From assembly GCA_030645535.1 (NCBI GenBank), contig JAUSNM010000076.1, positions 1 to 64,000 on the forward strand: a stretch of DNA of 64,000 nt, read 5' to 3'. This DNA is from Gallionella sp. (lineage in GTDB: Bacteria; Pseudomonadota; Gammaproteobacteria; Burkholderiales; Gallionellaceae). The translations under genes were made by a program, and so were the position numbers. Positions 1-64,000 of this stretch are shown piece after piece; the stretch's first letter is position 1, and each line of letters begins with the position of its first letter. The notes beneath the pieces were generated by a model that was not told the DNA's origin, ran no database searches, and saw nothing but the letters and a program-made list of their open reading frames with translations.

Positions 1-133
1 GGCGGTATTGCGTACTGATATCAATCTGGCGATCTGGCGGGAATTCCAGCGAGCAGGTATTGAAATCCCGTTCCCCCAACGCGAAATTCACATCGTGGCT
101 GCAAACGAGTGCGTCATTCCCGTCCCCCGATAG
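1..133 (+). CDS. Mechanosensitive channel MscS family, C-terminal end (partial)
   Basis: Only the last 43 codons are present; the reading frame starts at base 2 and stops with TAG at 131-133. The residues (DINLAIWREFQRAGIEIPFP, then QREIHI) match the end of the MscS C-terminal beta domain, where small-conductance channels carry a PFPQ-type motif. Known role of the family: inner-membrane channel opened by membrane tension at hypo-osmotic shock. The tail after REIHIVAA (NECVIPVPR) looks foreign. The 23 bases that encode REIHIVAA recur at 3891-3913, where the same frame would end as REIHIVAAG-stop. The natural 3' end therefore seems to have been displaced by an insertion. Family assignment from a short fragment, fairly sure. 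Confidence 0.7.
   Translation, partial: AVLRTDINLAIWREFQRAGIEIPFPQREIHIVAANECVIPVPR
80..102 (+). repeat. 23-bp direct repeat, copy 1 (inside mscS 3' end)
   Basis: Identical to 3891-3913 over 23 bases; the flanking bases differ on both sides (A79 versus C3890, A103 versus C3914). It lies in the last codons of the channel gene. Together with copy 2 it bounds about 3.8 kb. Confidence 0.85.
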
Positions 134-613
134 AATCATTCGGGAACAGGCTGCGGCGGGAAAACGAGGCCGCAGGCCGAAGTTTCGAGGAACGGCCATC
201 CAGCTGAATGAACAACCCGCTGCGTAGCGGAACTATATTGTGCTTTCGTCCGCTGAGCAGCCGTTTGATAACGCTAATTTTAGCGTATGGCAAGTTTGAC
301 ATAATTTCAGTATTGCGCTCCAGTTGACTGTTGCTTTCTTGTTGATTCAAAATTGAAAATGTCATTTTTGATGCCGACCTTTTTTCCGGCTAACGTGCAC
401 TATTCGTCATGAGTTTGTCGAATGGACATTCGATTCGACAAGTTCACCTCGAACGGATTCCAGTCATTTTAATGGCCCTGTCTATAATCACTACATCTTC
501 GCAAGCTTTCAATATTAATCCAGTAAGTGGCTGCTACACGCTATGATAAATTTGTGCTCAGCCAATCTTCTTTACATGCTCATATTCTCAGAACGAACCT
601 TTTCAACACGCTT
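134..613 (+). other. 480-bp non-coding stretch upstream of the response regulator
   Basis: No convincing gene. An in-frame GTG at 527 would lengthen the regulator by 29 residues, but the extension does not resemble a receiver domain. A short dyad (CGCTAA/TTAGCG) lies near 272-286. At 415-441 TTGTCGAA and TTCGACAA face each other and are followed by TTCACCTCGAACGG, which resembles a degraded copy of an intergenic repeat common in betaproteobacteria. The promoter of the two-component system should lie here, but I see no clear -35/-10 pair. Confidence 0.5.
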
Positions 614-1285
614 ATGAATATCCTGCTGATCGAAGACAACGCTGATCTCGCCACCAATATGTTCGATTACTTTGAGGTGCGCGGACACACGATTGATCTT
701 GCCGGCGACGGTATTTCCGGCCTGCATTTTTCGTCTGTAAATCAATATGATGTACTCGTCGTTGACTGGATGTTACCCGGCATGGATGGACTGACGTTAT
801 GTAAGCGTTTGCGGGATGCGGGCAGGAATACCCCCATCCTGATGCTCACGGCCCGCGATTCACTGAATGACAAGATTGCCGGACTTGAAGCCGGCGCGGA
901 TGATTATGTGGTCAAACCTTTTGCATTGCGCGAGGTGGAAGCGCGTCTGCTGGCGCTGGTCAGACGCGCACAGGTGCGGGAAGGCACCATCACGCTACAG
1001 GTGGGTGATTTGTCTTTCAACACGGCGACCTTCAAGGTGCTGCGCGGCGAGCGCAGCATAGAGTTGCCGCCTATCCCGCTCAAGTTGCTGGAAATGCTGA
1101 TGCGCCAATCGCCACGCGTGTCATCGCGGGCAGAACTTGAACGCGCCATCTGGGGTGATTCTCCGCCGGACAGCGATGCGTTGCGCGCGCACCTGCACAT
1201 CTTGCGCAACGCGGTGGATAAAAAGACCGATAAACCGATGCTCAGGACTCTGCGCGGCATCGGTTACCAGATCAGTGATGCATAG
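614..1285 (+). CDS. OmpR-family response regulator
   Basis: A 223-residue DNA-binding response regulator. It opens with MNILLIEDN, has the phospho-acceptor Asp in VVDWMLPGMDG, the conserved Lys in DDYVVKPF, and a C-terminal winged helix ending in LRTLRGIGYQI, as in OmpR/PhoB proteins. ATG at 614 is chosen because the receiver domain starts there directly; an upstream GTG at 527 adds non-homologous residues. Its last 8 bases overlap the histidine kinase gene, so the two are translationally coupled. The signal and target genes are unknown. It lies in the block bounded by the 23-bp repeats. Confidence 0.9.
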   Translation: MNILLIEDNADLATNMFDYFEVRGHTIDLAGDGISGLHFSSVNQYDVLVVDWMLPGMDGLTLCKRLRDAGRNTPILMLTARDSLNDKIAGLEAGADDYVVKPFALREVEARLLALVRRAQVREGTITLQVGDLSFNTATFKVLRGERSIELPPIPLKLLEMLMRQSPRVSSRAELERAIWGDSPPDSDALRAHLHILRNAVDKKTDKPMLRTLRGIGYQISDA

Positions 1286-2567
1286 CGTCTGCCATAGCCT
1301 CAGATTCAAGCTGGCACTGACTTTCGCAATCTTTGGTGCAATGATCAGTCTGTTGTTATCGCTGGGTCTCTCCTTTACGGCACACAGCCTCGGCGAACGG
1401 CTGATGGACGAAACGCTGCGCGCCGAGATTGACGACTTTTTTTCGAGGCGCTTGCGCAACCCGAACTCACTTCCCCCCGCAACCCTCAGCATTCAAGGTT
1501 ATGTACGGCAGCGGGGACAAGTCCATGAATACATTCCGCCCGAACTGCTATCGCTGATTGAGGGGAAGCACCAGATAACGTTACACGGCACGCCCTACCG
1601 GGTTGCCGTGACCGATAAAAATGGCGAGCGCTATTTCATGCTGTTTAATGAGAAACGCCAGCGCCAGCGTGAGGAAATGTTTCTGATTTATCTTGGAGCA
1701 GGCGCGCTTATCATGATCCTGATTTCGGCATGGGCAGGCTGGTGGCTGGCAGGCCGTGTGGTAGCGCCGGTTGCGACGTTAGCGCGACGCGTCAGTCTCG
1801 CCCGCCCGGAAGATGACGCAGCGCTGGTCGCCCAAGGTTTTTCAAACGATGAAATCGGTCAGTTAGCTCAGGTATTTGCCGCCTACCTCAAGCGCATGCG
1901 TGCCTTTATCGACAGGGAGCGTGATTTCACGGCCGATGTCAGCCACGAACTAAGGACTCCCCTGTCGATCGTGCAGGGTGCAGTGGAACTGCTGCAAGAC
2001 GATAAGCAGCAGCATGACAAGCAGCAGGAGCGCATCGCCAAAATCGGGCGCGCCAACCGCGACATGGTAAATCTGACCAGCGCACTGCTGCTGATGTCCA
2101 GAGAAAATGCCGACGAGGCCATCGTGCAAACCTGCGACTTGTGTGAGGTAATCGCTGCGGCAATTGAAATGAACCGCCACCTGCTTAGCGAAGAAACCAT
2201 GCTGAACCTTGTTTGTCCCGGGCCTGCGCAGATTGCGGCTGAACGCACACTGCTTAGCATCGTGGTGACGAATCTGATTCGCAACGCCTTCAGCCATACC
2301 CCATCCGGCAGCATTTCGATCTCGGTAGCGGATAACGTCCTGACCATCAGCGATACCGGCATCGGCATTTCGGGTGAGGAAATCGGCAAAATCTTCCAGC
2401 GCCATTTCAAGGGCGCAGGCAGTACCGGCTCAGGTATCGGACTGTCACTGGTCAAACGCATCTGCGACCGCTATGGCTGGGAAACGATGATCGACAGCAC
2501 CCAAGGCCGGGGCACATCCGCACGACTCATTTTCTCCACCCCCGGCAAAGTAATCCACACGGCTTAA
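1278..2567 (+). CDS. Membrane sensor histidine kinase
   Basis: A 429-residue partner of the preceding regulator. Order: TM helix near residues 7-35, a short periplasmic sensor of about 95 residues, a second TM (LGAGALIMILISAWAGWW), HAMP, HisKA with the phosphorylated His in DVSHELRTPLS, then a HATPase domain with N box (TNLIRNAFSH), DTGIGIS and GSGIGLSLV. Start ATG 1278 overlaps the regulator stop; GTG 1275 is possible. The sensor domain matches no family I recognise. Known for the family: autophosphorylation at the inner membrane and transfer to the regulator. Confidence 0.9.
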   Translation: MHSVCHSLRFKLALTFAIFGAMISLLLSLGLSFTAHSLGERLMDETLRAEIDDFFSRRLRNPNSLPPATLSIQGYVRQRGQVHEYIPPELLSLIEGKHQITLHGTPYRVAVTDKNGERYFMLFNEKRQRQREEMFLIYLGAGALIMILISAWAGWWLAGRVVAPVATLARRVSLARPEDDAALVAQGFSNDEIGQLAQVFAAYLKRMRAFIDRERDFTADVSHELRTPLSIVQGAVELLQDDKQQHDKQQERIAKIGRANRDMVNLTSALLLMSRENADEAIVQTCDLCEVIAAAIEMNRHLLSEETMLNLVCPGPAQIAAERTLLSIVVTNLIRNAFSHTPSGSISISVADNVLTISDTGIGISGEEIGKIFQRHFKGAGSTGSGIGLSLVKRICDRYGWETMIDSTQGRGTSARLIFSTPGKVIHTA

Positions 2568-2683
2568 CGCTCCCTTGACACTCACATAACGCATTCTTCA
2601 CGCTGACAGATTTAATATTCAGCCACGAACAATGGTTTTGAAAAATCGCCCTGCACGTTGACGTGGGGGCATTCTGAGTCACC

Positions 2684-2733
2684 GTAGACGATTACAGGGG
2701 CTCGCGTCTACTCATCCCTCTCGGGAGGCACAA
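2684..2733 (+). promoter_or_regulatory. Structured leader with masked ribosome binding site
   Basis: GTAGACG (2684-2690) can pair with CGTCTAC (2705-2711). Just after it, CCTC (2717-2720) can pair with GAGG (2725-2728), which is part of the GGGAGG Shine-Dalgarno sequence of the TTG-started ORF at 2734. This could limit translation; no known riboswitch class is recognised. Confidence 0.3.
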
Positions 2734-2934
2734 TTGAAAACTTCTTGGCTATCAACTGACGGCATGGCTTCCATGCGCAAATCTCATCAAGCACATCAGC
2801 CATTGTTTATAAAGCTGCGTCATGCAGGCAGCTTGTTCTTCAAAAAACTGGGTCAAATTGAAGTGGCCATCGTTTTGAGCGAGGCAGGTGATGTGGATGG
2901 CGCAAAAACGATCATTAATCAATTTGTTCGATAA
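2734..2934 (+). CDS. Small hypothetical protein (66 aa)
   Basis: Begins with TTG five bases after a good Shine-Dalgarno sequence (GGGAGG, 2723-2728) and ends 37 bases before the DUF599 gene. The C-terminal half (KKLGQIEVAIVLSEAGDVDG, then AKTIINQFVR) reads like a real alpha/beta peptide; the first 30 residues are basic and low in pattern. No family recognised. Its reality rests on the ribosome binding site and spacing only. Confidence 0.4.
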   Translation: MKTSWLSTDGMASMRKSHQAHQPLFIKLRHAGSLFFKKLGQIEVAIVLSEAGDVDGAKTIINQFVR

Positions 2935-2971
2935 CGAGTACAATCTGCAAGTCATAAAGGGAGGTATTGTT

Positions 2972-3691
2972 TTGCCGCATAGTGATTGGCTAGATATGTA
3001 TGGTGTGGATATGTACAGCTTTGTGTTAAGTGCATTGCTGCTCGTCGCGTACTCGATGTTCATTGCCTACAAGACCCGTAAAAATCCCGCTTACACGGTT
3101 CAAGCTGTCAATATAATTGCGCGCACCGCCTGGGTTGAGTCGATCATGCGGGATGGCGGCAAAGAAGTCCTGGCTGTGCAAACCTTGCGTAATTCAACGA
3201 TGGCCGCCACCTTTCTTGCCTCCACTGCGGTGTTGCTGATTATCGGCGTGCTGACACTGAGCGCCCAGGGCGATAAATTGCAGGACACATGGCATGCACT
3301 CAATATTGCAGGCGCTATTCATGCAGAGATATGGCTGGCCAAGTTATTGATTATGCTGCTTGATTTATTCGTCGCGTTCTTCAGCTTTGCGATGGCCGTG
3401 CGTGTATTCAATCATGTCGGCTACATGATCAATGTGCCTCTCGCGCGCAATCACAAGATGATCTGCCCGCAGCATGTGGCAATTCATCTGAATCGCGCCG
3501 GCAAGTTTTACAGCGTGGGAATGCGCGCCTATTACTTTGCAGTTCCGCTGGTGTTCTGGCTATTCGGCCCGCATTTCATGCTCCTGTCCACACTTGCTCT
3601 GGTACTGATTCTCTACCGTCTGGATAGGGCACCTGAAATAATGGTTGAAGATTACACTGAGGCATCTGTTCGGCAAGCCGATGCCGATTGA
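2972..3691 (+). CDS. DUF599 family integral membrane protein
   Basis: About 239 residues with four hydrophobic stretches: SFVLSALLLVAYSMFIAY, then two mid-protein segments (FLASTAVLLIIGVLTL and LLIMLLDLFVAFFSFAMAV), and a C-terminal pair around YYFAVPLVFWLFGPHFML. The conserved stretch VESIMRDGGKEVLAVQTLRN, an NS motif and RVFNHVGYMIN are typical of DUF599 proteins, whose function is unknown. TTG at 2972 is preferred because AAAGGGAGGT (2956-2965) sits six bases upstream; ATG 2998 is the next choice, and longer starts at 2888 lack a site. Confidence 0.8.
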   Translation: MPHSDWLDMYGVDMYSFVLSALLLVAYSMFIAYKTRKNPAYTVQAVNIIARTAWVESIMRDGGKEVLAVQTLRNSTMAATFLASTAVLLIIGVLTLSAQGDKLQDTWHALNIAGAIHAEIWLAKLLIMLLDLFVAFFSFAMAVRVFNHVGYMINVPLARNHKMICPQHVAIHLNRAGKFYSVGMRAYYFAVPLVFWLFGPHFMLLSTLALVLILYRLDRAPEIMVEDYTEASVRQADAD

Positions 3692-3890
3692 AGAGCTTGA
3701 GTCAACGCTGAAGCAAGTTCGCGTGCCGTTGAGTTGTGTGTCGGAGGTAAAAGGCAATTTCATGGCTAGTTGAAATTCAGTTATGTCACGGATGCTGCCC
3801 GTAATCATTTATCTCTTTCAAGCAATGCAAATATTTTTTAATGGCAGTTTACGGCAGGCAGTACGCATAATTTAAAAACTGCTTTTCATC

Positions 3891-3913
3891 CGCGAAATTC
3901 ACATCGTGGCTGC
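3891..3913 (+). repeat. 23-bp direct repeat, copy 2
   Basis: Exact copy of 80-102. Read in the mscS frame it gives REIHIVAAG and a TAG stop at 3918-3920, followed within three bases by a perfect palindrome. This is probably the original 3' end of the channel gene. Confidence 0.85.
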
Positions 3914-3922
3914 CGGGTAGAG

Positions 3923-3950
3923 GCAGGGGCAATTCATGAATTGCCCCTGC
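3923..3950. terminator. Perfect 28-bp palindrome, probable bidirectional terminator
   Basis: GCAGGGGCAATTCA is followed directly by its exact reverse complement. It lies between the restored mscS stop (3920) and the end of the convergent protease gene (3955), the usual place for a shared terminator. No long T run follows. Confidence 0.6.
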
Positions 3951-3954
3951 AAAC

Positions 3955-5106
3955 TTATTGCGCCCTGGGTTTCGGGCGTTTGCCGATCTTCACCGGTAAG
4001 GAAATATCGCCGCCGTTGCGCAACAGCTTGATGGCAACGTCCTTGCCCGGTGGCAGGTTGGCAACGGTTTCCAGCATGGCGCTCCAGTTGTTGATCGCTG
4101 TGCTGTCGATTGAAACCAGAATGTCGCCGGTCTTGATGCCGGCCTTTTCAGCCGGGCTGTTGCGGATGATATCTGTAATTAACACACCGCGAGTCTCTTT
4201 GAGTTTGAATGACTCAACCAGTTCGGGTGTGAGTTCCTGTATGCCGGCCCCTATCCAGCCGCGCGTCACAGAACCATGCTGGATGATTTGTTCCATGGTC
4301 TTTTTTGCAGTGGTCGCAGGAATCGCGAAGCCGATCCCAAGTGAGCCGCCATTGGGCGAGTAGATGGCGCTGTTGACGCCGATCAGATTGCCGTTCACAT
4401 CCACCAGTGCACCGCCTGAATTTCCCGGGTTGATGGCCGCATCGGTCTGAATGAAACTCTCGAAAGTGTTCAGGCCGAGATGGTCGCGTTTGAGGGCGCT
4501 GATGATACCCATCGTGACAGTCTGACCGACACCGAACGGATTGCCGATGGCCAGCACCATGTCGCCGACATGTGCGCTTTCAGGATGGCCGAAGGTTATG
4601 GCCGGCAGCGTGCCGGGCAGCTCGATTTTAATCACCGCAAGATCGGTTTCCGGGTCCGAGCCGATGACATGGGCACGGGCCTTGCGGCCATCGGCCAGGG
4701 CGACTTCGATCTGATCGGCGGCTTCCACGACATGGTGGTTAGTCAGGATGAAGCCGTCCGGGCTGACGATTACCCCTGAACCCAGGCTGGAACTCTGTTG
4801 CGGGGTATTTTCCTGGTCGCCGAAGAAGAAGCGAAAGCGCGGATCATCGAGGAAGGGATTGACCGGTGTCTTGATGGTTGTGCTGGTGAAAATATTCACC
4901 ACGGAGGGCATTGCCTTCTGCGCAGCGACGCTTAGACCAGTGACGGGCAAGGCGCCATCCCTGGTTGGTATAGCGCTTTCATACAGGGTGACCACGCCGC
5001 TGCGCGCCGCATTGGGTAACAGCTCTGGCTTGAGCGTATGAATGATGAACAGCAGGGCGAGTGCAATGGTTACGGTTTGGGTAAATAACAGCCAGTGTTT
5101 ACGCAT
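3955..5106 (-). CDS. HtrA/DegS-type periplasmic serine protease
   Basis: A 383-residue trypsin-like protease with an N-terminal membrane anchor (FTQTVTIALALLFIIHTL) and one PDZ domain (about 285-375). The catalytic triad is visible: His125 in TNHHVVEA, Asp155 in ETDLAVIK, Ser230 in NPGNSGGAL. One PDZ and an anchor make it closer to DegS (or a MucD/HhoB-like protein) than to DegP. Known roles are envelope protein quality control and, for DegS, cleavage of an anti-sigma factor; no rseA-like gene is nearby to support the latter. Divergent from the Nif3-like gene with 49 bases between starts. Confidence 0.9.
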   Translation of the reverse strand: MRKHWLLFTQTVTIALALLFIIHTLKPELLPNAARSGVVTLYESAIPTRDGALPVTGLSVAAQKAMPSVVNIFTSTTIKTPVNPFLDDPRFRFFFGDQENTPQQSSSLGSGVIVSPDGFILTNHHVVEAADQIEVALADGRKARAHVIGSDPETDLAVIKIELPGTLPAITFGHPESAHVGDMVLAIGNPFGVGQTVTMGIISALKRDHLGLNTFESFIQTDAAINPGNSGGALVDVNGNLIGVNSAIYSPNGGSLGIGFAIPATTAKKTMEQIIQHGSVTRGWIGAGIQELTPELVESFKLKETRGVLITDIIRNSPAEKAGIKTGDILVSIDSTAINNWSAMLETVANLPPGKDVAIKLLRNGGDISLPVKIGKRPKPRAQ

Positions 5107-5155
5107 GGTAAGATGATTCGGTTGTTGTGTTTAGAATAATTATTTTGGAAAAATC

Positions 5156-5902
5156 ATGAAACTTGATGCATTGCGCGATTATAACGCAAGCCTGTTGCAA
5201 ACCGGTCAATTCAAGGACTATTGCCCGAATGGCGTACAGGTTGAAGGTCGCCCGGAAGTGCTGCGCATCGCAACTGCGGTCACGGCATCAAAACAGGTAC
5301 TGGATGAGGCGATCGCCTGGGGGGCGGACGCGATTCTGGTGCATCACGGCTATTTCTGGCGCAACGAGGATGCCTGTATTGTCGGCATCAAGAAGAAGCG
5401 TATCGCGCAGCTGCTAAAAAACGATGTGAGTTTGCTGGCTTATCACTTGCCGTTAGATGCACACCCGGAGCTGGGCAACAATGCGCAACTCGGAAAATTG
5501 TTGGGGCTGGCAGAGCAGGGCAGGTTCGGTGAACAAAATATCGCGTGTTTCGGTGCGCTTGAATCCCCGCTGACGCTAACGCAGTTTGCGCATCAAGTAG
5601 ATCAAAAATTACAGCGCATACCGCAAGTCATTGGAGACGGCGATAAGATCATACGCCGTGCCGCGTGGTGCAGTGGCGGTGCTCAAGGCTATTTCGAGGC
5701 AGCGATCGCGCAGGGAGTAGATGCTTTTCTGACCGGTGAAATCTCCGAGCAAAATTATCACCTTGCCAACGAAACGGGCGTGGCTTTTATCGCCGCAGGA
5801 CATCATGCGACTGAGCGGCTGGGCATCCGTGCACTGGGTACGCACCTGGCTGAGCAGTTCCAACTGGAACATCGTTTCTTCGATCAAGACAACCCGATAT
5901 AA
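5156..5902 (+). CDS. Nif3-like dinuclear metal centre protein (DUF34/YbgI)
   Basis: A 248-residue member of the Nif3/YbgI family. Metal-binding signatures are visible: DAILVHHGYFWR, AYHLPLDAHPELGNNAQLG, and near the C terminus AAGHHATERLG. The family binds two metal ions; GTP cyclohydrolase-like and metal-insertion roles have been proposed, but none is firmly established. ATG at 5156 lacks a strong Shine-Dalgarno sequence yet begins exactly at the family start. In many proteobacteria it sits between an htrA-type gene and petABC; here the bc1 genes lie 46 kb away, so the pairing is split. Confidence 0.9.
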   Translation: MKLDALRDYNASLLQTGQFKDYCPNGVQVEGRPEVLRIATAVTASKQVLDEAIAWGADAILVHHGYFWRNEDACIVGIKKKRIAQLLKNDVSLLAYHLPLDAHPELGNNAQLGKLLGLAEQGRFGEQNIACFGALESPLTLTQFAHQVDQKLQRIPQVIGDGDKIIRRAAWCSGGAQGYFEAAIAQGVDAFLTGEISEQNYHLANETGVAFIAAGHHATERLGIRALGTHLAEQFQLEHRFFDQDNPI

Positions 5903-6019
5903 CGTGAAATGCGAGAATCATTTGCATTATCAGGGGTGGTTTCTTTGCCATGCCCGTCAGGAATGGCTGTATAGCTATACGCAGTTTTAACCTCGCACCA
6001 GCTGGAGAGCACGGCTGAA

Positions 6020-6523
6020 ATGGTGCTTGTATTTGAGAAAGAGTCGGAACGCATGAAACGCTACAAAGATTTGGTTGATGATGCGCTGACCCGCGTTAAG
6101 GAAATCCAGCCGTGGGATCTGAGCAAACAGCTAGTTGCCGGCCTGGAGTGCTTCTTGCTCGACGTGCGTGAGCCGGGCGAGTTCAATTTACTGCATATTC
6201 CCGGCGCAATCAACGTTCCGCGCGGCGTGCTGGAGCAATCCTGTGAATGGGATTTTGATGAGACTATGCCGGAACTGGTCGGTGGGCGTGAGCGCGAGAT
6301 TGTGGTGATTTGTCGCTCCGGTTACCGGTCCGTGCTTGCCGCTGATGTGATGCAGCAGATGGGGTTTAACCGTGTGGTCTCACTTAAAGCCGGAGTACGA
6401 GGTTGGAATGACTCGGAGCAACCGCTGGTGGACGCTGCCGGCAACGCTGTCGATGCCGATGCTGCGGACGAGTTGCTGATGTCGAGACTGCGCCCTGAGC
6501 AGCGCAAACCTAAATCATCCTGA
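6020..6523 (+). CDS. Rhodanese-like sulfurtransferase
   Basis: A 167-residue single rhodanese domain. The active-site loop is CRSGYRS with Cys98 expected to carry a persulfide; DVREPGEFNLLHIPGAINVP is the conserved N-terminal motif. No signal peptide, so cytoplasmic. Start at 6020 has GGAGAG ten bases upstream; ATG 6053 (MKRYKDL) would lose 11 residues and is equally possible. With TusA and DsrE-like proteins in this window it probably helps pass sulfane sulfur towards Dsr. It is followed 40 bases later by thioredoxin. Confidence 0.88.
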   Translation: MVLVFEKESERMKRYKDLVDDALTRVKEIQPWDLSKQLVAGLECFLLDVREPGEFNLLHIPGAINVPRGVLEQSCEWDFDETMPELVGGREREIVVICRSGYRSVLAADVMQQMGFNRVVSLKAGVRGWNDSEQPLVDAAGNAVDADAADELLMSRLRPEQRKPKSS

Positions 6524-6563
6524 TTCATAAATAATATTAGCTTAAAATTAAACGAGGTTAACG

Positions 6564-6923
6564 ATGAGTAATTTTTCTTGCAACGTTGAAGAAGACAGTT
6601 TTGATGAGCTCGTGGTGGCGCGTTCGCACGAACTACCGGTGCTGGTCGACATCAGTGCAGACTGGTGTGCCCCGTGCAAGATGCTGGCGCCCTTGCTGCA
6701 CAAGATGGTCACCGCATACGACGGCAAGTTCATGCTGGGCATGGTGGATGCTGACGAGAACATGAAAATCGCCGGACGGCACAAGGTGCGCGGCTTTCCT
6801 ACCGTAGTGGCCTATAGCCGCGGTGTGGAAGTTGCACGTTTCCATAGTGCACAAACGGAAGGTTTTCTGCGCGAGTTCATCGATCGCCTGATCGAGCGGC
6901 ATAACGCCGCTCCGCAGGAGTAG
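6564..6923 (+). CDS. Thioredoxin-family protein
   Basis: 119 residues with the redox motif WCAPCK (Cys35 and Cys38) and the cis-Pro region RGFPTVVAYSRG. The CAPC motif differs from the CGPC of housekeeping TrxA. No export signal. A good Shine-Dalgarno sequence (CGAGG) precedes ATG 6564. Known for the family: dithiol-disulfide exchange. It probably forms one transcript with the rhodanese gene and ends 14 bases from the convergent TusE-like gene; a role in reducing persulfides or DsrC-type disulfides is inference. Confidence 0.9.
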   Translation: MSNFSCNVEEDSFDELVVARSHELPVLVDISADWCAPCKMLAPLLHKMVTAYDGKFMLGMVDADENMKIAGRHKVRGFPTVVAYSRGVEVARFHSAQTEGFLREFIDRLIERHNAAPQE

Positions 6924-6937
6924 CTTTAAGCTGGCTG

Positions 6938-7231
6938 CTAGACGCAGCCGGTCGGTTTTGGCATACCGCCGTATTTGGTGATCGGCTTCATCGGGCCGGT
7001 CATCCACAGCTCGAACACTTCTTTCTGATCCTCACCGATGTGTTTGGCGAATTTACGTATCGGTGGCACCGAGCCAAATTGCTCGTAAAATTCGCGCGCT
7101 TTCACGATCTGATCCCACTTCTTGTCGTTTAGCTCATAGCCGTCCGCCTCCGCCATTGCGCGGCCGATTTCCGGCGTCCAGTCACTCATATCGACGAGAT
7201 ATCCGTCGCCGTCACGATTCGGGATTTGCAT
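6938..7231 (-). CDS. TusE/DsrC-family sulfur carrier with terminal Cys only
   Basis: 97 residues of the TusE/DsrC fold (GYLVDMSDWTPEIGRAMAEA) ending in MPKPTGCV. The penultimate Cys96, which forms persulfides in TusE and DsrC, is present. The second DsrC cysteine, 11 residues earlier, is replaced (Thr85). That pattern is TusE-type, used in sulfur relay rather than DsrC trisulfide formation. It lies at the end of the minus-strand run led by the two-component system and sqr, 106 bases after the nitroreductase gene, so a link to sulfide oxidation is likely. Confidence 0.85.
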   Translation of the reverse strand: MQIPNRDGDGYLVDMSDWTPEIGRAMAEADGYELNDKKWDQIVKAREFYEQFGSVPPIRKFAKHIGEDQKEVFELWMTGPMKPITKYGGMPKPTGCV

Positions 7232-7337
7232 AGTTCACCTTTTAATTCACATTAATGAGGCGCTATTGGACTATACCTGAGTGTAATAGTCAATTACTCC
7301 GAAGAGGGGGTAATGCTTTGCTGAATCGATAATTCGG

Positions 7338-7922
7338 TTACAGAATTTTGGCGGCATCTTCGAAAGCCAGGCGCGGGCTGCGCGGGAATAATCCGGATGC
7401 ATCACCATAGCCCAGATTGATCAGAAAGTTGGATTTGATGTGGGTGCCGGAGAAAAACTCCTGATCCACTTTGTCATTGTCAAAGCCGGACATCGGTCCT
7501 GCATCGAGTCCAAGCGCACGCGCGGCAAGCATCAGATACGCACCTTGCAACGTGGCGTTACGGAATGCCGTGGTATCAATCAGGGATTGGTTGCCTGCAA
7601 ACCAGGAGCGCGCATCGGCATGCGGGAACAGATGAGGCAATTTATTGTAAAACTCGTGATCCTGCGCGATGATGGCGGTGACGGGCGCAGTACGTGTTTT
7701 ATCGACGTTGCCCGGAATCATGGCGGACAACAAGCGCTGTTTGGCCGATGCGCTCTTTACGAAAATAATGCGTGCCGGGCTTGAGTTGGCACTGGTGGGC
7801 GCCCATTTCATCAGGTCATAAATCTGGACAAGCAGATCGTCGCTGACGGGTTTGTCCAGCCAGACGCTGTGGGTGCGTGCGGTGCGGAAGAGGGTATCCA
7901 GACTACGGTCGTCGAGTCGCAT
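7338..7922 (-). CDS. RutE/HadB-like nitroreductase family protein
   Basis: A 194-residue flavin-dependent reductase. The FMN-binding start [17 protein letters not shown], the [12 protein letters not shown] motif and the C-terminal [20 protein letters not shown] match the malonic semialdehyde reductase (RutE) subfamily of nitroreductases. Known members reduce 3-oxopropanoate or nitro compounds with NAD(P)H and FMN. No pyrimidine-degradation genes are nearby, so the real substrate is open. It lies 28 bases downstream of sqr on the same strand and is probably co-transcribed. Confidence 0.85.
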
Positions 7923-7950
7923 TGCGTTTCTCCTTTTGTGTTGGAGCTGG

Positions 7951-9222
7951 TTACTTCAGTTTCTCAATGCCCATGATTTTGAGGATGCTGCCCTCGTAGA
8001 ACGGGTCGGACGTGCCTTTCTTCATTTTTCGGATGAAGTATTTTTCGAAAGCAATCTTGGCCAGATGCACCCACTTGCCCTCGGAGAACCAGCTCACGTT
8101 ACGCGGCGGAATCTGCGGTATTGCCACGAAGGCTACACCGTTGTCGCCGAAGTCGGCCAGGCAGATGGCGTTCCAGGTCGCTTCCTTGTCTGCCGGGGTT
8201 CCGGTCAGATCGGCATGGATGTTGTAAACAGTGGCAGTTACCATGGATTCGATCATGTAACCGGTTTTGGGTGTGCCGACCGGAATCGGCGTAGGTTCCA
8301 CCGGCGGAATCGCGACGCAGACGCCCACGGCGAAGATGTTTTTGTACTTCAGGTTGCGCTGATGTTTGTCCACGATGACGAAACCGCGTGCCTGGACCAG
8401 TCCCTCGATGCCGAACACGGCATCCACCCCCTTGAATGCAGGCAGCATCATGCTGTAGTTGAACGGCAGTTCGTGCTTTTTAATTTCCGCACCCATGTCG
8501 TCGTGTTCGGTGACAAACATTTTGCCAGCTTCCACACGGGTTACTTTGGCGTTGCAGATCCATTTGATGTGCTTTTCGCGCATGCCCGATTCGAGGATAC
8601 CCTTGGAGTCGCCCACGCCGCCCAGGCCGAGGTGACCGATGTAAGGCTCTGCGGTGACGAAAGTCATCGGTACTCTGTTGCGCAATTTACGACGACGCAA
8701 GTCCGTATCAATGATGAAGGCATATTCGTAGGCCGGCCCGTAGCAGGATGCTCCCTGCACCGCACCGACCACGACGGGGCCGGGATCATTGCAGAACTGC
8801 TCCCATTCATCGTGTGATTTCATGGCGTGATCAACGTGGCAGACGGAGTGGGTATGACCGCCATGCGGACCCAGCCCTTCGACCTCGTCAAAGGCAAGTT
8901 TAGGGCCGGTGGCAATGACAAGATAATCGTAATCGACTGTCTGTCCGTCATTCAGTTTCAGCTGGTTTTTTTCGGGATGGACGCGACGTACACCGGTCGA
9001 GATGAAGTTGATTCCCTTGCGCTCAAGGTAAGTGCGCACCGGAAATTCAACCTGCTTGCGCTCGCGCCATTTGACCCCCACCCAGGGGTTGGACGGAACA
9101 AAACAAAAATTCTCGCTGTCCGAGATGACCGTGACCTGGTGCTTCTTGTCCAGCTTGTGGCGCATTTCGTAGGCTGCGGGCATGCCGCCGAGACCTGCTC
9201 CCATGATTACGATATGTGCCAT
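7951..9222 (-). CDS. sqr: Sulfide:quinone oxidoreductase, type I
   Basis: A 423-residue flavoprotein that oxidises sulfide to polysulfide or sulfur and reduces quinone at the membrane. FAD-binding [13 protein letters not shown] lies at the N terminus, and IATGP and AIPP-type NAD-fold motifs follow. The three catalytic cysteines known from the Acidithiobacillus enzyme are at the matching places: Cys128 (HSVCHVDHA), Cys160 ([11 protein letters not shown]) and Cys354 ([10 protein letters not shown]). An extra Cys302 is present. The amphipathic C-terminal region ([20 protein letters not shown]) is the membrane-contact part. It follows a NarL-type regulator by 62 bases, which suggests regulated expression. 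Confidence 0.93.
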
Positions 9223-9284
9223 GTTTTTCTCATCTCTTGTGATTGATCAAAGGACTTTTGATTGCTGCTGATTTTACGAAGCGG

Positions 9285-9959
9285 TCAGTTTTGTGACGCT
9301 TCATTGTCATGCTGAGTGTCTTGTTCCTTGGTGAACAGGACTGCGGCCTTCACCCGTGACGACAGATTGAGCTTGTTCAAAATGTGACGCACATGCTGCT
9401 TTACCGTGTCATAACTGATCTTCAAGGTCAGTGCGATCGCCTTGTTGCTCTCGCCACGTGATAACAATTGCAGGATTTCGCGCTCACGCTCAGTCAGTAA
9501 TTTAAGCGAGTTCTTGGTTTCCTGTCCGGGTTGTTCATCGCGCAACATTTCAATCATCTTTACCGTCATGGCGGGCGCTACGACCAGTTCACCCGCGGCG
9601 ACGCGGCGGATCGCATCGACCACGTCATCGGGTGCCATATCTTTGAGTAAATAGCCGCGCACGCCGGCTCGTATCGCATTCTTCAGGTCAACTTCTGAAT
9701 CGCTCATCGTGAGCATGATGGCAGTTGTGAGGTACCCTTCTTTGCGCAGTTGATTCAGCAGCGAGATGCCGTCCAGCGGTTTCATGCGTAAATCAACGAT
9801 CAGCAGATCGGGTTTTGCATCCAGCAATTTGTGCAATTCACTGACGTTGTCGGTGGCGCCAAGCACATCGAAGTCGTAGCAATTGGCCAGCAGCTCACTT
9901 AAGCCCCGGCGACACAGGCATTGGTCATCAACCAGCACGATTCTCAGCTTGTCACTCAT
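9285..9959 (-). CDS. NarL/FixJ-family response regulator
   Basis: 224 residues: receiver domain (LVDDQ, phospho-Asp in LLIVDLRMKPLDG, Lys in GYLLKDMAPDD) and a LuxR-type helix-turn-helix (LTEREREILQLLSRGESNKA, then IALTLKISYDTVKQHVRHIL). The start at 9959 (MSDKLRIVLVDD) begins the receiver directly and overlaps the kinase gene by 8 bases; a longer frame to 10034 adds unrelated residues. Its partner is the kinase just upstream. Gene order suggests it controls sqr and perhaps the divergent soeABC operon (inference). Confidence 0.92.
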   Translation of the reverse strand: MSDKLRIVLVDDQCLCRRGLSELLANCYDFDVLGATDNVSELHKLLDAKPDLLIVDLRMKPLDGISLLNQLRKEGYLTTAIMLTMSDSEVDLKNAIRAGVRGYLLKDMAPDDVVDAIRRVAAGELVVAPAMTVKMIEMLRDEQPGQETKNSLKLLTEREREILQLLSRGESNKAIALTLKISYDTVKQHVRHILNKLNLSSRVKAAVLFTKEQDTQHDNEASQN

Positions 9960-11205
9960 TTGTTGCTCTCCAGTCCATCGATGGTTCGGGGAAAAATAAT
10001 TGCACTTGGGTACCCTGCCCGGCGGCACTTTCAACCTTGATGGTGCCGCCTATCTTGTGTGCCCGTTCACGCATGATCATCATGCCATAATGCCCTTCAA
10101 CCGGAGAGAAGGTTGACGCGCCAATACCGTTGTCCTCAACGGTGATAACGTAGTAGCCAAAGTGTGCATCGACGAACAGGCGCGCATGTGTCGCGCCGGA
10201 ATGTCTGGCGATGTTGTTCAGCGCCTCATGGACAACATAGTAGGTCTGAATTTCATGTTCAAGCGGCAGGTCGAGATCGACCAGCCGGTTGTGATATTCG
10301 AGCACGATTTTGTTGCGTTTGCTAAATTCAGTTGTCAGGTCATGTAATGCAGCAGACAACCCGCCGTGATTCATCTCACAGCGAAAGTTAGTGACCAGTT
10401 CGCGTGCGCTCTTTTGCGCAATCTCCAGCGCCTCATCCACATCGATGGCATATTTGGTCGACATCAGTTTATTGCCGTGGCGTGTGGCTTCGAGCAGCAG
10501 GCTGACGCGCATGCGTGCGTAAGTCAGGGTTTGCGCCAACGAATCATGAATGTCATTTGCAATCGCAAGACGTGCGGCAAGCCGCTCAATGCGTTGAGCT
10601 TCCCGATTCACGTATGAGTGCTCCACGGCCGCGCTCATCATTTCGGCAAAAGCGGCTACGGTATTAATGGAAAGATTCGCAGCTTCGTGTGTGGTGTTAA
10701 AAAATAGTGTCAGAATACCCAGCGGGGAGCCGGGTGTGTTGGACGATTCAAGCGGAGTGGTAATCAGTGACTGGAAGCTGCAATCAGTATGCCGGCAGCT
10801 TTGCCGCCATGTGCAGGTGCTGATGTCTGACGTATGGATGGTCTTGCCGAGGTTCGCTATATCGTTGGCTTCGCAATCCAAACCGGTAAAGCCTTCTGCT
10901 TCTTCTTGCAGTTCGCTGGAGAACCCCGCCGAGCTGATGATAGGCAAACTGAGACCATCAGAGGAGATTAAGCGCACTAATCCGGCCGAAGCGCCGACTG
11001 TGTTGATGGTGTTAGTCAGAAAAATTTCCAGCAACGTTTTGAGTTCGCCAATGCGCGGGGCAGAAAATTCGTGCGTCAGGCAAACCTCAGCGCCGCCGTC
11101 CTTTCCGGGGGGCGTAAATTCCGGATCGCGTATCCATGAAAATTCACTGGAAACAACGTCTGAACGAATGGGAATTGTTTTTTTGCGCATTAATCTGGCA
11201 GCCAT
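9952..11205 (-). CDS. Cytosolic GAF-domain sensor histidine kinase (NarX-like)
   Basis: 417 residues without membrane helices. A GAF domain covers about residues 50-205 and contains Cys-rich DISTCTWRQSCRHTDCSFQS, which could bind a cofactor or sense redox state. It is followed by a HisKA_3 region with the phosphorylated His in ANDIHDSLAQTL and a HATPase domain (EALNNIARHS, VEDNGIG). The architecture is like the C-terminal part of NarX. Start could be M1 (11205) or M6 (11190). The gene is divergent from soeABC across 215 bases. The cluster of cysteines in the GAF domain is a plausible sulfur or redox sensor (inference). Confidence 0.9.
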   Translation of the reverse strand: MAARLMRKKTIPIRSDVVSSEFSWIRDPEFTPPGKDGGAEVCLTHEFSAPRIGELKTLLEIFLTNTINTVGASAGLVRLISSDGLSLPIISSAGFSSELQEEAEGFTGLDCEANDIANLGKTIHTSDISTCTWRQSCRHTDCSFQSLITTPLESSNTPGSPLGILTLFFNTTHEAANLSINTVAAFAEMMSAAVEHSYVNREAQRIERLAARLAIANDIHDSLAQTLTYARMRVSLLLEATRHGNKLMSTKYAIDVDEALEIAQKSARELVTNFRCEMNHGGLSAALHDLTTEFSKRNKIVLEYHNRLVDLDLPLEHEIQTYYVVHEALNNIARHSGATHARLFVDAHFGYYVITVEDNGIGASTFSPVEGHYGMMIMRERAHKIGGTIKVESAAGQGTQVQLFFPEPSMDWRATNE

Positions 11206-11420
11206 ACCCCGAAAAAACTAACGACAGGTTAAGTGTATTTCGCCTAAATATCAACAAGCTAATTTTAAAATGGCTTTTTACACCATCAGGGTTATACCCG
11301 TCCTCACCCGATGTGGTTATAGACACGCAGTTGCACAATTGCGCCTAATAGAGGGACTCGCAGAATATCGCGTGTTGGTAATGAATTTTCTGACTATGCG
11401 AAGCGAAAAGAACCTTACAC
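11206..11420. promoter_or_regulatory. Divergent promoter region between sensor kinase and soeA
   Basis: 215 bases between two divergent start codons. It contains the dyad GGGT-TAT-ACCC (11289-11299) and the heptamer AAGTGTA (11231-11237). A relative of that heptamer recurs upstream of the TusE-like gene and of the bc1 operon. Binding by the adjacent NarL-type regulator is possible but unproven. Confidence 0.35.
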
Positions 11421-14327
11421 ATGTCCCAGCCTATACACGATCCAATTTCTGCTCCCATGCCCGATGCGTCCACCGAGATGCGTACCACCACCTGTTACAT
11501 GTGCGCCTGTCGCTGCGGCATTCGTGTCCATCTGCGCAATGGAGAGGTGCGCTACATCGAGGGCAATCCTGATCATCCTCTGAACAAGGGTGTCATCTGT
11601 GCCAAGGGCGGCTCCGGCATCATGAAGCAATATTCTCCGGCCCGGTTGACCAAGCCTTTGCGGCGCAAGCCGGGATCTGAGCGCGGCGCCAACGAGTTCG
11701 AGGAGATCAGCTGGGAAGAGACATTCGATATCTTGGAGAAGCGGCTGTCCCACCTGCGTGCCACCGACCCGAAGAAATTTGCGCTGTTCACCGGACGCGA
11801 CCAGATGCAGGCGCTGACAGGTTTGTTCGCGCGCCAGTTTGGCACGCCCAATTATGCGGCACATGGCGGCTTCTGCTCGGTCAATATGGCAGCAGGCATG
11901 ATCTACACGATCGGCGGTTCGTTTTGGGAATTCGGCGGTCCTGATCTGGAACGAGCCAAAGTCTTCTACATGATCGGCACGGCTGAAGATCACCACTCCA
12001 ACCCTCTGAAGAGCGCTCTGGGTGACTTCAAACGCAATGGCGGGCGCTTTGTTGCCATCAATCCGGTGCGCAGCGGCTATGCGGCCATCGCGGATGAGTG
12101 GATCCCGATCAAGCCGGGTACGGATGGTGCGCTGATTCTGGCGATCATCCGCGAGATCATCGCGCTGGGTCTGTACGACCGCGATTTTCTGGCACGCTAT
12201 ACCAATTCCGGTCAGCTGGTGAATCAGGATGAAGCCAGTAATGAATTCGGCATGATGCTGCGCAATCCTGAAGGCGATGTCGTCAATCCGCTGCGTCCGC
12301 ACAACTTCTACTGGTGGGACCGATTGACCAACCAGCCTGTACCCGATCATACCAAGGGTGCTGATCCTACGCTGTACGGCAGTTTTTCGATGCCGGACGG
12401 CACGCCGGTGAAACCCGCATTCCAGTTGTTGAAAGAACGCGTCGCAGACTGTACGCCTGAGTGGGCCGCAGAAATCACCGGCATCGATGCTGCAACCATC
12501 AAGCGCATTGCGCATGAAATGGGAATTACCGCGCGCGACCAGAAGATCGAGTTGCCGATTCCGTGGACGGACTGGTGGGGTGAAGAACATGAAACGGTGA
12601 CCGGAAATCCGGTTGCGTTCCACGCGATGCGTGGCCTGGCAGCGCACTCCAACGGCTTTCAGACGATACGCTCGCTGGCGATTCTGATGTCGCTGCTGGG
12701 TACCATCGACCGTCCCGGTGGCTTCCGCCACAAGGCGCCTTATCCGCGCGCAATTCCGCCCAACGCTCGTCCGCCTAAGGGACCTGAAGGCGTGCAGCCG
12801 AACACGCCGCTGGGCGGCGCGCCGCTGGGCTGGCCGGAAACGCCGGATGATTTGTTTGTCGATGCGGAAGGTCAGCCGGTGCGCATCGATAAGGCATTCT
12901 CCTGGGAGCATCCGCTGTCGGCGCATGGTCTGATGCACAATGTCATCACCAACGCATGGCGCGGGGATCCGTATCCGATCGACACTTTGTTGCTGTTCAT
13001 GGCCAATATGGCCTGGAATTCGAGCATGAACACGTCGCAAGTGCGCGACATGCTGGTCGACAAGAATGCTGACGGCGGCTACAAGATTCCATTCATCGTC
13101 GTGTGCGACGCGTTCCAGTCCGAAACGACTGCGTTTGCCGATCTGATTCTGCCGGACACGACCTATCTGGAGCGCCACGATTGCATGTCCATGCTGGATC
13201 GCCCGATCTCTGAATTTGACGGTCCTGTGGATGCCGTGCGCATTCCTGTTGTATCACCCAAGGGTGAATGCAAGCCGTTCCAGGAAGTGATCATCGAACT
13301 GGCGGGCCGCCTCAAGTTGCCTGCATTCACCACGGCGGAAGGCGCTCGCAAGTTCAAGGGTTACCCCGATTTCGTGATCAACTATGAAACAGCGCCGGGT
13401 TCCGGTATCGGTTTTCTGGCGGGTTGGCGCGGCAAGGAGGGTGACAAGGCCATGCGTGGCGAACCCAATCCGAATCAGTGGGAGATGTATGAGAAGAACG
13501 GTTGTTTCTTCCAGTATCATCTGCCGCCTTCCAGTCAGTACATGCGTAACTGGAACAAGGAATACATGGAGTGGGCGCAACAGGCAGGCTTGCGCCGCGA
13601 CAATGATCCTATCGTGATTCATATTTACTCCGAATTGCTGCAGGGCTTCCGCCTGGCGGCAGAGGGCAAGCGCGCGGGCAAGCAGCCGCCGGATGAATTA
13701 CGTGAGCGTATTTCTACCCATTTTGATCCGCTGCCTTTCTGGAGTCCGCAACTGGAAGATGCAGATACTGATCTGAAAAAGTTTCCGTTGAACGCACTGA
13801 CGCAACGGCCGATGGCGATGTACCACTCTTGGGATTCACAGAACGCGTGGCTGCGTCAGATTCATACCTATAATCACATGTACGTCAATTCACGCACCGC
13901 CGAAGAGGCCGGGATTGCCGATGGCGGCTGGATGTGGGCCGAATCTAAATGGGGTAAGGTGCGCTGCATGTGCCGCTACTCGGAAGCAGTTGAACCCGGT
14001 ACGGTGTGGACCTGGAATGCAATCGGCAAAGCGTCCGGTGCGTGGAATCTGACTAAAGATGCCAACGAATCGCAGCAGGGATTTTTGCTCAACCACCTGA
14101 TCTCGGAAGAACTGAGTCCCAGAGCTAACGGTAAACGCCATTCCAATTCAGATCCGATTACAGGGCAAGCGGCGTGGTACGACGTGCGAGTGCGCATCTA
14201 TCCTGCAGAAGCGGGTGAGCCGGAACAAAGTTATCCACAGTTTCCGCCGATGAAACCCGTGCCGGGCATGAAGCAGCGAAAGATGGGCTGGCAAGCGTGG
14301 TTTGCAGGCAGGAAGGAGACCAAATGA
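11421..14327 (+). CDS. soeA: Sulfite dehydrogenase (quinone), molybdopterin subunit SoeA
   Basis: A 968-residue catalytic subunit of the DMSO-reductase superfamily. The N-terminal [4Fe-4S] ligands are in TTTCYMCACRCGIRV plus a later Cys in GVICAKGGSGIMKQYSPARL. A molybdopterin core and a C-terminal dinucleotide-binding domain follow. No Tat signal is present, which fits SoeABC, the cytoplasm-facing enzyme that oxidises sulfite to sulfate and reduces quinone. Neighbouring soeB and soeC complete the complex; soeB overlaps its stop by ATGA. Alternatives in this family are polysulfide or tetrathionate reductases, but the SoeC type and the adjacent TauE and TusA genes favour sulfite oxidation. Confidence 0.9.
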   Translation: MSQPIHDPISAPMPDASTEMRTTTCYMCACRCGIRVHLRNGEVRYIEGNPDHPLNKGVICAKGGSGIMKQYSPARLTKPLRRKPGSERGANEFEEISWEETFDILEKRLSHLRATDPKKFALFTGRDQMQALTGLFARQFGTPNYAAHGGFCSVNMAAGMIYTIGGSFWEFGGPDLERAKVFYMIGTAEDHHSNPLKSALGDFKRNGGRFVAINPVRSGYAAIADEWIPIKPGTDGALILAIIREIIALGLYDRDFLARYTNSGQLVNQDEASNEFGMMLRNPEGDVVNPLRPHNFYWWDRLTNQPVPDHTKGADPTLYGSFSMPDGTPVKPAFQLLKERVADCTPEWAAEITGIDAATIKRIAHEMGITARDQKIELPIPWTDWWGEEHETVTGNPVAFHAMRGLAAHSNGFQTIRSLAILMSLLGTIDRPGGFRHKAPYPRAIPPNARPPKGPEGVQPNTPLGGAPLGWPETPDDLFVDAEGQPVRIDKAFSWEHPLSAHGLMHNVITNAWRGDPYPIDTLLLFMANMAWNSSMNTSQVRDMLVDKNADGGYKIPFIVVCDAFQSETTAFADLILPDTTYLERHDCMSMLDRPISEFDGPVDAVRIPVVSPKGECKPFQEVIIELAGRLKLPAFTTAEGARKFKGYPDFVINYETAPGSGIGFLAGWRGKEGDKAMRGEPNPNQWEMYEKNGCFFQYHLPPSSQYMRNWNKEYMEWAQQAGLRRDNDPIVIHIYSELLQGFRLAAEGKRAGKQPPDELRERISTHFDPLPFWSPQLEDADTDLKKFPLNALTQRPMAMYHSWDSQNAWLRQIHTYNHMYVNSRTAEEAGIADGGWMWAESKWGKVRCMCRYSEAVEPGTVWTWNAIGKASGAWNLTKDANESQQGFLLNHLISEELSPRANGKRHSNSDPITGQAAWYDVRVRIYPAEAGEPEQSYPQFPPMKPVPGMKQRKMGWQAWFAGRKETK

Positions 14328-15046
14328 CACAACTCGCATTAGTTATTGATTTGAATGTTTGCGTTGGCTGCCACGCCTGCGTAACTAACTGCAAGCAATG
14401 GAATACTTCGGGTGCGGCCGGTGCATTGACTGACTTCAACCCTTACGAGGCTGAGCCGAACGGCACGTTCTTCAATCGCGTTCAGACCTTCGAGGTGGGT
14501 ACCTTCCCGAATACCGAGACGGTGCATTTTCCGAAATCCTGCCTGCATTGCGAAGATCCGCCTTGTGTGCCGGTATGCCCGACAGGTGCGTCCTATAAGC
14601 GTAAATCGGATGGCATTGTGCTGGTCGATTATGACAAGTGCATCGGTTGCAAGTATTGTTCCTGGGCATGTCCTTACGGCGTGCGCGAGTTCGATGAACA
14701 GCGCCGCGTAATGACCAAGTGCACGCTGTGCGTGGACCGGATTTACGATGAAAAACTGCCGGAAGCCGAACGCAAGCCCTCGTGCGTCCTGGCTTGCCCG
14801 CCTGGCGCACGTCTGTTTGGCGATGTGCATGATCCCGAATCCGTGGTGTCGATTGCGATTCGCGAACGTGCCGGCTATGCGTTAATGCCGGAACACGCCA
14901 CACAGCCGGCCAATCATTACTTGCCGCGTCGCAAGACGGGATTCACGATCCGCGATGATGAACTGTACCGTGCCGATAATCCGCACAAGATTGATGGTGC
15001 GCCGTTCGATCGGGATCTTCCTCCTACCAACGAAGAGCTTAACTAA
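14324..15046 (+). CDS. soeB: SoeB iron-sulfur subunit
   Basis: 240 residues with four ferredoxin-type cysteine groups: CVGCHACVTNC near the N terminus, CLHCEDPPCVPVCPTGA, CIGCKYCSWACPYG, and CTLCVDRIYDEKLP with a later Cys in SCVLACPPGA. Such proteins wire the molybdenum subunit to the membrane anchor through four [4Fe-4S] clusters. ATG 14324 lies inside the soeA stop (ATGA) and has GGAGG upstream. No signal peptide, matching a cytoplasm-facing complex. Confidence 0.92.
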   Translation: MTQLALVIDLNVCVGCHACVTNCKQWNTSGAAGALTDFNPYEAEPNGTFFNRVQTFEVGTFPNTETVHFPKSCLHCEDPPCVPVCPTGASYKRKSDGIVLVDYDKCIGCKYCSWACPYGVREFDEQRRVMTKCTLCVDRIYDEKLPEAERKPSCVLACPPGARLFGDVHDPESVVSIAIRERAGYALMPEHATQPANHYLPRRKTGFTIRDDELYRADNPHKIDGAPFDRDLPPTNEELN

Positions 15047-15057
15047 GGAATAATTCA

Positions 15058-15960
15058 ATGCGTCCTGCTTTTTCCGTGCTTTTTTTGACCACGCTGATCG
15101 GCGCAGGTCAGGGCCTGTTCCTCGCGCTGTTTATGTGCGAATTGCTCGCTCCCGCCTCTGTCTCATCGAATTTTCTGGCAGGCGGCAGTGCGATCATCCT
15201 GGTGCTGTGCAGTCTGGGCCTGATCGCTTCATTCTTCCATCTGGGTCATCCCGAGCGTGCCTGGCGTTCGGCAATGATGTGGCGCACTTCCTGGTTGTCG
15301 CGTGAAGTGATTGCGCTGCCGGCCTTCATCGCGGTGGATTTTGCCTATGGTCTCGCGCACTGGACAGGCTTCGGCCATACGTTGCTGATCGGTACGGTCG
15401 GTGTCGTCATGGCGGTGGTGCTGTTTATCTGCACGGCGATGATCTACGCTGCGATCAAAGTGCTCAAAGAATGGTCGCATCCGCTGACGCTGGTCAATTT
15501 TACCTTGCTCGGCATCACCTCGGGCATGACGTTGGCCGCCGCTTATGCCGGTTTTTTTGCGCCTGATCTGACCGTGCCGCTGTCACAAGCCGCTTTTGTT
15601 TTGACTGTGCTGGCCTTGTTGATGCGCGGCGCCTCCTTGTGGCGCAATGCCCGGCTGACACCGGCCAGCACGCTGCAAAGTGCGATCGGGATACGTCATC
15701 CGCGCATTGTGCAAAAGGCACAGGGTGCGATGGGCGGCTCTTATAACACACGCGAATATTTTCATGGCAAGAGCATCAAGTTCGTGCGCGGCGTGATCGT
15801 TGTGATGATATTAGGCGTATTTGTGTTGCCGCTGGTGCTGGTGCTGACCCTGCCCTTGCTGGCCTTTGTTCTGCAATATATCGGCCTGTTGGCGGAGCGT
15901 TGGTACTTCTTCGCAGAAGCCAAACATCCGCAAAATCTTTACTATCAGGGTAATTCATAA
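15058..15960 (+). CDS. soeC: SoeC membrane anchor (DmsC/NrfD-like)
   Basis: 300 residues with eight or so hydrophobic helices and no haem motifs, as in DmsC-type quinol/quinone-binding anchors. The HLGHPERAWRS stretch after the second helix is characteristic. It takes electrons from SoeB to the quinone pool. It lies 11 bases after soeB and its stop codon overlaps the start of the exporter gene (TAATG). Confidence 0.9.
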   Translation: MRPAFSVLFLTTLIGAGQGLFLALFMCELLAPASVSSNFLAGGSAIILVLCSLGLIASFFHLGHPERAWRSAMMWRTSWLSREVIALPAFIAVDFAYGLAHWTGFGHTLLIGTVGVVMAVVLFICTAMIYAAIKVLKEWSHPLTLVNFTLLGITSGMTLAAAYAGFFAPDLTVPLSQAAFVLTVLALLMRGASLWRNARLTPASTLQSAIGIRHPRIVQKAQGAMGGSYNTREYFHGKSIKFVRGVIVVMILGVFVLPLVLVLTLPLLAFVLQYIGLLAERWYFFAEAKHPQNLYYQGNS

Positions 15961-16940
15961 TGCTGAATGGGGTCGTTTCCAGACTGCAGAACGCAGGTGG
16001 CCTGCTCAAGGCTAACGCACTGGTGTTGACGCTCACGCTGTCCTTGTTTACGGCAGGCGCCTATGCCGCCGAAAGTCTGCCGGCACCGGGCAGCATGCCC
16101 TGGTGGGGCTGGGCGCTGGCCTTGTTTGTCACCTGTTTCTTTCTGGGTATCGTCGCGGTGCCTTCCGGCGTGGGGGGCGGGGTGCTGTTCGTGCCTATCG
16201 TCGGCGGTTTCTTTCCGTTTCATCTGGACTTCGTGCGCGGCGCAGGTTTATTGGTCGCGCTGGCAAGCGCGCTGGCGGCGGGGCCTTCGCTGCTGCGTGG
16301 CGGTCTGGCCGATCTGAGGCTGGCGTTGCCGCTGGCCGTACTGGCTTCTGCCAGTTCCATCGCAGGCGCGATGATCGGTCTGGCCATCCCTGCAGCGCTG
16401 GTGCAGATTGCGCTGGGCGGCACGATCCTCGGCATCGTGGTGTTGATGGCGATGGCCAAGAAATCCGAGTTTCCTGAAGTTGCGCAACCGGACCGGCTGT
16501 CCAGCGTACTGTCCATCAACGGTATCTACCACGACGCGGCGAGCAATCAGAAAATCAACTGGCAAGTGCATCGCACACCGCAGGGCTTGGCGCTGTTCGT
16601 CGGTATCGGTTTTCTGGCCGGACTGTTCGGTATGGGCGCGGGCTGGGCCAATGTGCCGGTGCTGAATTTGCTGATGGGGGCACCGCTCAAGGTTTCTGCC
16701 GGCACATCCAGCTTCATTCTGACGTTGGTGGATTCCTCGGCGGCGTGGATTTACCTTAACAAGGGGGCAGTGCTTGCGATCATCGCCGTGCCATCGGTCA
16801 TCGGTATGATGCTGGGGGCGACAATAGGTGCGCGCCTGCTGCATGTGCTCAAAGCCTCTGTAGTGCGCAAAATGGTGATCTCGCTGCTGCTGTTTGCCGG
16901 GCTGCGTGCCTTGCTTAAAGGGTTGGGAATCTGGATATGA
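15960..16940 (+). CDS. TauE/SafE (TSUP) family membrane exporter
   Basis: 326 residues. A hydrophobic N-terminal segment ending in AGAYAAES could be a signal peptide or first helix. Two TSUP repeats follow, each with the glycine-rich motif: FLGIVAVPSGVGGGVLFVPI and FLAGLFGMGAGWANVPVLNL. The family moves sulfite, sulfoacetate, thiosulfate or other anions across the inner membrane. Overlap with soeC makes sulfite or sulfate export the likely job here (inference). Confidence 0.88.
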   Translation: MLNGVVSRLQNAGGLLKANALVLTLTLSLFTAGAYAAESLPAPGSMPWWGWALALFVTCFFLGIVAVPSGVGGGVLFVPIVGGFFPFHLDFVRGAGLLVALASALAAGPSLLRGGLADLRLALPLAVLASASSIAGAMIGLAIPAALVQIALGGTILGIVVLMAMAKKSEFPEVAQPDRLSSVLSINGIYHDAASNQKINWQVHRTPQGLALFVGIGFLAGLFGMGAGWANVPVLNLLMGAPLKVSAGTSSFILTLVDSSAAWIYLNKGAVLAIIAVPSVIGMMLGATIGARLLHVLKASVVRKMVISLLLFAGLRALLKGLGIWI

Positions 16941-17359
16941 GTACGATTAAAAAAGAATCATTCGTGTCCGAAGAACAACTGCGTTATGCGACCTGGCTGA
17001 GCTGGGGTGCGCGTTCCGGTTTGTTGATTCTCGTGTTGAGTTTTCTGGCTTATGTGCTTGGCTGGTTGCCAGCGCGTATTCCGCTGGAACAAATGCCCAA
17101 CATGTGGAATCTGTCCTCGCATGAGTACCTGCATCAAACCGGTGCCCCGACCGGCTGGCAATGGTTAAGTCTGGTAGGGCAAGGCGATTTTGCCGGATTG
17201 CTTGGCATAGCCTGGATGTCGGGTTGCTCGCTGCTGTGCCTGCTGGTTGTAATGCCGATTTATTCAAGGCGCCGGGACTGGGTGTTCGTGGTGCTGTGTG
17301 TCATTGCATTGCTGGTGCAGCTGCTGGCGGCATCCGGCATACTGACCGCCGGACATTAA
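16937..17359 (+). CDS. Small membrane protein of unknown function (140 aa)
   Basis: Three predicted helices: SGLLILVLSFLAYVLGWL, LLGIAWMSGCSLLCLLVVMP and WVFVVLCVIALLVQLLAASG. It resembles DUF1634-like partners often found with TSUP transporters, but I cannot confirm that family. Overlaps the exporter stop by four bases (ATGA), so it is translationally coupled and probably belongs to the same transport unit. A stronger annotation is not supported. Confidence 0.75.
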   Translation: MSTIKKESFVSEEQLRYATWLSWGARSGLLILVLSFLAYVLGWLPARIPLEQMPNMWNLSSHEYLHQTGAPTGWQWLSLVGQGDFAGLLGIAWMSGCSLLCLLVVMPIYSRRRDWVFVVLCVIALLVQLLAASGILTAGH

Positions 17360-17370
17360 GGAATAACACG

Positions 17371-18186
17371 ATGAGCGATTATCCATTCAGCCGTATCTTG
17401 CTGGCAACCGAGCATACCGAATTCGATGTGGGCGCGGAGCGCCTGGCTTTTGCGATGGCGAAACGCTGTGGTGTGCCGTTACGCGTAATTTTCCCGCTGC
17501 TGAGCAATCCCGAGTATGAGGCAGAAATGCCTGAGTTTGCCTTGCATGCAGAACAGGCCGCGGCTGAGAAAATCACCGAACTGCGCAGTCGTGCTGACGC
17601 GCTGGGCATTCAGGTGGACGTGCACGTGCGACGTGGCTCAGAGAGGCACACAGAAATTGTCGATGAAGCCATTGAGACAAAAGCCGACCTGATCGTTATT
17701 CGCCGTCGCGGCAAACCCGGCTTTTTTGCCCGGATGCTGGTGGGTGATATGGTCAGCCGCGTGATACACGATGCCTCATGCAGCGTACTGATGGTGCCGC
17801 GTAAGGCCGAATTCTGGAACCGCAGTGTGCTCGCTGCGGTGGGCGACACGCCCAATGCCACCAGTATTGTCAAAACAGCAGGAATTATTGCCAGGATCTG
17901 CGAGTTGCCGCTGACAATTCTGAGTGTCGCGCCCGACCAGGACTCGCTGTCTAGAACAGAAAGTCTCAACACATTGAATGTCGCTTTAGCTTCCGGTTCA
18001 TCTGTGCGCGGAGAAGTGCGTGTAGGCCGTCTGGTGGAGCAGACCGTCGCAGCCGTGAAAGAGACCGGCGCTGACCTCGTGGTGATCGGGCGGCAGCGTT
18101 ATCATCTGATTCCATTCGGCAGTCGAAGTCTTATGCAGGACATTGCGGGCAATATGAATGTGCCGACGCTGGTGGTGCCTACATAA
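17371..18186 (+). CDS. Universal stress protein, tandem UspA domains
   Basis: 271 residues made of two Usp folds (about 1-145 and 150-271). The first ends with VIHDASCSVLMVP and the second with GNMNVPTLVVP. The nucleotide-binding G-x2-G-x9-G-S/T motif is only partly kept (in the second half, GRQRYHLIPFGS), so ATP binding is uncertain. Usually linked to stress survival. It is 11 bases downstream of the membrane protein and appears to close the soe operon. Confidence 0.88.
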   Translation: MSDYPFSRILLATEHTEFDVGAERLAFAMAKRCGVPLRVIFPLLSNPEYEAEMPEFALHAEQAAAEKITELRSRADALGIQVDVHVRRGSERHTEIVDEAIETKADLIVIRRRGKPGFFARMLVGDMVSRVIHDASCSVLMVPRKAEFWNRSVLAAVGDTPNATSIVKTAGIIARICELPLTILSVAPDQDSLSRTESLNTLNVALASGSSVRGEVRVGRLVEQTVAAVKETGADLVVIGRQRYHLIPFGSRSLMQDIAGNMNVPTLVVPT

Positions 18187-18338
18187 GTGCCTGATTATAG
18201 ATAGCCCTTACGGGTTATGTGTATTCCCCGTCGTGGGTATGGACGCAAAGAACAGGCTCGTTCTTAATTGCATATCTGCTTCGTAAACGTTTTTTTGCCT
18301 TTTTAAGCAGTATTTTATTAACTTGTAGGAGATGGAAG

Positions 18339-18566
18339 ATGAATTTTAATAAAGAGTTTGATGCCAGTGGCATGTCCTGTCCTTTGCCGATTGTGAAGAC
18401 CAAGAAGGCGCTTGCCGATATGGAATCAGGCCAGGTACTCAAAGTGATCGCCACTGACTGCGGTGCGGTCAAGGATATGCAGGCTTTCGCCGATCAAACC
18501 GGCAATATCTTGCTGTCCAACAGCGAAGCAGGTGGCAAGTACATTTTCTTCATGCAGAAGAAATAA
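18339..18566 (+). CDS. tusA: TusA sulfur carrier
   Basis: 75 residues; the signature CPLPIVKTKKAL follows SGM-S, and Cys15 is the persulfide site. A strong Shine-Dalgarno sequence (TAGGAGAT) precedes ATG 18339; a longer frame from 18219 adds unrelated residues. TusA passes sulfane sulfur in the cytoplasm; in sulfur oxidisers it links rhodanese to DsrEFH. It is followed 31 bases later by a DsrE2 gene, a pairing typical of sulfur-oxidising bacteria. Confidence 0.93.
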   Translation: MNFNKEFDASGMSCPLPIVKTKKALADMESGQVLKVIATDCGAVKDMQAFADQTGNILLSNSEAGGKYIFFMQKK

Positions 18567-18597
18567 GGTTTCCGGCCGTAACTTCAAAGGGGAAAAC

Positions 18598-19068
18598 ATG
18601 ACTACCAAGAAAATGGCGATTATCGCCACCAAGGGCACGCTGGATATGGCGTATCCGCCATTCATCCTGGCATCCACCGCAGCAGCGTTAGGCTACGATG
18701 TGCAAATTTTCTTCACTTTTTACGGTTTGCAACTGCTGCGTAAGGATTTGTCGAATGTGATGATCAGTCCGCTGGCCAATCCTGCGATGCCAATGCCGAT
18801 CCCGATGCCGGTGATGATGCAGATGCTGCCCGGCATGGAATCCATGGCGACCATGATGATGAAGCAAAAGCTCAAGAAGCATGGCGTCGCGTCTTTGACG
18901 GAATTGCGCGACCTGTGTCTGGAAGCCGACGTGAAATTTGTCGCTTGCCAGATGACGGTCGATCTGTTCGAATTCGACAAGAGCGAATTCATCACGGAAG
19001 TGGAATACGCAGGCGCTGCGGCGTTCTTCGGTTTTGCCGGAGAGACCGATATCTGCCTGTTCGTTTAA
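18598..19068 (+). CDS. DsrE2-type DsrE-family protein
   Basis: 156 residues. The DsrE fold is visible (KKMAIIATKGTLDMAYPPFI), followed by the Met/Pro-rich linker MPMPIPMPVMMQM and a Cys in FVACQMTVDLF that is the likely sulfur acceptor. The DsrE2 subgroup is often encoded with TusA and rhodanese and is proposed to be membrane-associated. ATG 18598 has GGGG upstream (AAAGGGGAAAAC); longer frames run over tusA. Function in sulfur transfer is by family and neighbourhood. Confidence 0.88.
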   Translation: MTTKKMAIIATKGTLDMAYPPFILASTAAALGYDVQIFFTFYGLQLLRKDLSNVMISPLANPAMPMPIPMPVMMQMLPGMESMATMMMKQKLKKHGVASLTELRDLCLEADVKFVACQMTVDLFEFDKSEFITEVEYAGAAAFFGFAGETDICLFV

Positions 19069-19153
19069 CGGGCTGTTTCAACCGTGCAATAGTATTACCA
19101 GCGTGCAGTAGCAATACCAATAAGTTGTTCAAACTAAACTCAGGGAGAGTCAC

Positions 19154-20392
19154 ATGAAATTGAATAAGATTGTTGTTTCGATGTTCGCAGCAGGCGTTAT
19201 GTCCTCATCGTTGGCGCATGCTACCAATGGTGACACGATGATGGCGGTGGGTTCTGAAAATACCGCATTGGGTGGCACGGGCGTAGCTCACTATGTGGGT
19301 GCGGAAAGTACTTTTGCAAATCCGGCCATGCTGGGTAAATCCACCGGCAAAGAAGTCACGGGCGGTGTGGTACTTTTCAGACCGAACGTCGCCAACGACG
19401 GCATGGGTGGTGTTGCAGCCTCCAGTTCTGCGAATACCAGCTATATCCCTGATATTTCCTTCTCCAACCGCATCAGCGATAACCTGAGCTATGGTGTTGC
19501 CATGGCAGGGATTGCCGGTATGGGCGTTGATTATACCGGCGCACCGGCAAATACACATGTTCGTGCGAAAACTACGCTGAGTATCCTCAAGGTAGTGCCA
19601 ACCATCGCATACAACACTGAGAGTTATGGTTTGGGTTTCTCACCTGTGTTGCAGTATGGTTCACTGGCGATTTCATATACTGCAACTGCTACAGTTAATC
19701 CGGGGCAATCGGCGAGTACTCATACCGGTTATGGTTTTACGATGGGCGGTTACTACAATGCCAGCACTGCCTTGACGCTTGCTGCCGCTTATAATTCAAA
19801 GATCAAGATGTCTTACGGCAATCAACTGTCTGCAGCTGGTACGGGCTTCGGTCAAGGTGTGGCCGGTTCTGGCACTAGAGCATTTGCCGATACTCTGGAT
19901 CAACCTGCTGAAATCAAGGCAGGTGTTTCCTACGCTGCAGCCAATAACTTCACCGTGACTGCCGACTACCGCCTGATTCAATGGGCCAGTGCGGGTGGTT
20001 ACAAGGAGTTTGGCTGGAAAGACCAGACCGTTGTCGCTGTCGGCGGTAAATATGCCGGTGAGGGTTACTGGGTCGGTGCAGGTTATAACAATTCCAACAA
20101 TCCAATCGGCGCATTCGCGAATGGTGCAGTGAATCAATATGGTAACAATGGCGGTATTGTGAATATGTTCAATAACCTGATGTTCCCCGGCATCATCAAT
20201 AACTCCTATACCCTGGGCGGTGGCTACACGCTGAACAAGAGCTTTGATCTTGCCGCTTCGGCCGTGTTTTCACCAAAAGTGACCTCCAGAGTTGATATCA
20301 GCGATGCCATGGCGCAAGCGCCCGGTACGACGTTCAATACAACCACTCACTCACAACAGTCCTATTCAATATCGTTGCGTTACAAGTTCTAA
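19154..20392 (+). CDS. FadL/OmpP1-family outer membrane transporter
   Basis: 412 residues with a signal peptide (VVSMFAAGVMSSSLAHA), then ATNGDTMMAVGSENTALGGTG, which fits the N-terminal hatch region of FadL/TodX proteins, and a beta-barrel ending in YSISLRYKF with a C-terminal Phe. The family moves hydrophobic compounds such as fatty acids or toluene across the outer membrane. Placed between tusA-dsrE2 and the sox genes, so uptake of hydrophobic sulfur is conceivable but not shown. The gene has its own terminator downstream. Confidence 0.85.
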   Translation: MKLNKIVVSMFAAGVMSSSLAHATNGDTMMAVGSENTALGGTGVAHYVGAESTFANPAMLGKSTGKEVTGGVVLFRPNVANDGMGGVAASSSANTSYIPDISFSNRISDNLSYGVAMAGIAGMGVDYTGAPANTHVRAKTTLSILKVVPTIAYNTESYGLGFSPVLQYGSLAISYTATATVNPGQSASTHTGYGFTMGGYYNASTALTLAAAYNSKIKMSYGNQLSAAGTGFGQGVAGSGTRAFADTLDQPAEIKAGVSYAAANNFTVTADYRLIQWASAGGYKEFGWKDQTVVAVGGKYAGEGYWVGAGYNNSNNPIGAFANGAVNQYGNNGGIVNMFNNLMFPGIINNSYTLGGGYTLNKSFDLAASAVFSPKVTSRVDISDAMAQAPGTTFNTTTHSQQSYSISLRYKF

Positions 20393-20423
20393 TTTTTCCA
20401 TCATAGTGTGATTCCTGACACGT

Positions 20424-20461
20424 AAACCCGCTTTAATCTCTGATTTTGGCGGGTTTGTCGT
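20424..20461 (+). terminator. Rho-independent-type terminator after the FadL gene
   Basis: AAACCCGC (20424-20431) pairs with GCGGGTTT (20449-20456); a T-rich stretch follows (TTTGTCGTTT). It separates the FadL-type gene from the sox operon. Confidence 0.7.
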
Positions 20462-20497
20462 TTATAGCAGGCTGTTTTTTGAAAACGTGGAGGATTT

Positions 20498-20965
20498 ATG
20501 AATATCAATATGGATCGCCGCAAGGTGCTGAAAGCAGGGGGCAGTGCGGGGTTGCTTGCATTGTTCGCGTCAGTGGGTTTGATATCGCCTGCGCTGGCGG
20601 AGGGGGACAGAAAAGCCTTTTTCGCAAAAAGCATGGATGAGGCGTTGAGCCTGATGGGGGTCATCGTTCCGGAAAACAGTGACGCGATTAAACTCACCGT
20701 GCCAGAGATCGCCGAAAACGGTGCCGTTGTGCCGGTCTCGGTCGTCAGTACGCTGCCCCGGGTCGAGCAGATTTCCATTTTTGTCGATAAAAATCCGAAT
20801 GTATTGGCGGCTAATTTCTTCATGCCAGGCGGAACTGAAAGCATGATCACGACCCGTGTCAAAATGGGACAAACCGCCAATGTCATCGCGCTGGTCAAGG
20901 CAGACGGCAAGTTTTATCGCGCCTCCAGAGAAGTCAAGGTGACAGCAGGCGGCTGTGGCGGTTAA
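20498..20965 (+). CDS. soxY: SoxY, thiosulfate-binding carrier subunit
   Basis: 155 residues with a Tat signal (MDRRKVLKAGGSAGLLALFA) and the C-terminal swinging-arm motif GGCGG, whose Cys153 carries the sulfur substrate. SoxY is exported with SoxZ to the periplasm, where Sox enzymes act on the bound thiosulfate. Shine-Dalgarno GGAGG precedes ATG 20498. First gene of soxYZAXB. Confidence 0.95.
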   Translation: MNINMDRRKVLKAGGSAGLLALFASVGLISPALAEGDRKAFFAKSMDEALSLMGVIVPENSDAIKLTVPEIAENGAVVPVSVVSTLPRVEQISIFVDKNPNVLAANFFMPGGTESMITTRVKMGQTANVIALVKADGKFYRASREVKVTAGGCGG

Positions 20966-21006
20966 GGGTTTGCAGATAAACAGAAACGATTTATCACGGA
21001 GGGATG

Positions 21007-21321
21007 ATGGGCAATCCAATGAAAATTCGCGCCGCGGTCAAAGACGGCGTGACTGAAGTCAAAATCCTCATGCAACACGAAATGGAAACCGGGATGCGAA
21101 AAGACGCAGACGGTGCTCTGGTTCCTGCATGGTTCATTACCGATGTAAAAGCGCAGTATCAGGGGCGTACCGTGTTAGAAGCGCAGTTCGGTCAATCCAT
21201 ATCAAAGAACCCCTACCTTGTGTTTCGGTTTCAGGGCGGTGCTGCGGGCGAAAAACTCACGGTCAGCTGGGTGGATAACAAGGGCGACAAGCGCAGCGAC
21301 GAGGCGACAATCACAGCCTAG
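21007..21321 (+). CDS. soxZ: SoxZ, partner of SoxY
   Basis: 104 residues of the immunoglobulin-like SoxZ fold (MGNPMKIRAAVKDGVTEVKI, then HEMETGMRKD). It has no signal and is exported with SoxY. Starts at 21004, 21007 and 21019 are in frame; 21007 is chosen because its N terminus fits SoxZ relatives, although the GGAGGG site is only three bases away and initiation at 21019 could occur. Confidence 0.93.
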   Translation: MGNPMKIRAAVKDGVTEVKILMQHEMETGMRKDADGALVPAWFITDVKAQYQGRTVLEAQFGQSISKNPYLVFRFQGGAAGEKLTVSWVDNKGDKRSDEATITA

Positions 21322-21366
21322 ATGCATGAGAGTGACATTCACTGATTTTTTCTTCGGAGAATATAG

Positions 21367-22185
21367 ATGAACACCAGCAACGTAAAAAAATTGATTCTGC
21401 TACTGGCGCTGGCGACAAGCGGTGCGGTAGTTGCAGCCGAAGGTGATGTTTCGGATTCGGACCGGATCGCACAATATCGGGAAATGATAAGCGACGGCAA
21501 TCCTGCTGATTTTGATGAAATGCGCGGTGAGGAACTGTGGAAAACAGCTGGCGGCCCAAAGCTGGCTACGCTGGAAAAATGTGATCTGGGCAAGGGAGCC
21601 GGTGTCGTGAAGGGCGCTTACGCCGAACTGCCGCGTTATTTCAAGGATACCAACAAGGTGCAGGATCTGGAATCACGACTGCTGACCTGCATGAGCACAT
21701 TGCAGGGCAGCTCGGCGGAAGCGATTGCAGCGCAGCCTTTCAGTACCGAGAAAAAACCATCGGATATATCTTCGCTGGCAACTTATGTGGCAGGCCAGTC
21801 CAAGGGCATCAAGATGGCCGTTTCAGTCAAGCACCCCAGGGAAAAAGAGGCTTTTGAGATCGGTAAGCGCATTTTTAATTATCGCGCCGGCCCTTACGAT
21901 TTTGCCTGCTCGACCTGTCATGCCACCAGCAATGTGCGCATCCGCATGCAGGATTTGCCAAACTTTAACATCAGGAAAGATGCACAAGCCGCTTATACAA
22001 GCTGGCCTGCCTATCGTGTATCGCAAGGGCTGACACGTTCCTTTCAATGGCGACTGAATGACTGCTTCCGCCAGCAACGGTTTCCGGAACCCAAGTTCGC
22101 GTCGGAAGCGACAATTGATCTGACGATGTTTCTGGCAGTCAGTGCAAACGGTGCCGCTTTTGCAGGCCCGGGTCTGAAACGTTAA
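21367..22185 (+). CDS. soxA: SoxA, monohaem c-type cytochrome
   Basis: 272 residues with a signal peptide (LLLALATSGAVVAAEG). One haem site CSTCH (181-185) and the catalytic cysteine Cys233 (RLNDCFRQQR) that carries a persulfide ligand. The position of the N-terminal haem in dihaem SoxA holds only single cysteines (Cys72, Cys108), which probably form a disulfide. SoxAX joins thiosulfate to SoxY. It is 45 bases after soxZ. Confidence 0.93.
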   Translation: MNTSNVKKLILLLALATSGAVVAAEGDVSDSDRIAQYREMISDGNPADFDEMRGEELWKTAGGPKLATLEKCDLGKGAGVVKGAYAELPRYFKDTNKVQDLESRLLTCMSTLQGSSAEAIAAQPFSTEKKPSDISSLATYVAGQSKGIKMAVSVKHPREKEAFEIGKRIFNYRAGPYDFACSTCHATSNVRIRMQDLPNFNIRKDAQAAYTSWPAYRVSQGLTRSFQWRLNDCFRQQRFPEPKFASEATIDLTMFLAVSANGAAFAGPGLKR

Positions 22186-22253
22186 CGTAACGCTCGCGCA
22201 GCGATTCGTTCGCCTCCTCTCCCCGGAATTGAAGATTGCTTTCTACGTTTGTC

Positions 22254-22277
22254 CTCTCTCCCGCTTGCGGGAGAGAG
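22254..22277. repeat. Perfect hairpin repeat between soxA and soxX
   Basis: CTCTCTCCCGC pairs with GCGGGAGAGAG around a two-base loop. The surrounding GA-rich, CT-rich text (to about 22320) is typical of a widespread intergenic palindromic repeat of proteobacteria. It could also lower transcription from soxYZA into soxXB. Confidence 0.6.
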
Positions 22278-22382
22278 TTAGAGAGAGGACTTCAGGTGGG
22301 AGAGGATTGAGGAGAGGGAGCGTGTATGGCGAGTTTCTTTATCAGGGGTGGCGTTTGCCATACCCGCCAGGAGATGACAAAC

Positions 22383-23003
22383 ATGAATGCAAAATGGATT
22401 ATTGGAACAGCGCTGACGGTATCCCTGGCCACTCTGGCAATTCCGGCTCAGGCAGCGGAATCGGCACTGGATGCCAAAACGACTGAAATCATCAAACGCG
22501 ATTTTCGCGACAAGGGTATCGCCCGCGCAGACCGTGTCAATCAGGATGAATTGCAATCAGCGTGCAGCAAGTACCTCGATAAATTGCCCGCCAAATTGAA
22601 AACCAGGTTGGAAGCCGAACAGGTGCAAAGCATCAAATGGCCTGCTGATGGTAAATACATGGGTGACTGGAAGGCCGGTGAGAAGCTGGCCCAGAGCGGC
22701 CGTGGCATGACCTGGAGCGACAAGGCGGAAGATCCTGCAGGCGGCAATTGCTACAACTGCCATCAACTGTCAGCCAGGGAAATCGCCTTCGGCACCATCG
22801 GCCCCAGCCTGCTGAATTTCGGCAAGAAGCGTGGCTATGGTGAAGAGATGCAACGTTACGCCTATGGCCGCATCTACAACGCAAAAGCCTATCAGGCGTG
22901 CGCCAACATGCCGAGGTTTGGTCACATGGGTATTTTGTCAGAAGCACAAATCAAGGATCTGGTGGCGTTGCTGCTGGATCCCGAGTCACCCGTCAACAAG
23001 TAA
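22383..23003 (+). CDS. soxX: SoxX, monohaem c-type cytochrome
   Basis: 206 residues, signal peptide (LTVSLATLAIPAQAAES), haem motif CYNCH (123-127) and axial Met176 in CANMPRFG. The long segment before the haem is characteristic of the roughly 200-residue SoxX type. ATG 22383 has AGGAG nine bases upstream; the longer frame from 22326 is unlikely. Works as a heterodimer with SoxA. Confidence 0.93.
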   Translation: MNAKWIIGTALTVSLATLAIPAQAAESALDAKTTEIIKRDFRDKGIARADRVNQDELQSACSKYLDKLPAKLKTRLEAEQVQSIKWPADGKYMGDWKAGEKLAQSGRGMTWSDKAEDPAGGNCYNCHQLSAREIAFGTIGPSLLNFGKKRGYGEEMQRYAYGRIYNAKAYQACANMPRFGHMGILSEAQIKDLVALLLDPESPVNK

Positions 23004-23080
23004 TGCTGAAGCTACTCTCCCTGAAAGGGGAGGGCTTGAGCTGTTTCACTCTTGATGCCTGTTGAATAAAGGGAATGGTC

Positions 23081-24805
23081 ATGGATATGAATCGTCGCGA
23101 GTTTCTGCAATTGCTGGCTATGGCGTCGGCTGGCGGTTTTCTGCTCAATAACAGTGAAAGCTATGCGGCGGGTGATGCAGCGCGGATGTTTCAGCTGCCC
23201 TCGCACGGCAATGTCAGCCTGCTGCATATCACCGACAGCCATGCACAACTCAATCCGATCTACTACCGTGAGCCTGAGATCAATCTGGGCGTGGGTTCAA
23301 TGCACGGCCAGCCGCCGCACCTGGCAGGCCTCGCACTGCTCAAGCATTTCGGCATCAGGCCCGGCTCTCCCGAAGCATATGCTCTCACCAGCCTGAATTT
23401 TGTCGATGCCGCACGCACCTATGGAAAGGTTGGCGGATACGCGCATCTGGCAACGCTGGTCAAACAGATACGCGCCTCCCGTCCCGGTGCGCTGCTGCTG
23501 GACGGCGGGGACACCTGGCAGGGGACCGGACAGGCGATGTGGACCAAAGGTCAGGATATGATCGACGCAAGTCTGGAGCTGGGGGTGGATGTGATGACCA
23601 TGCACTGGGAATGTACCTACGGTGCAGAACGCATCAAGGAAGTCGAAGCCGGCGCATTGCAGGGGCGGATGGATGTGGTGGCGCAGAACGTCAAGACCAC
23701 CGATTTCGGTGATCAGGTATTCAAGCCCTACGTGATCAGGGAAATCAACACGATCCCGGTCGCGATCATCGGCCAGGCATTTCCCTACAGCACCATTGCC
23801 AATCCGCGCTACTTCGTGCCCGACTGGTCATACGGAATCCAGGAGGAAAATCTTCAGCTTGTCATCGATGAAGTGCGCAAAAAAGGAGCGCAGGTCGTGG
23901 TGCTGTTGTCGCATAACGGCATGGATGTCGATCTCAAGCTGGCCTCGCGCGTCACAGGTCTGGATGCCATCCTGGGCGGACATACGCATGATGGCATCCC
24001 GGTGCCCATCCCTGTGAAAAATCGTGCCGGCACGACGCTGGTGACCAATGCAGGTTCCAACGGCAAGTTCCTGGGTGTGCTGGACTTTGAGGTTAAAGCC
24101 GGCCGCGTGGTGAATTTCAACTACAAGCTGCTGCCGGTGTTCGCCAATTTGCTGGTGGCAGACAAGCGCATGACCGCGTTGATGGACAAACACCGTGCGC
24201 CGTATCAGGGAAAACTGTCCGAACAACTGGCTACCACCGACGGCCTGCTGTATCGTCGTGGCAATTTCAACGGCAGCTTCGACCAGTTAATTCTCGATGC
24301 GCTGATGAAGGAGAAAGATGCGCCGATTGCTTTCTCACCGGGTTTTCGTTGGGGAACCTCGTTGCTGCCGGGTTCCACCATCACGATGGAAGATTTGCTC
24401 AATCAGACGGCGATCACCTATCCCGCTACTACCCTTACCAATATGACAGGCGCGCAGATCAAGTCGGTGCTGGAAGATGTCGGCGACAACCTGTTCAACC
24501 CCGATCCTTACTATCAGCAGGGCGGCGATATGGTGCGCGTGGGCGGACTTGAATATACCTGCGAGCCGGCCGCCGCGATGGGCAGTCGCATTCAGGACAT
24601 GCGGCTGAACGGCAAGCTGCTGGATGCGGACAAGATTTACAAGGTGGCGGGCTGGGCACCGGTTTCAGAAGCCGCGCGGGATAAAGGGGGGGAGCCGATC
24701 TGGGATCTGGTCGCCCGCCATTTACGCAGCGAAAAAGTCGTCAAAGTGACTTCACCTAATCAGCCTAAGCTCAAGGGCGTGGCGGGCAATCCGGGGATGG
24801 TCTGA
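23081..24805 (+). CDS. soxB: SoxB, dimanganese sulfate thiol esterase
   Basis: About 574 residues. Tat-type start (MNRREFLQLLAMASAGGF), metallophosphatase metal-binding motifs LLHITDSHAQLNP, DGGDTWQGTG, SHNGMDVD and GGHTHDG, and a 5'-nucleotidase-like C-terminal domain. It hydrolyses sulfate from SoxY-bound thiosulfate in the periplasm. Start could be 23075, 23081 or 23087; AAAGGGA (23068-23074) best suits 23081. The last sox gene; no soxC or soxD follows, so the pathway is the truncated, sulfur-storing type. Confidence 0.95.
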   Translation: MDMNRREFLQLLAMASAGGFLLNNSESYAAGDAARMFQLPSHGNVSLLHITDSHAQLNPIYYREPEINLGVGSMHGQPPHLAGLALLKHFGIRPGSPEAYALTSLNFVDAARTYGKVGGYAHLATLVKQIRASRPGALLLDGGDTWQGTGQAMWTKGQDMIDASLELGVDVMTMHWECTYGAERIKEVEAGALQGRMDVVAQNVKTTDFGDQVFKPYVIREINTIPVAIIGQAFPYSTIANPRYFVPDWSYGIQEENLQLVIDEVRKKGAQVVVLLSHNGMDVDLKLASRVTGLDAILGGHTHDGIPVPIPVKNRAGTTLVTNAGSNGKFLGVLDFEVKAGRVVNFNYKLLPVFANLLVADKRMTALMDKHRAPYQGKLSEQLATTDGLLYRRGNFNGSFDQLILDALMKEKDAPIAFSPGFRWGTSLLPGSTITMEDLLNQTAITYPATTLTNMTGAQIKSVLEDVGDNLFNPDPYYQQGGDMVRVGGLEYTCEPAAAMGSRIQDMRLNGKLLDADKIYKVAGWAPVSEAARDKGGEPIWDLVARHLRSEKVVKVTSPNQPKLKGVAGNPGMV

Positions 24806-25025
24806 AATCAATAAACGATAAAACCGCTGTTGGTCCACGAAAGACACGAAATTCACTTAACAAATCAAAATGTTACTTTTGTATGGGTACTCAACGATTC
24901 GGTGGTGATCAAAAACTGCATATTGCCTTGAATATTGTGGTGTTTTTGCGAGCATCCGCTGTGTGGATTGCCTGCTTACCGCTTTTCGTGGATGAGATGA
25001 TTTTTTTGAATAAAAGGGCGTCAAC

Positions 25026-25532
25026 ATGAATAAACTACATATTATATTTACGCTGTTGTCCGCACTGGTCCTGACGTCGGCAGTGGCCGCTGAACCCGCA
25101 GATCCGCTCGGCTATACCGATGTGAAGCTGCAAATTGCACGAATACAGGTGCAGGATGGCGTCAGCTTCGACGATGCGGTGGAATCGCTCAAGTTGCGCG
25201 CCAATCAGCGCAATCTCAAGTTTGTCGGCGCCAACCTGATTTACAAGGAAATCGCGGCGCTGACCGGCAAGCCGGCAAAACGCATGGAAATATTCAATTT
25301 TTGCGACGGGCTGACTGCCGGCAAGATGCTGGCCGCTGATCCTCAGATGATCGCTTTCATGCCCTGTCGCATCGCGATCATTGAAGACGCGGAAGGGCGG
25401 CGCTGGGTTATTTCCATGATGATGGATATCAAAATGATTCATGCAATGCCCGCTGACACCCGCAAGAGTGCAGAAGGCGTGATGGCTGCGATGAAAGACA
25501 TGATGGTTGCGGCAAGCCGTGGCGATCTTTGA
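25026..25532 (+). CDS. Secreted DUF302-family protein
   Basis: 168 residues with a clear signal peptide (IIFTLLSALVLTSAVAAEP). The rest resembles DUF302 (VGANLIYKEIAAL, then MEIFNFCDGLTAGKM and FMPCRIAIIED). Cys93 and Cys114 could react with sulfur or form a disulfide. DUF302 function is unknown; members are common beside sulfur oxidation genes. It is followed at 24 bases by the secreted DsrE-like gene, which suggests a periplasmic pair. Confidence 0.8.
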   Translation: MNKLHIIFTLLSALVLTSAVAAEPADPLGYTDVKLQIARIQVQDGVSFDDAVESLKLRANQRNLKFVGANLIYKEIAALTGKPAKRMEIFNFCDGLTAGKMLAADPQMIAFMPCRIAIIEDAEGRRWVISMMMDIKMIHAMPADTRKSAEGVMAAMKDMMVAASRGDL

Positions 25533-25556
25533 AACACACACCAGGGACGTGACCTA

Positions 25557-26006
25557 ATGAAAAATACATTCAGCTTGAAAAATATTGCAGCCTGCCTGTT
25601 CCTTCTGTCTGTATTGTCATCAGTACAGGCTGCTGATACACACGAAAGCAAGGCAGTTGCCCCGCGCACCCGGGTGGTGTTCCAGATCAGCGATGACGAT
25701 GCCAAAAAATGGAATCTGATTCTCAATAACGTAAAAAATGTGCAACAGGAGCTGGGTGCCGGAAATGTTGACATTGAAGTCGTTGCATTTGGCCCCGGAA
25801 TTAATATGTTCAAGTTTGAATCTGTTGTCGCTGAGCATGTTGATGAAGCGCTCAATGCAGGGGTTTCAATCGTCGCCTGCCAAAACACCATGAAAGCGTT
25901 CAAGCTTGGCAAGGCGGACATGATGTCGACCATCGGCTATGTGCCCGCTGGTGTCGTTGAAATCATCAGAAAACAAAATGAGGGTTACGCCTATATTCGC
26001 CCTTAA
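25557..26006 (+). CDS. Secreted DsrE-family protein
   Basis: 149 residues: signal peptide (IAACLFLLSVLSSVQAADT), then a DsrE/DsrF-like domain (RVVFQISDDDAKKWNLILNN, VDIEVVAFGPGINMF). The acceptor-type Cys108 sits in SIVACQNTM, where DsrE-family proteins keep their reactive cysteine. Most DsrE proteins are cytosolic, so export is notable and suggests handling of sulfane sulfur in the periplasm near Sox. ORF ends 39 bases before the amidotransferase gene. Confidence 0.85.
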   Translation: MKNTFSLKNIAACLFLLSVLSSVQAADTHESKAVAPRTRVVFQISDDDAKKWNLILNNVKNVQQELGAGNVDIEVVAFGPGINMFKFESVVAEHVDEALNAGVSIVACQNTMKAFKLGKADMMSTIGYVPAGVVEIIRKQNEGYAYIRP

Positions 26007-26045
26007 CTGCCCAATTCTTTTGATTTAATTTGACATGGCCTGAAA

Positions 26046-26762
26046 ATGAAACCCATTGCCATTTTTTGCCATGCTGCCCACGAAGGCCCGGGTTATCTTG
26101 CGGAATTTTTTGATGCGCGCAATATTCCCTGGCAGATGATTGCAATTTACGCCGGGGCTGCCGTGCCGAGATCCGTTTCAGCCTATTCCGGGTTGGTGTT
26201 CATGGGCGGGCCGATGAGCGCTAATGACGATTTGCCGTGGATAGCCCGGGAGCTGGATTTGATTCGTGATGCAGTGTTACATGACATACCTCTGCTCGGT
26301 CATTGTTTTGGCGCTCAACTCATGTCCCGCGCGATGGGCGGGGTAGTATCGGGCAATCTGGTCAAGGAAATCGGCTGGGGTGAGGTGCAGGTTGCCGCCA
26401 ATGAATCCGCACGCTTCTGGTTCGGTAATGTGCAGGTTTTTCAGGCTTTCCACTGGCACGGTGAAACGTATACCTTGCCGCAGGGTGCGGTCCGCCTGCT
26501 GTCCAGTCGGGATTGTGCCAATCAGGGATACGCCATTGGTCGTCATCTTGCCTTGCAATGCCATATTGAAATGACCGCCGGAATGATCCAAACGTGGTGC
26601 GAAGCGGGCGCAGAAGAAATTTCTGCCAGCGAGGCCAGCCCGGCTGTGCAGTGCGCGCAAACCATACAACAGCAAACGGAAATCAAGCTGCCACAACTCA
26701 CCCGGGTTGCTGAACAGTTGTACGATACCTGGCTGCAGGGGGTTTGCAATCCGTCCTGCTAA
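26046..26762 (+). CDS. Class I glutamine amidotransferase-like protein
   Basis: 238 residues. The nucleophile elbow GHCFGAQ holds Cys87, and the His/Glu pair is in LQCHIE. It resembles GMP synthase-type GATase domains standing alone (YLAEFFDARNIPWQMIAIYA, FMGGPMSAND). Such lone proteins have varied roles, including glutamyl-peptide or thiol-related chemistry. The substrate is not predictable. Probably in one transcript with the two preceding secreted proteins; ends before a hairpin. Confidence 0.85.
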   Translation: MKPIAIFCHAAHEGPGYLAEFFDARNIPWQMIAIYAGAAVPRSVSAYSGLVFMGGPMSANDDLPWIARELDLIRDAVLHDIPLLGHCFGAQLMSRAMGGVVSGNLVKEIGWGEVQVAANESARFWFGNVQVFQAFHWHGETYTLPQGAVRLLSSRDCANQGYAIGRHLALQCHIEMTAGMIQTWCEAGAEEISASEASPAVQCAQTIQQQTEIKLPQLTRVAEQLYDTWLQGVCNPSC

Positions 26763-26778
26763 TCCATCATCAGAAATC

Positions 26779-26801
26779 GCCCGGCTACGCATGAGCCGGG
26801 C
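26779..26801 (+). terminator. Hairpin between convergent genes
   Basis: GCCCGGCT pairs with AGCCGGGC around a seven-base loop; a T run is absent. It lies between the amidotransferase gene and the convergent DsrC-like gene. Confidence 0.5.
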
Positions 26802-26822
26802 CGTTCACCTGAAGTTGTAAAA

Positions 26823-27149
26823 TCAGCCGGTACTCCAGGCTCTGGGGCGTTTCATGCCGGCGATTCTGCAAGCCTGGCCGACATAGCCATAGGGAAACAA
26901 TTCGAAAAGCCGGTTGCGCGCATCGCAGTCGCAATGTGCCGCCAGATGCTTGATTGCATGACGCGCATCGGCGATGATCCCGTGCTCCGCGTAATACTCC
27001 CGCATGAAGCGAATGACATCCCAATGTTCTTCTTCCAGCGTGATATCGGCTCGCTTTGCCAGTTCCTGCGCGATCGATTCGTTCCATTGTGCCGGGTCAA
27101 TCAGATAGCCTTCTTCATCGAGCAGGGTGTTCAATATATCCGCTTCCAT
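26823..27149 (-). CDS. DsrC-family protein lacking the terminal Cys (paralogue 1)
   Basis: 108 residues with the TusE/DsrC fold (EEGYLIDPAQWNESIAQELA, FMREYYAEHG). It ends GQACRIAGMKRPRAWSTG: the internal cysteine (Cys94, the CysB site) is kept, but the penultimate CysA is replaced (Trp105 at the aligned place). Start ATG at 27149 follows GGGAGAAG; a longer frame from 27383 adds unrelated residues. DsrC relatives without CysA (sometimes called RspA) cannot form the DsrC trisulfide and are thought to be regulators or sulfur-transfer partners. Confidence 0.83.
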   Translation of the reverse strand: MEADILNTLLDEEGYLIDPAQWNESIAQELAKRADITLEEEHWDVIRFMREYYAEHGIIADARHAIKHLAAHCDCDARNRLFELFPYGYVGQACRIAGMKRPRAWSTG

Positions 27150-27198
27150 GTTGCTTCTCCCGAATTGCAACTGTTTGAGGCGTGCCAGGTGAACTTTA

Positions 27199-28386
27199 TC
27201 AGACGATGAAATTTTTGGTGGTGTCATTGAGGCGGCGGGCCTCATCGACCATGCGCGCCGAATCGGCGATGCAAGCGTCAGTATAGTGCGCGACGCTATC
27301 GGTGTGAGTCTCGTTTTCTGCAATGCGGGATAGAACAATGCCGACCAGCATTTGCTGATCATCTGCCGCTTCCCGGACGGCATCCACCGTGCGTTTCATC
27401 GCAGAGGTGGCCTGTTCAATCTGTACGAAGGTTTCCGATGAATATTTAGACGCTTCCAGGCCGACACGGACAGCGTTGGCGTTTTCATCGGACAGCAGGA
27501 CGGTCGAGGCGACATCCATGTTGACACGCAGCAGCACAGTATCAATGCGCCGGGTTGCCTCTGCGGCTTGCTCGGATAGTTTTCTGACTTCGTCTGCCAC
27601 CACGGCGAATCCTCGCCCCTGTTCACCTGCGCGTGCGGCTTCGATGGCGGCATTCAGCGCGAGCAGGTTGGTCTGGTCGGCAATAGCCCGGATAACTGCA
27701 ATTGCAGACTCGACTTCTGCGGCGCTGATCTTCAGACTGGCGGCATTGGAAGAAATCTTTCCGCTGGCAGACTCAAGTGCCGAGATCGCCTGTTCCGTGG
27801 CATTGACGTGCAATACGCCGTTTTTCACCAGTTCGTCGGCAGATGCCGCGCTATTGCCGGCTTCTCCCGATAGCGAGAGTATCGTGTTTGCTTCTGTCGC
27901 CATACCGTGCACTACCTTGATGATCTCGCCGGAATTGCTGCGGTAATCGTTCATGTTGTTGCCCAGAGCAGTCATTGCGGCACCGATTTCTTTCGCAGTG
28001 GAATCAACGGTGTTCGCTGACTGGGCTATGTTGCGTATCGTTTCACGCAAGCTGGATGTCATGGCATCGAAGCCTTCGGTAATTTCACCAATCGTATCGT
28101 GACTGCGCACACCGCAACCTTCACGCAGATCACCCTGGCTGATGCGCGCCGATGCGATCGCGACCTGCCGCAGTTTGCGGACCAGTTGCCATTCGATGAG
28201 GTTGTAATTGACGATGCCGATTGTGATGCCTGCAACAAGGCAGCCAACGCAGAACCACAGCAACATGCCTTCTTTCCAGTCAACGAAGAAATTGGCATAG
28301 AACGGGAAAACGATTCCCATGGTCAACCCGAAACCCAAAAATGAATATTTGAGTCGCTTGAGTATAGAGCCTGCATTCTGTGGCAT
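27199..28386 (-). CDS. Methyl-accepting chemotaxis protein
   Basis: 395 residues. Two closely spaced TM helices (about 14-31 and 38-60) leave almost no periplasmic sensor, then HAMP (60-115) and a coiled-coil signalling domain with the hairpin [20 protein letters not shown]. It therefore probably senses something at the membrane or cytoplasm, such as energy state or redox. The pentapeptide tether for methylation enzymes is absent. It sits in the minus-strand accessory run, 93 bases after the dioxygenase gene, and may steer the cell towards sulfur sources (inference). Confidence 0.9.
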
Positions 28387-28479
28387 GGTTATCCTTTTTT
28401 GTGTGTCTGACGTGTATATTGCAGGGGAAATACAACAGCAATATCGGCATTTTTCGTAAAAACTGTAGCGAAAATTTGA

Positions 28480-29355
28480 TCAGGTGGTCGTCAATCTGTC
28501 AAGGTAGCGTGCGCGATACAGCAAACGCGGTCGGATTGCGTCATCGGTAAAAGCGGCACGGTCATGCAGTACGTTATTGCATAGCAGCCCCATGCCGGGT
28601 TCAAGTTGCACCTGGTGGATATGGGGAGATGCCGAGGCCAACAATTGTTCCAGCGCTGCGACCGCCGCCCGTGTCGCATCGTCCTGTTTCCATTCGATGC
28701 TGCGGGTACGTGCGGTGTAACGCATGTGCAGTGCGCCGTTAGCCTGCCCGACACTAAACACCGGGCCTGTTTGTGCAGCACGTGCTACCCCGTTTTCGTC
28801 GTCACGCGCAGGGATGGTCATGGCATCGGGTGCAGAGAGCGCACGAATATAGTCAGGATTTGCATCGCGCAGCATCAGGTAGGCGATTTCGTGATCCATT
28901 ACACGGTTTTCGCCACCTCGCCCGGCATTCTGCGCACAATGCAGCACCATGGCGCGTATCTGTCTCTCAGGCGGGTTGTAGTAGCCATCGGTATGCCACC
29001 TGATGGCGCGATCCGTATAGGGGATGTAAGCCTGGCGTTGCCCGTCATTGTTGCATACGGTAATGCGCGTGATGCCCTGCTCGCCGGCCAGCCAGTTGGC
29101 ATCCAGCCGCACCAGACCCAGCTGTAAGCACAGGCGTTGCAAGCCCTGTTCGTCTATCCTGGTATTCGATGCATAGATGACCATATTGCTGCGACGGCAG
29201 CGCAACAGCAGCGCTTCTTTTTCGGCAGCCGTCAGTTGGCAGGGGTCGTTGATTTCGACTATCAGCTCATCAGGGCTGGTAATGGCACTGACCAGCTTGT
29301 GCCCTCTCCATCTCAGATAGGCGTCCTGACTATCCAAGTCGAAAGGGTTAGCCAT
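28480..29355 (-). CDS. TauD/TfdA-family Fe(II)/2-oxoglutarate dioxygenase
   Basis: 291 residues. The iron-binding HxD is RWHTDGYY (His121 and Asp123), the distal His is in NNVLHDRAAF, and the 2-oxoglutarate Arg is probably in RPRLLYRARYL. TauD relatives oxidise taurine, sulfonates and many other substrates. Substrate not predictable. It follows the next gene by one base, so co-translation is likely. Dioxygenases of this kind recur in dsr regions of sulfur oxidisers by my recollection; no role there is established. Confidence 0.85.
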   Translation of the reverse strand: MANPFDLDSQDAYLRWRGHKLVSAITSPDELIVEINDPCQLTAAEKEALLLRCRRSNMVIYASNTRIDEQGLQRLCLQLGLVRLDANWLAGEQGITRITVCNNDGQRQAYIPYTDRAIRWHTDGYYNPPERQIRAMVLHCAQNAGRGGENRVMDHEIAYLMLRDANPDYIRALSAPDAMTIPARDDENGVARAAQTGPVFSVGQANGALHMRYTARTRSIEWKQDDATRAAVAALEQLLASASPHIHQVQLEPGMGLLCNNVLHDRAAFTDDAIRPRLLYRARYLDRLTTT

Positions 29356-29356
29356 G

Positions 29357-29965
29357 TCAGATGTTCCTGGCAGGCGTGAGGCGGCGGCGAGGCGGGCGCG
29401 CTTTAGCAGGCTCGGTGACGAGCAAATTGCGGAAGTTTTTTTCCAGCATGTCCACCGCGTTGGGCGCTTCGATACTCATGATCTGATCGATAATCCAGTC
29501 GCTATCCTTTTCATCCATGATTTGACCCATGCAAAAGGCAAGATAACGGATGAAGGCAAACTCGGGGCCATGCTCATCGTAGCCAAACTCGGCATATTCG
29601 CCGGCGCGCAGATTAAGTGAGTCGATGAATTGCAACTTGCATTCAGCCAGCTCCGGGCCCATCAAGCGGCTCTTGTTTTCGGCGTAAGTGTTTGCGACAT
29701 GGTTCGCCAGCGCGCTGGTGAAGACAAAGCGATCTTCGGGGGAAAACTGCCGATAAGCCAGACGATCGGCAACCTGAATCAGGAACACCAGAAATTCCCC
29801 GAGAAAAGAAAAATATTGAGGGCCGATTGCGACCTCAAATTTGGCTTTGCGCGTGTTCTTCAGTGCATTTTCTGCGATCCGTGAAACGTTAAACGCGACT
29901 GCCCCGGCCTGTTCTGCCGGGGTGTGTTCACGCCCTGCTTTGTACCAGTTGCTTTTGATGCGCAT
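29357..29965 (-). CDS. Conserved hypothetical protein (202 aa)
   Basis: Soluble, largely alpha-helical by composition, with a basic C-terminal tail (KARPPRRRLTPARNI). No TM or signal segment and no cofactor motif. I do not recognise the family. Located between a DsrC-like gene (four bases away) and the TauD-like gene (one base away), so it is part of a tight five-gene operon and probably acts with them. Whether it binds nucleic acid through its tail is a guess. Confidence 0.8.
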   Translation of the reverse strand: MRIKSNWYKAGREHTPAEQAGAVAFNVSRIAENALKNTRKAKFEVAIGPQYFSFLGEFLVFLIQVADRLAYRQFSPEDRFVFTSALANHVANTYAENKSRLMGPELAECKLQFIDSLNLRAGEYAEFGYDEHGPEFAFIRYLAFCMGQIMDEKDSDWIIDQIMSIEAPNAVDMLEKNFRNLLVTEPAKARPPRRRLTPARNI

Positions 29966-29969
29966 ATGC

Positions 29970-30299
29970 TTAGTAGCCGCCCTTGCCCAGCGGTTGTGGC
30001 AAACCTGCGACTTTACAGGCTTGCTTGGAAGGCCCGATCGGGAACAGGTCGTACAGCGCCTTGCTATCCGCTTCAGGCCAGAATTCGTTGACGGCCTTTA
30101 ACATATTGCGAAAGTTGGGCGTATGTCCATGTTCACGATATTCTTCGCGCATGAAGTTGATGATTTCCCAGTGTTTAGGGGTCAGTTCGATGCCCTCTGC
30201 AGCGGCAATCACGTTGACTACTTCTTCGCTGTAATCCGCTTCCAGCAGATAACCGTCTGCATCTGTTTCGAGTTCGTTTCCTGCAACTGTGTATCCCAT
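29970..30299 (-). CDS. DsrC-family protein lacking the terminal Cys (paralogue 2)
   Basis: 109 residues, clearly DsrC-like (TDADGYLLEADYSEEVVNVI, EGIELTPKHWEIINFMREEY). The C terminus GPSKQACKVAGLPQPLGKGGY keeps the internal Cys95 (CysB), while Lys106 takes the place of the penultimate CysA. Comparison with true DsrC in this window shows high similarity in the final 20 residues apart from this change. It cannot form the usual CysA persulfide, so a regulatory or binding role is likely. Lies between the Cas6-like and hypothetical genes. Confidence 0.87.
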   Translation of the reverse strand: MGYTVAGNELETDADGYLLEADYSEEVVNVIAAAEGIELTPKHWEIINFMREEYREHGHTPNFRNMLKAVNEFWPEADSKALYDLFPIGPSKQACKVAGLPQPLGKGGY

Positions 30300-30335
30300 A
30301 ATTTTCTCCGTTTAATGAAAAATCCCACGCCGCCA

Positions 30336-30938
30336 TCAGTCCAGATCGGTGATGACCTTGTAGGGTACAAAAATGCCGCAGCCATATCGGCGGTCGGCGC
30401 CCAAACCCGTGTATTGCAAACGCAGCGAATCATCCGGCTTGAGATCATGGATCACCAGACTGTAGCCATGAATCGGATGATCCGGTGTATGCATGACGCC
30501 ACGCATGCCGCATAGCAGTTTGCCCAGGATGCCAAGTTCGGTCAGGCGTGCAGCGACGTCTTGCAGAAATGCCACTTCATCCTCGATGCCAGTCACCAGG
30601 TGTGCGTGCAGCGTGGGATAAGGCTGAATCTTGCGCAATTTGCCGCAGCCCAGCTGTAGTGTGGCTCCCCCGATATCGAGAGCCTGACCTGACAGGCTGG
30701 CGAAATCGGCGGCGAGTGACGCATTCAGACGCAGTACCAGCTTGGAACGTTTAGGGAGCAGCATGCCAGCTTCGCTCTTGGCGGTGCGCAGCGGTATGAC
30801 GCCTGTCAAAGGGTCTTCTTCAAGCGCCGGGATATGGCGCACCAGTGAATGCCATAGCGCGACCTGATAACTGTCGGGGATGACATCGGCGCTGATGTCA
30901 TAAACCGCGTCTATCATCTCTGTAATGGAGTCAGTCAT
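30336..30938 (-). CDS. Cas6/Cmx6-like RAMP-fold protein without a CRISPR array
   Basis: 200 residues. The N-terminal half resembles the Cmx6 form of Cas6 (SYQVALWHSLVRHIPALEED, then GVIPLR; KRSKLVLRLNASL; LSGQALDIGG; LHAHLVTG). The C-terminal glycine-rich loop GLGADRRYGCGIFVPYK is typical of RAMP endoribonucleases. Cas6 cuts CRISPR precursor RNA, but no repeats or other cas genes are visible here. ATG at 30938 overlaps the upstream gene by 8 bases; longer starts lack support. It is co-encoded with a DsrC-like protein, so any RNA role in sulfur metabolism would be new. Similarity judged by eye. Confidence 0.7.
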   Translation of the reverse strand: MTDSITEMIDAVYDISADVIPDSYQVALWHSLVRHIPALEEDPLTGVIPLRTAKSEAGMLLPKRSKLVLRLNASLAADFASLSGQALDIGGATLQLGCGKLRKIQPYPTLHAHLVTGIEDEVAFLQDVAARLTELGILGKLLCGMRGVMHTPDHPIHGYSLVIHDLKPDDSLRLQYTGLGADRRYGCGIFVPYKVITDLD

Positions 30939-31155
30939 CGGAGGGCGCATCCTGTGTGTCAGCCCATTCAATCATGGCTTTCGCCCACAGCCGTGCGGTG
31001 TCAGGATCGATATCGAAAATAGTGAAGCGTTTGGCCTCGCGGATACGGATACGCATCAGACTCATTCCCCCTTCAACATGGTCAATTTGCTGCAATTCGA
31101 TCTCTTGATTGCCAAGAGGAACTTTAAATTTTGCTAATCCGTTAATCTGCGCCAT
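30931..31155 (-). CDS. Small conserved hypothetical protein (74 aa)
   Basis: MAQINGLAKFKVPLGNQEIE begins a compact, beta-rich sequence ending with acidic residues. No motif, signal or TM is visible. First gene of the minus-strand run that includes the Cas6-like and DsrC-like genes, overlapping the former by eight bases. Function unknown. Confidence 0.75.
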   Translation of the reverse strand: MAQINGLAKFKVPLGNQEIELQQIDHVEGGMSLMRIRIREAKRFTIFDIDPDTARLWAKAMIEWADTQDAPSDD

Positions 31156-31455
31156 GGTGATTTTACGATGAGCCTGTGATGTGTGACGAGAGTATATCCT
31201 CGATAGTCATGATTTCAAATGCTACTGCGGAACGGCTGATGCAACCCGTTAGGGTTATAAAAAATAGCCGCTACGGGTGATGGTTTGCGGTCTATATGCA
31301 TCGTATTATGCTCAAACATTTAGAAAATTGGCGCGCCGGATTATGGCAGAGTCAAATTTGATCAATTGTTTGAATCGCTGCTCCCAGCCTTTACCGGGTA
31401 TCAATAGTCAATTACCGGTTCAGTGCACTTGGTACGCTAACTGAAAGGAAAAATT
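31156..31455. promoter_or_regulatory. 300-bp divergent region upstream of dsrA
   Basis: No gene. It must hold the promoters of the dsr operon and of the minus-strand accessory operon. An inverted repeat AACCC-GTTA-GGGTT lies at 31243-31256. AAAGGAAAAATT precedes dsrA. No clear sigma70 boxes could be fixed by eye. Confidence 0.5.
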
Positions 31456-32751
31456 ATGGCAAAGAAGATGCATGACACTCCCAATCTCGATCAACTCGAG
31501 TCCGGCCCTTGGCCCAGTTTTGTGACAGGTCTTAAAGATCTGGCCAAGGATAAAGATTACGTTGTGGATCTGCTGGGGCAGTTGGAAACGTCATATGAAA
31601 CCAAAAAGGGCTACTGGAAGGGTGGTACGGTTGGCGTGTTTGGCTATGGCGGCGGTGTGATTCCACGCTTTACCGAGCTCAAAGATGAAAACGGTCAGCC
31701 AAAATTCAAGGATGCAGCTGAATTCCACACGCTGCGCATCATGCCTCCACCTGGTATGCACTACGATACCGATATTTTGCGCAAATTTTGTGACCTGTGG
31801 GAAAACCACGGTTCCGGCCTGATTGCTTTTCACGGGCAGTCCGGCGATATCATGTTCCAGGGCGCAACCACAGAAAACGTACAAAAAGCGTTTGATGAGA
31901 TTAACGAGCTCGGCTTTGATATGGGTGGCGCAGGTCCGGCAGTTCGCACCTCGATGTCTTGTGTGGGTGCTGCGCGTTGCGAGCAGTCCTGCTACGACGA
32001 AGCGAAGACGCATCGTGCGGTTTTGAATACGTTCCTGGATGACATTCATCGTCCATCGCTGCCCTACAAGTTTAAATTCAAGTTTTCCGGTTGCCCGAAC
32101 GACTGTATGAACTCTGTTCAGCGTGCTGACATGGCGGTGATCGGTACATGGCGCGACAACATGCGTACCGACGAAGCGCTGGCGAAGAAGTGGTTCGTCA
32201 AGCACGGTATGGATGAATTGGTGAATGACATCGTGGCACGTTGCCCGACCAAGACTTTCCAGGTCAAGGAAATCGGCAAGATCAAGGCTGGCGAACACAT
32301 CACCAGCGTCGCGGTCAGCGATACTCATGGTATCGAGATCAACAATCAGGACTGTGTGCGTTGTATGCATTGCATCAACGTGATGACGGGTGCTTTGGCG
32401 ACCGGTGTGGATAAGGGCGCGACGGTACTGGTGGGCGGCAAGAGCCACCTGAAGATCGGCGGATTGATGGGTACCGTGGTTATTCCGTTTATCAAGCTGG
32501 ATACTGACGAAGCGATCGAGAAGCTGGTTGATTTTGGTCAGCGCACCATCGACTTTTTTGCTGAAAATGCGTTGGAGCATGAGCGTACCGGTGAAATGAT
32601 CGAACGTATCGGTTTGACAAACTTCCTGGATGCGATGGAAATTGATGTCGATCCATCTATGGTCAGCTCGCCACGTATGAATCCATATGTCCGCACCGAC
32701 GGCTGGGATGAAGAAGTTGCCAAGATCAACGCTAAAAACAAAGCTGCCTGA
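31456..32751 (+). CDS. dsrA: DsrA, reverse dissimilatory sulfite reductase alpha subunit
   Basis: 431 residues. The sirohaem/[4Fe-4S] ligands are seen as a C-X5-C pair (SCVGAARCEQSC) and C-X3-C (SGCPNDC). A ferredoxin insert CVRCMHC follows. In sulfur oxidisers the enzyme runs in reverse, making sulfite from persulfidic sulfur delivered by DsrC. High-ranking match and operon context make the direction oxidative; the sequence alone suggests it through the DsrEFH and DsrL genes, markers of the oxidative type. First gene of dsrABEFHCMKLJOPN; 11 bases from dsrB. Confidence 0.96.
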   Translation: MAKKMHDTPNLDQLESGPWPSFVTGLKDLAKDKDYVVDLLGQLETSYETKKGYWKGGTVGVFGYGGGVIPRFTELKDENGQPKFKDAAEFHTLRIMPPPGMHYDTDILRKFCDLWENHGSGLIAFHGQSGDIMFQGATTENVQKAFDEINELGFDMGGAGPAVRTSMSCVGAARCEQSCYDEAKTHRAVLNTFLDDIHRPSLPYKFKFKFSGCPNDCMNSVQRADMAVIGTWRDNMRTDEALAKKWFVKHGMDELVNDIVARCPTKTFQVKEIGKIKAGEHITSVAVSDTHGIEINNQDCVRCMHCINVMTGALATGVDKGATVLVGGKSHLKIGGLMGTVVIPFIKLDTDEAIEKLVDFGQRTIDFFAENALEHERTGEMIERIGLTNFLDAMEIDVDPSMVSSPRMNPYVRTDGWDEEVAKINAKNKAA

Positions 32752-32762
32752 GGAGATATAGA

Positions 32763-33860
32763 ATGAATCAAGCTGTTCAAGCTGAAAAGCCCGTAGCAAA
32801 GCGTAAGCCAAAAGAAACCGGCGTTCCGGATAATAAAAAATATCTGCATCCGGTAATGGAGAAGAATTACGGCGCCTGGAAATACCATGATCGTCCTCGT
32901 CCGGGCGTTTTGCATCACGTTGCACACAGCGGTGACGAGATCTGGACGGTCCGCGCAGGAACTGCACGCCAGATGGATGTGCATACCATCCGCCGTCTGT
33001 GCAAAATTGCCGACGACTTTGCAGACAGTCGCGTGCGTTTCACGATCAGATCGAACATCGAGTTCATGGTGTCCGACGAGAAAAAAGTTGCGCCGCTGAT
33101 CGCAGAACTGGAAAGCGGTGGTTTCCCGGTTGGTGGTACCGGCAACTCCGTCACCATGATTGCTCACACACAAGGCTGGTTGCACTGTGATATTCCGGGT
33201 ACCGATGCATCGGGCGTAGTAAAAGCGCTGATGGATGAGTTGTACGTCGAATTCAGGCGCGAAGAGATGCCGAATCGTGTGCATCTGTCGACCTCATGCT
33301 GCGAAATTAACTGCGGTGGTCAGGCTGATATCGCAATTATCGTGCAACACACCAAGCCACCTGTCATCAATCATGACCTGGTTGCCAATGTCTGTGAGCG
33401 TCCTACCGTTGTAGCGCGTTGCCCGGTTGCGGCAATTCGCCCTGCGATGGTAAACGGCAAGCCTTCACTGGAAATCGACGAATCAAAATGTATGTGCTGC
33501 GGCGCTTGTTATCCTCCGTGCCCGCCGATGCAGATCAATGATCCTGAGTTTTCCAAGCTGGCAATCTGGGTGGGTGGCAAGAACTCCAATGCACGCGGCA
33601 AGCCAACTTTCATGAAAATGGTTGCCTCCGGTTTGCCGAACAATGCACCACGCTGGCCTGAAGTTGCAGCTGCCGTGAAGAACATCCTCACCGTTTACAA
33701 GGAAGATGCGCGTCCCTGGGAGCGTATTGCAGACTGGATCGACCGCATCGGCTGGCCACGTTTCTTCGAGAAGACCGGCTTGCCGTTCACCAAATACCTG
33801 ATCGACGATTGGCGTGGTTCGCGTGCCAACCTGAACGCTTCGACGCATATCCGTTTCTAA
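32763..33860 (+). CDS. dsrB: DsrB, reverse dissimilatory sulfite reductase beta subunit
   Basis: 365 residues. Sirohaem-region cysteines appear in STSCCEINCGGQAD and, later, VARCPVAAIRP; the ferredoxin motif is SKCMCCGACYPPCPPMQI. It forms the alpha2beta2 core with DsrA; DsrC inserts its C-terminal arm between them. Starts 11 bases after dsrA with GAGGAG upstream. Confidence 0.96.
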   Translation: MNQAVQAEKPVAKRKPKETGVPDNKKYLHPVMEKNYGAWKYHDRPRPGVLHHVAHSGDEIWTVRAGTARQMDVHTIRRLCKIADDFADSRVRFTIRSNIEFMVSDEKKVAPLIAELESGGFPVGGTGNSVTMIAHTQGWLHCDIPGTDASGVVKALMDELYVEFRREEMPNRVHLSTSCCEINCGGQADIAIIVQHTKPPVINHDLVANVCERPTVVARCPVAAIRPAMVNGKPSLEIDESKCMCCGACYPPCPPMQINDPEFSKLAIWVGGKNSNARGKPTFMKMVASGLPNNAPRWPEVAAAVKNILTVYKEDARPWERIADWIDRIGWPRFFEKTGLPFTKYLIDDWRGSRANLNASTHIRF

Positions 33861-33872
33861 GCGAGGTTTTTT

Positions 33873-34232
33873 ATGAAATTTGGAATAGTTGTCAACGAAG
33901 GGCCTTATCAGCGTCAAGCCAGTGATTCGGCCTATCAGTTCGCCAAGGCAGCCATTGCGGGGGGGCACGAAGTATGGCGCGTGTTCTTCTACCACGATGG
34001 CGTGAACAATGCGTCTAAGTTGACCGAGCCGCCACAGGATGATCGTCATATCGTCAACCGCTGGACCAAAATGGCTGAAGAGCACAAGGTTGATCTGGTG
34101 GTGTGTGTGGCAGCGGCGATGCGACGCGGCATCCGGGAAGAGAATCTGGCTCCGGGCTTTCGCATCTCAGGTCTCGGGCAGCTGGTTGAATGTGGCACCA
34201 AGTGTGATCGTCTGATCACCTTTGGCGATTAA
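33873..34232 (+). CDS. dsrE: DsrE, sulfur-transfer subunit
   Basis: 119 residues; the active Cys78 lies in LVVCVAAAMRRG, the position known from Allochromatium DsrE. It forms a hexamer with DsrF and DsrH and passes sulfur from TusA to DsrC. Adjacent to dsrB (12 bases). Sequence features match this family throughout. Confidence 0.94.
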   Translation: MKFGIVVNEGPYQRQASDSAYQFAKAAIAGGHEVWRVFFYHDGVNNASKLTEPPQDDRHIVNRWTKMAEEHKVDLVVCVAAAMRRGIREENLAPGFRISGLGQLVECGTKCDRLITFGD

Positions 34233-34245
34233 AGGAGAGGCGATA

Positions 34246-34611
34246 ATGAGTGATATCAAGAAATTCATGTTCGTCAACCGGAAGGCACCCTACGGCACGA
34301 TTTATGCGCTGGAGTCGCTGGAAGTGGTATTGATCACCGCTGCATTTGATCAGGATGTATCGCTGGTATTCATGGATGACGGCGTGTATCAGATGAAAAA
34401 GGGACAGCAGACTAAAGGCATCGAAATCAAGAACTTTTCTCCTGCCTACCGGGCGCTGGATGGTTATGACGTCGAGAAACTGTATGTTGATAAAGAGTCC
34501 ATGGACGCGCGAGGTCTGACAGAAGATGACTTGCTGGTGGACGTGACCGTGCTCAGTCGTGCCGAAATGGGTGCGTTGATGGATGAGCAAGACGTGATCT
34601 TGAGTTTCTAA
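34246..34611 (+). CDS. dsrF: DsrF, DsrEFH subunit
   Basis: 121 residues starting MSDIKKFMFVNRKAPYG; GTIYALESLEVVLITAAFDQ is a DsrF hallmark. There is no conserved active cysteine here, as is usual in DsrF. ATG 34246 is preceded by AAAGGAGAG; a longer frame from 34222 adds eight unrelated residues. Structural partner of DsrE and DsrH. Confidence 0.93.
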   Translation: MSDIKKFMFVNRKAPYGTIYALESLEVVLITAAFDQDVSLVFMDDGVYQMKKGQQTKGIEIKNFSPAYRALDGYDVEKLYVDKESMDARGLTEDDLLVDVTVLSRAEMGALMDEQDVILSF

Positions 34612-34622
34612 GGAGAGTCCTA

Positions 34623-34919
34623 ATGTTGCATATCATTAATCGATCTCCATTGTCTGACATTGCGCTGGAGTCCTGTCTGAACACCGCAACAGGCGGAGAT
34701 ATCCTGTTGATCGAGGATGCCGTTTACGCCGCAACTTCCGGTAACGCGTTTGAAGGAAAATTGCGCGCAGCGATGGGCCGGTTCAAAATCAGCGTGCTGC
34801 GTCCGGATCTTGAGGCTCGCGGGCTGTCGGATCGCGTGGTCGAAGGCGCTGCGCTTGTCGATTATGCGGGCTTCGTGGAACTGGTCGCAGCCAATAAAAC
34901 CTGCCAATCCTGGCTTTAA
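34623..34919 (+). CDS. dsrH: DsrH, DsrEFH subunit
   Basis: 98 residues: MLHIINRSPLSDIALESCLN with Cys18 close to the reactive cysteine of DsrH, and GGDILLIEDAVYAA. Starts after AAGGAGAGTCCT. Works in the hexamer that hands sulfur to DsrC. Confidence 0.92.
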   Translation: MLHIINRSPLSDIALESCLNTATGGDILLIEDAVYAATSGNAFEGKLRAAMGRFKISVLRPDLEARGLSDRVVEGAALVDYAGFVELVAANKTCQSWL

Positions 34920-34946
34920 ACTAAATTTACACAGAAGGAGTATCAC

Positions 34947-35282
34947 ATGTCGAGCATCGAAGTTGGCGGTAAGAGTTACGAAACAGATGAAGAGGGTTAC
35001 CTGATCGATTTGTCAGAGTGGAATCCGGAAGTTGGCAACTACCTGGCTCAGACTGAAAACGTTGAAATGACCGATCAGCACTGGGAAGTCATTAATTTTC
35101 TGCGTGAATATTTTGAGGAATATCAAATCGCGCCGGCAGTTCGTGTACTGACCAAGGCAATCGGCAAGAAACTCGGCGCTGACAAGGGCACCAGTGAATA
35201 CCTGTATGGCCTGTTTCCGTACGGTCCCGGCAAGCAAGCATGCAAGATCGCCGGACTGCCTAAGCCTACGGGTTGCGTTTAA
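34947..35282 (+). CDS. dsrC: DsrC, canonical sulfur carrier with both cysteines
   Basis: 111 residues ending in KQACKIAGLPKPTGCV. Both conserved cysteines are kept (Cys99 and penultimate Cys110, spaced 11 residues). DsrC carries sulfur as a persulfide to DsrAB and returns oxidised electrons via DsrMKJOP. It is the only full two-cysteine member in the window; three relatives have one cysteine each. AAGGAG precedes ATG 34947. Confidence 0.96.
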   Translation: MSSIEVGGKSYETDEEGYLIDLSEWNPEVGNYLAQTENVEMTDQHWEVINFLREYFEEYQIAPAVRVLTKAIGKKLGADKGTSEYLYGLFPYGPGKQACKIAGLPKPTGCV

Positions 35283-35306
35283 TTTTTTGAGTGGAACGAC
35301 TCTACG

Positions 35307-36032
35307 ATGAACACACTATTAGCGATTTTTTTCTATCTTTCGACATTGGTGTTCGTCGTCGGGTTGTTGCAGCGCATCCGTAACTACGCCAATACCCCGG
35401 TTCCACTGAAGATTCCCACCACACCTGCGCCGACCACAACCGGCGGCGTGGTGTTGCGCATGACGCGCGAGGTGGTTTTTTTCGAGAGCCTGTTCAAGGC
35501 TAACCTGTGGACATGGGCGCTGGGGTGGTTGTTTCATTTCAGTATGTTACTGGTGCTGTTGCGTCATCTGCGCTATTTCACAGACCCTGTGTGGGGCTGG
35601 GTTGAATTTATCCAGCCATTTGGCATGTATGCAGGAATACTCATGCTGCTGGGCTTGTGCGGATTGTGGGCACGCCGGCTGTTTGTCGAACGTATCCGTT
35701 ACATATCAACGCCTTCTGATCATCTGATGTTGGTGTTATTCATCGGTATTGCCGCTTCAGGCTTGCTGATGACATTCGCTGTCCATACCGATGTGATCGG
35801 GGTAAAAAGTTTCTTTCTGGGGTTGATGCACTTGACGATTCAGCCCTTGCCGACAAATGCAGTCTTATATGTGCACTTGTCGCTGGTTTGCACACTCCTG
35901 ATCATCTTCCCCATCAGCAAGCTCTTGCATGCACCGGGAGTGTTTTTTTCACCTACTCGCAATCAGACCGACAACTCAAGAGAAAAGCGACATATCGCTG
36001 CCTGGGCTGCCAAATTGGAATCGGAGAAATAG
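35307..36032 (+). CDS. dsrM: DsrM, membrane haem b subunit
   Basis: 241 residues with about five TM helices in a NarI-like fold (WALGWLFHFSMLLVLLRHLR contains a conserved haem-ligating His pair). Part of the DsrMKJOP transmembrane complex that links DsrC disulfide to the quinone pool. Its stop is two bases before dsrK. Confidence 0.93.
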   Translation: MNTLLAIFFYLSTLVFVVGLLQRIRNYANTPVPLKIPTTPAPTTTGGVVLRMTREVVFFESLFKANLWTWALGWLFHFSMLLVLLRHLRYFTDPVWGWVEFIQPFGMYAGILMLLGLCGLWARRLFVERIRYISTPSDHLMLVLFIGIAASGLLMTFAVHTDVIGVKSFFLGLMHLTIQPLPTNAVLYVHLSLVCTLLIIFPISKLLHAPGVFFSPTRNQTDNSREKRHIAAWAAKLESEK

Positions 36033-36033
36033 C

Positions 36034-37563
36034 ATGGCTACTATTACCGCGCCGGCTTATCGCATTATTCCCATCATCCCGGCTTTAATTCCCGGTGCGA
36101 TGGAAGGGCCTGGCCCGTATGTTGCCAGTGACAAAATCAACGAGGCGCTTGGATTCCCCGGTCATCTTGTAGATGACTGGCATGATAAAGCGATCGCCAA
36201 GATGGGTGATCTGCTCTCCAAGTATCGTTCTCTTAAAGTGTACATGGATGCCTGCGTACACTGTGGCGCCTGCTCCGATAAATGCCATTATTTCATCGGC
36301 ACGGCTGATCCTAAAAACATGCCGGTGGCGCGCCAGGATTTGATGCGCAGCGTCTATCGCCGTTACTTTACGCTGCCGGGGAAAATATTCCCGAAACTGG
36401 TTGGCGCACGAGATTTGACTCGCGAAGTACTCGACGAATGGCACAATTATTTTCACCAATGCTCCGAATGCCGACGTTGTTCCGTATTTTGCCCTTACGG
36501 GATTGATACGGCTGAAGTCACGATGGCCGCCCGTGAAATTCTTGATACGGTAGGTTATGGTCAAAAATATTCGAACGAGATCATAGGTAAGGTGCACCGC
36601 ATCGGGAATAACCTCGGACTACCGGCTCCGGCGCTGCTTGATACGTTGGAGGGGCTGGAAGAGGACGTCAAGGAAGCGACCGGCATCGATGTGCGTTTCC
36701 CGATCGATGTTCATGGCGCGGAAGTGCTGCTGATCACGCCCTCTGCCGACTTTTTCGCTGAACCGCATATCGACAGCCTGATCGGTTATGCGAAGGTTTT
36801 TCACGCGACCGGAACAAGCTGGACGTTATCTTCAATGTCCTCCGAGGCGGCCAACTTCGGCATGTTCATCGGTAACTATGACCAGTTGCGCACCATTGCG
36901 CTGCGCATCCGTCAGGCCGCGCTGGAATTGGGTGTCAAACGAATTGTGGTTGGCGAATGCGGTCACGCCTGGCGCGTGGCGTACAGCTTCTGGAATACCT
37001 TGAGCGGCGTGGGCGATGGCGCGGAACCCAATGATCGATTTGCCCAGATGCTGCAAAAACAGCTGGATCACCGCTATAAGCAGCCGATGCACATCTGCGA
37101 ATTTACCTGGGACATGATCGAAAATGAGCGTCTGGTTTTTGACAAGTCGCTCAATGACAAGCACATCATTACCTTTCATGACTCATGCAACGTGGCGCGA
37201 GGTTCGAGCATGGGCGGTTATCCGGGTGGTCAGTTCGATATCCCTCGCAATATTATCAAGGCCGTTGCCAACAATTACTATGAAATGGATCCGAGTACGA
37301 CCCATGAGCGGACATTTTGTTGCGGCGGCGGCGGCGGGATATTAACCGATGACTTGATGGAAGTGCGCGTCAAGGGTGCATTGCCTCGAATGGAAGTTTT
37401 GCAACAAGTAGCGGATGAGCATGGCGTTAATTTTATGGCCTGTATTTGCGCGATATGCAAGGCGCAATTTTCCAAGGTTTTGCCGATATACGGGTTTGAT
37501 CGAAGAGTGGTGGGCGGTGTTCATCAACTTGTCAGCAATGCAATCATATTGGGTGTTAAGTAA
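36034..37563 (+). CDS. dsrK: DsrK, HdrD-like catalytic subunit
   Basis: 509 residues. Two ferredoxin groups (CVHCGACSDKCH; CSECRRCSVFCPYG) and CCG-type motifs (SCNVARGSSMGGYPGGQ; FCCGGGGG), which in HdrD/DsrK bind the cubane that breaks or forms the DsrC disulfide. Cytoplasmic side of DsrMKJOP. ATG 36034 is preceded by GGAGAA; a longer frame from 35929 runs over dsrM. Confidence 0.95.
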   Translation: MATITAPAYRIIPIIPALIPGAMEGPGPYVASDKINEALGFPGHLVDDWHDKAIAKMGDLLSKYRSLKVYMDACVHCGACSDKCHYFIGTADPKNMPVARQDLMRSVYRRYFTLPGKIFPKLVGARDLTREVLDEWHNYFHQCSECRRCSVFCPYGIDTAEVTMAAREILDTVGYGQKYSNEIIGKVHRIGNNLGLPAPALLDTLEGLEEDVKEATGIDVRFPIDVHGAEVLLITPSADFFAEPHIDSLIGYAKVFHATGTSWTLSSMSSEAANFGMFIGNYDQLRTIALRIRQAALELGVKRIVVGECGHAWRVAYSFWNTLSGVGDGAEPNDRFAQMLQKQLDHRYKQPMHICEFTWDMIENERLVFDKSLNDKHIITFHDSCNVARGSSMGGYPGGQFDIPRNIIKAVANNYYEMDPSTTHERTFCCGGGGGILTDDLMEVRVKGALPRMEVLQQVADEHGVNFMACICAICKAQFSKVLPIYGFDRRVVGGVHQLVSNAIILGVK

Positions 37564-37586
37564 CCATTTACCGGAGGTAGGTCGAC

Positions 37587-39554
37587 ATGTCAGAAACAAT
37601 AGAAACTCCCCAAAAAATTACGTTTCGCCGTTACAAAGACGGCGATAGCAAAGTGCATAACTGGAATGAGCAAATTTTCCAGGCCAGTTACACACACAAG
37701 TGTCCAACTTACGTTCAGTCGACACCGCCCTGCCAGGGCAGTTGTCCGGCAGGTGAGGATATTCGCGGCTATTTGTCTATCGTGCGTGGTACAGAAAAGC
37801 CACCGGTCGGCAAGGATGGCAAACCTGCGATGTCCTGGCAGGAATATGCATGGCGTCGTCTGACTTCAGCCAATCCATTTCCGTCAGTGATGGGACGCGT
37901 ATGTCCTGCACCTTGTGAAACCGGATGCAATCGCAATGCACTTGAAGATCACGTCGGTATCAATTCTGTTGAACATTTTCTTGGCGAATATGCGATTGCC
38001 AACAATCTGGGCTACAGCACGGATGCTGCTCCTACAGGCAAGAAAGTGGCGGTTATCGGCGGCGGTCCTGCCAGTCTGTCATGCGCCTATCAGCTCACCC
38101 TGAAGGGGCATGAAGTCACTGTTTTCGACGAACATGAATATCTGGGCGGCATGATGCGCTACGGCATTCCGGGCTTCCGTACACCACGTGACGTGCTCGA
38201 TGCGGAAATCAAACGCATCACCGATCTGGGCGTGAAGACGCGCATGAAATGTCGCGTCGGCACCGACATTACACTGGAACAGATACGCCGTGATTTTGAT
38301 GCCGTATTCTTAGGGATGGGTGCACAAGCCGGTCGTGCATTGCCGCTTGAAGACAGCGCTGCACCAAACGTGGTGACGGCGACGGCTTTCCTGAAAGCGT
38401 TTAACGACGGTCGTCTGCAGCACGTAGGTAAACGTGTCGTGGTGGTGGGGGGCGGTGATACGTCGATTGACGTGGCCACCGTTGCACGTCGTCTGGGGCA
38501 TCTGGAGTCATCGCAACCGACTGACTTTGAGCAGGCTATTTCGGGTCAAATGGCGCACGATGTGGCAGAAATTTCGGTCAAGCAAGGTGCTGAAGTTACG
38601 CTGACCTCGATCTTTAACATCGACAAGATGCAGGCCAACAAGCATGAGATCGAACAGGCGCTTGCCGAAGGCATCCATATTCGCGGTTCTCTGGTGCCGA
38701 TTGGCATCGTGCGCGGTGCAGACGGGCGTGCCACCGCATTGCGCGTCTGTCAGTGCGAAGCGAAAATCGTAGGCGGCAGGCTTGAAGTCAAGAATATCGA
38801 AGGCACGGAAGAAGATATTGCGGCTGATCTGATCGTGTCTGCGATTGGTCAGGCAGTGGACTTTACCGGGTTGGAAGAATTCAACAATGGCAAGGGTGCT
38901 GTTACGACAGATCGTAACTACCTGGTTAAAGGTCAGGAGGGTGTGTTTGCAGGTGGCGACATCATCAAACCTCATCTGCTGACCACCGCGATCGGTCACG
39001 GATCTATCGCGGCCGATGGTATCGATAATTTCCTGAATGGTCTGGATCTGGAAAAACGCCCCAAGATCGATGCACATCAGTTCGATCTGATGCGCAAGAT
39101 GATGGAAAAAGGCCTGGAAGTCAAAGAGACGCATGTACCGTTGCGTGGCACAGACAGTTCAAACGTGGCGATACACAATTTCGATGATCGTTCCGACCGT
39201 TATGTCATTCCGCACGAGAAGTTGTTCCTCGGGCATTTCGGCATTGTCGCCCGCAACAAGCGCAATATCATCACGCTGGACAAGCAATCCGCGCTGGGTA
39301 ACTTCGAGGATCGTCTGGGCGTGCTCAGTCAGGAAGATGCGGTCGCAGAAGCCAAGCGTTGCATGAGCTGCGGCATGTGTTTTGAATGCGATAATTGTGT
39401 GATGTATTGTCCGCAAACTGCCGTGTTCCGTGTGCCGAAGGCCAAAGCTACGCTGGGTCGCTATGTAGACACCGATTACAATAAGTGTATCGGCTGCCAC
39501 ATTTGCGCGGATGTGTGTCCTACCGGATACATTCAAATGGGCCTGGGTGAGTAA
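37587..39554 (+). CDS. dsrL: DsrL, iron-sulfur flavoprotein
   Basis: 655 residues, homologous to the glutamate synthase small-subunit type. N-terminal cysteine region (CPTYVQSTPPCQGSCPAGED), FAD-binding IGGGPASLSCAYQLTLKGHE, NAD(P)-binding VVVGGGDTSIDVA, and two C-terminal ferredoxin groups (CGMCFECDNCVMYCPQ; CIGCHICADVCP). It interacts with DsrAB and couples the reaction to NAD(P); typical of the oxidative pathway. 23 bases after dsrK. Confidence 0.94.
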   Translation: MSETIETPQKITFRRYKDGDSKVHNWNEQIFQASYTHKCPTYVQSTPPCQGSCPAGEDIRGYLSIVRGTEKPPVGKDGKPAMSWQEYAWRRLTSANPFPSVMGRVCPAPCETGCNRNALEDHVGINSVEHFLGEYAIANNLGYSTDAAPTGKKVAVIGGGPASLSCAYQLTLKGHEVTVFDEHEYLGGMMRYGIPGFRTPRDVLDAEIKRITDLGVKTRMKCRVGTDITLEQIRRDFDAVFLGMGAQAGRALPLEDSAAPNVVTATAFLKAFNDGRLQHVGKRVVVVGGGDTSIDVATVARRLGHLESSQPTDFEQAISGQMAHDVAEISVKQGAEVTLTSIFNIDKMQANKHEIEQALAEGIHIRGSLVPIGIVRGADGRATALRVCQCEAKIVGGRLEVKNIEGTEEDIAADLIVSAIGQAVDFTGLEEFNNGKGAVTTDRNYLVKGQEGVFAGGDIIKPHLLTTAIGHGSIAADGIDNFLNGLDLEKRPKIDAHQFDLMRKMMEKGLEVKETHVPLRGTDSSNVAIHNFDDRSDRYVIPHEKLFLGHFGIVARNKRNIITLDKQSALGNFEDRLGVLSQEDAVAEAKRCMSCGMCFECDNCVMYCPQTAVFRVPKAKATLGRYVDTDYNKCIGCHICADVCPTGYIQMGLGE

Positions 39555-39560
39555 CGCGGC

Positions 39561-40031
39561 ATGAACTTACTGAGCGATCAATCGTTGCGAGCTTACTCGC
39601 CGGCGGCCTGTCTGCAAGGAATCGCTCGCGTTTCCTTGCGGCTTGAGCTGATGTTTCTGGTCCGTGTTGTGATGGTGCTGGTATTGACGGGTTTGTGCAT
39701 TTCGGCTAGTTGGGCTGCACAAACGACGCCTTACAAACTGGACATCGGACGTGGCGGACAGTGCGTGAAGGATCCGCAGTGGATGCGCAAGAATCACATG
39801 CACCTGCTCAAGCATCAGCGCGACGAGACCGTACACAAGGGCATACGCGATGACCAGATCAGCTTAAAAAACTGCATCGAATGTCATGCCAGTCTTAAGG
39901 ATGATAGTGTGATCGCACGCGACGACAGTTTTTGTGTCGCGTGTCATCGCTATGAAGCAGTCAAGATCGATTGCTTCGAGTGCCATTCCGGCACGCGAAA
40001 AAGTGCCTGGTTGCTAAGGAATGCAAAATGA
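39561..40031 (+). CDS. dsrJ: DsrJ, trihaem cytochrome c
   Basis: 156 residues. Three haem motifs are seen: CIECH, CVACH, CFECH. The hydrophobic stretch MFLVRVVMVLVLTGLCIS is a signal anchor; it begins at codon 31, so a start at 39651 (126 residues) is as likely as 39561, which has only weak Shine-Dalgarno support. Periplasmic part of DsrMKJOP. Overlaps dsrO by four bases (ATGA). Confidence 0.9.
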   Translation: MNLLSDQSLRAYSPAACLQGIARVSLRLELMFLVRVVMVLVLTGLCISASWAAQTTPYKLDIGRGGQCVKDPQWMRKNHMHLLKHQRDETVHKGIRDDQISLKNCIECHASLKDDSVIARDDSFCVACHRYEAVKIDCFECHSGTRKSAWLLRNAK

Positions 40032-40744
40032 ATGACATCCATAACCAGCGTAGAAGTTTTTTAAAGACTTCGTTAGGGGTTGCCGCTGTTGCTATCGCGC
40101 CGGGTTTGTTGCTGTTCGATGTTGCTCACGGCAAGTCCGAGGCAGTATCGGCTAAGGTGCGTTGGGGTATGTTGATCGACACCGGCAATTGTGCAGATGG
40201 TTGTAATGACTGCGTGACTGCATGCAACAAGGAAAACGGTTTGTCCGGCGGCCTGAGTCCAACCGATTCGCAATGGATCAGAAAAATCGAGATTAAGGAC
40301 ATCAGCGCCGGTCGTGCAGTTTCTCTGCCGATGATGTGCCAGCACTGCGAACACCCTCCCTGTGTGGATGTTTGTCCGACGGGTGCTTCCTTTAAGCGCG
40401 CTGACGGCATTGTGCTGGTCGACAAGCATCTGTGTATCGGTTGCCGTTACTGCATGATGGCCTGCCCATACAAGGCGAGATCTTTCGTGCATGAACCGCT
40501 GCACGACCAGAATCCGGATGTGCCGCGCGGCAGGGGGACTGTTGAAAGCTGTACCTTGTGCGTGCATCGCATCGATCAGGGTAAGCAGCCCGCCTGTGCT
40601 GAGGCTTGTCCGAATAAATCCATTTTATTTGGCAATCTGAACGACCCGACTAGTGAAATTGCGATGAAAATTCGCACCGTCGCATCCACTCAGGTGCGCT
40701 CTGATTTGGGACTTAATCCCGGCATCCGTTACCAAGGACTGTGA
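40028..40744 (+). CDS. dsrO: DsrO, periplasmic iron-sulfur subunit
   Basis: 238 residues with a Tat signal (RRSFLKTSLGVAAVAIAP) and four cysteine groups for [4Fe-4S] clusters (CADGCNDCVTAC; CEHPPCVDVCPTGA; CIGCRYCMMACPYK; CTLCVHRIDQGKQPAC). Partner of DsrP and DsrJ in the complex. Begins in the dsrJ stop. Confidence 0.94.
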   Translation: MNDIHNQRRSFLKTSLGVAAVAIAPGLLLFDVAHGKSEAVSAKVRWGMLIDTGNCADGCNDCVTACNKENGLSGGLSPTDSQWIRKIEIKDISAGRAVSLPMMCQHCEHPPCVDVCPTGASFKRADGIVLVDKHLCIGCRYCMMACPYKARSFVHEPLHDQNPDVPRGRGTVESCTLCVHRIDQGKQPACAEACPNKSILFGNLNDPTSEIAMKIRTVASTQVRSDLGLNPGIRYQGL

Positions 40745-40746
40745 CC

Positions 40747-41949
40747 ATGTCGATACCTTCTTCGTCGCAACTCAAATATGCTTCGCTGCAACTTAAAAAT
40801 CGCCTGTTTTACCTGCTGCTGGCAGCAGGCGGGCTGGTCATCATGGCGGGTTTGTATGCCGTGCACATGATGGAAGAACACGGACACATCATCAGCGGCA
40901 TGAACAACCAGATCGTGTGGGGCATCCCGCATGTGTTTGCGATCTTTTTGATCGTTGCCGCTTCCGGTGTACTGAATGTCGCCTCCATCGGTTCGGTGTT
41001 CGGCAAGGCGATCTATAAGGCACGCGCACCGCTGGCCGGTCTGTTGTCCATCGCCATGCTGGCCGGAGGGCTTACTGTACTGATGCTGGACCTGGGCCGT
41101 CCGGATCGCATCATCGTCGCCGCGACGAATTTCAACATCACGTCCGTGTTTGCATGGAACATCGTGTTGTATTCGGGCATGTTCTCGCTGGTGGCGGTAT
41201 ACCTGTGGACCATGATGGAGCAGCGCATGAATGTTTGGACGAAACCGGCCGGTTTTGCGGTGTTCGCCTGGCGCTTCATTCTGACCACGGGTACCGGCCT
41301 GATCTTTGCATTTCTCACCGCGAGACAGGCTTACGGTTCAGCCATGTTGCCACCGATGTTCATTATTCTGTCCTTTGCCTGGGGAATGGCCGTGTTTCAT
41401 CTGGTGCAGACCTCTATCTACGTCTGGAATGACAAGGTGCTTGAACCTGCGATCCTGCAACGCAAGAAAAATCTGCTCGGCATATTTGTCATCGCATCAA
41501 TGTATATGGTCGCCACGTATCACTTTACCAACCTGTACTTCGCTAATAAAATTGGCTTTGAATATTTCATCCTGCGCGATGGCGGTCTCTATCCGAATCT
41601 GTTCTGGTGGGGTTATGTGGTGTTGGGGAATATGTTGCCGTTGCTGCTGATTTTCCTTCCCGGACTTGGCAAAACCAAATGCGTGATGGTGGCATCGTTT
41701 GCAGTGGTTCTGGGTGCAATGGTGTTTTTATATGTGTTTATCATCGGGGGGCAGGCTTATCCGCTCAGCATTTTCCCGGGCTATCAGGTCAGCAGCAGCT
41801 TTGGCGATGGTCAAATTGCAAGTTATCATCCTTCCCTGTATGAATTTTTGTTGGGTTTTGCAGGATTGGCAATTGCTTTTATCATCACCACCGTCAGCGT
41901 TCGGGTGTTGAATTTCATGCCGCATGACAAGCCGTACATCGCGGATTAA
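40747..41949 (+). CDS. dsrP: DsrP, NrfD-like membrane subunit
   Basis: 400 residues, about ten TM helices, of the NrfD/DsrP type that binds quinone without haem. GTG 40741 would be an alternative two codons upstream; ATG 40747 has AAGGA in good range. Anchor of DsrO and DsrJ. Confidence 0.93.
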   Translation: MSIPSSSQLKYASLQLKNRLFYLLLAAGGLVIMAGLYAVHMMEEHGHIISGMNNQIVWGIPHVFAIFLIVAASGVLNVASIGSVFGKAIYKARAPLAGLLSIAMLAGGLTVLMLDLGRPDRIIVAATNFNITSVFAWNIVLYSGMFSLVAVYLWTMMEQRMNVWTKPAGFAVFAWRFILTTGTGLIFAFLTARQAYGSAMLPPMFIILSFAWGMAVFHLVQTSIYVWNDKVLEPAILQRKKNLLGIFVIASMYMVATYHFTNLYFANKIGFEYFILRDGGLYPNLFWWGYVVLGNMLPLLLIFLPGLGKTKCVMVASFAVVLGAMVFLYVFIIGGQAYPLSIFPGYQVSSSFGDGQIASYHPSLYEFLLGFAGLAIAFIITTVSVRVLNFMPHDKPYIAD

Positions 41950-41980
41950 TATAGCTGGTTCATTCTTTCAGAAGGCTGCC

Positions 41981-43384
41981 ATGAATCAGATGCTCATTTC
42001 GGCAGCACATAAATCCTCCGGGAAAACGATGGTCAGCATCGGTTTGTGTGCTGCGCTAAAAGCGCGCGGCCACGTCGTGCAGCCGTTCAAAAAGGGGCCG
42101 GATTATATTGACCCGATGTGGCTGTCACAGGCCGCAGGTCGCCCTTGCCGTAACCTCGATTTATATCTGATGGAGCAATCCGACGTCATTGACACATTCA
42201 CGCGGCACCGCGCGGAAGTCAATGTGGTTGAAGGCAACAAGGGGTTGTATGATGGCTTAGCGCTGGACGGCAGCAACAGCAACGCTGCTCTTGCGAAGAT
42301 GCTCGATCTGCCGGTGTTTCTGGTGATCGATGCGCGCGGCATGACGCGTGGTATTGCACCGCTAATTTTGGGTTATCAGGCGTTCGATCGCGAGATCAAC
42401 ATCGCCGGGGTGATACTCAATAACCTGGGCGGTAGTCGCCATGAATCCAAGTTGCGTGCCGTCATCGAGCACTACACCGATGTGCCGGTGGTGGGTGCGA
42501 TCCATCACGATGAACGGCTGAGCATCGTTGAACGTCATCTCGGCCTGATGCCCAGCAATGAATCAAATGTCGCTGCGGCAAAAATTAAACAGATCGGCGA
42601 GGCGATTGCAGAACAAGTTGATCTGGAAAAAATACTCGAACTGTCGCAAAAAGAACCTGTGCCGTCTGTGGCCGAGGTTATTCATTTGCCTTGCAAAAAT
42701 AAAGTACGCATCGGCATCGCACGCGATCGCGCTTTTGGTTTTTATTATGCAGATGATCTCGATGCGCTGGAACAAGCGGGTGCCGAACTGGTGCCGTTTG
42801 ATACGCTGCATGATTCATCTCTGCCCGACGTGGACGCGTTGTATATCGGTGGCGGTTTTCCGGAGACTTGCGCGGCAGAACTCGAAGCCAACAGCAGCTT
42901 GCGCGGTGAGATCAAACAGCTTATTGAAAATGGCATGCCGGCTTATGCAGAATGCGGCGGGCTGATGTATCTGTCGCGCAGTATCGACTATCAGGGGCAC
43001 ACGTACAGTATGGTCGGTGCGATCCCGGGCGACGTGAAGATGCACGACAAACCGATCGGTCGCGGTTATGTCCATCTCAAGGAAGATGAGACGCATCCCT
43101 GGCCGCGTCCCAATGCGCCTGCGAAACAAATCAAGGCGCATGAGTTTCATTATTCCAGCCTGGAGAACCTCCCGCCTGACAGCAGATTCGCATACCATGT
43201 CGAGCGCGGATACGGCATAGACGGGGAGCGAGACGGACTCGTGTTGCATAATCTGTTGGCCTCCTATACCCACCTGCGTACCATCGGCAGTTGCTACTGG
43301 GCTACCCGATTCGTTTCTTTTATTCAAAGACATCGGGGGCAGGAGCAATTTCTACCCACTAATTTAAATGAGCAGGCAATATGA
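41981..43384 (+). CDS. dsrN: DsrN, cobyrinic acid a,c-diamide synthase-like amidotransferase
   Basis: 467 residues. P-loop-like HKSSGKTMVSIG, the dethiobiotin synthase-like ATP domain, and a C-terminal GATase domain with the nucleophile Cys in YAECGGLMYLS. DsrN amidates sirohaem for DsrAB. No cobalamin genes are nearby, which supports the sirohaem role. ATG 41981 chosen; a longer frame overlaps dsrP. Ends inside the start of the next gene (ATGA). Confidence 0.92.
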   Translation: MNQMLISAAHKSSGKTMVSIGLCAALKARGHVVQPFKKGPDYIDPMWLSQAAGRPCRNLDLYLMEQSDVIDTFTRHRAEVNVVEGNKGLYDGLALDGSNSNAALAKMLDLPVFLVIDARGMTRGIAPLILGYQAFDREINIAGVILNNLGGSRHESKLRAVIEHYTDVPVVGAIHHDERLSIVERHLGLMPSNESNVAAAKIKQIGEAIAEQVDLEKILELSQKEPVPSVAEVIHLPCKNKVRIGIARDRAFGFYYADDLDALEQAGAELVPFDTLHDSSLPDVDALYIGGGFPETCAAELEANSSLRGEIKQLIENGMPAYAECGGLMYLSRSIDYQGHTYSMVGAIPGDVKMHDKPIGRGYVHLKEDETHPWPRPNAPAKQIKAHEFHYSSLENLPPDSRFAYHVERGYGIDGERDGLVLHNLLASYTHLRTIGSCYWATRFVSFIQRHRGQEQFLPTNLNEQAI

Positions 43385-43980
43385 CACAATCCCCTTATCA
43401 AGCCGCCATCAATGCCTTTGACCAGGCTAACTCGCAAGACCCGAATGTGGAAATAAGCGATGGGCGTGAATGTCCCAAGGAATTGTTGTACGCGCAGCGG
43501 ATGAGCGATATGCAGGAACGCTACGCGCCGGAGGCATCTGAGGCGGTGAAGCTCGCCGTGCGTGCACAGCACATTCAGCGCTGGAAGAGTCCGCGCAGCG
43601 ATTATCCGATGGATAAGCCGGGCTACATGCTGTGGCGCACCGGACTGTACAAGTTCCATGCGGAAACGGCAGGTGCTCTGATGAAAGAAGCCGGCTACGA
43701 CGACGAGATGATCGAACGCGTCAAGACCATCGTCAGCAAGAAGGGACTCAAGACAAATCCTGAAACGCAATTGATGGAGGACGTCGTGGACCTGGTGTTC
43801 ATTGAGCACTACATGATCGGATTCGCCGGCAGTCACCCCGAATATGACGAAGCGAAATGGATACTGATCGTCAGGAAGACCTGGAATAAGATGTCCGAGC
43901 GCGCGCATGAGTTTGCGCTGGCTGGCAATATCAAACTGCCGGAAGCGTTGGTGCCACTGATTTTGAAAGCGATACAGTAA
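43381..43980 (+). CDS. DUF4202 protein
   Basis: 199 residues, soluble. [20 protein letters not shown] and the [16 protein letters not shown] region match DUF4202, which is widespread near sulfur and nitrogen genes; function is unknown. Conserved His and Glu/Asp residues resemble an HD-like metal site but I cannot prove it. Overlaps dsrN by four bases and cysG by one base, so it belongs to the dsr operon. Confidence 0.85.
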
Positions 43981-45359
43981 TGGATTATTTGCCGATTTTT
44001 TTAAACGTTAAAAAGCAATTGTGTCTGGTTGTGGGTGGTGGTGAAATCGCCAAACGCAAAGCAGGTGTGCTGCTGGACGCGGGTGCTCACGTGCGTGTAG
44101 TCGCGCCAGAAATTGATCCTGCGCTGGCCAAAATGCCACATGTCGAGTCCATCGTCGCCCGCTTCGAGGCGCATCATCTCGACGGCGTGACGCTGATCAT
44201 CGCGGCGACCAATGACCGCGACGTCAATATTCTGGTCTCCAGGATTGCACGTGAGCGCAACATACCCGTTAACGTGGTGGATGATCCCGAGCTTTGCAGC
44301 TTCATCATGCCGGCCATACTGGATCGTTCACCGCTGATGGTGGCATTTTCCAGCGGCGGTGCGTCGCCTGTGCTCACGCGCATGATGCGCGGCAAGCTGG
44401 AAACGATCATTCCCCAGAATTACAGCCGTCTCGCAGCATTTGCCGAACGCTTCCGCGAACAGGTCAAATTGCGCGTCAGCAGTCCGGCGAAGCGCCGCAT
44501 CTTCTGGGAAAACGCACTGGATGGCGTGGTCGCCGAAAAGGTGCTGACAGGCGATGAGCGCAGCGCTGAAGCGATGTTGCAACAGATGCTTGCGAGTGAG
44601 GACAATATCGTGCGCGGCGAGGTCTATCTGGTTGGCGCAGGTCCCGGGGACCCGGATCTGCTGACTTTCCGCGCCCTGCGCCTGATGCAGAAGGCCGATG
44701 TGGTGGTGTATGACAATCTGGTGTCGAAGCCTATCGTCGAGATGACGCGGCGTGATGCAGAGCGCATCTTTGTCGGAAAAAAACGTGCCGATCATACACT
44801 GCGTCAGGAAGAGATCAATGAACTGCTGGTTCGCCTGGCCAAACAAGGCAAACGCGTGTTGCGTCTGAAGGGCGGCGACCCGTTTATATTCGGGCGCGGT
44901 GGCGAGGAGATCGAAACTCTGGCGGCAGAGGGTATTCCGTTTCAGGTAGTGCCGGGGATTACCGCAGCTTCAGGTGTCGCATCCTATGCCGGTATTCCGC
45001 TGACTCACCGTGATTACGCGCAGTCCTGCATGTTTGTCACCGGACATCTGAAAGACGGTACGATGAATCTTGACTGGGATGCACTGGCCCGGCCGAAGCA
45101 GACTGTCGTTGTATATATGGGCTTGCACGGACTGGACACGCTGTGTAGCGAACTGGTCAAGCATGGTATGCCGGAGTCGACCCCCATCGCCATTGTGCAG
45201 CAGGGCACCACACAGAATCAGCGCGTCGTGACCGGCACGCTGGCGACATTGCCCGGGATCGCGGCAATTGAAAAACTTCAGGCGCCAACGCTGATCATCA
45301 TCGGTGGCGTGGTCAAGCTCCGTGAAAAATTGCAGTGGTTTCATCCGCAACCTTCCTGA
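43980..45359 (+). CDS. cysG: Sirohaem synthase CysG
   Basis: 459 residues in two parts. N-terminal precorrin-2 dehydrogenase/ferrochelatase ([20 protein letters not shown]), then uroporphyrinogen III methyltransferase with [20 protein letters not shown] and [20 protein letters not shown]. It makes sirohaem from uroporphyrinogen III, here feeding DsrAB; DsrN then amidates it. Start codon overlaps the DUF4202 stop by one base. Confidence 0.95.
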
Positions 45360-45399
45360 AATGTGACAATGAGCTTCGCCGGGAAAACAGGAGCATCAC

Positions 45400-46884
45400 A
45401 TGAATGACCTGTTGAGTCTGACACGGGCAGCGAGGCTGGTCGGCGTATCCCGCGTTGTATTGCAAAAAAAAATTCAATGTGGAGAAATGGCTTCTTTCGA
45501 TGGCATGGTGAGTACTGATAGTTTGCTCTCATGCTACCCGGACGCGCAGCTCGAAGATACCGTCGAGCTCAAACGTATATCCCAGATCAAGGAACGGGCA
45601 TTTGGCAAGCGGGTGTTTGAACGAGCCATGCCGGATGCAGAAGTGCTGGCTGCTCGCGTCACAGACTTAAGTAAAGAACTGGCGATCAGCCAGTCGCAAC
45701 TGAAAAAACTGAACGTACTTCTGAATAACTTGTGGAAAAGGCTGGACGCATCAGAATGTAACGCTGAGTCTCGCGAGGCAATGGCAAATCTGAAGTTATG
45801 GATAAAACATGAGGTCTCATCAGCAATGGAGCCAGGATTCAGTAATCTTTTGGCCATAAAGGACAACATGCTGCGCGTCATGACGGCTCAGGTGACCCTG
45901 TTGCCAAGTCGCCAGGATTTTTTGCTCGAAGGACAGGACACCCTGTTAGAGGCGGCCATGCGAGCCGGTATTTCGCTCAATTATGGATGCAGCGGCGGCA
46001 ACTGTGGTCTGTGCAAAGCAAGAGTGATCTCGGGGCAAGTCAAGAAAACACGTCATCATGATTTTGTCATTCCCGAGGCACAAAAGAATCAGGGCTGCAT
46101 TCTGTTGTGCAGCAATACGGCCGTCAGTGACATCGTGCTTGAAGCCGAGGTCGCAGGAAGCGTACAGGACATCCCTTTTCAGCAAATAACCGCCAAGGTT
46201 AAAGCAATAGATACGCTCTCTGCCGACACGCTCTTGCTGCATCTGCAAACCCCGCGCACTCAGCGTTTGCGTTTTCTGGCGGGGCAGAGTGCGACCTTGC
46301 GGGTCGGGCAAGCCTTTACAGCCGAACTGCCTATTGCCAGTTGTCCTTGTGATGATCGCAACGTGCTGTTTCATCTGCACCGCCAGACCGGCAACCTGTT
46401 TTCCGATTACGTCTTTGATCGTCTTAAATGCAATGACGCTGTCGAGGTGGAAGGGCCGCAGGGCGAATTCATTCTGCATGAGAAGTCCCCCCGCGCCCTG
46501 TATTTCTTTGCGTTCGATGGCGGTTTTGCGCCGATAAAGAGCCTGATTGAGCATGCCATCTCGCTCAATGCAGAGACGATTCATCTGCACTGGATAGCAT
46601 CAAATCGAGGGAATATTTATCTGCCAAATGTGGTGCGTGCGTGGGCTGATGCGCTGGATAACTTCCACTATGTGGAACATATCGCCGGCATCGATTTGCG
46701 TGCAGTTGTCGGCAAGCGCGAAGAAAAACTGTTGAATCAGCTGGGCCGCATAGTTGACAGTGACGCCGAACTGATTCGGGGCGATGTTTATCTTGCGGGA
46801 CCCGCGTCGGCATTGAATATCGCCGAGCAGTTTTTCCTGGGGCTTGGTTTGCCAAAAACCCGAGTCTCTGTAAATTTGCTTTAA
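45400..46884 (+). CDS. HTH / coiled-coil / [2Fe-2S] ferredoxin / FNR-like reductase fusion
   Basis: 494 residues with an unusual order. Residues 1-45 look like a helix-turn-helix (LTRAARLVGVSRVVLQKKIQ); 75-125 is helical, probably coiled coil. A plant-type ferredoxin follows with Cys197, 202, 205 and 237 (CSGGNCGLCKARV; CILLC). A ferredoxin-NADP reductase-like part runs from about 255. Its FAD motif RxYS is degenerate (LPIAS, 310-314), and the usual CGPPPM near the end reads LAGPAS. It may have lost full reductase activity and act as an Fe-S redox sensor of transcription. Lies 40 bases after cysG. Confidence 0.8.
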   Translation: MNDLLSLTRAARLVGVSRVVLQKKIQCGEMASFDGMVSTDSLLSCYPDAQLEDTVELKRISQIKERAFGKRVFERAMPDAEVLAARVTDLSKELAISQSQLKKLNVLLNNLWKRLDASECNAESREAMANLKLWIKHEVSSAMEPGFSNLLAIKDNMLRVMTAQVTLLPSRQDFLLEGQDTLLEAAMRAGISLNYGCSGGNCGLCKARVISGQVKKTRHHDFVIPEAQKNQGCILLCSNTAVSDIVLEAEVAGSVQDIPFQQITAKVKAIDTLSADTLLLHLQTPRTQRLRFLAGQSATLRVGQAFTAELPIASCPCDDRNVLFHLHRQTGNLFSDYVFDRLKCNDAVEVEGPQGEFILHEKSPRALYFFAFDGGFAPIKSLIEHAISLNAETIHLHWIASNRGNIYLPNVVRAWADALDNFHYVEHIAGIDLRAVVGKREEKLLNQLGRIVDSDAELIRGDVYLAGPASALNIAEQFFLGLGLPKTRVSVNLL

Positions 46885-46905
46885 TAATCAAAAAGGAGAA
46901 AATAA

Positions 46906-47148
46906 GTGGACAAAGCTATCTGTGCTCAGCGTGCACCTTACTCACTGGAACTGGAAGCAGGTGAATACTGGTGGTGTTCCTGCGGAAAATCAAAATCCCA
47001 GCCATTCTGTGATGGCTCTCATAGCGGCAGTCAATTCGCACCTGAAAAGATTACCTTGCTGGAAAAAACCAGGGTCAGGCTATGTGGCTGTAAAGCAACA
47101 GCGAAAAAGCCGTTTTGCGATGGCGCACACAAGCATTTGACGGACTAG
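46906..47148 (+). CDS. CDGSH iron-sulfur protein (two motifs)
   Basis: 80 residues with two CDGSH-type [2Fe-2S] sites: CSCGKSKSQPFCDGSH and CGCKATAKKPFCDGAH. MitoNEET-type relatives transfer clusters or electrons. Start is GTG at 46906 after AAAAGGAG. It is 21 bases after the fusion gene and probably in the same transcript. No membrane anchor. Confidence 0.9.
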   Translation: MDKAICAQRAPYSLELEAGEYWWCSCGKSKSQPFCDGSHSGSQFAPEKITLLEKTRVRLCGCKATAKKPFCDGAHKHLTD

Positions 47149-47242
47149 AACACGCAGCTGGCGGAATTACGCCGCATCGAAGTCATCCGGCTGACACCGG
47201 TATTGAAGAATTATCCGTAGTTCAACGCAACAGAGGGGGAGC

Positions 47243-48142
47243 ATGATGAAATTCAAATACATGGTATTAAGCGCATTTCTGATGTTGGTATCGACGGGTG
47301 CGCAGGCGGCAGATGCGTTACTTAAACCTTTTGTGTTGGCCTCGAAGAGTGCCGGAACGGTAGCTGAGAAATCCGCGCAGGTTAAAACAGCTTTGCTAGG
47401 CGGCGGATTTACGGTGGTTGGAGAGTATGCGCCTTATGCAGGCGCCGACATCATCATCGTCACCAACGATGAGTTGAAGAAAAACGCCGCAGCCTCGGAA
47501 AGCGGCGGATATGGTGCGGTGCAGCGTGTTTCAATCACCGAAGCCGGCAAAGAGGTGCAGGTCAGCTATACCAATCCGGTATATATGGCGAATGTTTATC
47601 GGATGAACGGCGATTTGAGCAATGTGGCAGCCCATCTTTCGAGCGCATTGGGCAAGGTGGAAGAGTTCGGCTCTGCGAAGGGCATGACCGCTAAGCAGGC
47701 GCGTAAATACCATTACATGATGGGTATGGAGTATTTTGATGAGCCCAGCGCGCTGGCCGAATATGGCAGCTATGAAGAGGCGGCGCAAGCGGTGGATGCG
47801 AAGTTGGCAAACAACAAGAACGGCGTGTCCAAAGTCTATCGCGTCGATGTTCCGGGTAAGAAGGAGTCTGTATTCGGCGTGGCAATGAAAGGCAGCGGCG
47901 AAAACAAATACATGGACGACAAGTTCATCATGGACGAGATTGATTCTCAGGCCTTAAAATCAACCGCGCACCTCCCCTACGAAGTACTGGTGTCGGGCAA
48001 CAAGGTCTATGCGTTGTATGCCCGTTTCCGTATTGCGATCAACTTCCCCGACCTGAGCATGATGGGCAGCCACAGCTTCATGAGCATCATGAAGTCGCCG
48101 GAAACGATTCGCCTTGCGTTGCAGAAAACCGTTCAAAAATAG
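47243..48142 (+). CDS. Secreted hypothetical protein (299 aa)
   Basis: A clear signal peptide (KYMVLSAFLMLVSTGAQAAD) and a soluble periplasmic domain of about 275 residues. Its start (VAEKSAQVKTALLGGGFTVV) recalls DUF302, but the rest is longer and I cannot assign a family. Met-rich tail (PDLSMMGSHSFMSIM). First of a set of small genes between the CDGSH gene and DUF971. GGGGGAG precedes ATG 47243. Confidence 0.75.
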   Translation: MMKFKYMVLSAFLMLVSTGAQAADALLKPFVLASKSAGTVAEKSAQVKTALLGGGFTVVGEYAPYAGADIIIVTNDELKKNAAASESGGYGAVQRVSITEAGKEVQVSYTNPVYMANVYRMNGDLSNVAAHLSSALGKVEEFGSAKGMTAKQARKYHYMMGMEYFDEPSALAEYGSYEEAAQAVDAKLANNKNGVSKVYRVDVPGKKESVFGVAMKGSGENKYMDDKFIMDEIDSQALKSTAHLPYEVLVSGNKVYALYARFRIAINFPDLSMMGSHSFMSIMKSPETIRLALQKTVQK

Positions 48143-48169
48143 TCATAACAGGTCAGAGGGAGAAGCTTA

Positions 48170-48742
48170 ATGCGAGCACAATTAGTCGAATCAGTGAAAG
48201 CAGGTAATGTCGCCGAAGTCGCGCGGATATTGCAGGCTGGCGCGGATGTTAATTCTCGCGACGAGGCGGGCGCAACGCTGTTGATGCTGGCGTCCTACGC
48301 GGGTAATTTGGCCATGGTTGAGGCGCTCGTCGAGGCCGGTGCGGATGTCAATGCACAAGACGCGCGCGGCTGGTCGCCGATCAGCCGTGCGGTTTACAAC
48401 GCCGAACACAATCGCGGATTTGCCGACGTCGTGCAAGTGCTGATCAACGCCGGGGCGAACATCGAGGCGGCTATCACCTATGGCGTCCGTCCGCTGATGC
48501 TGGCGGCAGGTTATGGTGAAACAGCGGTAGTCGAAGTGTTGTTGCAGGCGAAGGCCGATGTGCGCGCACAGAATGAGGGCGGTTACACCGCGTTGATGAT
48601 GGTGAAGCAGAAACATTATGTGGATGTCGTCAACCTGTTGCATGAAGCCGAGCAGTTGGCCGGGGTCGGGGAAGGCAGTTGTACAAGTAAAAATGCCCCG
48701 GGTTCCAATGTCATCACTTTTTTGAAACGTCCCGGCGCGTAA
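48170..48742 (+). CDS. Ankyrin-repeat protein
   Basis: 190 residues with about four ankyrin repeats (AGADVNSRDEAGATLLMLAS; VDVVNLLHEA). A protein-protein binding platform, cytoplasmic. Partner unknown; the neighbours suggest envelope or redox proteins. GAGGGAGAAG precedes ATG 48170. Confidence 0.88.
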   Translation: MRAQLVESVKAGNVAEVARILQAGADVNSRDEAGATLLMLASYAGNLAMVEALVEAGADVNAQDARGWSPISRAVYNAEHNRGFADVVQVLINAGANIEAAITYGVRPLMLAAGYGETAVVEVLLQAKADVRAQNEGGYTALMMVKQKHYVDVVNLLHEAEQLAGVGEGSCTSKNAPGSNVITFLKRPGA

Positions 48743-48771
48743 TGCGTCTTTTCACAGGAATTTAATCAGCC

Positions 48772-48999
48772 ATGCCCTACTTTATATATCGCATCACCGA
48801 GCAGCCTATCCGGCTGCTGAAAAATCTGGAGCAGCACGAAACCTATCGTGATGCGGCGGCGAGAGTCAAGCTGTTGCGCGCCGAGCTTCCTGAAAATTCG
48901 GCGGCCGTGATCAAGATGATGCATGCCGAATCTGAACTTCATGCAGAAGATTTGTTAAACGAGGTACGTGTGGCGGCACCACAGCCGGGCGACGACTAG
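48772..48999 (+). CDS. Small hypothetical protein (75 aa)
   Basis: MPYFIYRITEQPIRLLKNLE begins a mostly helical, charged protein. No family recognised. It lies 29 bases after the ankyrin gene and five bases before the Cys-rich gene, so it is almost certainly translated with the latter. Confidence 0.7.
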   Translation: MPYFIYRITEQPIRLLKNLEQHETYRDAAARVKLLRAELPENSAAVIKMMHAESELHAEDLLNEVRVAAPQPGDD

Positions 49000-49004
49000 C
49001 CGGT

Positions 49005-49433
49005 ATGGATGAGTCTGTCTTTCGGCAGATGCTGACCGGGTTGAACGGGCTTCCCTGTCCGTTTGCAAAAACCATATTGACGGGTTGTGCGGGTTGTTCA
49101 AAGGCGGAAAAGCGCAACATTGCCGAACGTGAAGTGGTTGATTGTACGAGTGACCAGGCACATGAACGTTGTATCGCGTTCCGTGACTTGTTGCGGCACA
49201 ATTTTACTTTTGCACTGGGTAAGTTACATATTGACGGGCCGCTGCCGCATGCACAAGAAATGCGTATGCAATGCGGTGGACTGACAGGATTGCAGTTTGT
49301 GCTGGATGACAATGAGGAATGTATCGATATAGACTGCCTGCTGATAATGGCGCAACAGAAGTTCGGGGAATTGGCGGATTTTCCTTATTCAAAAATCGTC
49401 CAGTTGGCAAATATCCATTACAAGGGAAGATAA
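49005..49433 (+). CDS. Cysteine-rich hypothetical protein (142 aa)
   Basis: Eight cysteines, five of them in the N-terminal 56 residues: Cys18 (LPCPF), Cys28 and Cys31 (GCAGC), Cys47, Cys56. The pattern suggests a bound Fe-S cluster or zinc. No TM or signal. Family not recognised. It starts five bases after the small ORF. A redox or cluster role is inference. Confidence 0.72.
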   Translation: MDESVFRQMLTGLNGLPCPFAKTILTGCAGCSKAEKRNIAEREVVDCTSDQAHERCIAFRDLLRHNFTFALGKLHIDGPLPHAQEMRMQCGGLTGLQFVLDDNEECIDIDCLLIMAQQKFGELADFPYSKIVQLANIHYKGR

Positions 49434-49474
49434 ACAAATAACAGCAGCGCAACGGCTGCAGAGGAAACAGAGCG

Positions 49475-49837
49475 ATGTCAGAACAAGCTACGGAAATAAA
49501 ATTGCATCAACAATCCCGCATGTTGGAAATCACCTTCAGCGACGATGAGTGTTTTCAACTGCCCTACGAGTTTTTGCGGGTGTATTCGCCGTCGGCCGAT
49601 GTCAGCGGGCATGGCCCGGGGCAGGAGGTGTTGCAAGTTGGAAAAAAGAATGTCGGAGTGAGCGGGGTCGTACCGGTCGGCAGTTATGCCATGCAAATCA
49701 ATTTTGATGACGGGCACGAAACGGGGCTATACACTTGGGAATATCTTTACAAGTTAGGCAAAAAACAGGCCTTGTTGTGGCAGGATTATCTTGATCGACT
49801 GGAGGTTGCCGGTGGCAGCCGTGAGTCGCTTCATTGA
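49475..49837 (+). CDS. DUF971 (gamma-butyrobetaine hydroxylase-like N-terminal) protein
   Basis: 120 residues. LPYEFLRVYSPSADVSGHGP, then KNVGVSGVVPVGSYAMQINF and YTWEYLYKLG are the DUF971 hallmarks; the conserved cysteine-free version occurs near mrp and Fe-S assembly genes. Function is thought to relate to Fe-S assembly. It lies 77 bases before mrp, but an AT-rich promoter-like stretch lies between them. Confidence 0.88.
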   Translation: MSEQATEIKLHQQSRMLEITFSDDECFQLPYEFLRVYSPSADVSGHGPGQEVLQVGKKNVGVSGVVPVGSYAMQINFDDGHETGLYTWEYLYKLGKKQALLWQDYLDRLEVAGGSRESLH

Positions 49838-49914
49838 CAGAAAATACCCGACAAATTAAGTCGGCATAATTTATAATCTTAATATAATTTTTATATCTAA
49901 ATCCGGGAGCCAGT

Positions 49915-51006
49915 ATGAGTTTTAATGAAACTGATGTGCAAAACGCATTGAAGAATTTGATCGACCCAAATACCAGAAAAGATTTTGTCAGCGGCAAATC
50001 CGTGAAAAACATTGTGGTCGCAGGATCTGATGTATCCTTGGATATTCTGCTCGGTTATCCGGCCATGAGTGTGTGGGGAGAGATCAAGGCGATGGTCGAA
50101 GCGCATCTTAAATCCGCTTTGCCGGGTATCGGGCGGGTCAATGCCAGCGTGTCGAGCAAGGTCGTGCCGCATGCGGTGCAGCGCGGCGTGAAACTGGTCG
50201 ACGGTGTGAAGAACATCATCGCAGTGGCCAGCGGCAAGGGCGGTGTGGGCAAGAGTACGACTGCGGTGAATCTGGCGCTGGCATTGGCTGCCGAAGGTGC
50301 GCGCGTAGGGGTGCTGGATGCCGATATCTATGGCCCCTCTCAACCTACCATGCTGGGTATCACCGGACAGCCGGAATCGGCTGATGGTAAGAACCTGCTA
50401 CCTATGATGAGCCACGGTCTGCAGGCGATGTCTATTGGTTTTCTGATTGATGCCGATACGCCGATGATCTGGCGCGGCCCGATGGTGACGCAGGCGCTGG
50501 ATCAGTTATTGCATCAGACCAAGTGGGATAACCTTGACTATCTGGTGGTGGACCTGCCGCCCGGCACCGGCGACATCCAGTTATCGCTGGCGCAGAACGT
50601 CCCGGTGACCGGGGCTGTGATCGTGACCACACCTCAGGACATCGCGCTGCTGGACGCGCGCAAGGGACTGAAGATGTTCGAAAAAGTCGGCATCAAGATC
50701 GTCGGTATCGTGGAAAATATGAGCACGCATATCTGCACCCAGTGTGGACATGAAGAGCATATCTTCGGCGCGGGCGGAGGGGAGAAGATGTGTGCTGACT
50801 ACAATACAGAGTTTCTTGGCGGATTGCCGCTGGATATTCGCATCCGCGAACAGGCCGACTCAGGTACCCCGACCGTGGTGGCTGACCCGGACGGCAGCAT
50901 CGCCCGGGTCTACAAGCAGATTGCGCGGCGCATCGCGGTCAAGGTGGCGGACATGGCGCAGGATCACAGCGCGGTGTTTCCGAAGATCGTCGTTCAAAGC
51001 ACATAA
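49915..51006 (+). CDS. mrp: Mrp/ApbC iron-sulfur carrier ATPase
   Basis: 363 residues: an N-terminal MIP18-like domain (about 1-90), then a ParA-type P-loop (ASGKGGVGKSTTAVNLALAL), DADIYGPSQPTMLGI, and the cluster-binding CxxC in HICTQCGHEE. Known to pass [4Fe-4S] clusters to targets. It could serve the many Fe-S proteins in this window, including MoaA just downstream. Upstream 49838-49914 is AT-rich and likely its promoter. Confidence 0.94.
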   Translation: MSFNETDVQNALKNLIDPNTRKDFVSGKSVKNIVVAGSDVSLDILLGYPAMSVWGEIKAMVEAHLKSALPGIGRVNASVSSKVVPHAVQRGVKLVDGVKNIIAVASGKGGVGKSTTAVNLALALAAEGARVGVLDADIYGPSQPTMLGITGQPESADGKNLLPMMSHGLQAMSIGFLIDADTPMIWRGPMVTQALDQLLHQTKWDNLDYLVVDLPPGTGDIQLSLAQNVPVTGAVIVTTPQDIALLDARKGLKMFEKVGIKIVGIVENMSTHICTQCGHEEHIFGAGGGEKMCADYNTEFLGGLPLDIRIREQADSGTPTVVADPDGSIARVYKQIARRIAVKVADMAQDHSAVFPKIVVQST

Positions 51007-51012
51007 TCCACA

Positions 51013-51076
51013 GGTTCGGGGAAGACGTTTCGAGCGACGCAGCAAATGCTGGCTCAGCGACGGCTTCCCCGTAACC
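51013..51076 (+). ncRNA. Structured leader upstream of moaA
   Basis: GGTT (51013-51016) and GGGGAAG (51018-51024) pair with CTTCCCC (51064-51070) and AACC (51073-51076). Inside, GAGC (51032-51035) pairs with GCTC (51052-51055), and CAGC-AAAT-GCTG (51040-51051) forms a hairpin. No T run follows. Its position 15 bases before moaA suggests a cis-regulatory RNA, perhaps a Moco-related element; I do not see the consensus of the known Moco RNA. Confidence 0.45.
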
Positions 51077-51091
51077 AAATTCGTTACCTAA

Positions 51092-52219
51092 ATGTACGAC
51101 GCCAAAATCATACCGATCAAATTGATCGACGCTCGCGCGACTCCACGGGAATCTGGTGAGTCCGCCTTAATTCATCGCCTGTCGAATTTCACAGGCGTTT
51201 TGCACGATGCGCTGCAACGTCCCATGCTTGACCTGCGGATTTCGGTCACAGATCGTTGCAATCTGCGTTGTACTTATTGCATGCCGCGCGAAATATTCGA
51301 CAAAAATCACGTTTTCCTGCCACGACCTGAGTTGCTCAGCCTTGAAGAAATCGCCCGCGCGGCTCAAATCTTCACAAGTCTTGGCGTACGCAAGATCCGC
51401 CTGACCGGCGGGGAACCGTTGCTGCGTCGCGGCATCGAGAAACTGGTCGAAAAGTTGTCCGCCCTGCGCACGCTGAACGGCGAGCCGGTCGAGATCGCGA
51501 TGACCACCAATGGCGTATTGCTGGCAGCCAAGGCACAGGCGCTAAAAGATGCCGGTTTGTCGCGCATCACCGTCAGTCTGGATGGGCTTGATCAGGCGAT
51601 CTTCGCGCGCATGAGCGACTCGAACGCAGAAGTCAAATCGGTGTTGGCAGGAATAGCTGCTGCACAACGGGCAGGACTGTCGCCGATCAAGGTCAATATG
51701 GTCGTGAAACGCGGCGTGAACGATGGCGAAATCATGCCGATGGCGGAGTACTTTCGCAACACGGGCGTCATTCTGCGCTTTGTCGAATACATGGATGTCG
51801 GTAGCAGCAACGGCTGGGTCATGGATGAAGTCGTGCCCGCCAGGGAGGTGATTGATCTGATCTCCACGCGCTATCCATTGCATCCAATCGATGCCAACTG
51901 CACGGGAGAAGTGGCCAGTCGCTGGGTATATGCGGATGGCGCCGGCGAGATAGGCCAGATTGCATCGGTCACGCAAGTCTTTTGCCATGAATGCACGCGC
52001 ATCCGGCTGTCCACCGACGGCAAACTTTACACCTGCCTGTTTGCCGAGCAGTCAGGTACTGACCTTCGCGCCTTGTTGCGGCAAGACAGCAGCGATGAAA
52101 CTATAAGCGATGCCATTATCAACAGCTGGCAAAATCGCACCGACCGGTATTCTGAAATCCGCCACGAAGTCCCGGCATTTCCACGCAACAAAATTGAAAT
52201 GTCCTATATCGGCGGATAA
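51092..52219 (+). CDS. moaA: GTP 3',8-cyclase MoaA (molybdenum cofactor)
   Basis: 375 residues. Radical SAM motif [19 protein letters not shown], second cluster ligands in [18 protein letters not shown], and the C-terminal GG. It forms the first Moco intermediate from GTP and supplies SoeA and other molybdoenzymes. The extra 40 N-terminal residues match the longer betaproteobacterial MoaA start. No other moa genes are near. Confidence 0.94.
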
Positions 52220-52407
52220 GCGCCGCTGTTGCTCTTTCGGGCGTGTTGCAAACCATTGTGGTGGGTGTGGACTTACCCTTAAGTGTATTGTTTCCTCCGT
52301 TTTAATAACCCTGTTTGCGTACCCATCATATTCGTTGTGAGTAGATGAATGTAAGCGTAGGATGCTGCGTTAATTAGTAAACGATAATATTCTCAGGGGG
52401 CGTCAAG
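52220..52407 (+). promoter_or_regulatory. Promoter region of the bc1 operon
   Basis: 188 bases without a gene. TACCCTTAAGTGTA lies at 52274-52287; its right half AAGTGTA is shared with the soeA upstream region. CAGGGGGCG precedes the Rieske gene. Confidence 0.4.
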
Positions 52408-52917
52408 ATGGAGAAAGAAAATCCGAGCGTTGGCAATCGTCGCAACTTTTTAATCAAGCTGACTTCAGTCGTGGGGGGCGCTGGTGTGGCGGCAACCTGT
52501 GTTCCTTTTGTAGCCAGCATGAATCCGAGTTCAGACGTGCTGGCAAAAGCCGAAACTGACGTGGATCTGTCCGGCATCCCTCCTGGCGGAATGCATACGG
52601 TCGCCTGGCAGGGCAAGCCGGTGTTTGTGCTGCACCGCACGCCGGAACAGATCAAGGCGTCGGCTGAGTCCAATGGCGGTATCGATCCTGAGCCGGACAG
52701 CAAACGTGTGATCAATCCCGAGTGGCTGGTGGTGGTCGGCGTCTGCACGCACATGGGTTGTGTACCGAACAAGGAAGGCCCGGGTTGGGAATGCCATTGT
52801 CATGGCAGCCAGTATGATGATAGCGGTCGTGTTGTTCGCGGCCCTGCACCAAAAAACCTCGAGGTGCCGCCATACCGTTTTGCGGCGGACAACAAGATTA
52901 TCATCGGCAAAGCCTAG
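52408..52917 (+). CDS. petA: Rieske iron-sulfur protein of cytochrome bc1
   Basis: 169 residues. A Tat-type anchor (RRNFLIKLTSVVGGAGVAAT) and the cluster motifs CTHMGC and CHCHGSQYD. It moves electrons from quinol to cytochrome c1. AGATGG context and AGGGGGC upstream. First of petABC. Confidence 0.95.
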   Translation: MEKENPSVGNRRNFLIKLTSVVGGAGVAATCVPFVASMNPSSDVLAKAETDVDLSGIPPGGMHTVAWQGKPVFVLHRTPEQIKASAESNGGIDPEPDSKRVINPEWLVVVGVCTHMGCVPNKEGPGWECHCHGSQYDDSGRVVRGPAPKNLEVPPYRFAADNKIIIGKA

Positions 52918-52926
52918 GAGATCACC

Positions 52927-54189
52927 ATGCCCAGTCGCATCATTGAATGGATAGACCAGCGTTTCCCGCTCACCAGCTTCGTCAAGCATGACCTGACTGA
53001 TTATCCAACCCCGCGCAATCTCAGTTATTGGTGGAATTTCGGTTTTCTGGCCGGCATCGTGCTGGTGCTGCAAGTGGCCACCGGCATCTTTCTGGCGATG
53101 CACTACAAGGCGGATGTCGCCGTCTCATTCGATTCGATCCAGCACATCATGCGCGATGTGAATTACGGCTGGCTGTTGCGTTACATGCATGCGACCGGTG
53201 CTTCAGCGTTCTTCTTCGTGATCTTCATTCACATGGCGCGCACCTTGTACTATGGCTCCTACCGTGCGCCGCGTGAATTGCTGTGGTGGACGGGGCAGGG
53301 CTTGCTGCTGTTGCTGATGGCGACTGCATTCATGGGCTATCTGCTGCCCTGGGGGCAGATGTCCTTCTGGGGCGCGACAGTGATCACCAACTTGTTTCGT
53401 GCGACGCCTTTCATCGGCGATCAGGTGGTGATCTGGCTGCGCGGCGACTACACCGTGGGCGATGCGACGCTGACGCGCTTCTTCGCCTTGCACTACCTGT
53501 TCCCGTTCCTGATTATCGGTGGTGTGTTGATCCATCTGGTGGCATTGCACAGCGTAAAAAGCAGCAACCCAAGCGGGATTGATCTGGCCGCCAAAGATAA
53601 TATCCCGTTCCATCCGTATTTTACGATCAAGGATCTGTATGGCCTTGGGGTGTTTCTGATCGTCTACAGCGTGTTTGTCTTCTTCATGCCTGACAGTCTG
53701 ATAGAGCCTGCCAATAACATTCCGGCCAATCCGATGCAGACGCCAAATCACATTGTTCCGGAATGGTACTTCCTGCCCTTCTATGCGATTCTGCGTTCAG
53801 TGCCCAATATGGTCGGCGGCGTGGTGGCAATGGGTTTGTCCGTGATGATGTTTGCCTTCATGCCTTTTCTTGATCGCTCGCGCATTCCCGGCGGCGCACG
53901 CTATCGTCCTCTCTATCGGTTGCAGTATTACCTGTTCCTGCTGGATATGCTGGTGCTGGGCTATGTCGGCTATGTGCACCCTACCGATCAGACGATCCTG
54001 GTCGGACAAATAGCTACGTTGTGCTACTTCGCTTCATTCTTCTTCGTGCCTTTCATCTCCAAAATGGAGGAGCGCTGGTTGATCAAGCGTGGCTTGCCTG
54101 CTGAAGTGGTGACGCTGATGAAGAGTGAGTCGCTTGAGATAGAAAAGCGCAAGTTAAAGCATAGCCGCCACAATGGAGTTAAGTCATGA
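52927..54189 (+). CDS. petB: Cytochrome b of bc1
   Basis: 420 residues with eight TM helices. The haem-ligating His pairs lie in helices B and D, the PEWYFLPFYAILRS sequence marks the Qo site, and the middle section WGATVITNLFRATPFIG is conserved. Starts nine bases after petA and overlaps petC by four. Confidence 0.96.
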   Translation: MPSRIIEWIDQRFPLTSFVKHDLTDYPTPRNLSYWWNFGFLAGIVLVLQVATGIFLAMHYKADVAVSFDSIQHIMRDVNYGWLLRYMHATGASAFFFVIFIHMARTLYYGSYRAPRELLWWTGQGLLLLLMATAFMGYLLPWGQMSFWGATVITNLFRATPFIGDQVVIWLRGDYTVGDATLTRFFALHYLFPFLIIGGVLIHLVALHSVKSSNPSGIDLAAKDNIPFHPYFTIKDLYGLGVFLIVYSVFVFFMPDSLIEPANNIPANPMQTPNHIVPEWYFLPFYAILRSVPNMVGGVVAMGLSVMMFAFMPFLDRSRIPGGARYRPLYRLQYYLFLLDMLVLGYVGYVHPTDQTILVGQIATLCYFASFFFVPFISKMEERWLIKRGLPAEVVTLMKSESLEIEKRKLKHSRHNGVKS

Positions 54190-54827
54190 ATGCATTTCTG
54201 AAAATAGCCGTGCTCTGCAGCTTCAGTGTTTATGCGTGGAGTTCAGAAGTAAAGCTTGAAAAAGTGACGTTGGAGAACGACGTGCCGGCAATCGAGCGCG
54301 GGGCTGAGACCTTGATGAATGCTTGTCACAGTTGCCACGGCATGAAGTACATCAAATACCGTGATCTGCTCACCTTCGGTATGAATAAGCAGAAGGTGGA
54401 TGGCTGGCGTGCCGATCAGTCGCTGGATGCCCCGCTGTTGGCGCAGATGTCAGAGAATGATGCGATGCTGGCATTTGCCAAAGTGCCGCCTGACCTGAGT
54501 CTGATGACGAAGGCGCGTGACGGCGGCGTGAATTATCTGTATTCCTATCTGCTGGGCTATTACACGACCGCTGAAGGCGTGACCGGCAATCACATCTTTC
54601 CCGAGACTAAAATGCCTGATCCGCTGGGCATAAGCGGGGCTGCGACGCCTGAGCAGCGCACTGAAATACAGGGCCAGGCGCGCGATATAGTGTCTTTCCT
54701 CGCCTGGGCCGCCGATCCGCATGAAGCCGAGCGCATTCGTCTGGGCTACTATGTCATCGCTTATCTGCTGGCGCTGACGACATTGCTCTATTTTGTCAAA
54801 AAACAGATATGGTCAAGGTTGAAATAA
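54186..54827 (+). CDS. petC: Cytochrome c1
   Basis: 213 residues: signal segment (LKIAVLCSFSVYAWSSEV), haem motif CHSCH, axial Met around KMPDPLGIS, and a C-terminal anchor (YYVIAYLLALTTLLYFV). Completes the bc1 complex. Begins within the petB stop (ATGA). Confidence 0.95.
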   Translation: MNAFLKIAVLCSFSVYAWSSEVKLEKVTLENDVPAIERGAETLMNACHSCHGMKYIKYRDLLTFGMNKQKVDGWRADQSLDAPLLAQMSENDAMLAFAKVPPDLSLMTKARDGGVNYLYSYLLGYYTTAEGVTGNHIFPETKMPDPLGISGAATPEQRTEIQGQARDIVSFLAWAADPHEAERIRLGYYVIAYLLALTTLLYFVKKQIWSRLK

Positions 54828-54846
54828 ACTTTTCACGGGGTGCAAT

Positions 54847-55236
54847 ATGAAAAAAGAAATTTTGCAGTGTGTCGCCGTTGTCTGGGTGCTGTTGTTTTCC
54901 GCAACGGCCCATTCTGAGCCAAAGCAGACTGAGGTCAGTTACAAAAAGGATGTTGCGCCTGTCATCCATGATTATTGTCTCAATTGTCATGAACCCGGTG
55001 GCAAGGGTTTTGAGAAAAGCGGTCTGGATATGCGCACCTATTCGAGCCTGATGAAAGGGACAAAGTTTGGTTCAGTCATCAAACCCGGCGACAGCTTTAC
55101 CAGCATCCTGATTCAGGTGATCGATGGTCGCGTCCATGATTCGATCAAGATGCCCTATGGGATGGCCGGCGGGCTCTCTAAAGATAAAATCGGCGTGCTG
55201 AAAAAATGGGTTGTTCAAGGCGCCAAGGACAATTAA
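54847..55236 (+). CDS. Small c-type cytochrome-like protein
   Basis: 129 residues with a signal peptide (AVVWVLLFSATAHSEP), one haem motif CLNCH and a C-terminal Met in KMPYGMAGG. The pattern resembles single-haem PSCyt1-type domains. It lies 19 bases after petC, so it may accept electrons from c1 or carry them to an oxidase. Ends nine bases from a convergent gene. Confidence 0.85.
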   Translation: MKKEILQCVAVVWVLLFSATAHSEPKQTEVSYKKDVAPVIHDYCLNCHEPGGKGFEKSGLDMRTYSSLMKGTKFGSVIKPGDSFTSILIQVIDGRVHDSIKMPYGMAGGLSKDKIGVLKKWVVQGAKDN

Positions 55237-55244
55237 GACACCCC

Positions 55245-55874
55245 TTAATGGCCAGGCTTGCGGCGCAGCTGGTCCAGTGAAATGCTCATGCTGCGGGGCA
55301 TTTCCTTCAGGGCCACATTGGCTGATGCGATTAACGTGCGTTGATCTGTCAGCAATGGCTTAAAAACGGCTGCAATATCATCCAGCAGTTTTTCGGGTTG
55401 TTGTGCGAAACGCTGCAAAAAATCGCTGCGGCGAGGATGATGCCTGGTCCACTGCCAGGCCAGGAAATTTTCGTTATTCTTGAACCCCGCATCCATCAGC
55501 AGCTTTCTGAGTGTGGCTACAGCGGGCAGTGCCAGCTGTTCAGGCGCAGGGGCTGCTTGCCACATCAGGCCAAAGAATATCCGCCAGGTGCCGCCTAAGT
55601 TTTGCTGTTCCAGCATCGGAAACAGGCTAATCGTTTGCGCCTCGCGTAATTTGCATTGCAAACCAACCAGTACACCGGCAGCGTTACGATCCTCAGTGAC
55701 TTGCGTTTGCCATTCGGTATCGTTCAGGGCGATATTCAGGCGTTGCTGCAACTCATTCCAGAAGCGCGAATTCATTTGTTCGCGAATGTCATCCATCTGC
55801 TCGGCGACCGCTAAGCCCAGAGGCAGGTTTTCCGTTTTTGCAAAAAATTGTAGTACAGCTAATTCTTCAGTCAT
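55245..55874 (-). CDS. Conserved hypothetical protein (209 aa)
   Basis: Soluble, helix-rich protein with no signal, TM or cofactor motif; the middle is Trp/Phe-rich (GGTWRIFFGLMWQ, FLAWQWTRHH). Family not recognised. Convergent with the small cytochrome gene. No function proposed. Confidence 0.75.
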   Translation of the reverse strand: MTEELAVLQFFAKTENLPLGLAVAEQMDDIREQMNSRFWNELQQRLNIALNDTEWQTQVTEDRNAAGVLVGLQCKLREAQTISLFPMLEQQNLGGTWRIFFGLMWQAAPAPEQLALPAVATLRKLLMDAGFKNNENFLAWQWTRHHPRRSDFLQRFAQQPEKLLDDIAAVFKPLLTDQRTLIASANVALKEMPRSMSISLDQLRRKPGH

Positions 55875-56173
55875 TGCTAATAAGTCCGATTAAATTAGAT
55901 TGGTAAAGTATATAAGCAATTCATGTAATTGCGTGTGCCATAAGTCTTTTTTCTGCAGGTCTTAAGTGGCGTCGATTTTCAGTGTTGACTTTGATTTTTA
56001 AACCAGACATGATTCATCCGTGTTCGGGATGACTTGGTTTTGCAGTGATAAAAAACTAAAGCAGATAATAATCAGTATCGCGACGCATCGCACCAAAAAT
56101 AATCCGATTTGACTGTTCGTTCATGCTGGCAATAGCCGGCATGGGATCATTTGTTCGCTGGGGGAGTCTTACG
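55875..56173 (+). promoter_or_regulatory. Upstream region of the alternative complex III operon
   Basis: 299 bases with no gene. TTGACT at 55985-55990 could be a -35 element; CATGAT 17 bases later is a weak -10. ATGCTGGC-AATA-GCCGGCAT (56123-56142, one mismatch) forms a hairpin close to actA. GGGGGAG precedes ATG 56174. Confidence 0.4.
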
Positions 56174-56863
56174 ATGTATCGTTTCTTACGTTTACCTGTC
56201 TTACTGGTAGGTTTTTTTATGGCTGCGAGCAGTTATGCCGCCAGTAATTCACAACCTGCGTTAACGACCGAGGACGCATTGGGTCCGCAAGTTGTGCAGC
56301 CTATCGAGTTTCCTCACAATCGCCATGCAGGTCTTCATGATGCCAGCGACCCCACCAAGGGCGGTATGGAGATCAACTGCCAGTATTGCCATACCTACGC
56401 CAGACGCAGTGCGGTAGCCGGGATTCCGCCGCTGCAAAAATGTATCGGTTGCCACCAGAATATCGAGTCTGTCCGCAACAAGTCACGTATCGTCGAATTG
56501 TTCAAGTACTGGGATGCCAAGAAGGCCGTGCCATGGAAGAAAGTCCATGATCTGCCTGATTTCGTGCGTTTCAATCATGAACGTCACATCAAGCGCTTTA
56601 TCGAGCAGCAAGATCGTCCGGTTCAGGAAGCATGTGGCTATTGTCACGGCGATGTGAAGGAAATGACGGTTGCGCGTCGTCAAAAACCATTGGCGATGGG
56701 CTGGTGTGCAAGCTGTCATGAGAAGGATCACCCGGTCGTGGCAGAAGGCGGTACGCCGATAGCCGGTCAGGCTTATTGGTACAGCTTCCAGAAGCCGGCG
56801 GCGGCTCAGGATGCCAACACCAAGGCTCGCGGTCCCAATGATTGCTGGCAGTGCCACAAGTAG
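56174..56863 (+). CDS. actA: ActA, pentahaem cytochrome of alternative complex III
   Basis: 229 residues with a signal (FLRLPVLLVGFFMAASSYAA) and five haem motifs: CQYCH, CIGCH, CGYCH, CASCH, CWQCH. In ACIII it passes electrons from quinol oxidation to periplasmic acceptors. ATG 56174 chosen over 56123 for its Shine-Dalgarno spacing. First of seven act genes. Confidence 0.94.
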   Translation: MYRFLRLPVLLVGFFMAASSYAASNSQPALTTEDALGPQVVQPIEFPHNRHAGLHDASDPTKGGMEINCQYCHTYARRSAVAGIPPLQKCIGCHQNIESVRNKSRIVELFKYWDAKKAVPWKKVHDLPDFVRFNHERHIKRFIEQQDRPVQEACGYCHGDVKEMTVARRQKPLAMGWCASCHEKDHPVVAEGGTPIAGQAYWYSFQKPAAAQDANTKARGPNDCWQCHK

Positions 56864-56902
56864 GCCGCCATGAAAATTCAAGAATTTACCAGAGAGGCTG
56901 TG

Positions 56903-59128
56903 ATGATAGACAGTGGTTCCGTAAAGCAATTGGCCGGGCACCCGTTTGATCGGCGTGATTTTCTGAAAGTGTTGGGCTGGAGCGGCGCTGCAGTTGCGCT
57001 CTCAGGTTGCGGCAATACTTCCATCGAAGACGGCAAGGAGACTGTGGTTTCCTATGTTGAAGCAAATGACTACATGGTTCCCGGCATCGGGGTTTATTAC
57101 AACTCGACTTGCGCGCAATGCGATGCGGGTTGCAGTATCAACGGCCGGGTGCGTGAAGGTCGCGTACTGAAGCTCGAAGGCAATCCTGATTCGGCTATCA
57201 ATAAAGGCAAGTTATGCGGCCTGGGTCAGGCGGGTGTGCAGCATCATTACAACCCGGACCGTGTGCGTGAACCGCTGTTGCGCAATGGCAACAAGGGTGA
57301 AACCATCAGCTGGGATAAAGCCTATGCGCTGATCGCTGAAAAGCTTTCCGGCGTGAAGGGTGAAGAAATCGCCTTCCTGTCCGGCGGTGTGAGCGGGCAT
57401 CTCAAGGCCTTGCTGGGCAATTACCTGGATAGCCTCGGTACTAAAAATCACTTCGTGTATGAAGCCGTCGCACCTGGCGTGGTGCGTGCAGCTAACGTGA
57501 AGGCTTACGGCGTGGAAATGCCGCGTTACCGCTTTGATAAAGCACAGGTGGTGTTGTCGTTCGGTGCAGATTTTCTGGGTAGCTGGGTATCTCCGGTGCA
57601 TTTCTCGCAACAGTATGCTCAGTTCCGCAAGGGTGTGAATGGTCAGCGCGGCGTGTTGGTTCAGGTTGAGTCAAAAATGACCCTGACGGGCGCGAATGCC
57701 GATCGTTGGCTGGCAGTCAAACCAGGCACCGAAGGTGTTTTGGCGCTGGGTATCATCAATGCGCTGGGTATTGCAACCGGCGAAGTGGCTGAACTGGTTA
57801 AGGGTTATGATCGTGCCCGCGTCAGTAGTGAGACGGGTGTGGCGCCGGGTCAGATTGACAAGATCGCCGCGCTGTTGAAGCTGCGTAGTCCCAGTCTGGT
57901 GTTGGCGGGCAGTGCTGCAGAAGGTTATGCGCACGGTTCACAAAATGCCGCTGCAATCCACTTGCTCAATCAGGTATTGGGCAACGTAGGCAAGACGGTT
58001 GAAGCCCCCGTTTCAGTACCGTTCCCGCAAATGGCGCCTGCCAAGGGAAATACCGCTGCACTGAAGACCTTGAACGATGGTCTGGCTGCCGGCAAGTACA
58101 AGGTGCTGTTCAATTTTGCAGCTAATCCGGTCTTTACAGCGCCGGGTGCGTTCAAGTTCAAGGACAATCTGGCAAAGGCCGGTTTCAAGGTTGCCTTCGC
58201 GCACTACCTGGACGAAACCGCATTGCAGGCTGATCTGGTGTTGCCGCTGGATTCTGCAATGGAAGACTGGGGCACGCAAGTGCCTGAATACATGACGGAA
58301 GGTGCGCAAATCAACATTCAGCAGCCGCTGATGGAAAGATTGCACGCCAATACCCGTGGTATGGGCGATATCGTGCTGACGCTGATCAAGCAGCGCCGTG
58401 CCGATGAATACAAAGCCTTTGAAGACTACTACGCTTACCTGCGCGGCGCCATGTTGCAAAACAAGGGTGCATTGGGCGGCGGAGGTGTCGATGACGATAC
58501 GTTCTGGAACGAAACACTGACCCAAGGTATCGTCAAGCTGGCAGGTTCGACTGGCACGCTGACAGCTCATGCAGCTGCTGCCGGCTTGACTCTGCCTGCA
58601 CCGGCGGCATCAGATGAGCAGTATCCGCTGCATCTGATTCCCGGCGTGACAGCCAGTCTGCGCGACGGGCGTCATACCAATCAGCCCTGGTTGCAGGAGT
58701 CTCCTGATCCATTGACCACCATCGTGTGGGATTCATGGGTCGAGGTTCATCCCAAGAAGGCGACTGAGCTGGGCATCGTCGAAGGCGATATCGTTGAAGT
58801 CACGTCCAAAACGGGTTCCGTCAAGGCGCAGGTTTATCTGTTCCCGGGCATCCACCCTGAAGCCATTTCCATCCCCGTCGGGCGTGGTCATGACGCGATG
58901 GGACGTTATGCCAAGGGGTACGGTGTGAATCCGTTCCAGATTATGGATGCAGTGTTTGATGCGGCAACCGGTGAATTGGCAATGCATGAGACGCGTGTCA
59001 ATATCAAAAAGACCGGTCAGCGCGTACTGGTAGTCAAGGATGAGGGATCAGCGGGTGCGCTGCAAATGGGCAGAAAGATAGCCGCGCGCGTGTCCACCGA
59101 TCAAGTTGATTTGTCGAAGGAGGTCTGA
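56903..59128 (+). CDS. actB1: ActB1, molybdopterin-oxidoreductase-like subunit
   Basis: About 741 residues. Tat motif RRDFLK followed by a lipobox-like LSGC. Cysteines CAQCDAGC and GKLC bind a cluster. The rest looks like a molybdopterin domain that in ACIII lacks the cofactor. It is separate from the ferredoxin part that is fused in many ActB proteins. AGAGAGG suits ATG 56903; ATG 56870 is the longer choice. 39 bases after actA. Confidence 0.9.
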   Translation: MIDSGSVKQLAGHPFDRRDFLKVLGWSGAAVALSGCGNTSIEDGKETVVSYVEANDYMVPGIGVYYNSTCAQCDAGCSINGRVREGRVLKLEGNPDSAINKGKLCGLGQAGVQHHYNPDRVREPLLRNGNKGETISWDKAYALIAEKLSGVKGEEIAFLSGGVSGHLKALLGNYLDSLGTKNHFVYEAVAPGVVRAANVKAYGVEMPRYRFDKAQVVLSFGADFLGSWVSPVHFSQQYAQFRKGVNGQRGVLVQVESKMTLTGANADRWLAVKPGTEGVLALGIINALGIATGEVAELVKGYDRARVSSETGVAPGQIDKIAALLKLRSPSLVLAGSAAEGYAHGSQNAAAIHLLNQVLGNVGKTVEAPVSVPFPQMAPAKGNTAALKTLNDGLAAGKYKVLFNFAANPVFTAPGAFKFKDNLAKAGFKVAFAHYLDETALQADLVLPLDSAMEDWGTQVPEYMTEGAQINIQQPLMERLHANTRGMGDIVLTLIKQRRADEYKAFEDYYAYLRGAMLQNKGALGGGGVDDDTFWNETLTQGIVKLAGSTGTLTAHAAAAGLTLPAPAASDEQYPLHLIPGVTASLRDGRHTNQPWLQESPDPLTTIVWDSWVEVHPKKATELGIVEGDIVEVTSKTGSVKAQVYLFPGIHPEAISIPVGRGHDAMGRYAKGYGVNPFQIMDAVFDAATGELAMHETRVNIKKTGQRVLVVKDEGSAGALQMGRKIAARVSTDQVDLSKEV

Positions 59129-59131
59129 GTT

Positions 59132-59986
59132 ATGTCGGTAAGCAATTTATTAGAGAACTGGTCGCAAGTCAGACATGAGCATCCGGTTAATGACAAGCCA
59201 CATGACCCATATAAGTGGGCGATGGCCATCGACCTGGATGCTTGTACCGGTTGCAATGCGTGCAGCGTGGCTTGCTATGCGGAAAACAATATTCCGGTGG
59301 TGGGTAAAGAACGTTTTCAGCACGGTCAGCAGATGCACTGGTTGCGCGTCGAACGTTACTGGGAAGAAGACAGCCGCGAGTTTCCGGACCAGGGCTTCCA
59401 GTTTCTGCCGATGATGTGTCAGCAATGCGAAGCGGCGCCGTGTGAGACTGTCTGCCCGGTCGCAGCGACCAACCACACTGCAGACGGTTTAAATTCACAG
59501 ATTTACAACCGTTGTATCGGTTCGCGTTACTGTTCTGCCAACTGTCCGTTCAAGGTGCGTTACTTCAACTGGTACGACTATCCGACCGACGAAATGGTCT
59601 GGCCGGCCGAGATGACTCAGCAAATGAATCCGGATGTCTCCGTACGCAGCAAAGGCGTGATGGAAAAATGCACGTTCTGCGTGCAACGTCTGTCCGCCGC
59701 CAAGGTGGTCGCCAAGGGTGAAGGCCGCATCGTGCGCGAAGGCGAAGTGCAGACGGCTTGCCAACAATCTTGTCCTACCGGTGCGATTTCCTTCGGTAAC
59801 CTTGTGAATCCTGAATCACGCGTGCATAAGCAATGGGCGGCGCAACAGGTCGTGCTGGATGCGGATAAGCAGGCCAAGGATGAAAAAGAAGAGGGGCCAG
59901 GCTTGCGCGGTTACCGCATTTTGGAAGAATTGCGTGCCTATCCTTCAGTGATGTATCTGGAGCGTGTGCGCGAAAGCGCTGTTTAG
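59132..59986 (+). CDS. actB2: ActB2, iron-sulfur subunit
   Basis: 284 residues, four ferredoxin-type groups (CTGCNACSVACYAENN; CQQCEAAPCETVCPV; CIGSRYCSANCPFK; CTFCVQRL, then CQQSCPTGA). One canonical Cys is replaced (CIGS). In canonical ACIII this is the C-terminal part of ActB; here it is its own gene, three bases after actB1. Confidence 0.92.
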   Translation: MSVSNLLENWSQVRHEHPVNDKPHDPYKWAMAIDLDACTGCNACSVACYAENNIPVVGKERFQHGQQMHWLRVERYWEEDSREFPDQGFQFLPMMCQQCEAAPCETVCPVAATNHTADGLNSQIYNRCIGSRYCSANCPFKVRYFNWYDYPTDEMVWPAEMTQQMNPDVSVRSKGVMEKCTFCVQRLSAAKVVAKGEGRIVREGEVQTACQQSCPTGAISFGNLVNPESRVHKQWAAQQVVLDADKQAKDEKEEGPGLRGYRILEELRAYPSVMYLERVRESAV

Positions 59987-60020
59987 TCGGTTCGGCTAAG
60001 AACTACTTTAAGGAATGACA

Positions 60021-61385
60021 ATGAAAGATATCCGCGAAGACATCGCCTGGGCAAAGATTAACGTAGACGTGATGAAGAGTCTGGAAAACCCGCGCAAGCT
60101 TTATTGGGTGATCCTGTTTTTTGCACTGATGGCGTTCGGCTTCGGTGTAGGTTGTGAAATTTATCAGTACCAGACCGGCATGGGCGTTGAAAACGTCAAT
60201 AATCCACAAGTATGGGGGCTGTATATCGCCACCTTCATTTTCTGGATCGGTATGAGCCACTCAGGTACGTTACTGTCAGCGATTTTGCATCTGATGCACG
60301 CTGACTGGCGCAAACCGATCTATCGTTTCGCCGAAGCGATGACCACGTTCTCACTGATGACCGCCGGCCTGTTCGTGATGGTGCACATCGGACGTTTATG
60401 GCAGTTTTATTACTCGCTGCCTTATCCTAACGACCGTGGTATCTGGCCTAACTTCCAGTCGCCGCTGTTGTGGGACGCGATGGCTATTTTCACGTACCTG
60501 AGCTCATCGGTTCTGTTCCTGTTTGTCGGGATGATTCCGGATCTGGCGATTGCCCGTGACACGATGGCTGCGGGCTGGCGCAAGAAGCTGTATACCCTGC
60601 TGGCTCTGGGTTGGGAAGGCACAGACCGTCAATGGCGCAACTTCCGCGTCACTTACCTGACGATCGCCTGTTTCCTGATTCCGCTGGCCGTATCGGTGCA
60701 CTCGATCGTCGCATCTGACTTCGCGATGTCGCAACAGCCCGGCTGGCACGTGACCTCGTTCCCGCCGTATTTTGTGGCAGGCGCGTTGTATTCGGGTTGT
60801 GCTGCGATCATCACGCTGTTCATCATCTTGCGTTACGTGTTCAGGTTTGAGGCTTATATGACCAAGCCTATCCTGAAAAAGATCGTGCGCCTGACTTTTG
60901 CAATCGCCATGGTGTGGACTTACCTGAATGCGGTTGAATTCGCATCGGTGTGGTACAGCCATGACGAGGTATCAAAAGACGTATTGATCCAGAAGATGAC
61001 CGGAACTTATGCGCCGTTCTGGTGGGGTATGATTTTCTGTGGTTCGGTGGTGCCATTGGTATTCGCATTCAAGCGCTTCCAGACCAATATTCCGGTGCTG
61101 TTTGCGGTATCGCTGCTGTTGAACCTGGGTATGTGGCTGGAACGCTGGATGATCGTCGCACCGACCTTCTCGCATGGTTACTATCCATGGACCTGGGATC
61201 ACGAACAATGGCCGAGCCTGGTCGCTTGGGGGCTGGTGTTTGCGAGCTTCGGCTGGTTTACTTTGCTGTTCATGATTTTCTGCAAGGTGTTCCCGTCCGT
61301 GTCTATGTATGAAGTGAAGGAAATGGTCTATCACCGTACTCTGCATCTGAAGAAGAGTGAAACTGCTGAACAGGGAGCGCACTAA
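60021..61385 (+). CDS. actC: ActC, NrfD-like membrane subunit
   Basis: 454 residues with about ten TM helices, NrfD-type (FIFWIGMSHSGTLLSAILHL). It provides a quinol site. ATG 60015 and 60021 are in frame; TAAGGA favours 60021. Followed by actD after two bases. Confidence 0.93.
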   Translation: MKDIREDIAWAKINVDVMKSLENPRKLYWVILFFALMAFGFGVGCEIYQYQTGMGVENVNNPQVWGLYIATFIFWIGMSHSGTLLSAILHLMHADWRKPIYRFAEAMTTFSLMTAGLFVMVHIGRLWQFYYSLPYPNDRGIWPNFQSPLLWDAMAIFTYLSSSVLFLFVGMIPDLAIARDTMAAGWRKKLYTLLALGWEGTDRQWRNFRVTYLTIACFLIPLAVSVHSIVASDFAMSQQPGWHVTSFPPYFVAGALYSGCAAIITLFIILRYVFRFEAYMTKPILKKIVRLTFAIAMVWTYLNAVEFASVWYSHDEVSKDVLIQKMTGTYAPFWWGMIFCGSVVPLVFAFKRFQTNIPVLFAVSLLLNLGMWLERWMIVAPTFSHGYYPWTWDHEQWPSLVAWGLVFASFGWFTLLFMIFCKVFPSVSMYEVKEMVYHRTLHLKKSETAEQGAH

Positions 61386-61387
61386 TC

Positions 61388-61918
61388 ATGAGTAAACGTC
61401 ATTTACTTGCGTTGTATGGCAACTTTGAAGAAGCTGAAGCGGTCGTCAGGGAATTGCGCAGCGCGACGATCCAAGGCTTCGATGTCAATGATGACATGAT
61501 CGTCAAGTCGCCGATCGAGCATCCGCAAGTTGAAGCATTTCTGGGTGACAAGCCGGTGTATGTGCAGTGGTTCACGCTGTTTGGTGCGCTGATGGGCGGT
61601 CTGTTCGGTTTTTTCCTGATCTCGGGCGCACAGGCCAACTTCTACATGCAGATGAAAGGCGGCAAGCCGATTGTGCCGTTCCCGCCTAACTTCGTATTGA
61701 CCTACGAAATGTTCATTCTGGGCGGTGTGTTCATCACGATTCTGGGCTTTTTGATTTGTGCCGGTTTGCCTGCTAAACGCTCGCCGTTGTATAGCGCCAA
61801 GGTTTCGGTTGATAACATCGCGATTCTGGTTAAGGCTGAAGAAGCGGCCATCAGCGTATTAAAGGCGATTTTCACCAAGCACAAGGCATTGGAAATTCAG
61901 GAAGAGGCAGGGAAATGA
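61388..61918 (+). CDS. actD: ActD, DUF3341 membrane subunit
   Basis: 176 residues with two TM helices (WFTLFGALMGGLFGFFLISG; YEMFILGGVFITILGFLICA). DUF3341 proteins are ACIII subunits without cofactors. Overlaps actE by four bases. Confidence 0.92.
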   Translation: MSKRHLLALYGNFEEAEAVVRELRSATIQGFDVNDDMIVKSPIEHPQVEAFLGDKPVYVQWFTLFGALMGGLFGFFLISGAQANFYMQMKGGKPIVPFPPNFVLTYEMFILGGVFITILGFLICAGLPAKRSPLYSAKVSVDNIAILVKAEEAAISVLKAIFTKHKALEIQEEAGK

Positions 61919-62469
61919 AAAAGTTATCCTTAGCAGTTGCGTTGATGTTCGCGCCCACACTGGCGCAGGCATGGCCATGGTCGCAAGACATGGCCAATCA
62001 GGTCAGTATCAAACCTCAGGAAAGCGTTGATCCGGCTAATCCGGGCATGGCTCTGTTTCCAAAACGTTCGCAACCGGTAGCGGGTACGACGGTCATAGTC
62101 AAGGATATGGAAGCGGCCAAGAAAATGGCTAATCCGGTTGCTGCTGATGAAAAATCGGTTGCAACGGGTCGCCGCCTGTTTGAAATCTACTGCACCCCTT
62201 GCCATGGCAAGTCGGGTGCCGGTGATGGCTTTGTAGGTGAACGGCTGTCGTTGAAGCCCTGGGATTTGACCTCGGGTAGTCAAATGCATCCCTGGAATAC
62301 CAAGGATTATCCGGATGGTTATATTTTCGGCTATATGTCGCTGGGCGGCGCTGTGATGCCTGGCTATGCGAATGACCTTTCAGCAACGGAGCGCTGGCAC
62401 GTAGTTAACTACATCCGCAAAACGCTGCAAAAGGCTCCGGCTGTAACAGCTGCGGCTCAGTCGAAATAG
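61915..62469 (+). CDS. actE: ActE, monohaem cytochrome c
   Basis: 184 residues with a signal peptide (LSLAVALMFAPTLAQAWPW), haem motif CTPCH and the axial Met in GGAVMPGYAND. Takes electrons from ActA or passes them on. Begins in the actD stop (ATGA). Confidence 0.93.
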   Translation: MKKLSLAVALMFAPTLAQAWPWSQDMANQVSIKPQESVDPANPGMALFPKRSQPVAGTTVIVKDMEAAKKMANPVAADEKSVATGRRLFEIYCTPCHGKSGAGDGFVGERLSLKPWDLTSGSQMHPWNTKDYPDGYIFGYMSLGGAVMPGYANDLSATERWHVVNYIRKTLQKAPAVTAAAQSK

Positions 62470-62480
62470 GAGGCTATAAA

Positions 62481-63494
62481 ATGTTGGCATACAGTAATTG
62501 GGCTGTCTTGACGGTTAGTTTTGTGGTGGTGCTGTCGCTGGCTTTGAGTGGCGTGGCATTGTGTTCGGTGTTGCATCTGGTGGGAGCCCAGTGGCGCTTC
62601 AATGTACGCCATCTGGCGGTATCGTTGTACGCGCTGTTTCCACTTGCCTTCGTGCTGCTGGTCGTGCTGCTGGCAGGCGGTTCGCATACCTTTCCCTGGT
62701 GGGAATTGCCGGTAGGTGCTGAAGCGCATATGCCCGGCTGGTATCAGCCTCACTGGTTGATGACGCGTGAAGTTGTCGGCATCATGTTCATGATGGCTTT
62801 GTACTGGGTGTTCATCCAGCGTCAGGCGTTAAGTGAAAATAGTCCTGAAGATGCAAAGCGTTTCCATAACATAGCTACCTGGATCCCGTTCTTTTTCGTG
62901 CTGTACAGCACCATGGTTGCATGGGATTTTGAAATGACGCTGGTTCCACATTGGCACAGTGCTATTTACGGACTACAGCAATTTGTCAGCAACTTCGGCA
63001 TGTTCCTGGCCTTTCTGGTGGTCTGGATCTATGCATTGAACACCAGCGGAAAGCTGGTAACGCCTGTTCCTGACAAGATTTACAACTACCTGGCGCAAAT
63101 GATGTTGTCATTTACGTTGTTGTGGATATACACGTTTGACGCTCAGTATCTGACCATCTGGTATGGCAATCTTCCTGATGAAACAGACCGCTTGTTTGCG
63201 ATGCAGGACGGCGATTACACATTCATCTGGTGGTCCATGATCGTGCTGAAGTTCGTTGTACCTTTTGTCGCTTTCTGCTTCCCTGGCCCCCGTCATAATG
63301 TTAGTGCTATCAATGCAGTGGCTATCTGTATTATCATTGGCACGCTTTTCGAACGTTATGTTTGGATTGGTGGCGTAACTGGCACGGGTAATTATCCGTT
63401 CGTAGCAAGTATCGTGGTTGGCGGTACGGTCGCTTTGATAGGATATTTCCTGGTTCGTGCCTATATGCAAAACACACGTTTAATTAAGGGGTAA
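62481..63494 (+). CDS. actF: ActF, membrane subunit
   Basis: 337 residues with about eight TM helices, related to NrfD/ActC, without haem. Final subunit of the operon. AGGAGG precedes ATG 62481. Many ACIII operons are followed by oxidase genes, but here sspA follows. Confidence 0.92.
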   Translation: MLAYSNWAVLTVSFVVVLSLALSGVALCSVLHLVGAQWRFNVRHLAVSLYALFPLAFVLLVVLLAGGSHTFPWWELPVGAEAHMPGWYQPHWLMTREVVGIMFMMALYWVFIQRQALSENSPEDAKRFHNIATWIPFFFVLYSTMVAWDFEMTLVPHWHSAIYGLQQFVSNFGMFLAFLVVWIYALNTSGKLVTPVPDKIYNYLAQMMLSFTLLWIYTFDAQYLTIWYGNLPDETDRLFAMQDGDYTFIWWSMIVLKFVVPFVAFCFPGPRHNVSAINAVAICIIIGTLFERYVWIGGVTGTGNYPFVASIVVGGTVALIGYFLVRAYMQNTRLIKG

Positions 63495-63501
63495 TTGAGT
63501 A

Positions 63502-64000
63502 ATGATGAGATTGTATTCGGGGACAGTTTGCCCCTACAGCCATCGATGCCGAATAGTTTTATTTGAAAAAGGTATGGATTTCGAAGTAATCGACGTTGAT
63601 CTGATGGATAAGTCGGAAGACCTCGCTGCTATTAGTCCGGGTGGTAAAGTGCCTGTTCTTGTTGAACGTGAGCTGGTTTTGACCGAGGCTAACATCATCA
63701 ACGAATATATTGATGAACGCTTCCCGCATCCGCAATTGATGCCGGCAGACCCTGTCATGCGAGGTCGTGCGCGTTTGTTCCTGCATCGTTTTGAGCAGGA
63801 ACTCTATAGCAATGTGAACATTATCATGCAAGGCGGCAAGACGGCTGATAAGGCACGTGCCAGCATTCGCGATAATCTGACACAGCTCGCACAAATTCTG
63901 ACCAAGCAAAAATATCTGCTGGGTAATGACTTTTCGATGCTGGATGTGGCGGTTGCACCGTTGCTGTGGCGCCTTGATCACTACGGTATTCAGCTGGGCA
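63502..64000 (+). CDS. sspA: Stringent starvation protein A, GST fold (partial)
   Basis: 166 codons before the window ends. MMRLYSGTVCPYSHRCRIVL and PGGKVPVLVERELVLTEANI are SspA/GST signatures. SspA binds RNA polymerase and affects acid and starvation responses. Starts 63502 and 63505 are both possible. In many betaproteobacteria sspA lies downstream of petABC; here it follows the ACIII genes. Confidence 0.9.
   Translation, partial: MMRLYSGTVCPYSHRCRIVLFEKGMDFEVIDVDLMDKSEDLAAISPGGKVPVLVERELVLTEANIINEYIDERFPHPQLMPADPVMRGRARLFLHRFEQELYSNVNIIMQGGKTADKARASIRDNLTQLAQILTKQKYLLGNDFSMLDVAVAPLLWRLDHYGIQLG

Follow-up and report, generated by a model that had tools for sequence, protein, structure and literature searches.

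A Cas6-family protein that appears untied from CRISPR accompanies the dsr sulfur-oxidation genes of Gammaproteobacteria

The window, that is the whole 64-kb stretch of DNA analysed here, carries on its minus strand a gene (30336–30938, ATG at 30936–30938) for a 200-aa Cas6-like protein matching TIGR02807 and PF09559. As the initial annotation had noticed, a small gene overlaps it and a DsrC paralogue follows it. The former (30931–31155, minus strand) encodes a 74-aa DUF6967 protein (PF22295) and shares 8 nt with the Cas6-like gene; the latter (29970–30299, minus strand) encodes a DsrC-family protein of 109 aa, hereafter DsrC2, without penultimate cysteine and with a C-terminal KGGY. Downstream on the same strand lie p202 (29357–29965), a 202-aa protein without Pfam, NCBIfam or PHROG match that is clustered likewise in relatives, and a TauD/TfdA-family protein resembling Fe(II)/2-oxoglutarate dioxygenases (28480–29355), often clustered likewise in relatives, whose best NCBIfam models are small-molecule dioxygenases with scores far under cut-off. 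On the other side, an intergenic region (31156–31455) separates the module from dsrA (31456–32751, plus strand), which stands head-to-head with it; a stretch of this region (~31244–31326) is similar in L003, L005, L007 and L011, all of them loci of the window's own family. Since the module genes are on the minus strand and dsrA is on the plus strand, they form a cluster of their own that faces the dsr operon, and the earlier placement of the Cas6-like gene inside a sulfur operon has to be abandoned. The canonical DsrC is encoded at 34947–35282 (plus strand) and possesses both C-terminal cysteines (...KQACK...PTGCV), in contrast to DsrC2.

Two further observations concern the surroundings of the module. 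A third DsrC-family protein (26823–27383, minus strand; PF04358 over residues 87–181 of the longest open reading frame) is encoded downstream of a methyl-accepting chemotaxis-type gene and ends in ...GQACRIAGMKRPRAWSTG; one cysteine lies close to this end but does not occupy the penultimate position. The plus-strand region 23075–26759 encodes a phosphoesterase/5'-nucleotidase-type protein, which we take to be SoxB-like, a DsrE-family protein and a GATase-like protein.

The Cas6-like protein matched the NCBIfam model TIGR02807 (cas6_cmx6) with 132.6 bits against a cut-off of 98.85 and the Pfam model PF09559 (Cas6) with 175.9 bits against a cut-off of 26.7, scores far beyond what chance would explain for a sequence match, and it was also recognised by the PADLOC Cas6 models. 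Its sole credible relative by sequence in the PDB is 8fcj_B, the Cas6 of a type I-B CAST Cascade (E 1.1e-12 with the single sequence and 6.2e-33 with a profile). An AlphaFold2 model built from 36 sequences reached a pLDDT of 80.1 and a pTM of 0.70, the C-terminal loop being at low confidence. When submitted to Foldseek, it matched 8fcu_B, Cas6 of the type I-B CAST Cascade, with a TM-score of 0.79 (E 3.6e-15) and 3pkm, a Cas6 with bound RNA, with a TM-score of 0.58. A double ferredoxin-like RAMP fold is thus predicted. The gene had been read as RAMP-type from the outset, with profile search and structure prediction suggested as checks; both return the Cas6/RAMP family, so that this reading withstands comparison at the level of the fold.

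Residue conservation was evaluated on 130 distinct sulfur-clade sequences, the 135 aligned ones containing duplicates across locus sets (L017=L071, L019=L100, L027=L046, L030=L036 and L072=L074 by sequence); L035, L039 and L040, whose Cas6-like sequence was unusable, were left out of the 138 loci. The window protein keeps the glycine-rich loop (GLGADRRYGCGIF, residues 178–190), a characteristic feature through which RAMPs contact RNA. The loop glycines are found in 128 (G178), 129 (G180), 130 (G186) and 130 (G188) of the sequences, and Arg183, in the same loop, in 126. The column of the canonical histidine (LH motif), presumably the position of P. furiosus His46, is occupied by Glu40 in the window protein. 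No histidine occurs there in any of the 130 distinct sequences (0/135 aligned), whereas five of six comparators, all of them Cas6 genes of cyanobacterial plasmids, possess it, as do four of the five comparators that have cas neighbours. The search for the catalytic histidine that the initial annotation had proposed therefore ended with a canonical column devoid of histidine in the sulfur clade. Loss of this residue does not prove inactivity, since Sulfolobus Cas6-1, according to passages of PMC4041471, lacks the canonical histidine and cleaves anyway, with Lys28 marked as an active-site residue.

Other positions distinguish the sulfur clade. Lys194 is invariant (130/130), His193 is found in 120 and Trp38 in 118 of the 130 sequences, and none of these residues is present in any of the six comparators. 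A basic residue is found at position 64 in 130/130 sequences and at position 102 in 128/130. His24 is kept in 83 and His48 in 84 of the 130; both are kept in all 29 Cas6-like sequences from outside the window's order, and neither is present in 42 of the 130 relatives or in the window protein itself (Tyr24, Ile48). The positive charge of the protein is reduced. In the aligned core, where the gap is smaller than on full-length proteins, the median net charge per 100 aa is 0.0 (−4.0 to +3.1) in the sulfur clade versus +2.7 (1.0 to 6.6) in the comparators, and the median pI is 6.84 (5.09–9.63) versus 9.35 (8.53–9.79). A pI above 9 was calculated for 9 of the 130 sulfur-clade cores, and the pI of the whole window protein is 5.70. 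This reduction weakens the case for RNA binding by the Cas6-like protein.

Some individual loci deserve mention. One in-frame stop interrupts the Cas6-like stretch of L039 (Sulfuricella sp. T08), G103, G537, G632 and G646, and these stretches are either pseudogenes or contain a sequence error. The comparator from the Gloeobacter morelensis plasmid pGMOR1 (L145) has no cas neighbours in the stretch viewed; this Cas6/Cmx6 gene is surrounded by hypothetical genes, a PAPS-reductase-family gene and a cupin gene, and visible CRISPR is absent there too.

The distribution of the gene was compared with that of dsrA in three genome samples that are spread across taxa but not independent, so that Fisher p values computed on them ignore phylogeny. 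In the sample of the window's order (300 genomes), the Cas6-like protein was found in 58 genomes and dsrA in 64, namely 61 over the curated cut-off and 3 with strong fragments. All 58 carriers have dsrA (55 over the cut-off and 3, G161, G261 and G014, with fragments); six dsrA genomes (G083, G122, G132, G145, G217 and G277) are without the Cas6-like gene, and none of the 236 genomes counted as dsrA-negative carries it. It is absent too from G115 and G251, of the same genus, which have no dsrA over the cut-off. In the class sample (369 genomes), searched for the Cas6-like family with alignment A1 and for dsrA at E ≤ 1e-30 instead of the curated cut-off, 118 and 119 genomes were retrieved respectively: 111 with both genes, 7 with the Cas6-like gene only, 8 with dsrA only and 243 with neither. 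The seven carriers without dsrA include two that are 99–100% complete (G614 and G425), and genomes of 1.0–1.1 Mb are found among the carriers of the class. In the phylum sample (299 genomes, dsrA again at E ≤ 1e-30), dsrA was found in 52 genomes and the Cas6-like gene in four, all of the window's order; it was not found in the 48 dsrA genomes of this sample from outside that order. The association between the two genes in the sampled order and class is close to one-to-one.

When named genomes were searched with a single peptide pattern, 421 places were confirmed; the best 80 of these, which were kept, include places in Sulfuricella, Sulfurimicrobium, Sulfuriferula and Thiobacillus. A mirror-tree comparison of Cas6-like and dsrA identities, performed on 33 loci (alternate usable loci of L032–L111), gave a Spearman coefficient of 0.60, which is consistent with co-inheritance although it is inflated by shared phylogeny. 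Spread by viruses was considered and rejected, relatives being absent from viral contigs in pattern-based scans that used the window protein, a CRISPR-linked Cas6 from a cyanobacterium and alignment A1. No PHROG match was obtained for the Cas6-like protein, DUF6967 or p202.

The arrangement seen in the window recurs in relatives. Synteny with dsr, which the initial annotation had wished to see examined across sulfur oxidisers, was found in all 58 carriers of the order, where the Cas6-like gene and dsrA stand head-to-head no more than 10 kb apart. Among the dsrA-positive carriers of the class (n=110, G000 left out), the same arrangement within 10 kb was found in 81; in the other 29, the two genes are on different contigs (27) or more than 10 kb apart (2), and no other orientation to dsrA within 10 kb was found in any of the 110. 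The distance is 43 kb in G407, a 1.45-Mb genome, and 518 kb in G621. In 18 longer class stretches that had been chosen before the dsrA result, 17 were head-to-head, the exception being L163 of G407, near which no further module gene was recognised.

The partners of the Cas6-like gene were counted in three locus sets that have a few genomes in common (L003–L031, L032–L111 and L113–L141), per locus and with duplicates included. Downstream of the Cas6-like gene, at a distance of 1.5 kb or less, 29/29, 76/80 and 27/29 loci respectively have a gene of the DsrC family. DUF6967 precedes the Cas6-like gene in 27/29, 72/80 and 1/29 loci, and p202 is found within 3 kb after it in 26/29, 77/80 and 1/29, the stretches of the last set being short. 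Of the 80 loci of L032–L111, some of them truncated where a contig stops, 57 have a TauD-like gene downstream; in L113–L141 this gene is upstream in 23 of the 29 loci. In gamma loci, a conserved protein of 105–106 aa is also encoded near the module (L155:8084–8404, minus strand; L157:12384–12701, plus strand; L161:9004–9324, minus strand), and the L157 copy has no Pfam match. The word "orphan" used for the gene in the initial annotation says too little, since the gene sits in a module conserved with dsrA across order and class.

The search for CRISPR partners covered the window, its assembly and the carriers of the order. In agreement with the first reading, a direct-repeat search of the 64-kb window (repeats of at least 20 nt, copies at most 120 nt apart) found no CRISPR array and gave two 2-copy families at 80% identity. 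The window's assembly (2.68 Mb in 116 contigs, 86.6% complete) contains a single PF09559 match, the Cas6-like protein itself; neither Cas1 nor PF10040 was found in it, and the five Cas3-core matches are all far under the cut-off (best 39.2 versus 102.45 bits). Because of the 86.6% completeness, absence of these families is no proof for the genome. A CRISPR-Cas locus elsewhere that lacks its own Cas6, which would have spoken against a fold taken over for another task, was not found in this 86.6%-complete genome with the families searched. In the order, Cas1 is present in 17 of the 58 carriers and absent from 41. With 41 carriers devoid of Cas1 and the canonical histidine absent from all 130 sequences, it is unlikely that the Cas6-like gene still works in CRISPR.

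DsrC2 of the window and that of one gamma locus match PF04358 and TIGR03342 above cut-off. Against the TusE model PRK11508, window DsrC2 scores 96.4, under the cut-off of 191. Tails were compared on 124 distinct DsrC2 sequences (129 with duplicates). The penultimate cysteine is missing from all of them, the tail reads KGGY in 122, and 17 contain a cysteine somewhere in the last 20 residues. Cysteine-poor homologues of DsrC have been named RspA and guessed to be regulatory. DsrC2 lacks the pair of C-terminal cysteines by which DsrC is recognised (Cys100 and Cys111 in A. vinosum). Passages of PMC3397948 describe the penultimate cysteine of A. vinosum DsrC as strictly conserved and required for binding DsrEFH; DsrC2 therefore should neither carry sulfur at this position nor bind DsrEFH in that way. 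We infer that it may imitate DsrC towards a different partner, or serve as a sensor. PMC3397948 also assigns TusE, a relative of DsrC, a function in tRNA thiolation, and PMC5944118 reports binding of A. vinosum DsrC to DNA that lies upstream of the dsr cluster. As to gene positions, a DsrC-like gene of Thiodictyon (THSYN_22565) is numbered close to the dsr cluster in a passage of PMC5944118, and four further DsrC-family genes of A. vinosum are numbered far from dsrA in one of PMC3368242.

The DUF6967 model (pLDDT 90.2) has a predicted beta4-alpha fold. In a Foldseek search, PUR repeats made up 12 of the 14 top matches and 19 among the 50 matches listed, the best E value being 0.059, which is not significant, and the rest worse; one of the PUR repeats matched was solved with DNA. 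Pfam matches of 42 DUF6967 members at E up to 1 did not include the PUR family. Arg35, Arg37, Arg39 and Arg43 are invariant in these 42 sequences. In the loci from outside the order (L113–L141), a different gene of 60–70 aa was found in 26 of 29. Homology of its product (A6) with DUF6967 (A5) is not supported by hhalign, which gave a probability of 2.9%.

In the hunt for an RNA target, dsrA leaders of several clades were aligned. The dsrA leader of the window folds as its shuffles do (z −0.57), with no unusual structure, and no Rfam match at the gathering threshold was found in the window. In Thiobacillus-type leaders (31 loci, e.g. L085:9395–9669, minus strand), about 210 nt are strongly conserved, with a mean column identity of 73% and hairpin-like stretches; RNAalifold detected little covariation (−0.81 kcal/mol), and the only Rfam match in the L085 region, SNORD12 at E 2.2, was dismissed as chance. 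This conserved region is a possible regulatory leader. A palindrome, ACCC-N4-GGGT with a variable spacer, was spotted by eye, without statistics, upstream of dsrA in several clades (window ~31244–31326, L006–L016, L032–L042); it is a candidate hairpin and could equally be a DNA operator. As the Thiobacillus leader has little covariation, its Rfam match is due to chance and the window leader is unremarkable, we do not claim an RNA target.

Among the major branches of the sulfur cycle is sulfur oxidation through reverse Dsr, whose genes have long been studied. We consider it nearly certain that a Cas6-family protein, with a predicted Cas6 fold and untied from CRISPR, goes with these genes in the Gammaproteobacteria in the GTDB sense, beta included, its gene standing head-to-head with dsrA and usually beside those of a small partner, DsrC2, p202 and often a TauD-like oxygenase. 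In this respect the first proposal, a Cas6-type fold taken over outside CRISPR, is strengthened by the fold, by the co-occurrence with dsrA and by the weak link to CRISPR, and its tie to dsr likewise. RNA processing, the task suggested for it, is not supported: the canonical histidine is missing from 130/130 sequences, which does not amount to proof of inactivity. The protein is probably an exapted, non-cutting Cas6 fold in a dsr-dedicated module, and regulation at the RNA level by this module is plausible. Put as one statement, a Cas6-family protein untied from CRISPR together with a dsr-dedicated regulatory mechanism falls just short of an even proposition; the mechanism by itself, post-transcriptional regulation of dsr by the module, is put forward tentatively and leans slightly to the doubtful side.

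Such a mechanism could work as follows. The Cas6-like protein, which would cut no RNA, and the overlapping DUF6967, a possible PUR-like binder, would form a nucleic-acid-binding unit controlling dsr expression after transcription. DsrC2 would imitate DsrC while being inert towards sulfur: it would dock on DsrAB or DsrMKJOP, both partners of DsrC, and not on DsrEFH, and once docked it might report how busy the sulfur relay is. Nucleic-acid binding is favoured because the glycine-rich loop is kept, Arg183 is found in 126/130 sequences, DUF6967 has invariant arginines and its model is PUR-like. Regulation is favoured because of the divergent position and of the binding of A. vinosum DsrC upstream of dsr described in PMC5944118. 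Several observations count against the scheme: the reduced positive charge, the RNA target sought without success in the window and in the Thiobacillus leaders, the non-significant PUR resemblance, the dependence of DsrEFH binding on the cysteine that DsrC2 lacks, the dsrA genomes without the Cas6-like gene (48 outside the order in the phylum sample, 6 in the order, 8 in the class), the seven class carriers without dsrA, the distant copies in G407 and G621, Cas1 in 17/58 carriers, the in-frame stops and the A. vinosum DsrC-family genes numbered away from dsrA. In its full form, the scheme unites a catalytically dead Cas6, a very small PUR-like protein and a DsrC decoy without the cysteine in a ribonucleoprotein switch that would sense sulfur flux and set dsr expression; this version is speculative and rather unlikely to be right in every part. 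If true, it would mean that a disarmed CRISPR RNA-processing protein has been captured as a dedicated part of a core energy pathway, in sulfur oxidisers of both the beta and the gamma lineage, some of whose genomes measure about 1 Mb.

The Cas6 fold may instead have been kept purely as a protein scaffold which, with DsrC2 and the small partner, would help to assemble or gate DsrAB or DsrMKJOP without binding RNA; the cysteine-less arm of DsrC2 would then plug a DsrC docking site or act there as a placeholder. This explanation, doubtful when taken by itself, stays a close rival because positive charge is reduced throughout the sulfur clade and no RNA target was found in the window or in the Thiobacillus leaders. 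It would also fit the residues found in none of the six comparators (Trp38 in 118/130, His193 in 120/130, Lys194 in 130/130) and the KGGY tail (122/124) of DsrC2. It sits less well with the retained glycine-rich loop, the weak resemblance of the overlapping small gene's product to nucleic-acid binders and the location of the cluster in a separate divergent unit, outside the direction of dsrAB transcription.

That the protein is instead an active ribonuclease, cleaving a specific RNA such as dsr mRNA or a small RNA through residues other than the canonical histidine, appears improbable. Passages of PMC4041471 on Sulfolobus Cas6-1 make cleavage of this kind conceivable, and His24 (83/130) and His48 (84/130), both present in 29/29 sequences from outside the order, could be enlisted for it; however, 42/130 relatives and the window protein have neither, positive charge is reduced and the window leader is without unusual structure. 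Less probable still is an RNA-modification factor, in which the Cas6 fold would present tRNA or another RNA to the TauD-like oxygenase and DsrC2 would stem from a TusE-like relay. The TauD-like gene downstream (57/80, L032–L111) or upstream (23/29, L113–L141) and the part of TusE in tRNA thiolation given in passages of PMC3397948 speak for it, but the penultimate cysteine is present in 0/124 DsrC2 sequences, the TauD-like protein is closest, far under cut-off, to models of small-molecule dioxygenases, and a tRNA role would not predict such dependence on dsr. An ordinary CRISPR Cas6 working in trans on a distant array and placed here by chance can practically be dismissed: the equivalog status of TIGR02807 for Cas6/Cmx6 and Cas1 in 17/58 carriers are outweighed by the 41/58 carriers without Cas1, an own genome without Cas1 or any Cas3-core match over cut-off, the near one-to-one dependence on dsrA, the fixed head-to-head position and the absence of the canonical histidine in 130/130.

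Found with dsrA in nearly every sampled gammaproteobacterial dsr genome, the Cas6-like gene is a candidate for a missing piece of the pathway, and its product would be a Cas6 that moved from immunity to metabolism. TIGR02807 being an equivalog model, the sulfur proteins get named CRISPR-associated, and surveys in which cas6 counts as evidence of CRISPR would go astray in sulfur bacteria. A link between Cas6 and dsr was not found in the open-access papers searched; passages from papers that name both mention them apart.

Compared with known systems, DsrC2 passes the cut-offs of the DsrC/TusE families (PF04358, TIGR03342) and differs from them by its KGGY tail and the lack of the penultimate cysteine. 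The DUF6967 model shares the beta4-alpha arrangement of PUR-repeat proteins (PUR-alpha), with matches at E ≥ 0.059 and sequence-profile support absent. A Cas6 with a non-CRISPR RNA task is on record in Sulfolobus, where Cas6-3 acts on ncRNA60 according to passages of PMC4041471; that enzyme belongs to a CRISPR-rich genome and cuts repeat-like RNA, whereas here the families searched revealed no CRISPR in the genome, and the canonical histidine has been lost. The closest likeness is to Cas6/Cmx6 of type I-MYXAN and type I-B CAST (TIGR02807, PF09559; 8fcj/8fcu chain B), with which the sulfur protein shares the profile match, a whole-length alignment, the predicted fold (TM 0.79) and the glycine-rich loop. 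It departs from them in having no cas neighbours, no canonical histidine and a reduced positive charge, and in its fixed Lys194, common Trp38 and tie to dsrA. It belongs to a known fold, is seemingly misnamed by a CRISPR model, and has a role that looks new.
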